A stretch of DNA of 17,038 bases from an uncultured Eubacteriales bacterium (GTDB lineage Bacteria; Bacillota_A; Clostridia; Christensenellales; Aristaeellaceae): the NCBI GenBank assembly GCA_900313545.1, contig OMRS01000164.1, positions 1 through 17,038 of the forward strand. The letters run 5' to 3'. How positions within the stretch are numbered: position 1 is the stretch's first letter; every line of letters begins with the position of its first letter. Under the pieces are notes generated by a model. It had not been told where the DNA came from. It searched no databases and saw only the letters and a program-made list of their open reading frames with translations. The translations under genes and the position numbers were made by a program. Of this stretch, positions 1 through 17,038 are shown in pieces.

Positions 1-1968
1 CAGGAAGCCCTGCTCCTGCATTTTTCGAAGCATCTTGCTGCGGTAGCCGATGTCCTTCATCATGATGGTTTCCGTGATTTCAATGCGCAGCCTGGAAGGA
101 TCCAGATCGAATTCCCTGACCAGGCCCGTGATCTCCTCCGCCACGTCCATGAGGTAAAAATCCTTGGGGGAGATGTTGACAGAGATGAACTGCGTGCTTC
201 CCCGCTTCTTCCAGTCCGCCAGGATCTCGCAGGCGCTGCGCCACATGTAGCGGTCCACTTCGACGATCATGCCGTTTTTCTCAAAGAACGGGATGAACCT
301 GTACGGCGAGAGAAGTCCTTCCTCCGGATGGTGCCACCGTATCAGCGCCTCAGCGCCCGCCGGTTCGCCTTCGGTGTTCATAATGGGCTGAAGGTACGGG
401 ACGATCTGCCGCGTGGCGATCGCCTCGGACAGCTCCGAGCTGATCTTCTGGCTCCAGAGCACCTCGTCCCGCATGTGGTCATCATAATTGGCCACATGGC
501 GGTGATACTCGCTCTTGATGGGCATCAGGGCCATGTGTGCCCGGTCCATCATGACGGAAATCCTCTGGAGGGGATCCGTAATCTCATACACCCCGACATG
601 AATGAGCGGCATATGGCTGGTGCGTCCCTGGCGGACTTCAAAGGTCGACAGTTCACGCTCTATCCGCTCTTCATCAAAGCTGTCCCTGGGAATGCAGACC
701 CCGAAGGTGTCCCCGCCCAGCCGGCCATACAGGCTGCCTTCACCCGCCCAGCTGGAAATCCACCTGGCGATCTGGCGGAGGATCTCATCTCCGAATTCCA
801 TGCCGAAGATATCATTGATTATCTTGAAATCGTTGATATCCAGGAAAACCGCCAGGTACTGGACCTGCGGATGGGCATCCAGCAGTTCTCTGGTCTGATC
901 ATAGAAGTAGCCCCGGTTGTACAGTCCGGTCAGGTGATCCCGCGTGGCCGCGAACAGCTTTCTGCGCATGCTGAGCTGTTCATCGGTCTGGTCCCTCACG
1001 GTGACAAAGCAGCCGGCAACGGTGCCCCGGTCATCATTGAGCACGCGTTTTTCAACCAGATAGTAGCGTTTTTCCCCCTTCACCTCCCGGACGAACTGTT
1101 CCGACCAGCCGTCCGGCTTCCTCACCGGGTCGTTGAACATCCGCTGAAGCCACGGGGAAGCTTCCTCGATCATGTCCTCTGTCACTTCCGCCATCTTCTG
1201 GGCCGTCATGTTTCCCCAGATGCAGCGGTTGTTGCCGTCATAGAAAAACAGGGCTTCGGGAAGATTGGATGCGGTCATGGCCAGCATCCTGTCAAGCAGG
1301 CGCAACGGCCGGTAATACAGGGAGAAATAGAACACCAGCAGGCCGAAAACGGCAAACCCGATCATGGACCGGTCCACCGGCGTCCCCGAGAAAATATAAT
1401 AGGATTGCCACAGCCCGCCGATGGCCATGGACATCAGGATCACCGCATAGCGCTCCACGTAGAATCTTGGCGTACGGGCCATCCGTACCGCAAAGATGAG
1501 AAGCACCGACAGAAAAATGCCGTAGTCCACCACGCGGTGGAAGGTCTGGCCCGCAAGGGGCACCAGTCTGTAATACAGGTATCCGTCCACCAGGGTTTCC
1601 TTTGTGTCAAATACGTGGTGGAAAAAGGGATTGGAAAGCACCTGGACCGAATCAAGCACCAGAATGGCTTCTGGGATTTTCCGATATTTCCTGTATTTGA
1701 CCGATGTCCTGCAGTAGACCTCCGTAAAGCGTATCAGGGAGAACATGACCGCATTCATGCCAAGGAAATAAATGTAGTAGCCCACAACAGACAGCGTCCT
1801 GCTGCTGGAAACGGTGATAATCAGGTTGCCGCTCACCGGAGGAATGAGGGCGCAAAGCAGCATGGCCAGTGTGGGGCCGATGGCCTTCTTGCTGCGACGG
1901 GCAACATGGATGCAGTAAATCAGCGCAAGCACCAAGCCAACAAACACGATGGAAAAAGGTCCTCTCAC
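1..1968 (-). CDS. Membrane GGDEF-EAL protein with 7TM-like sensor region (C-terminus cut by window edge)
   Basis: Likely c-di-GMP signalling protein in the cell membrane. The frame stays open from 1968 to the left edge (656 codons seen, C-terminus missing). Residues about 1-228 are hydrophobic with several membrane spans, resembling the 7TM sensor region common in Clostridia. A PAS-like stretch follows (about 230-340), then a GGDEF domain opening with DHLTGLYNRGYF near 342. Its signature is GGDTF (418-422), not GG(D/E)EF, so cyclase activity is doubtful. The EAL domain shows QPI, then GAEALIRW with E540-A541-L542, VNISP and EITET, and breaks off after about 140 residues. The GTG start at 1968 was chosen because GGAGGTGA (1984-1977) lies 8 nt upstream and a TATAAT promoter sits just before it; the reading frame is open further upstream without a comparable site. 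Most likely a phosphodiesterase with a regulatory GGDEF domain. Divergent from rplU. Confidence 0.9.
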   Translation of the reverse strand, partial: MRGPFSIVFVGLVLALIYCIHVARRSKKAIGPTLAMLLCALIPPVSGNLIITVSSSRTLSVVGYYIYFLGMNAVMFSLIRFTEVYCRTSVKYRKYRKIPEAILVLDSVQVLSNPFFHHVFDTKETLVDGYLYYRLVPLAGQTFHRVVDYGIFLSVLLIFAVRMARTPRFYVERYAVILMSMAIGGLWQSYYIFSGTPVDRSMIGFAVFGLLVFYFSLYYRPLRLLDRMLAMTASNLPEALFFYDGNNRCIWGNMTAQKMAEVTEDMIEEASPWLQRMFNDPVRKPDGWSEQFVREVKGEKRYYLVEKRVLNDDRGTVAGCFVTVRDQTDEQLSMRRKLFAATRDHLTGLYNRGYFYDQTRELLDAHPQVQYLAVFLDINDFKIINDIFGMEFGDEILRQIARWISSWAGEGSLYGRLGGDTFGVCIPRDSFDEERIERELSTFEVRQGRTSHMPLIHVGVYEITDPLQRISVMMDRAHMALMPIKSEYHRHVANYDDHMRDEVLWSQKISSELSEAIATRQIVPYLQPIMNTEGEPAGAEALIRWHHPEEGLLSPYRFIPFFEKNGMIVEVDRYMWRSACEILADWKKRGSTQFISVNISPKDFYLMDVAEEITGLVREFDLDPSRLRIEITETIMMKDIGYRSKMLRKMQEQGFL

Positions 1969-2013
1969 CCGGCAGCTCACCTCCCGTGACAGATTTGTAT
2001 ATTTCAATGTGTA

Positions 2014-2042
2014 ATTATACACTATATTCACACAGTCCGCAA
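2014..2042 (-). promoter_or_regulatory. Promoter of the GGDEF-EAL gene
   Basis: Reading the minus strand, TTGCGG (2042-2037), a 17-nt spacer and a perfect TATAAT (2019-2014). Transcription would start near 2005, about 36 nt before the GTG start, with the GGAGGTGA ribosome binding site in between. The -35 box is poor, the -10 box perfect. Confidence 0.6.
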
Positions 2043-2272
2043 TCTGCTTGTATACATCTTTTTGCGTCTGATCTGTCTGATCCGTTTGGTTTTCACATGG
2101 ATTACGGTTCACGTGAGGGAGCGTCCGCAGGTCACCCCGGTCCCGGTGCCGGAAGGCCTTCACCCGCGATGCCCTTCGCCTGTCCTGCGGACTTGTCTCG
2201 GCAGAGGGACAAAGGAAGCAGCCAGCCGCCGGGCGCAGTCCCGGATCATTCCCGAAATATCAAAAAAAATGA
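2043..2272. other. Intergenic segment between divergent promoters, with GC-rich inverted repeats
   Basis: No credible gene. A perfect 9-bp inverted repeat (GTCCGCAGG at 2123-2131, CCTGCGGAC at 2184-2192) encloses further short self-complementary stretches, including GAAGGCCTTC near 2152-2161. A second imperfect hairpin, TTGTC...GACAA, follows around 2194-2213. There is no T-tract on either strand, so this does not look like a terminator. Its role is unknown. Confidence 0.35.
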
Positions 2273-2302
2273 TTGACATTTCTCCTCCTTCACTGGTAAT
2301 AT
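2273..2302 (+). promoter_or_regulatory. Promoter of rplU-prp-rpmA
   Basis: TTGACA (2273-2278), an 18-nt spacer and TAATAT (2297-2302), a strong sigma-A-type promoter. Transcription should start near 2309, giving a leader of about 78 nt before rplU. Confidence 0.75.
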
Positions 2303-2308
2303 TCGCGA

Positions 2309-2386
2309 GTGAGCCGCTCGGGGCCGGTCAAAAATGCATTCTGCTACCGAAACCCGGCGAGTATTGAAAAATGGAGGTGTCACCGA
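2309..2386 (+). promoter_or_regulatory. Possible structured leader of rplU (L21-leader-like)
   Basis: The untranslated leader can fold into a long interrupted hairpin: CTCG (2317-2320) with CGAG (2358-2361), GGG (2321-2323) with CCC (2353-2355), and GGT (2326-2328) with ACC (2346-2348). Leaders that control L21 operons are known in Firmicutes, and position fits, but I judged the fold by eye and did not match it to a covariance model. Confidence 0.3.
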
Positions 2387-2692
2387 ATGTACGCAATTAT
2401 CGCGACTGGTGGCAAGCAGTACCGCGTCAACGAAGGCGACGTCATCTACGTAGAGAAGATTAATGAGGCCGTCGATTCCACCGTTTCCTTTGATGTTCTT
2501 CTGCTCGGCAGCAGCGATGGTGTCCAGATTGGCACGCCCGTTGTGGAGGGCGCTGTTGTGGAAGGCAAGATCCTGGGCCAGGTCCGTGGCGAAAAGATCA
2601 TTGTCTTCAAGTACAAGTCCAAGAAGAATTATCGCCGCAAGGCCGGCCATCGTCAGCCCTACACCAAGGTAGAAATCACCAAGATCGGCTGA
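2387..2692 (+). CDS. rplU: 50S ribosomal protein L21
   Basis: Large-subunit ribosomal protein that binds 23S rRNA. 101 aa, the usual bacterial length, starting [14 protein letters not shown] and ending with the basic segment [20 protein letters not shown] that is the L21 hallmark. The ATG at 2387 follows GGAGGTG (2373-2379) at 7 nt. First gene of the unit with prp and rpmA, driven by the promoter at 2273-2302. Identification is secure. Confidence 0.98.
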
Positions 2693-2695
2693 TTC

Positions 2696-3040
2696 ATGAC
2701 CACCATTACAGTCTACAGGAATCAGGACGGACTGCTGTGCGGATATGAGATGTCCGGGCACGCCAACGGGCGCCGCTCCGGAGAATACGATCTGCTGTGC
2801 AGTGCGCTTTCCGCTCTGGCCTACACCGGCGTCAATGCGCTGGAAGCCGTTGCGGGACTGGTTCCCGACGCTCAGGACGGGGACGGGTATCTGCGCTGCA
2901 GTATTCCCGCCGGGCAGGAGACCTCTGAAACCGTTCAGACCGTACTGCAGACCGTACTGACCGGACTTACGGAAATTGCCAACGACCATCCGAAACATGT
3001 TCGGATCAACAATAAGGAACGGAGGAAAGATCATGCTTAA
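2696..3040 (+). CDS. prp: Ribosomal-processing cysteine protease Prp (YsxB family)
   Basis: Cysteine protease that removes the N-terminal extension of L27 in Firmicutes and relatives, needed for ribosome function. 114 aa, normal for the family. The catalytic pair is visible: His in MSGHA (about residue 22) and Cys in [10 protein letters not shown] (about residue 35). It starts 3 nt after the rplU stop with little of its own ribosome binding site, suggesting translational coupling, and its last 8 nt overlap the rpmA start (ATGCTTAA). The placement between rplU and rpmA is diagnostic, and the L27 next door carries the matching cleavage sequence. Confidence 0.95.
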
Positions 3041-3317
3041 GATGAATCTTCAGCTCTTTGCACATAAAAAGGGCACCGGATCGTCCCACAACGGACGTGA
3101 CAGCGAATCCAAGCGTCTTGGCGCCAAGCGCGCCGACGGACAGTTCGTGCTGGCAGGAAACATCCTGTATCGTCAGCGCGGCACCCACATCCATCCCGGC
3201 ACCAACTGCGGCATCGGGGGAGACGACACCCTGTTCGCGCTTGTGGACGGCGTTGTCCGTTTTGAGCGTCTGGGCAAGAAGAGAACCCAGTGCAGCGTGT
3301 ATCCCGCAGAGAAGTAA
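3033..3317 (+). CDS. rpmA: 50S ribosomal protein L27 with cleavable N-terminal extension
   Basis: Large-subunit protein whose mature N-terminus reaches toward the peptidyl-transferase centre. 94 aa. It begins [18 protein letters not shown]: the [10 protein letters not shown] segment matches the extension cut by Prp, leaving a mature protein starting HKKG. The core [17 protein letters not shown] is typical L27. The start at 3033 is set by GGAGG (3021-3025) and by the family N-terminus; longer in-frame starts would lengthen the extension unnaturally. Last gene of the unit, followed by a terminator. The obg GTPase gene that often follows rpmA in Firmicutes is not here. Confidence 0.97.
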
Positions 3318-3333
3318 TCTCACCGGATTTTCA

Positions 3334-3366
3334 GCCATCGGCATTTGCCGATGGCTTCTTTTTTTA
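3334..3366 (+). terminator. Rho-independent terminator of rplU-prp-rpmA
   Basis: Perfect 9-bp stem GCCATCGGC / GCCGATGGC (3334-3342 and 3347-3355) with an ATTT loop, followed by a T-rich tail. It lies 16 nt after the rpmA stop. Confidence 0.93.
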
Positions 3367-3409
3367 TCCCGACGCTTTTCCCTTTCCGCCTCCGGTCCTC
3401 CATGGCCAT

Positions 3410-3489
3410 AAAAAAACGGCGGCGGGCATTCCCGGAAGCGCCTCCCCCTCTCGGGGGATCGCTCTTCCGGGCTGATCTGCCCGCCGCCG
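3410..3489 (-). terminator. Large hairpin terminator of the deoC unit
   Basis: On the minus strand a 12-bp outer stem (CGGCGGCGGGCA, 3489-3478, with TGCCCGCCGCCG, 3428-3417) encloses a second imperfect stem (CCCGGAAG / CTTCCGGG) and an inner CCCCC/GGGGG hairpin. Seven Ts follow (3416-3410). It sits about 35 nt past the deoC stop. The size and nesting are more elaborate than usual for a terminator. Confidence 0.85.
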
Positions 3490-3524
3490 TCATGATGATT
3501 GCATCGAAGTCCCGAAGCAGAGGC

Positions 3525-4205
3525 TCAGTACCCCTTGGCTTCCAGACCCTGAACCAGTTTGACGATCCGGCTGGTTCCCAGACGCTCCGCGCCCAGTTCA
3601 AGGAAACGGGATGCGTCATCCAGCGTGGCAATCCCGCCTGCCGCCTTGATCTTCTTTCCGTTTTTCATATTTCTGGCCATCAGCGCCACATCCTCAAAGG
3701 TGGCTCCTGCCGTTGAAAAGCCGGTGGAGGTCTTGATATAGTCCGCATCGGAGCGGGAGACGATGTCACACATGCGAACCTTCTCGTCCTCCGTCAGCAG
3801 GCAGGTCTCGATAATCACCTTCAGGATTCTCCCGTCACAGGCTTTCTTGACCTCATTGATCTCCTCCAGCACCCTGTCATCCTCTCCGGCCTTCAGCATG
3901 CCGATGTTGATGACCATGTCGATTTCATCCGCGCCTTCCTTCACCGCCTGGGCCGCTTCCGCAGCCTTGACAGCGGTGGTGTTGTATCCGTTGGGGAACC
4001 CGATCACCGTGCACACCCGCACGCCTTCCGGACGCTTCATGTACTGCGCAGCCCTTTCCACATAGCAGGGCGGGATGCACACGGAAGCGGTATGGTACTT
4101 CATGGCCTCATCGCACAGCGCCCTGATCTCCTGCCAGGTGCTCTGCTGCTTGAGCAGGGTATGGTCACAGCTTGCCAGAATCTTCTCATTTGTCATTGTC
4201 ATCAC
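3525..4205 (-). CDS. deoC: Deoxyribose-phosphate aldolase
   Basis: Class I aldolase cleaving 2-deoxyribose-5-phosphate to glyceraldehyde-3-phosphate and acetaldehyde, the last step of deoxynucleoside breakdown; cytosolic. 226 aa. Seen: DHTLLK near the N-terminus, proton-relay Asp96 in DMVINIG, Schiff-base Lys158 in KTSTGFS and Lys187 in KAAGGI. The start is slightly ambiguous: GTG at 4205 has AAGGG 7 nt upstream, the adjacent ATG at 4202 is equally possible, and ATG at 4196 is a third choice. It follows the dehydrogenase gene by 38 nt on the same strand, so it is probably cotranscribed with it, although nucleoside genes (deoA, deoB, pdp) are not nearby. Confidence 0.95.
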   Translation of the reverse strand: MMTMTNEKILASCDHTLLKQQSTWQEIRALCDEAMKYHTASVCIPPCYVERAAQYMKRPEGVRVCTVIGFPNGYNTTAVKAAEAAQAVKEGADEIDMVINIGMLKAGEDDRVLEEINEVKKACDGRILKVIIETCLLTEDEKVRMCDIVSRSDADYIKTSTGFSTAGATFEDVALMARNMKNGKKIKAAGGIATLDDASRFLELGAERLGTSRIVKLVQGLEAKGY

Positions 4206-4243
4206 CCGGAGTCCCTTGCTCCTTTTCCTTTCCTGATTTGTGT

Positions 4244-5017
4244 TCAGAGTTTCCGTATCAGTGTCCAGATACGCATAAACAGCTCAGAAGGCATCAGTTT
4301 GAGCAGCAGACGGCAGACTTTTGCCACTGGCCCCGCCGAACAGACCGGAAGCCCCATCCGCGTATACTGCAATGCCCGTCTTGCCACATTCACCTGACTG
4401 GACGCCATGGGAAAATGCCGGATCCATTCCTTCCCGTCCGTCTTTCTCGCCTCAGGGATGAAGCCCGTATCCCCGATCCAGTACGGGCACACCGCTGTCA
4501 CACTGATGCGCCTTGAACGCAGCTCCTTGCGCAGCGCTCTTGACCACCTGTACAAAAAGGCCTTCGTGGCCGCATAAACCGACATCAGGGGAATCGGCGC
4601 AAACGCCGCCACCGAACAGATGTTCATGATGCGGCTTCCCGGCTCCATGAAGGGCAGGAACAGATGCACCATCTGCAGCGGAACGCGGCAGTTGAGTTCC
4701 ACCATCCGCATCTGCTCCTGTGCACCGATTTCCTCCGGCATGCCGATTCGGCCGATCCCTGCGTTGTTCACAAGCAGTGCCACCGTGGGACTCTCCTGTT
4801 CCAGAACGGACTGCAGCTGCTGCACGGACTCCATCTCGCATAAATCCATGAAGAAAAGCCGGAGCGGGAGCCCCACCTCCTGTTCCAGACGCTCCAGCGC
4901 CTGACGGTTTCTGGCGATACACCAGATTTCCTGGATCCCCTGAGGCTCCTCCGCCAGCTGCCTGACCATCTCGCAGCCCAGGCCCCCGGAGGCCCCCGTT
5001 ATCACCGCAATCCGCAT
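4244..5017 (-). CDS. Short-chain dehydrogenase/reductase (SDR), substrate unknown
   Basis: Classical SDR oxidoreductase using NAD(P)H. 257 aa with all family landmarks: TGASGGLG (7-14) for the cofactor, NNAG (84-87), catalytic Ser135 in CSVAAF and Tyr148-x3-Lys152 in YAATK. The hydrophobic C-terminal segment (PVAKVCRLLLKLMPSELFMRIW) resembles SDRs that act on lipophilic substrates or sit at the membrane, but this is only suggestive. Its ATG lies 3 nt after the stop of the TIM-barrel gene, so the two are almost certainly coupled; deoC follows after 38 nt. Specificity cannot be read from sequence. Confidence 0.9.
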   Translation of the reverse strand: MRIAVITGASGGLGCEMVRQLAEEPQGIQEIWCIARNRQALERLEQEVGLPLRLFFMDLCEMESVQQLQSVLEQESPTVALLVNNAGIGRIGMPEEIGAQEQMRMVELNCRVPLQMVHLFLPFMEPGSRIMNICSVAAFAPIPLMSVYAATKAFLYRWSRALRKELRSRRISVTAVCPYWIGDTGFIPEARKTDGKEWIRHFPMASSQVNVARRALQYTRMGLPVCSAGPVAKVCRLLLKLMPSELFMRIWTLIRKL

Positions 5018-5020
5018 CGT

Positions 5021-5839
5021 TTACGCCCCCAGCCAGCCGCGCATCCGCTCGCAGTCCTCCTGCAGGCGTTCTGCACAGCTGCCTTCCAGAATCAGAGGCA
5101 GATACTCATAACATCCCTGAATCTGCGGAAGCAGGTTTTCCCAGTCCATGACCCCCTCGCCCAGCGGGCATTCCTTCCAGCATCCCTTTTCATCAAAACA
5201 TCCATCCCGGACAATGACCGCACAAATCCGCCTTCCCAGGGAGGAGATGCACCGCTTAAGCAGGTCCTGCTGGTCCCGGGCATCGGACAGCTCACCCGTC
5301 ATCAGCCCTGCCAGGTCCAGCACCATGGCCAGATGTCCGTCATGGCAGTCTGCAACCAGTTGTCCTGCCATCTCCGGCGTATGGATGATCTGACCCGCGG
5401 AAGGCCGGATCCCGACGATGGCGCAAAGCTTTCTGGCTTCCTTCAGCACTTCCTCGCAAAAGTCCACCACTCTCCTGTATGCAGCTTCACGCTGGTTCTC
5501 TTCACCCTCATATGCCGCCGTCCCTGTTTCCACACAAACCGCCCCAAGGGGAATGCTGGCGCGCAGCAGGCTTGTAAACCTGTCAACGGACCGGGTCTCT
5601 GAATCGTCGCACCCGGCGCTGACCTGGCAGTCCATCAGAGCAATACAAATCCCATTCCCATAAAATGTATGAAACAGTGTCTGAAGAGCTTCCCGGGACA
5701 AAAGCACCGTTTCCTCCGTCTCAACAAGCATCTTCTCCAAATTCAAATGGACGGCCTGACACCCCGACGCGCTTGCCAGCCCGGCAATCGCATCCGGTGA
5801 CAGCCGCCCCAAATCCTGAGCCCTGATTCCGATCAACAT
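5021..5839 (-). CDS. Sugar phosphate isomerase/epimerase-like TIM-barrel protein
   Basis: Xylose-isomerase-like (AP endonuclease 2) TIM barrel, 272 aa. The start is ATG 5839, preceded by GGAGG at a normal distance; an in-frame start 15 codons upstream would lie in the promoter region. Family features are VLDLAGL with Asp175, VIVRD (208-212) followed by a glycine, PLGEG...DW (225-233) and a C-terminal LILEG with Glu252. Two usual metal-binding positions look replaced: the beta-strand Glu near IVGIRPS and the His of the usual HxKD motif, which here reads IVRD. It may therefore have a different or lost metal site. First gene of the unit with the SDR and deoC. Function unknown; an isomerase or epimerase role is inferred from fold only. 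Confidence 0.72.
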   Translation of the reverse strand: MLIGIRAQDLGRLSPDAIAGLASASGCQAVHLNLEKMLVETEETVLLSREALQTLFHTFYGNGICIALMDCQVSAGCDDSETRSVDRFTSLLRASIPLGAVCVETGTAAYEGEENQREAAYRRVVDFCEEVLKEARKLCAIVGIRPSAGQIIHTPEMAGQLVADCHDGHLAMVLDLAGLMTGELSDARDQQDLLKRCISSLGRRICAVIVRDGCFDEKGCWKECPLGEGVMDWENLLPQIQGCYEYLPLILEGSCAERLQEDCERMRGWLGA

Positions 5840-5875
5840 TATATAAAAACCTCCGAAGTGGCTGATTTTGAATCT

Positions 5876-5903
5876 AGTATACACCGAAATACAGGGATGG
5901 AAA
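5876..5903 (-). promoter_or_regulatory. Promoter of the TIM-barrel/SDR/deoC unit
   Basis: Minus strand: TTTCCA (5903-5898), a 16-nt spacer and TATACT (5881-5876). The start point would fall near 5869, leaving a leader of about 30 nt with the GGAGG site. Confidence 0.5.
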
Positions 5904-6153
5904 AGGCAAACGCCTAAAAAAGTTTCGTCTCTTTATTTATATCCTTCATCGCTTATTTTACGTAATAAATAGATTCTTGATCAATTCTTACAGCTATTTT
6001 TTCACTTTTTCAACCACTTCTCCTCTTTTTGGAAGTCCGCCCCTTTGTTCTGTTTTATATTATTTCTGTATCGCATCCGTATTATTGCGTAATTTTATTT
6101 CTCGCTTATTTTTATTTCCGCGTTTTTTGAACATCCTTCTTCTTTTCACGGAA
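5904..6153. other. A+T-rich non-coding tract
   Basis: About 250 bp much richer in A and T than the rest of the window, full of T/A runs (on the minus strand runs such as AAATAAAAATAAG). No frame carries a credible protein. It separates the 3' end of the putative intron from the TIM-barrel promoter. It could be an upstream activating (UP-element-like) region or remains of a lost element; I cannot tell which. Confidence 0.4.
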
Positions 6154-6809
6154 ATCGGACAGGATGGGATGGCTCCCCCCCGTCCTCCTCACCACCGCTC
6201 ACGCGGGCCCGCAGGCGGCGGTTCAGTTACTGGCACAAGATGGCACATTTGGCCGGAAATCGTCACGCCCCGCGATTCTGCCCTGCCTTCGGTCACTCAC
6301 CTGTCCTCGGGCAGACCTCCTCTTTCAGGCAGCTGTTTTCAACACGTCCGATTCCTGACTTGCTGCATGACCAGCAGCAGCCGGTCCCCTTCCTCCGTCA
6401 GCTTTTACCGGCTACCCAGGCACGATGGCCCAGACTGACTTCTGCGGGTTCAGTCATGCCTTACGGCATAAGTGACAGCTTGCACGCCGCGTACCCCCGC
6501 AGACCTCCCCGCTGAAGGTGCAGCAGCCTTCATTCCATGCAGCCTCCTCATTTACGTGACAGCATCCGGGCAGTATGGGACTTCGGCCTCAGCTGCAGCT
6601 TCGTCCGCTCTGCCCCGCCTGATATGCGATGTCTGTTCGTCGGCCCGGAACTTTGCCCTGCAGGATTCGTTGTTTCCCCCTGCCATCCGGCTTTCTTCAG
6701 ATTCCACCTCGCGATGGACGTCCCTGCCCCCGGCTAACGCTTCCTGCCACCAGGCGCGCAGTGGACTTTCCGCCGGGCTGTTGCCCATGACGGGCATACA
6801 GCAGGACAC
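6154..6809 (-). mobile_element. Putative ORF-less group II intron
   Basis: Read on the minus strand, the roughly 650 nt has the order of a bacterial group II intron. The 5' part (about 6790-6650) has CATGGGCAACAGCC, GGAAAGTCCACTGC, GGAAGCGTTAGCCG and GAGGTGGAATCTGAAG, which I recognise from domain I of introns in gut Clostridia. Then come GAAGTCAG and GACGTGTTGAAAACAG segments, a domain V-like hairpin (6224-6190) and a domain VI-like hairpin ending in CCGAT at 6154. The stretch where domain IV normally carries the reverse transcriptase (between about 6330 and 6225) is too short for any ORF, so splicing or mobility would need a maturase from elsewhere. The 5' end is uncertain: GTGTC at 6809 is a poor match to GUGYG. 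Identification rests on remembered family sequence and hairpin order. Confidence 0.7.
6190..6224 (-). ncRNA. Domain V-like hairpin of the putative group II intron
   Basis: Begins GAACCGCCGCC and ends GCGGTGGTG. ACCGCCGC pairs with GCGGTGGT as an 8-bp lower helix (one G-U), the form seen in many clostridial introns. The upper helix TGCGG/CCGCG leaves only a 2-nt loop, where a GNRA tetraloop is expected. A domain VI-like stem (GGAC...GTCC, 6187-6157) follows at once. Confidence 0.6.
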
Positions 6810-6841
6810 GGGCGCATTCCGCCGCTGGAATGCGCCCGTGT
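6806..6841 (-). terminator. Strong hairpin after the secreted-protein gene, without T-tract
   Basis: Perfect 15-bp stem (ACACGGGCGCATTCC, 6841-6827, with its complement, 6820-6806) and a 6-nt loop, 11 nt past the stop at 6853. A terminator would be followed by Ts, but here CCTGCTGTATG follows, the first bases of the putative intron. Probably the terminator of the gene upstream, separated from its T-tract by the intron. Confidence 0.6.
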
Positions 6842-6852
6842 CACAGGAGGAA

Positions 6853-7449
6853 TTATTCTGTCCAGATAGATTGGAAAATCTCAACCGCAAAAGCCCTGTC
6901 CTCTTCCGTCAGAGGAGAAAAGTCCGACCGCGCCTGATACATATCGATTTTAAAGTCTTCGTAGATGGTGGACACAATGGCCTGTACACCATCCTGGGCA
7001 ACCAGATAGGTATTCCCGCCTTCGCTCTTGAAGGAAGTCACCTGAGCCTTGTCTTCATCGAACTGCATGCTCATCTGCTCACCGTAGGCCTTCAGCTCTT
7101 CCTCCGTCGCATTGTTGAGATTGGCATGCGCCCCCATCTCAGCGGATGCCAGGGAAAGGATAATGGAGGACGGTTCTCCCTCCCGGCTGATTTGGGCAAA
7201 ATAGAAGTCCTTTGCCTGATCCGGAGCATAGAAGGTCTGGATGGTAATCGGTGACTTGGGGTCGATCGTGACCTTGACCGTCACCTCCACATCATTGCCG
7301 TTTTCATCGTTTTCCTGCATGGTATGCTCCCAAAGCACCGTCTTCTCCGTCACGCTCACCGGAGCCTGAACCCCTTTTCCTTCAGCAAGGATCCCGGAAG
7401 CGCCCAAAAGCAGCATGATCGCGCACAGTATCGCTGTCAGTTTTTTCAT
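6853..7449 (-). CDS. Secreted protein of unknown function
   Basis: 198 aa, starting at ATG 7449 behind AAAGGAG; a longer in-frame start exists but lacks a signal peptide at its end. The N-terminus (MKKLTAILCAIMLLLG, then ASGILA) is a classic signal peptide with likely cleavage after ILA, and there is no lipobox cysteine, so the protein should be released outside the membrane. The mature part is acidic and mixed alpha/beta, with VEVTVKVTIDPKSP and a C-terminal TEEDRAFAVEIFQSIWTE. I do not recognise a family. The gene starts 34 nt after the SH3b gene ends, so the two are probably one unit and may act together at the cell surface. Confidence 0.85.
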   Translation of the reverse strand: MKKLTAILCAIMLLLGASGILAEGKGVQAPVSVTEKTVLWEHTMQENDENGNDVEVTVKVTIDPKSPITIQTFYAPDQAKDFYFAQISREGEPSSIILSLASAEMGAHANLNNATEEELKAYGEQMSMQFDEDKAQVTSFKSEGGNTYLVAQDGVQAIVSTIYEDFKIDMYQARSDFSPLTEEDRAFAVEIFQSIWTE

Positions 7450-7483
7450 GGTACTTCTCCTTTGATGTTCTTCTCTCCGCATA

Positions 7484-8032
7484 TCAGCCTTCCCCCAGGT
7501 CATCGACCCTCTGCAGCAGAGCCTTCATGATATATCCGGTTGCCCCTGTGGATTCATCCTCCACCTGGCACCATGCGCCGTTCTCAGCGATGACCCTGAG
7601 CGGATAGCCATAATAGAAGACATTGACGATCTGACTGGATTTGCTGGGAGCGGCACGCATGTTGACCACGACATTGCTCGGATTGGCAATCACATTGTAA
7701 CTGGTCGTGTAGAAACTCTCATGCTCCATGGCCGTGGGGCTCCTGTCCTCATCCCCGGGATGATGCCGGCTCAGGCAGTTGGCTGCAACCCAGCCCACCC
7801 CATCATCAAACTGGATCTTGGCCCAGCCCTTTTCCTTGGTAATGACCTCCACCTTGGCCCCTCTGGAAAGCTGACCGATGACGTCACAGTCCGTTCCGGC
7901 CCCGTCCCGGACATTGAGGCGCTTGTTGCTTTTGACGTAATACGTGGTGGATGCCGCTGCCGCCGCGCACAGGGTCACCATCAACACGCACAGCAGAAGC
8001 AGCGCAGCGATTTTTCCATTCCTTTTCTTCAT
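7484..8032 (-). CDS. Secreted protein with two SH3b domains
   Basis: 182 aa. ATG 8032 follows GGAGGAG at a good distance, and the product opens with a signal peptide (MKKRNGKIAALLLLCVLMV, then TLCAAAAA). Two bacterial SH3-type domains follow. The first spans about 31-88 (RLNVRDGAGTDCDVIGQL, KGWAKIQF, GWVAANCL) and the second about 118-174 (VNMRAAPSKSSQIV, GAWCQVEDE, GYIMKALL). Such domains bind cell wall peptides; no catalytic domain is attached, so it is more likely a wall-binding or adaptor protein than a hydrolase. First gene of a two-gene unit with the secreted protein at 6853-7449. No strong promoter was seen in the 93 nt upstream, so read-through from the ABC genes is possible. Confidence 0.88.
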   Translation of the reverse strand: MKKRNGKIAALLLLCVLMVTLCAAAAASTTYYVKSNKRLNVRDGAGTDCDVIGQLSRGAKVEVITKEKGWAKIQFDDGVGWVAANCLSRHHPGDEDRSPTAMEHESFYTTSYNVIANPSNVVVNMRAAPSKSSQIVNVFYYGYPLRVIAENGAWCQVEDESTGATGYIMKALLQRVDDLGEG

Positions 8033-8080
8033 TCGTTTCTCCTCCGTTACCCTCTGTCTGATTTGACGCATGTATAACAG

Positions 8081-8112
8081 CAGCCAGGAACCGCGCATCA
8101 TGTTCCTGGCTG
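8081..8112 (-). terminator. Hairpin between the ABC ATPase gene and the SH3b gene
   Basis: Perfect 11-bp stem CAGCCAGGAAC / GTTCCTGGCTG with a 10-nt loop, 14 nt after the ATPase stop. No run of Ts follows on either strand, so it may be a weak terminator, a processing site or an mRNA stabiliser. Confidence 0.5.
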
Positions 8113-8125
8113 TATGTTTAGATAA

Positions 8126-8920
8126 TCATGACAAAAGCAGGCGGTCGCTGTCAAGCTCCATTCCCGCCGCCTTCTCAAACAGATTCATCAGATCCGCTCT
8201 TGTAAGGTTGGATTTCTGTTCTCCAGAAACATCCACCACGATCCGCCCCTGATTCATCATGATCAGCCGGTTTCCGATGGCAATTGCATCTTTCATGTTG
8301 TGTGTCACCATCAAAGCGGTCAGTTTATTGTTTTTGACCAGGGTCTGTGTCAGTTCAAGCACCTTCACCGCCGTTTTGGGATCAAGCGCGGCGGTGTGTT
8401 CATCCAGCAGAAGCAGCTTGGGACTCCGGATGGTGGCCATCAGCAGGGTCAGCGCCTGGCGCTGTCCTCCGGAAAGCAGCCCCACCTTGATGCTCATCCT
8501 GTCCTCCAGTCCCAGGCCCAGCGTGCGCAGCTGTTCGTGGTACATCTCCCGCTCCATTTTGCTGATTCCCCAGCGCAGCCCGCGTTTCTGTCCCCGGCGC
8601 ATGGCCAGGGCCATGTTTTCCTCGATGTTCATGGTCGCTGCGGTCCCGTAGCGGGGATCCTGGAAAACGCGGCTCAGATAGCTCGCACGGCGGAATTCCG
8701 GCAGGCGGGTCACATCCTCGCCGCCGATTTCAATCTTGCCGCTGTCCACCGCAAACACGCCGGCAATCGCATTGAGCATGGTCGATTTTCCCGCTCCGTT
8801 GCCCCCAATGACCGTGACGAAGTCACCGGGATTCAGATGTATATCCACATCCGTCAGTGCTTTCTTCTCGGTAATGGTTCCGCGATTGAAGGTCTTCTTG
8901 ATATGCGTGATATTAAGCAC
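8126..8920 (-). CDS. ABC transporter ATP-binding protein (amino-acid-type importer)
   Basis: Cytoplasmic ATPase powering the importer made with the permease and binding protein upstream. 264 aa with Walker A GGNGAGKST (39-47), Q-loop Gln87 in FQDP, signature LSGGQ (149-153), Walker B LLLLDE (169-174), D-loop AALD and switch His207 in VTHN; all catalytic residues are intact. Starts with GTG at 8920 behind GGGAGG, overlapping the permease end by 8 nt, so translation is coupled. Belongs to the PF04392-linked ABC systems, whose studied members import tryptophan or tyrosine; the substrate here is not known. Confidence 0.93.
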   Translation of the reverse strand: MLNITHIKKTFNRGTITEKKALTDVDIHLNPGDFVTVIGGNGAGKSTMLNAIAGVFAVDSGKIEIGGEDVTRLPEFRRASYLSRVFQDPRYGTAATMNIEENMALAMRRGQKRGLRWGISKMEREMYHEQLRTLGLGLEDRMSIKVGLLSGGQRQALTLLMATIRSPKLLLLDEHTAALDPKTAVKVLELTQTLVKNNKLTALMVTHNMKDAIAIGNRLIMMNQGRIVVDVSGEQKSNLTRADLMNLFEKAAGMELDSDRLLLS

Positions 8921-9824
8921 TGCGGTCGCCTCCCTTCATGCGGCCTCCCCGCCAGTAGGGGATGGCCAGGAAAATTCCGACGATCAGCGCCGTCAGCAGC
9001 TTCAGGTCATTGGTGTTGAGGCCCAGCCACAGCACCACCTGAATCACCAGGTAGTACAAAATGGCGCCGATGGAGACGGCCAGCAGCTTCAGTGCAAAAT
9101 TGATGAAGATCTTTCCGAAGATCACCTCGCCGATGATGACCGCAGCCAGGCCGATGACGATGGCGCCCCGGCCCATCTGGACATCAGCAAATCCCTGGTA
9201 CTGGGTCAGCAGTGCACCTGAGAGGGCCACAATGCCGTTGCTGATCATCAGGCCGACCACCTTGCAGCTCTCCGTGTTGATTCCCTGGGCCCTGGCCATG
9301 TTGCCATTGGCGCCGGTCGCACGGAGGGAGCAGCCGTATTCCGTGCCGAAGAACCAGTACATGGCGGCAATCAGGGCCACGGTATAGATGATCATGATAA
9401 AGATCGGATTCTCCAGGGACAGCGTGCGGACATTGCGCAGTGAGACCACCAGAGGATACTTGCTGGCGTTCAGGGCCACATTGGCCTTTCCGTCCATGAT
9501 CCGCAGATTGATGGAATACAGACCCAGCTGGGTCAGAATTCCGCTCAGGATGGCAGGGATTCCCATGAAGGTATGAAAGACACCTGTCATCAGTCCCGCA
9601 AGCATTCCGCACAGGAACGCGATTCCCATGGCAATATATACATTGCAGCCGCTTCCGATCAGGACAGCGGCCACCGCACCTCCGGTGGCAATGGACCCGT
9701 CCACCGTCAAATCCGCCACATCCAGTATCCGGTATGTGATGTAGACGCCGATGGCCATCATTCCCCAGATCAGGCCCTGGGCACCGGCACCGGGCAGTGC
9801 GTTAATCAGCTTGACTATTTCCAA
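8913..9824 (-). CDS. ABC transporter permease (branched-chain/TrpY type)
   Basis: Membrane channel of the importer. 303 aa with about eight hydrophobic spans and the BPD_transp_2 style ITYRILDVADLTVDGSIATG near the N-terminus, typical of permeases paired with PF04392 binding proteins. I set the start at the TTG at 9824 because AGGAGGAG lies just upstream at ideal spacing; the longer reading would run through the promoter and has no ribosome binding site. Overlaps the ATPase gene by 8 nt. The 137-nt gap to the binding-protein gene holds a terminator and a second promoter, so permease and ATPase can be expressed separately. Confidence 0.92.
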   Translation of the reverse strand: MEIVKLINALPGAGAQGLIWGMMAIGVYITYRILDVADLTVDGSIATGGAVAAVLIGSGCNVYIAMGIAFLCGMLAGLMTGVFHTFMGIPAILSGILTQLGLYSINLRIMDGKANVALNASKYPLVVSLRNVRTLSLENPIFIMIIYTVALIAAMYWFFGTEYGCSLRATGANGNMARAQGINTESCKVVGLMISNGIVALSGALLTQYQGFADVQMGRGAIVIGLAAVIIGEVIFGKIFINFALKLLAVSIGAILYYLVIQVVLWLGLNTNDLKLLTALIVGIFLAIPYWRGGRMKGGDRSA

Positions 9825-9872
9825 GCCTACTCCTCCTCGTTCTTCAGCATCTTCCCAAAGGAATTGGCACAC

Positions 9873-9881
9873 ATTATAGCA
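9873..9881 (-). promoter_or_regulatory. Internal extended -10 promoter before the permease gene
   Basis: TGCTATAAT on the minus strand, a perfect -10 box with the TG extension that lets it work without a good -35 element (none is seen 17-18 nt upstream). The start point would be near 9866, about 42 nt before the permease start. Confidence 0.5.
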
Positions 9882-9907
9882 TAGCCTCTTTCAAAAGATA
9901 AAGGCAG

Positions 9908-9936
9908 AAAAAGAGGAAGAGGCTTCCCTCTTCCTC
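9908..9936 (-). terminator. Terminator/attenuator between binding-protein and permease genes
   Basis: Perfect 10-bp stem GAGGAAGAGG / CCTCTTCCTC with a GAAG tetraloop, followed by TTTTT. It sits 25 nt after the binding-protein stop and should cut most transcripts, giving more binding protein than permease and ATPase. Confidence 0.85.
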
Positions 9937-9961
9937 CGTACAGACGTCCGATTTGCAAGGT

Positions 9962-10903
9962 TTACTGTGCAGCCTCATATCCTTCGGGAACCTTGATGCC
10001 CAGTTCCGCGCAGTTGGCAGGATTATACTTCTTGGTAAACTTGGGAGCCATCTGAATCGGCATGGTGGAGATGTCCGCGCCATTGGCCAGAATCTCGTAG
10101 GCCATCTCGCCGGTGGCATAGCCGATGTCATAATAGGAAATGGTCAGGGTCGCCACGCCGCAGCCGTTCATGATGCCTTCTTCGCCGGCAACCACGGGGA
10201 GCTTCGCCGGCAGCACAACGCCCGCGATGGTCTCGGTCACGGAAGCCGCCGTGTTGTCCGTGGGAATGTAGAGCACATCCACAGAATCCGCCGCACTCTG
10301 CACCACGGAAGCCACATCATTGGAATCCGCAAAGGCGAAGTCCTTGGTGGCAAATCCCAGTCCTTCAAGGAGGGGTTTGATGGTCTTGACCTGGTAGAGG
10401 CTGTTGGGCTCCGCGGAGCAGTAAAGCAGGCCGACGGTCTTCGCTTCGGGGAACATTTCCTTGATCATGTCCGCCTGTCCGTCAAGGGGTGCCAGGTCAG
10501 AGGTTCCGGAAACATTCATGCCGGTCACGCCATTGAAGTCCTTGATGTCAAGGGCCGTACCGTAATCGGTAATGGAGGTGCCCAGAATCGGGATCTCGGA
10601 GGTGGCATTGGCAGCGCTCGCCAGAGGCGGGGTCGCATTGGCCATGATCAGGTCCACGCCATCCGACACAAACCCGTTGATGATCGTCGCCACGGTGGCG
10701 GTATCCGCAGAAGCATTCTGATAGTCAAACTTGACATTATCGCCAAGCTTTGCACTCAGCGCGTCCTGGAAGCCCTTGGTGGCGGCATCCAGCGCTTCAT
10801 GCTGGACAAACTGGCAGATGCCCACCGTATAGGTCTGCGCCACAGCCAGGGTGCTCATCATCAGCAGACACAGTGTCAGGGCGAGAACAAGGATCTTCTT
10901 CAT
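9962..10903 (-). CDS. ABC transporter substrate-binding protein (PF04392, TrpX-like)
   Basis: Extracellular receptor of the importer. 313 aa. The start is ATG 10903 behind GGAGG; a longer in-frame start would cover the promoter. The N-terminus MKKILVLALTLCLLMM then STLAVA is a signal peptide with likely cleavage before QTYTVGIC. The body follows the PF04392 pattern: VGICQFVQHEALDAATKGF, then NATPPLASAA, PILGTSITDYG, GVTGMNVSGTSDL, VGLLYCSAEPNS, DVLYIPTDNTAAS and GVATLTISYYDIGY. Relatives bind tryptophan or tyrosine (TrpX, CD0873); the ligand here is inferred only as an amino acid or similar. Gram-positive binding proteins are normally lipoproteins, but no lipobox cysteine follows this signal peptide. 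Confidence 0.92.
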   Translation of the reverse strand: MKKILVLALTLCLLMMSTLAVAQTYTVGICQFVQHEALDAATKGFQDALSAKLGDNVKFDYQNASADTATVATIINGFVSDGVDLIMANATPPLASAANATSEIPILGTSITDYGTALDIKDFNGVTGMNVSGTSDLAPLDGQADMIKEMFPEAKTVGLLYCSAEPNSLYQVKTIKPLLEGLGFATKDFAFADSNDVASVVQSAADSVDVLYIPTDNTAASVTETIAGVVLPAKLPVVAGEEGIMNGCGVATLTISYYDIGYATGEMAYEILANGADISTMPIQMAPKFTKKYNPANCAELGIKVPEGYEAAQ

Positions 10904-10963
10904 CTTTAATTTCCTCCATGTTTTACCGGGCCTTTGGCCGGTGTTTTCCGCGTGATGGCGTGA

Positions 10964-10992
10964 ATTATAAACTCGGCCAAACGTTTTGTCAA
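10964..10992 (-). promoter_or_regulatory. Consensus promoter of the ABC importer
   Basis: TTGACA (10992-10987), a 17-nt spacer and TATAAT (10969-10964): a perfect sigma-A promoter. The leader of about 54 nt holds a small bulged hairpin (ACCGGCC / GGCCCGGT, near 10942-10925) just before the GGAGG site. Confidence 0.88.
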
Positions 10993-11136
10993 GCCTCATT
11001 TTGCAGGATTTTTCCCTTTATTTAAAGGATTTTTTCGCATATGTCCATTGTTTTCATTCCGTCCACAATTGACAAATTGTCATTTGTTCCGGGTGCGGCT
11101 GTACCTGCCCTCCCGGCGGACGTGCAGACAGAAAGA
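10993..11136. other. Intergenic segment between gdhA terminator and ABC promoter
   Basis: No gene is supported here. A palindrome lies at 11070-11082 (TGACA, AAT, TGTCA), overlapping ACAATT / AATTGT at 11065-11080, some 75-90 bp upstream of the -35 box of the ABC promoter. It could be an operator, but distance and lack of a second copy make this a guess. Confidence 0.3.
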
Positions 11137-11171
11137 GCCGCGGGCAACGGAGCATTTCCGTTGCCCGCGGC
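11125..11171 (-). terminator. Terminator of gdhA
   Basis: Perfect 15-bp stem (GCCGCGGGCAACGGA, 11171-11157, with its complement, 11151-11137), a 5-nt loop, then the T-rich tail TCTTTCTGTC. It lies 34 nt past the gdhA stop. Confidence 0.85.
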
Positions 11172-11205
11172 CCTGATCTGCCAGGGAATCCGGAGGGTCA
11201 GGGGA

Positions 11206-12564
<1,359 letters not shown>

Positions 12565-12581
12565 TCAGGGTGAGTGTGTCC

Positions 12582-12610
12582 ATTATAGGCACTTTCTCCG
12601 GCAAATGCAA
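12582..12610 (-). promoter_or_regulatory. Promoter of gdhA
   Basis: Minus strand: TTGCAT (12610-12605), a 17-nt spacer, TATAAT (12587-12582). Start point near 12575, leader about 35 nt, then GGAGG before the ATG at 12540. Confidence 0.7.
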
Positions 12611-12731
12611 TATGTTTTTTGATTTTTGCCATTTTTATCCCTAATCCGGTATCCTTCCGGTGTTTTTTGCATTTTCTGCATATCAATATTTCGTTTTTCC
12701 GAAGCCCGCTCTTTCCTCCGGATGCACGGAC

Positions 12732-12773
12732 AAAACGGGGGCTGCTGCAAAACGGCTCTGCAGCAGCCCCCGT
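12732..12773 (-). terminator. Terminator of the uxuA-uxuB-gntR operon
   Basis: Perfect 15-bp stem (ACGGGGGCTGCTGCA, 12773-12759, with its complement, 12749-12735) and a 9-nt loop, followed by only three or four Ts. 24 nt after the regulator stop. Confidence 0.8.
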
Positions 12774-12797
12774 CCCTTCTGTGTCGCGCGCCGGGGA

Positions 12798-13496
12798 TCA
12801 CCCTCTTGGCGCGTTCCCGGCAATATACTGGGGATACACTTCCATGACCCTGCGGGCATCCAGGTGCACCCGGTTCAGGTGTTTCTTCATCTTCTCGCAG
12901 GCATAGTCGGCATCCCTTCTGGCAACGGCATCGCAGATCTCCAGGTGGTCCGCAATGAGCTTGCGTTCCTTCACCACCTCCAGGGTCAGGCTCCTGACCC
13001 TGTCAAAGTGAATGGAGATATCCTGCAGCAGCCGCTGCATGTTTTCCCTTCTGGCGATTTTGAACAGCAGGCGGTGAAACTCATTGTCCAGGTCCATCAG
13101 GCTGAGCGTATCGTCCCAGGATTCATCCTCCGTCAGCTGCTGGAGATGCACATTGTGGCGCAGCCTCCGAATGTCCTCCTCCGTCGCGCGCGCACAGGCA
13201 AGAGGCAGGATGGCCAGCTCCATCAGCTCCCTGACCTGCCTGGCCTCCTCAACCAGTTCAAAGTCAATGAGACTGATGCGGCTGCCCCGCTGGGGAAGCA
13301 CCTCCACCACCTGGTACCTGGCCAGATCCATCAGGGCCTCCCTGACCGGCGTCCGGCTGACCCCGTACTTCTGGGCCAGCTCGTTTTCGCTGACCTTTTC
13401 ACCGGGGCGCAGGTGCATGCTGGTGATGTCCTCCCTCAGCAGCCTTCTGGCATAGTCCCTCGTGCTCTCCTGTGCGCCTCTGTCCGACTCATCCAT
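12798..13496 (-). CDS. GntR-family regulator, FadR/FCD type
   Basis: Probable transcriptional regulator of the uronate operon it ends. 232 aa: an N-terminal winged helix-turn-helix (about 15-75, with SENELAQKYGVSRTPVREAL) and a C-terminal FCD ligand domain. FCD metal-binding candidates are Asp137 and His141 in DNEFH, His184 in ADHLEICDAV and His206 in KKHLNRVH. Its ATG overlaps the uxuB stop by one base (TGATG), so translation is coupled. FCD regulators of hexuronate genes (UxuR, ExuR) respond to fructuronate-type acids; by position this one should do the same, but it could equally serve another sugar acid. Confidence 0.92.
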   Translation of the reverse strand: MDESDRGAQESTRDYARRLLREDITSMHLRPGEKVSENELAQKYGVSRTPVREALMDLARYQVVEVLPQRGSRISLIDFELVEEARQVRELMELAILPLACARATEEDIRRLRHNVHLQQLTEDESWDDTLSLMDLDNEFHRLLFKIARRENMQRLLQDISIHFDRVRSLTLEVVKERKLIADHLEICDAVARRDADYACEKMKKHLNRVHLDARRVMEVYPQYIAGNAPRG

Positions 13497-15106
13497 CAGG
13501 CCAGTTCCTCATGCAGCGTCCGCCTGACCGCGCCAGGACCTGCAATTTCCCTGCGGACATAGGCTTCAATCCGCTCTCCCAGTCCCGCCTCGTAAAGGTC
13601 GGTTCCAAAGATCACGGTATTGCTCAGGATGGGCCTGAGCTGACCGTTCAGGGAATCCGGCTCTCCCAGCCGGATGCTCCCGACGTACGCCCGCAGCTCC
13701 TCCAGCATGGGATCGCTGGACAGCTCCATGGGATTCCCCCTGTCATCCACGCCCATCAGATAGCGCATCCATCCCGCAATGGCCAGAGGCAGCGCCACCA
13801 GGGAATTCATGTCGCGTCCCTCCCGCAGATAGCTGCGGATGGTCTCGCCAAAGCGGATTCCCACTTTCTGCGAGGTATCCGTCGCGATCCTCTGGGGCGC
13901 ATCCGGCATAAACGGGTTGGGCAGGCGTTCGCCCACCACCTCGTCGATGAAGCTCTTCGGGCTGAGAATGCCGGGATCCGTCACCACCGGAAGCCCTTCC
14001 TGATAGCCCAGCCTGCGGACCAGACGGACCAGATCCTCATCCTTCATCTCCTCGCTGATGAGGTCATAGCCCAGCAGACAGCCGTACACCGCCAGCGCCG
14101 TATGCAGGGGGTTGAGGCACGTGGTGACCTTCATGCGTTCGGTCTTGTTGACGGTCTCCCTGTCGGTCATGTACACGCCGGCCTCCTCCAGGGGCGGGCG
14201 GCCGTTGGGGAAACGGTCCTCCACCACCAGGTACTGGGGCCGCTCCGCGTTGACAAAGGGCGCCACGAAAGTGCCCCGCGGCGTCTTGATGGGGGCCATC
14301 TCCTCGATGCCGGCTTCAGCGAGCATCTTTTCCACCGCCACCGACGGTCTGGGGGTGATCTTGTCGATCATGCTCCAGGGGAAGGAGACCCGGTTCTCAT
14401 CAGAAACCCACTCCACAAACTCCCCGGTCACATATCCCTTTTCCTTCCATGCGCCGGCGATGTCCAGGATGCTGCCCCTCAGCTTTTCGCCGTTGTGGCT
14501 GCAGTTGTCCATGCTGACCACCGCCACGGGAGAGGCTCCCTCCCGGAAACGGTGATACAGCAGCGCGGTCACGATGCTCATGGCATGGCGGGCCTTTTCC
14601 GGTCCGTCCTCAATGTCCTGCCTGACCACCGGCGTGAATTCCCCATCCAGGCCCCGCAGCGCATATCCCTTCTCCGTGATGGTAAAGCTGACCATCTGAA
14701 GGGAGGGGGCCGCAAAGATCTCCTTCAGCCGGGCGAATTCGTCCCTGCAGCCCGGCTGGGCCACCAGCGCCTCCGTCACGCAGGCCACGATCTCCTTGCC
14801 GATGGTGGCATCCGAGTTCAGGGTGACGCTCATGGTCAGATTGTCATATCCGCCGTAGATCAGGCGGATATTGTCCACGTCAAAGGTATCCGCCGCGATA
14901 ATGCCACACTGCGCCCTGCCCTCATTGAGCAGCTTCTGCTGGAGGGGGGCGATGAAGGCGCGGAAGATGTTGCCCGCGCCGAAGTGGACCCAGATGGGCG
15001 CCTTGCAGGTGTCCCTGCGCACAGCCTCCACATCGAATTCAGGAAGCTTGACTCCCGCCGCTTCCCATGCGGCGCGCTCACAAAGCGAAGACAGTTTGAC
15101 TTTCAT
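13496..15106 (-). CDS. uxuB: Fructuronate reductase (mannitol dehydrogenase family)
   Basis: NAD-dependent reduction of D-fructuronate to D-mannonate, the step before UxuA. 536 aa, typical for polyol-specific long-chain dehydrogenases. Seen: cofactor fold at HFGAGNIFRA (41-50), DNCSHNG (200-206), FPWSMIDKITP (242-252), and the catalytic group Lys326, Asn332 and His335 in KVTTCLNPLHT. Lys and Asn are one residue further apart than in classic mannitol dehydrogenase. The start at 15106 was chosen because AGGAGG lies 8 nt upstream, whereas the ATG two codons earlier is too close to it. The gene begins 13 nt after uxuA ends and is coupled to the regulator gene. A related uronate or mannitol substrate is possible, but the uxuA neighbour favours fructuronate. 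Confidence 0.9.
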   Translation of the reverse strand: MKVKLSSLCERAAWEAAGVKLPEFDVEAVRRDTCKAPIWVHFGAGNIFRAFIAPLQQKLLNEGRAQCGIIAADTFDVDNIRLIYGGYDNLTMSVTLNSDATIGKEIVACVTEALVAQPGCRDEFARLKEIFAAPSLQMVSFTITEKGYALRGLDGEFTPVVRQDIEDGPEKARHAMSIVTALLYHRFREGASPVAVVSMDNCSHNGEKLRGSILDIAGAWKEKGYVTGEFVEWVSDENRVSFPWSMIDKITPRPSVAVEKMLAEAGIEEMAPIKTPRGTFVAPFVNAERPQYLVVEDRFPNGRPPLEEAGVYMTDRETVNKTERMKVTTCLNPLHTALAVYGCLLGYDLISEEMKDEDLVRLVRRLGYQEGLPVVTDPGILSPKSFIDEVVGERLPNPFMPDAPQRIATDTSQKVGIRFGETIRSYLREGRDMNSLVALPLAIAGWMRYLMGVDDRGNPMELSSDPMLEELRAYVGSIRLGEPDSLNGQLRPILSNTVIFGTDLYEAGLGERIEAYVRREIAGPGAVRRTLHEELA

Positions 15107-15119
15107 GGTCATTTCCTCC

Positions 15120-16205
15120 TCATCCGCGGATGGCGTTTTTGCAGATAGCCTCCCACAGGCCGTTGAGATAGGTGGCGCCCAGAGCACGGTCATACAGGCC
15201 GTAGCCGGGGCGGCCCACCTCGTCCCAGATCATTCTGCCGTGATCAGGACGGATATAGGCATCCGGACAGGTCTCATAGCAGGCCTTCATGATCTCGTAG
15301 AGATCCAGGTCGCCGTCGCTGGAGAGGTGGCTGCTCTCCCTGAACCTGCGGTCAGAGCCCAGATGCTTGATGTTTCGCACATGCAGGGCGGGAATCCGGT
15401 TCATTTTGCCGAAGTGGCGGATAATCGCCGGAATGTCGTTGGCCACATTGCTGCCCAGGGACCCGGTGCACAGGCAGATGCCGTTGGCGGGGCTGTCCAC
15501 CAGCGCCACGATTTTCTCGAATCCCGCCTGATCATGGGCCAGACGGGGAAGCCCGAAGATCGGCCAGCCCGGATCGTCCGGATGGCATGCCATGCGGATG
15601 CCCACTTCCTCGCAGGTGGGAATAATCCCCTCCAGGAAGTACTTGTAGTTCTCCAGCAGCTTCTCCTCATCCACGGACTTGTACAGCTCCATCACCCGCT
15701 CCAGGTCAGCCAGACGTTCGGGCTCCCATCCGGGCAGGCTGAAGCCGTTGGAGTTCTCCGCCGTCCTGCGCACGATCTCCATGGGGGTCATGCTGCCCAG
15801 TTCCTCTTCATCATAATACAGGCTGTTGGAGCCGTCCTCCGGAATCACCCGGGCAAGGTCCGTACGCAGCCAGTCCAGGACCGGCATGAAATTGTAGACG
15901 ATGACCTTGACCCCGTACTTGGCCAGATTGCGGATGGTGATGCGGTAATTCTCGATATACTGGTCCCGGGTGGGGAGTCCCAGCTTGATGTCCTCGTGGA
16001 CATTGACGCTCTCGATGACCTCGCACTCCAGTCCGGCCGCATGGACCTCATCGATATAGGCCTTGATCTCCTCTTCCGTCCAGACCTCGCCTGCCGCCTT
16101 GTAATCCAGGAAACCCATGAGTCCGGTCATCCCCGGAATCTGCTTGATCTGCTTCAGGGTCACATTGTCACTGTTGCTGCCATACCAGCGAAACGTCATT
16201 TTCAT
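15120..16205 (-). CDS. uxuA: Mannonate dehydratase
   Basis: Removes water from D-mannonate to give 2-keto-3-deoxy-D-gluconate, on the route from glucuronate to the Entner-Doudoroff intermediates; cytosolic, metal-dependent TIM barrel. 361 aa, normal length. It begins MKMTFRWYG as the family does. The metal ligands are visible: His208 in ACHPDDP, Cys246 in CLCTGSLG, His275 in LHVRN and Asp321 in [11 protein letters not shown] 16205 has AAGGAA about 10 nt upstream. First gene of the operon with uxuB and the GntR regulator. kdgK, kdgA and uxaC are not in the window. Confidence 0.97.
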
Positions 16206-16350
16206 ATGATTCTGCTTCCTTTCGTCGATGGTGAAATTCTGCCGTCATGAACCGTCTTCACTGCACTCCCGCAGTGCTTCTCCCCTGCGGACGGGGATCC
16301 GCCGCCATTTTCCGTCTGCAAGGTTTTGCCAAATTTCAAGTAAATCATTT
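16206..16350 (-). promoter_or_regulatory. Long leader of uxuA with two small hairpins
   Basis: About 145 nt between the predicted start point and uxuA. Hairpins: CACTGC / GCAGTG (16276-16259) and TCCCC / GGGGA (16297-16281). No known riboswitch was recognised and no terminator is formed. Perhaps only mRNA structure. Confidence 0.35.
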
Positions 16351-16354
16351 ATGC

Positions 16355-16385
16355 GTATTCTACATCTTGTATTCTAGTTTATCAA
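16355..16385 (-). promoter_or_regulatory. Promoter of the uxuA operon with direct repeats
   Basis: Minus strand: TTGATA (16385-16380), a 17-nt spacer, TAGAAT (16362-16357). The octamer TAGAATAC occurs twice, at 16376-16369 and 16362-16355, offset by 14 bp, the second over the -10 box. The repeats could be the binding site of the GntR-type regulator, though such operators are usually palindromic. Confidence 0.6.
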
Positions 16386-16566
16386 TAGTGCAGCTCGTTG
16401 GTTTTTTACTTCGCTTTTTATGAGGATAATCCACAGATTCCTAAGAAACAGATCTTATTTTGTCTATTTTTATGATTCTCCTGCTGTTTGCCACATGTCC
16501 TGCCCGATTTCAGTTCCTCGCAGGCGGCGCGTTTTTTGTGAATTTTCCACAAGTCCTGTCGAAGGC
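16386..16566. other. Non-coding stretch between the flavoprotein and uxu genes
   Basis: About 180 bp, locally A+T-rich, with no gene. TTGTG...CACAA (16536-16552) is a weak inverted repeat, and TAATCCACA near 16427 resembles a DnaA box with one mismatch; neither is convincing. Confidence 0.4.
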
Positions 16567-16599
16567 AAAAAGCCCGGAGGAGCCGAAGCTCCTCCGGGC
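16567..16599 (-). terminator. Terminator of the flavoprotein gene
   Basis: 12-bp stem GCCCGGAGGAGC / GCTCCTCCGGGC closed by a stable TTCG tetraloop and followed by TTTTT. 17 nt past the stop codon. Confidence 0.95.
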
Positions 16600-16615
16600 A
16601 GGATATGCCTTTGAA

Positions 16616-17038
16616 TTACTTGTTGTCAGCCGTCACAGCCTTGGCTGCGGTACGTCCGGACACGAAGATCTCAACGATGGCATTGCCGCCGAGACGGTTG
16701 CCGCCGTGGATACCTCCGGTAACTTCACCCGCGGCATAGAGGCCGGGGATGATTTCGCCGTCGGTGTTCAGCACGTGACGGTCAACGTCAACGACTACGC
16801 CGCCCATGGTGTGATGGGTGGAAGGAGCCATGAGACGGATGGTCATGACAGTATTGTCAAGATCATAGGTCTCGGGCAGGTACTTTCCGTTCTCATCCTT
16901 TTCGACATTACCGACAGTGCGGGACGCGATGGCCTTGCCTACGTCAGGATATTCACCCTGGCCCATAACAGCGGCGTCATAGTCGCGGATGGTCTGGATG
17001 ACGACTTCAGGATCAGCCTCGATGCCCAGCTCCTTGAA
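16616..17038 (-). CDS. Fumarate-reductase-like FAD flavoprotein (C-terminal part only)
   Basis: The last 140 residues of an FAD-binding flavoprotein of the fumarate reductase/flavocytochrome c family; the N-terminal part lies beyond the right edge, the frame being open to 17038. Seen: [14 protein letters not shown] with the substrate-binding His, [14 protein letters not shown], and [21 protein letters not shown] with the Arg that holds the substrate carboxylate and the C-terminal FAD contacts. Relatives reduce fumarate, urocanate or other enoates as electron sinks, or act as NADH-linked reductases through an N-terminal FMN domain that cannot be checked here. Followed by a strong terminator, so it ends its transcription unit. 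Confidence 0.9.

Follow-up and report, generated by a model that had tools for sequence, protein, structure and literature searches.

A probably worn member of a family of ORF-less group IIC introns located behind terminator hairpins

Introduction

The TeI3 introns are group IIB introns. As far as the portion of the published account at hand goes, 17 ORF-less copies of them are present in Thermosynechococcus elongatus, sharing the same deletion breakpoints and retaining remnants of the ORF ends; they were traced to a single ORF deletion and occupy sites with mostly good EBS/IBS pairings, and in assays 'driver' IEPs mobilised them in trans (Mohr et al. 2010, PMC2882425). A further ORF-less group II intron, C.te.I1 of Clostridium tetani (PMC3919590; reviewed in PMC4424553), is said in the review excerpt at hand to undergo alternative splicing within a surface-layer gene, the genome having no IEP-related gene (PMC4424553). 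In the Listeria phage LPJP1, three ORF-less introns stand beside one that bears a reverse transcriptase (RT), and the part of that report at hand suggests that they use the RT of another intron (PMC12350094).

According to the same excerpt of the 2015 review, bacterial ORF-less group II introns are rare, and few would have been overlooked unless their domain V is unlike known ones (PMC4424553). A 2022 survey, which required an RF00029 score above 24 bits, found ORF-less introns increased in certain genomes, their class not being seen in the text at hand (PMC8919778); multi-copy ORF-less introns as such are therefore not new. Among the open-access matches listed, a multi-copy family of ORF-less group IIC introns is not described in any title or abstract start.

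Here we analyze a stretch of 17,038 nt from an uncultured Eubacteriales bacterium (contig OMRS01000164.1), henceforth the window, in which an earlier note, made from the letters alone, had proposed a compact group II intron without RT on the minus strand. Loci, genomes and contigs are referred to by our own handles (L, G and C, respectively).

Identity and limits of the intron

The element is an ORF-less group II intron and its class is group IIC (class C). Its parts and immediate surroundings are as follows.

6153-6799 (-): whole element, ORF-less group IIC intron, 647 nt, starting with GTATGCCC and ending with CCGATT
6519-6718 (-): domain I core, RF02001 (group-II-D1D4-3), 100.2 bits, E 8.1e-20
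6591-6594 (-): EBS1 (AGCT), its column supported by a flank-pairing test over 17 copies
6386-6474 (-): segment 3′ of domain I, RF01998, 23.8 bits, below the gathering score of 35
6226-6348 (-): remnant of the RT start region (GTGTTGAAA.CAG) with shortened domain IV
6191-6222 (-): domain V, from model R1, RNAfold and the alignment
6153-6189 (-): domain VI, with G at 6160 in the branch-point A column
6800-6803 (-): IBS1 (TGCT), last 4 nt of the 5′ flank, three of four Watson-Crick pairs with EBS1 AGCT
6805-6842 (-): 16-bp terminator-like hairpin, target stem of group IIC insertion

The signature blocks that had first suggested an intron are present on the minus strand and in order, namely GGAAAGTCCAC (6771-6761), GGAAGCGTTAGCC (6744-6732), GAGGTGGAATCTGAAG (6710-6695) and GACGTGTTGAAAACAG (6348-6333), and are followed in the right order by the domain V- and VI-like hairpins (D5/D6, 6223-6153). 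A compact group II intron is confirmed by the RF02001 match to domain I, which has the fold and sequence of a group II intron and which was the check proposed with the Rfam D1D4 models, together with recognition of D5/D6 by the class C model R1 described below. In the Rfam scan of the window, this RF02001 match alone scores above gathering. The earlier limits, 6154-6809, enclose the element but are slightly too wide at the 5′ side, 6800-6809 being upstream flank. Likewise, the description as an RT-less compact group II intron stands, while the group IIC class, the hairpin site and the multi-copy family had been missed. The segment matched weakly by RF01998 scores 44-50 bits in the relatives L055, L058, L068, L069 and L071 and 26.6 bits in L046.

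Domain V consists of a 9-bp lower helix, a UG bulge of 2 nt, a 4-bp upper helix and a tetraloop. In the window it holds, by position, a CGC triad, which we take to be of class C type, with one C.A mismatch adjoining the bulge. Domain VI, on the other hand, lacks the bulged branch-point A, G standing in its place at 6160; this absence is read as decay of the window copy.

Within 3525-8101, the neighbours of the intron are a small protein gene (6853-7503) and a run of TIM-barrel, SDR and DeoC genes (5884-3525), all on the minus strand. The small protein gene is without a Pfam match and adjoins an SH3-domain gene.

Detection of domains V and VI

R1 is a covariance model of class C type D5/D6. The 13 sequences used to build it do not belong to the ORF-less family, and most lie behind an RT-sized frame, although an intact RT was checked in part only. 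In the window the model matches 6154-6223 (-) with 38.3 bits and an E-value of 2.6e-7 (filters off; E-values of R1 are rough), the next-best place scoring 12.3 bits. All 16 ORF-less loci given to the model, namely L046 and 15 of the 16 loci from the pattern scan described below (L068, cut at its 3′ end, was left out), score 62-80 bits.

The general domain V model, RF00029, yields no match in the window at E<=10. Absence of a covariance-model hit to domain V was what the earlier note had said would speak against an intron, and taken literally, with the Rfam model, this is what was found; domain V itself is nevertheless recovered by the class C model. At the gathering score, RF00029 finds none of four ORF-less loci (L046, L058, L069, L071) but all three uninterrupted RT-bearing class C controls (L012, L037, L041), and at E<=10 no match is listed for L046, L055, L068 or L069. 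Across 13 metagenome-assembled genomes (MAGs) with members of the family, with 150 candidates scored in G001, G004, G005, G006, G008, G012 and G013, 39 RF00029 matches are listed and none coincides with a known D5 of the ORF-less family. These misses may stem from the filters rather than the score, as the model was run filtered only. Two RF00029 matches are of interest: that on G003:C72 (39.9 bits) lies behind a stretch like the family 5′ end (L260), and that on G011:C149 (31.4 bits) belongs to an ORF-less class C intron of another lineage (L259). A UG bulge specific to the ORF-less family was considered and dropped, since the RT-bearing L012 has the same bulge.

A separate observation concerns L054 (4000-7750, Peptoclostridium plasmid NZ_CP007453.1), a twintron in which another group II intron, one that bears an RT (RF01999 at 5880-5996, RF00029 at 7622-7697), separates D5 from D6 of a class C intron, the class C D6 directly following the inner intron. 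Because its RF00029 match belongs to the inner intron, L054 was not counted as an RF00029-positive class C control.

A family of ORF-less introns

A gapped pattern, based on the window copy together with L046 (an ORF-less relative located on a viral contig), was run on genome contigs. It returned 17 stretches, 16 of which are real ORF-less introns, located in 13 MAGs; L063 was rejected as a chance match in coding DNA, having no intron ends and giving nothing with R1. The MAGs are mostly labelled Clostridia or Clostridiales, with one Ruminococcus, one Ruminococcaceae and one Selenomonadaceae, and several come from sheep or roe deer gut. On viral contigs the same pattern finds L046 only. A first viral pattern, GAGGTGGAATCTGAAG, gave 51 stretches, many of them by eye unrelated coding DNA and one, L046, an ORF-less relative. 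Partial or divergent members were added by blastn (among them L166 and L266 in G086, L170 in G102 and L261 in G003; R1 40-63 bits).

Thirteen full-length copies were aligned over 667 columns, leaving out the partial L170 and the divergent L166. The window copy is 79-83% identical to the other 12, which are 87-98% identical among themselves. A tree was computed from the first 420-430 nt at the 5′ side of 13 ORF-less and 15 RT-type rows (14 of the latter different; L053 and L165 failed the filter, and L021 is cut before an RT would show). In it, a branch supported at 100/100 sets the ORF-less rows apart from all others. Under midpoint rooting this branch sits inside the RT-type rows, of which L164, L168, L054 and L027 are nearest.

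Relatives of the host were also sought through the neighbouring protein at 5021-5884, for which the pattern scan confirmed none; among 396 genomes of the order of G005, its best match has 37% identity.

Several rearranged or additional elements were encountered. L260 (G003:C72, about 5093-5404, -) is a chimera of ~310 nt behind a terminator hairpin, composed of the first 67 nt of the family, an unrelated middle and a different D5/D6; its 67-nt stretch is 96% like the family 5′ end and lies ~180 nt before the RF00029 match. L155 (G010:C116, about 9115-9295, -) is a mini intron of ~180 nt with a strong hairpin upstream, in which ~115 nt from the start of a class C intron are followed by D5-D6. 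On the viral contig of L046, a second RF02001 match (914-1087, +, 88 bits) lies on the opposite strand near the ORF-less intron. Finally, L052 (4001-4377 of MT836484.1, labelled Bacteriophage sp.) is a partial ORF-less copy without the 5′ part and D3-D5, in which the RT-start region runs straight into D6.

Target sites

The window intron lies just behind its hairpin, the stem of which ends 5 nt before the intron. This hairpin, without a long U run and just downstream of the gene at 6853-7503, has an MFE of -33.8 kcal/mol over 48 nt (z -5.2). The same holds for most of the family: in 27 of 31 5′ flanks the last 48 nt have z < -1.5. Two duplicates (L231, L135) were dropped from this set, which likewise does not include L097, a near-duplicate of L089, or at least eight further 5′ ends in G001, G006 and G008. 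The flanks of L057, L080, L073 and L183 are without a clear hairpin, which counts against our main reading; L183 lies in apparent coding sequence.

EBS1 is formed by the 4 nt after CTGC (CAGC in L088); its pairing partner is the final 4 nt of the flank of the same copy. Over the 17 copies tested (L136 and L149 have no readable loop), 49 of 68 positions are Watson-Crick pairs, compared to 37.3 when loops are permuted among copies (p 2e-4). The position was first picked by eye; in a check that scanned the first 235 nt in 197 windows, its column ranks best (z 4.1). Pairing is poor in four copies, which likewise counts against the main reading (one of four positions in L073 and L074, two of four in L075 and L088).

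In G004, the intron (L058) stands behind a tRNA-terminator unit, which G008 has without an intron at 93% identity over the matched stretch; parts of this 5′ side also occur in G001. The 3′ side in G008 is different DNA, and the comparison shows the 5′ boundary and the 5′ side only of an empty site. No spanning empty site was found starting from the G005 copies (six genomes) or the G013 copies (45 genomes, seven candidates scored in each).

State of the window copy

A consensus structure of 197 pairs was made without the window copy, which breaks 26 of 194 of them, compared to 0-12 of 197 in the 12 other copies. When the structure is rebuilt without the tested copy, the ratio of broken pairs to the null expectation is 0.82 in the window (p 0.06) and 0-0.51 in the others (p<=0.002), indicating that structure is constrained in these 12 relatives. 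Moreover, the branch-point column holds A in all 12 other aligned copies, the tip branch of the window copy measures 0.25 as against 0.01-0.07, and its domain I scores 100 bits with RF02001, compared to 146-156 in L058, L068, L069 and L071 and 118 in L046. Taken together, the window copy is most likely a non-functional relic. It also carries six compensatory pairs where 2.5 are expected (p 0.03) and was therefore under constraint for part of its history. We read it as a copy of some age, functional on arrival and decayed since then.

That the window copy is still active, splicing by hydrolysis without a branch-point A, with a maturase supplied in trans, and could still move, is improbable in our judgement. 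Group IIC introns can splice by hydrolysis, the D5 triad and eight of nine lower-helix pairs are retained, three of the four EBS1 positions pair with the flank, and the compensatory pairs fit such activity as well. Against this, pair breakage is close to random expectation, the tip branch is long, and scores are weaker both in domain I and in D5/D6 (38 bits compared to 62-80). In spirit, the earlier note is probably wrong here: with the many pair-breaking changes and the lost branch-point A, a relic is likelier than a working intron. Its point that the intron would depend on a maturase from elsewhere is judged right.

The divergent L166 also looks like a relic, because its 31 broken pairs are near the null of 36.9 (p 0.07, with 100 substitutions). 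It is 78% identical to the window copy and shares 28 derived letters with it, but the tree does not group the two.

Probable loss of the reverse transcriptase

Domain IV of the window intron holds no RT reading frame. The longest sense stop-free stretch of the intron (81 codons) sits in the domain I part, and neither the sense ORF at 6552-6890 nor the two antisense ORFs in the intron has a Pfam match. With 111 nt between GACGTGTTGAAA and TGAACCGCCG, domain IV is indeed too short for an intron-encoded protein, as had been supposed from the letters.

What is left in the middle of the family resembles an RT gene start: the copies keep GTGTTGAAAGCAG, the start of the RT ORF of L053 (GTG TTG AAA GCA GAA TAC, MLKAEY). 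Translated from this remnant, the window frame meets a stop after six codons; among the ORF-less copies translated, eight in all, the stop comes after 6-14 codons. From the start of GTGTTGAAA through TGAACCGCCG, 16 of 18 loci (the window, L046 and the 16 pattern-scan loci) measure 130 nt, the exceptions being L062 with 131 and L055 with 143. This shared length is partly due to selection, because the search pattern admits only 115-145 nt there and misses other breakpoints. No RT was seen in the longer partial copies L085, L088 and L089, which are 3′ truncated. For the ORF-less family, one RT loss is the simplest reading: a single shared ORF deletion followed by several copies, as for TeI3, is what the data display, with the proviso that breakpoint sharing is partly pattern-selected.

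Alternatively, the family may not have moved RT-less, the copies having been made by RT-bearing ancestors and each having lost its RT later and independently. Other deletions are common in such introns (L052, L085, L170), an independent RT-less class C intron exists (L259), and one breakpoint is favoured by the search pattern. Nonetheless, we consider this very unlikely: the 12 other copies align with the window copy end to end, through the middle, the distance from GTGTTGAAA to the D5 start is constant in nearly all loci, and the ORF-less copies are one clade. Furthermore, among the matches examined (blastn, 13 + 150 genomes, many of the others being contig ends), there is no RT-bearing copy with at least 85% identity over domain I.

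L259 (about 245-905 of G011:C149; R1 61 bits, RF00029 31 bits) is a second, different ORF-less class C intron, lying behind a terminator hairpin; its domain I contains a tandem repeat of 24 nt, and it retains remnants of the RT start. L264 (G011:C7) is apparently a 5′ relative of it. As a second ORF-less lineage, L259 implies that RT loss has occurred more than once in class C.

Copies, movement and possible helpers

Several genomes carry multiple copies. G005 has at least 14 insertion sites with different flanks, comprising 12 contig ends that match the 48-55 nt at the start of the element with 100% identity, the full copy on C8 and the 3′-truncated copy on C29; its contigs break at the copies because the element is a repeat. 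Five 5′ ends each are found in G001 and G006. Copy numbers from MAGs are lower bounds, and since assemblies lose repeats, missing RTs prove little. The truncated copy on C29 (L085) is followed by AT-rich DNA with a frame of ~300 codons, and the tRNA-end/terminator sequence recurs after the intron, as it would for an integrated island.

Copies in G005 and G013 are 98% identical, while the genomes belong to different genus sets, which suggests recent transfer. The left flank in G013 has 71-76% matches in nine genomes of its own genus set, so the contig is not an obvious contamination.

The family looks like a non-autonomous element that would be moved in trans by class C reverse transcriptases. 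Matches to TIGR04416 occur in nine of the 13 MAGs, over the cut-off in two (G011, G012), and none was found in G003, G004, G007 and G013. The only match in G005, the genome with most copies, is weak (79.7 bits), which counts against the helper model. Over the aligned part, the RNA of the family is 72-73% identical to that of class C RT introns present in G012 and G011. A possible helper is another repeated class C family with the D5 end CGGTGCGG, observed at the G005 contig ends L156, L157 and L158 and in G127 (L159, L160). Its D6 is close to that of the ORF-less family, and it is represented by many contig ends, the bodies missing from the assemblies.

Discussion

Our main reading, to which we assign a probability of roughly 0.8, is that the intron in the window is a worn member of a family of ORF-less group IIC introns that spread in trans behind terminator hairpins. 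In one class C intron, most of the RT gene would have been deleted from domain IV, while the start region of this gene and the D5/D6 end were retained. This would have left a ribozyme of ~620-660 nt, which then spread among the Clostridia of gut and rumen, both within and between them, by reverse splicing behind terminator hairpins. The short EBS1-IBS1 pairing would have guided it, with the RT presumably supplied in trans by RT-bearing class C introns. The window copy would later have mutated nearly regardless of structure.

A domesticated element, whose intron RNA would serve the host from its place behind the terminator, for example in read-through transcripts, is scarcely plausible, as the position that speaks for it shows tolerance rather than use, flanks differ among copies and genomes, and the window copy decays without structural constraint.

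Going beyond the main reading of a worn copy, we slightly favour a wider account, in which the family would be a SINE-like group IIC ribozyme lineage that arose by one RT loss, persists only on borrowed RTs (class C, ~72% alike in RNA), re-targets by change of EBS1, reaches at least 14 copies per genome, crosses genera (the 98% identical copies), and was overlooked because its D5/D6 is missed by RF00029, a model commonly used in surveys. The family may accordingly be a blind spot of surveys, its D5/D6 being ordinary by a class C model but unreported by RF00029. A widespread lineage that lacks an RT and follows a simple target rule would open trans-mobilisation to tests in mesophiles, and it is relevant to the question of how introns could lose their proteins en route to spliceosomal introns.

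Compared to RT-bearing class C introns, the family has the same domain I (RF02001), the same D5/D6 layout and the same insertion behind terminators, but differs in that those introns carry an RT in domain IV and have D5/D6 seen by RF00029 in all three controls. As far as the portions of the sources at hand describe them, C.te.I1 is clostridial and ORF-less like the present family, but not a multi-copy family behind terminators, and the LPJP1 introns, likewise ORF-less and suggested to use the RT of another intron, are only 40-50% alike and confined to one phage genome. The closest precedent, by the same partial account, is TeI3, with ORF-less copies from one ORF deletion as in the present family. 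Mobility of TeI3 was seen in assays, whereas the present family is known from sequence alone; and while TeI3 belongs to one thermophile, the family described here is group IIC, lies behind terminator hairpins and extends over at least 13 MAGs.
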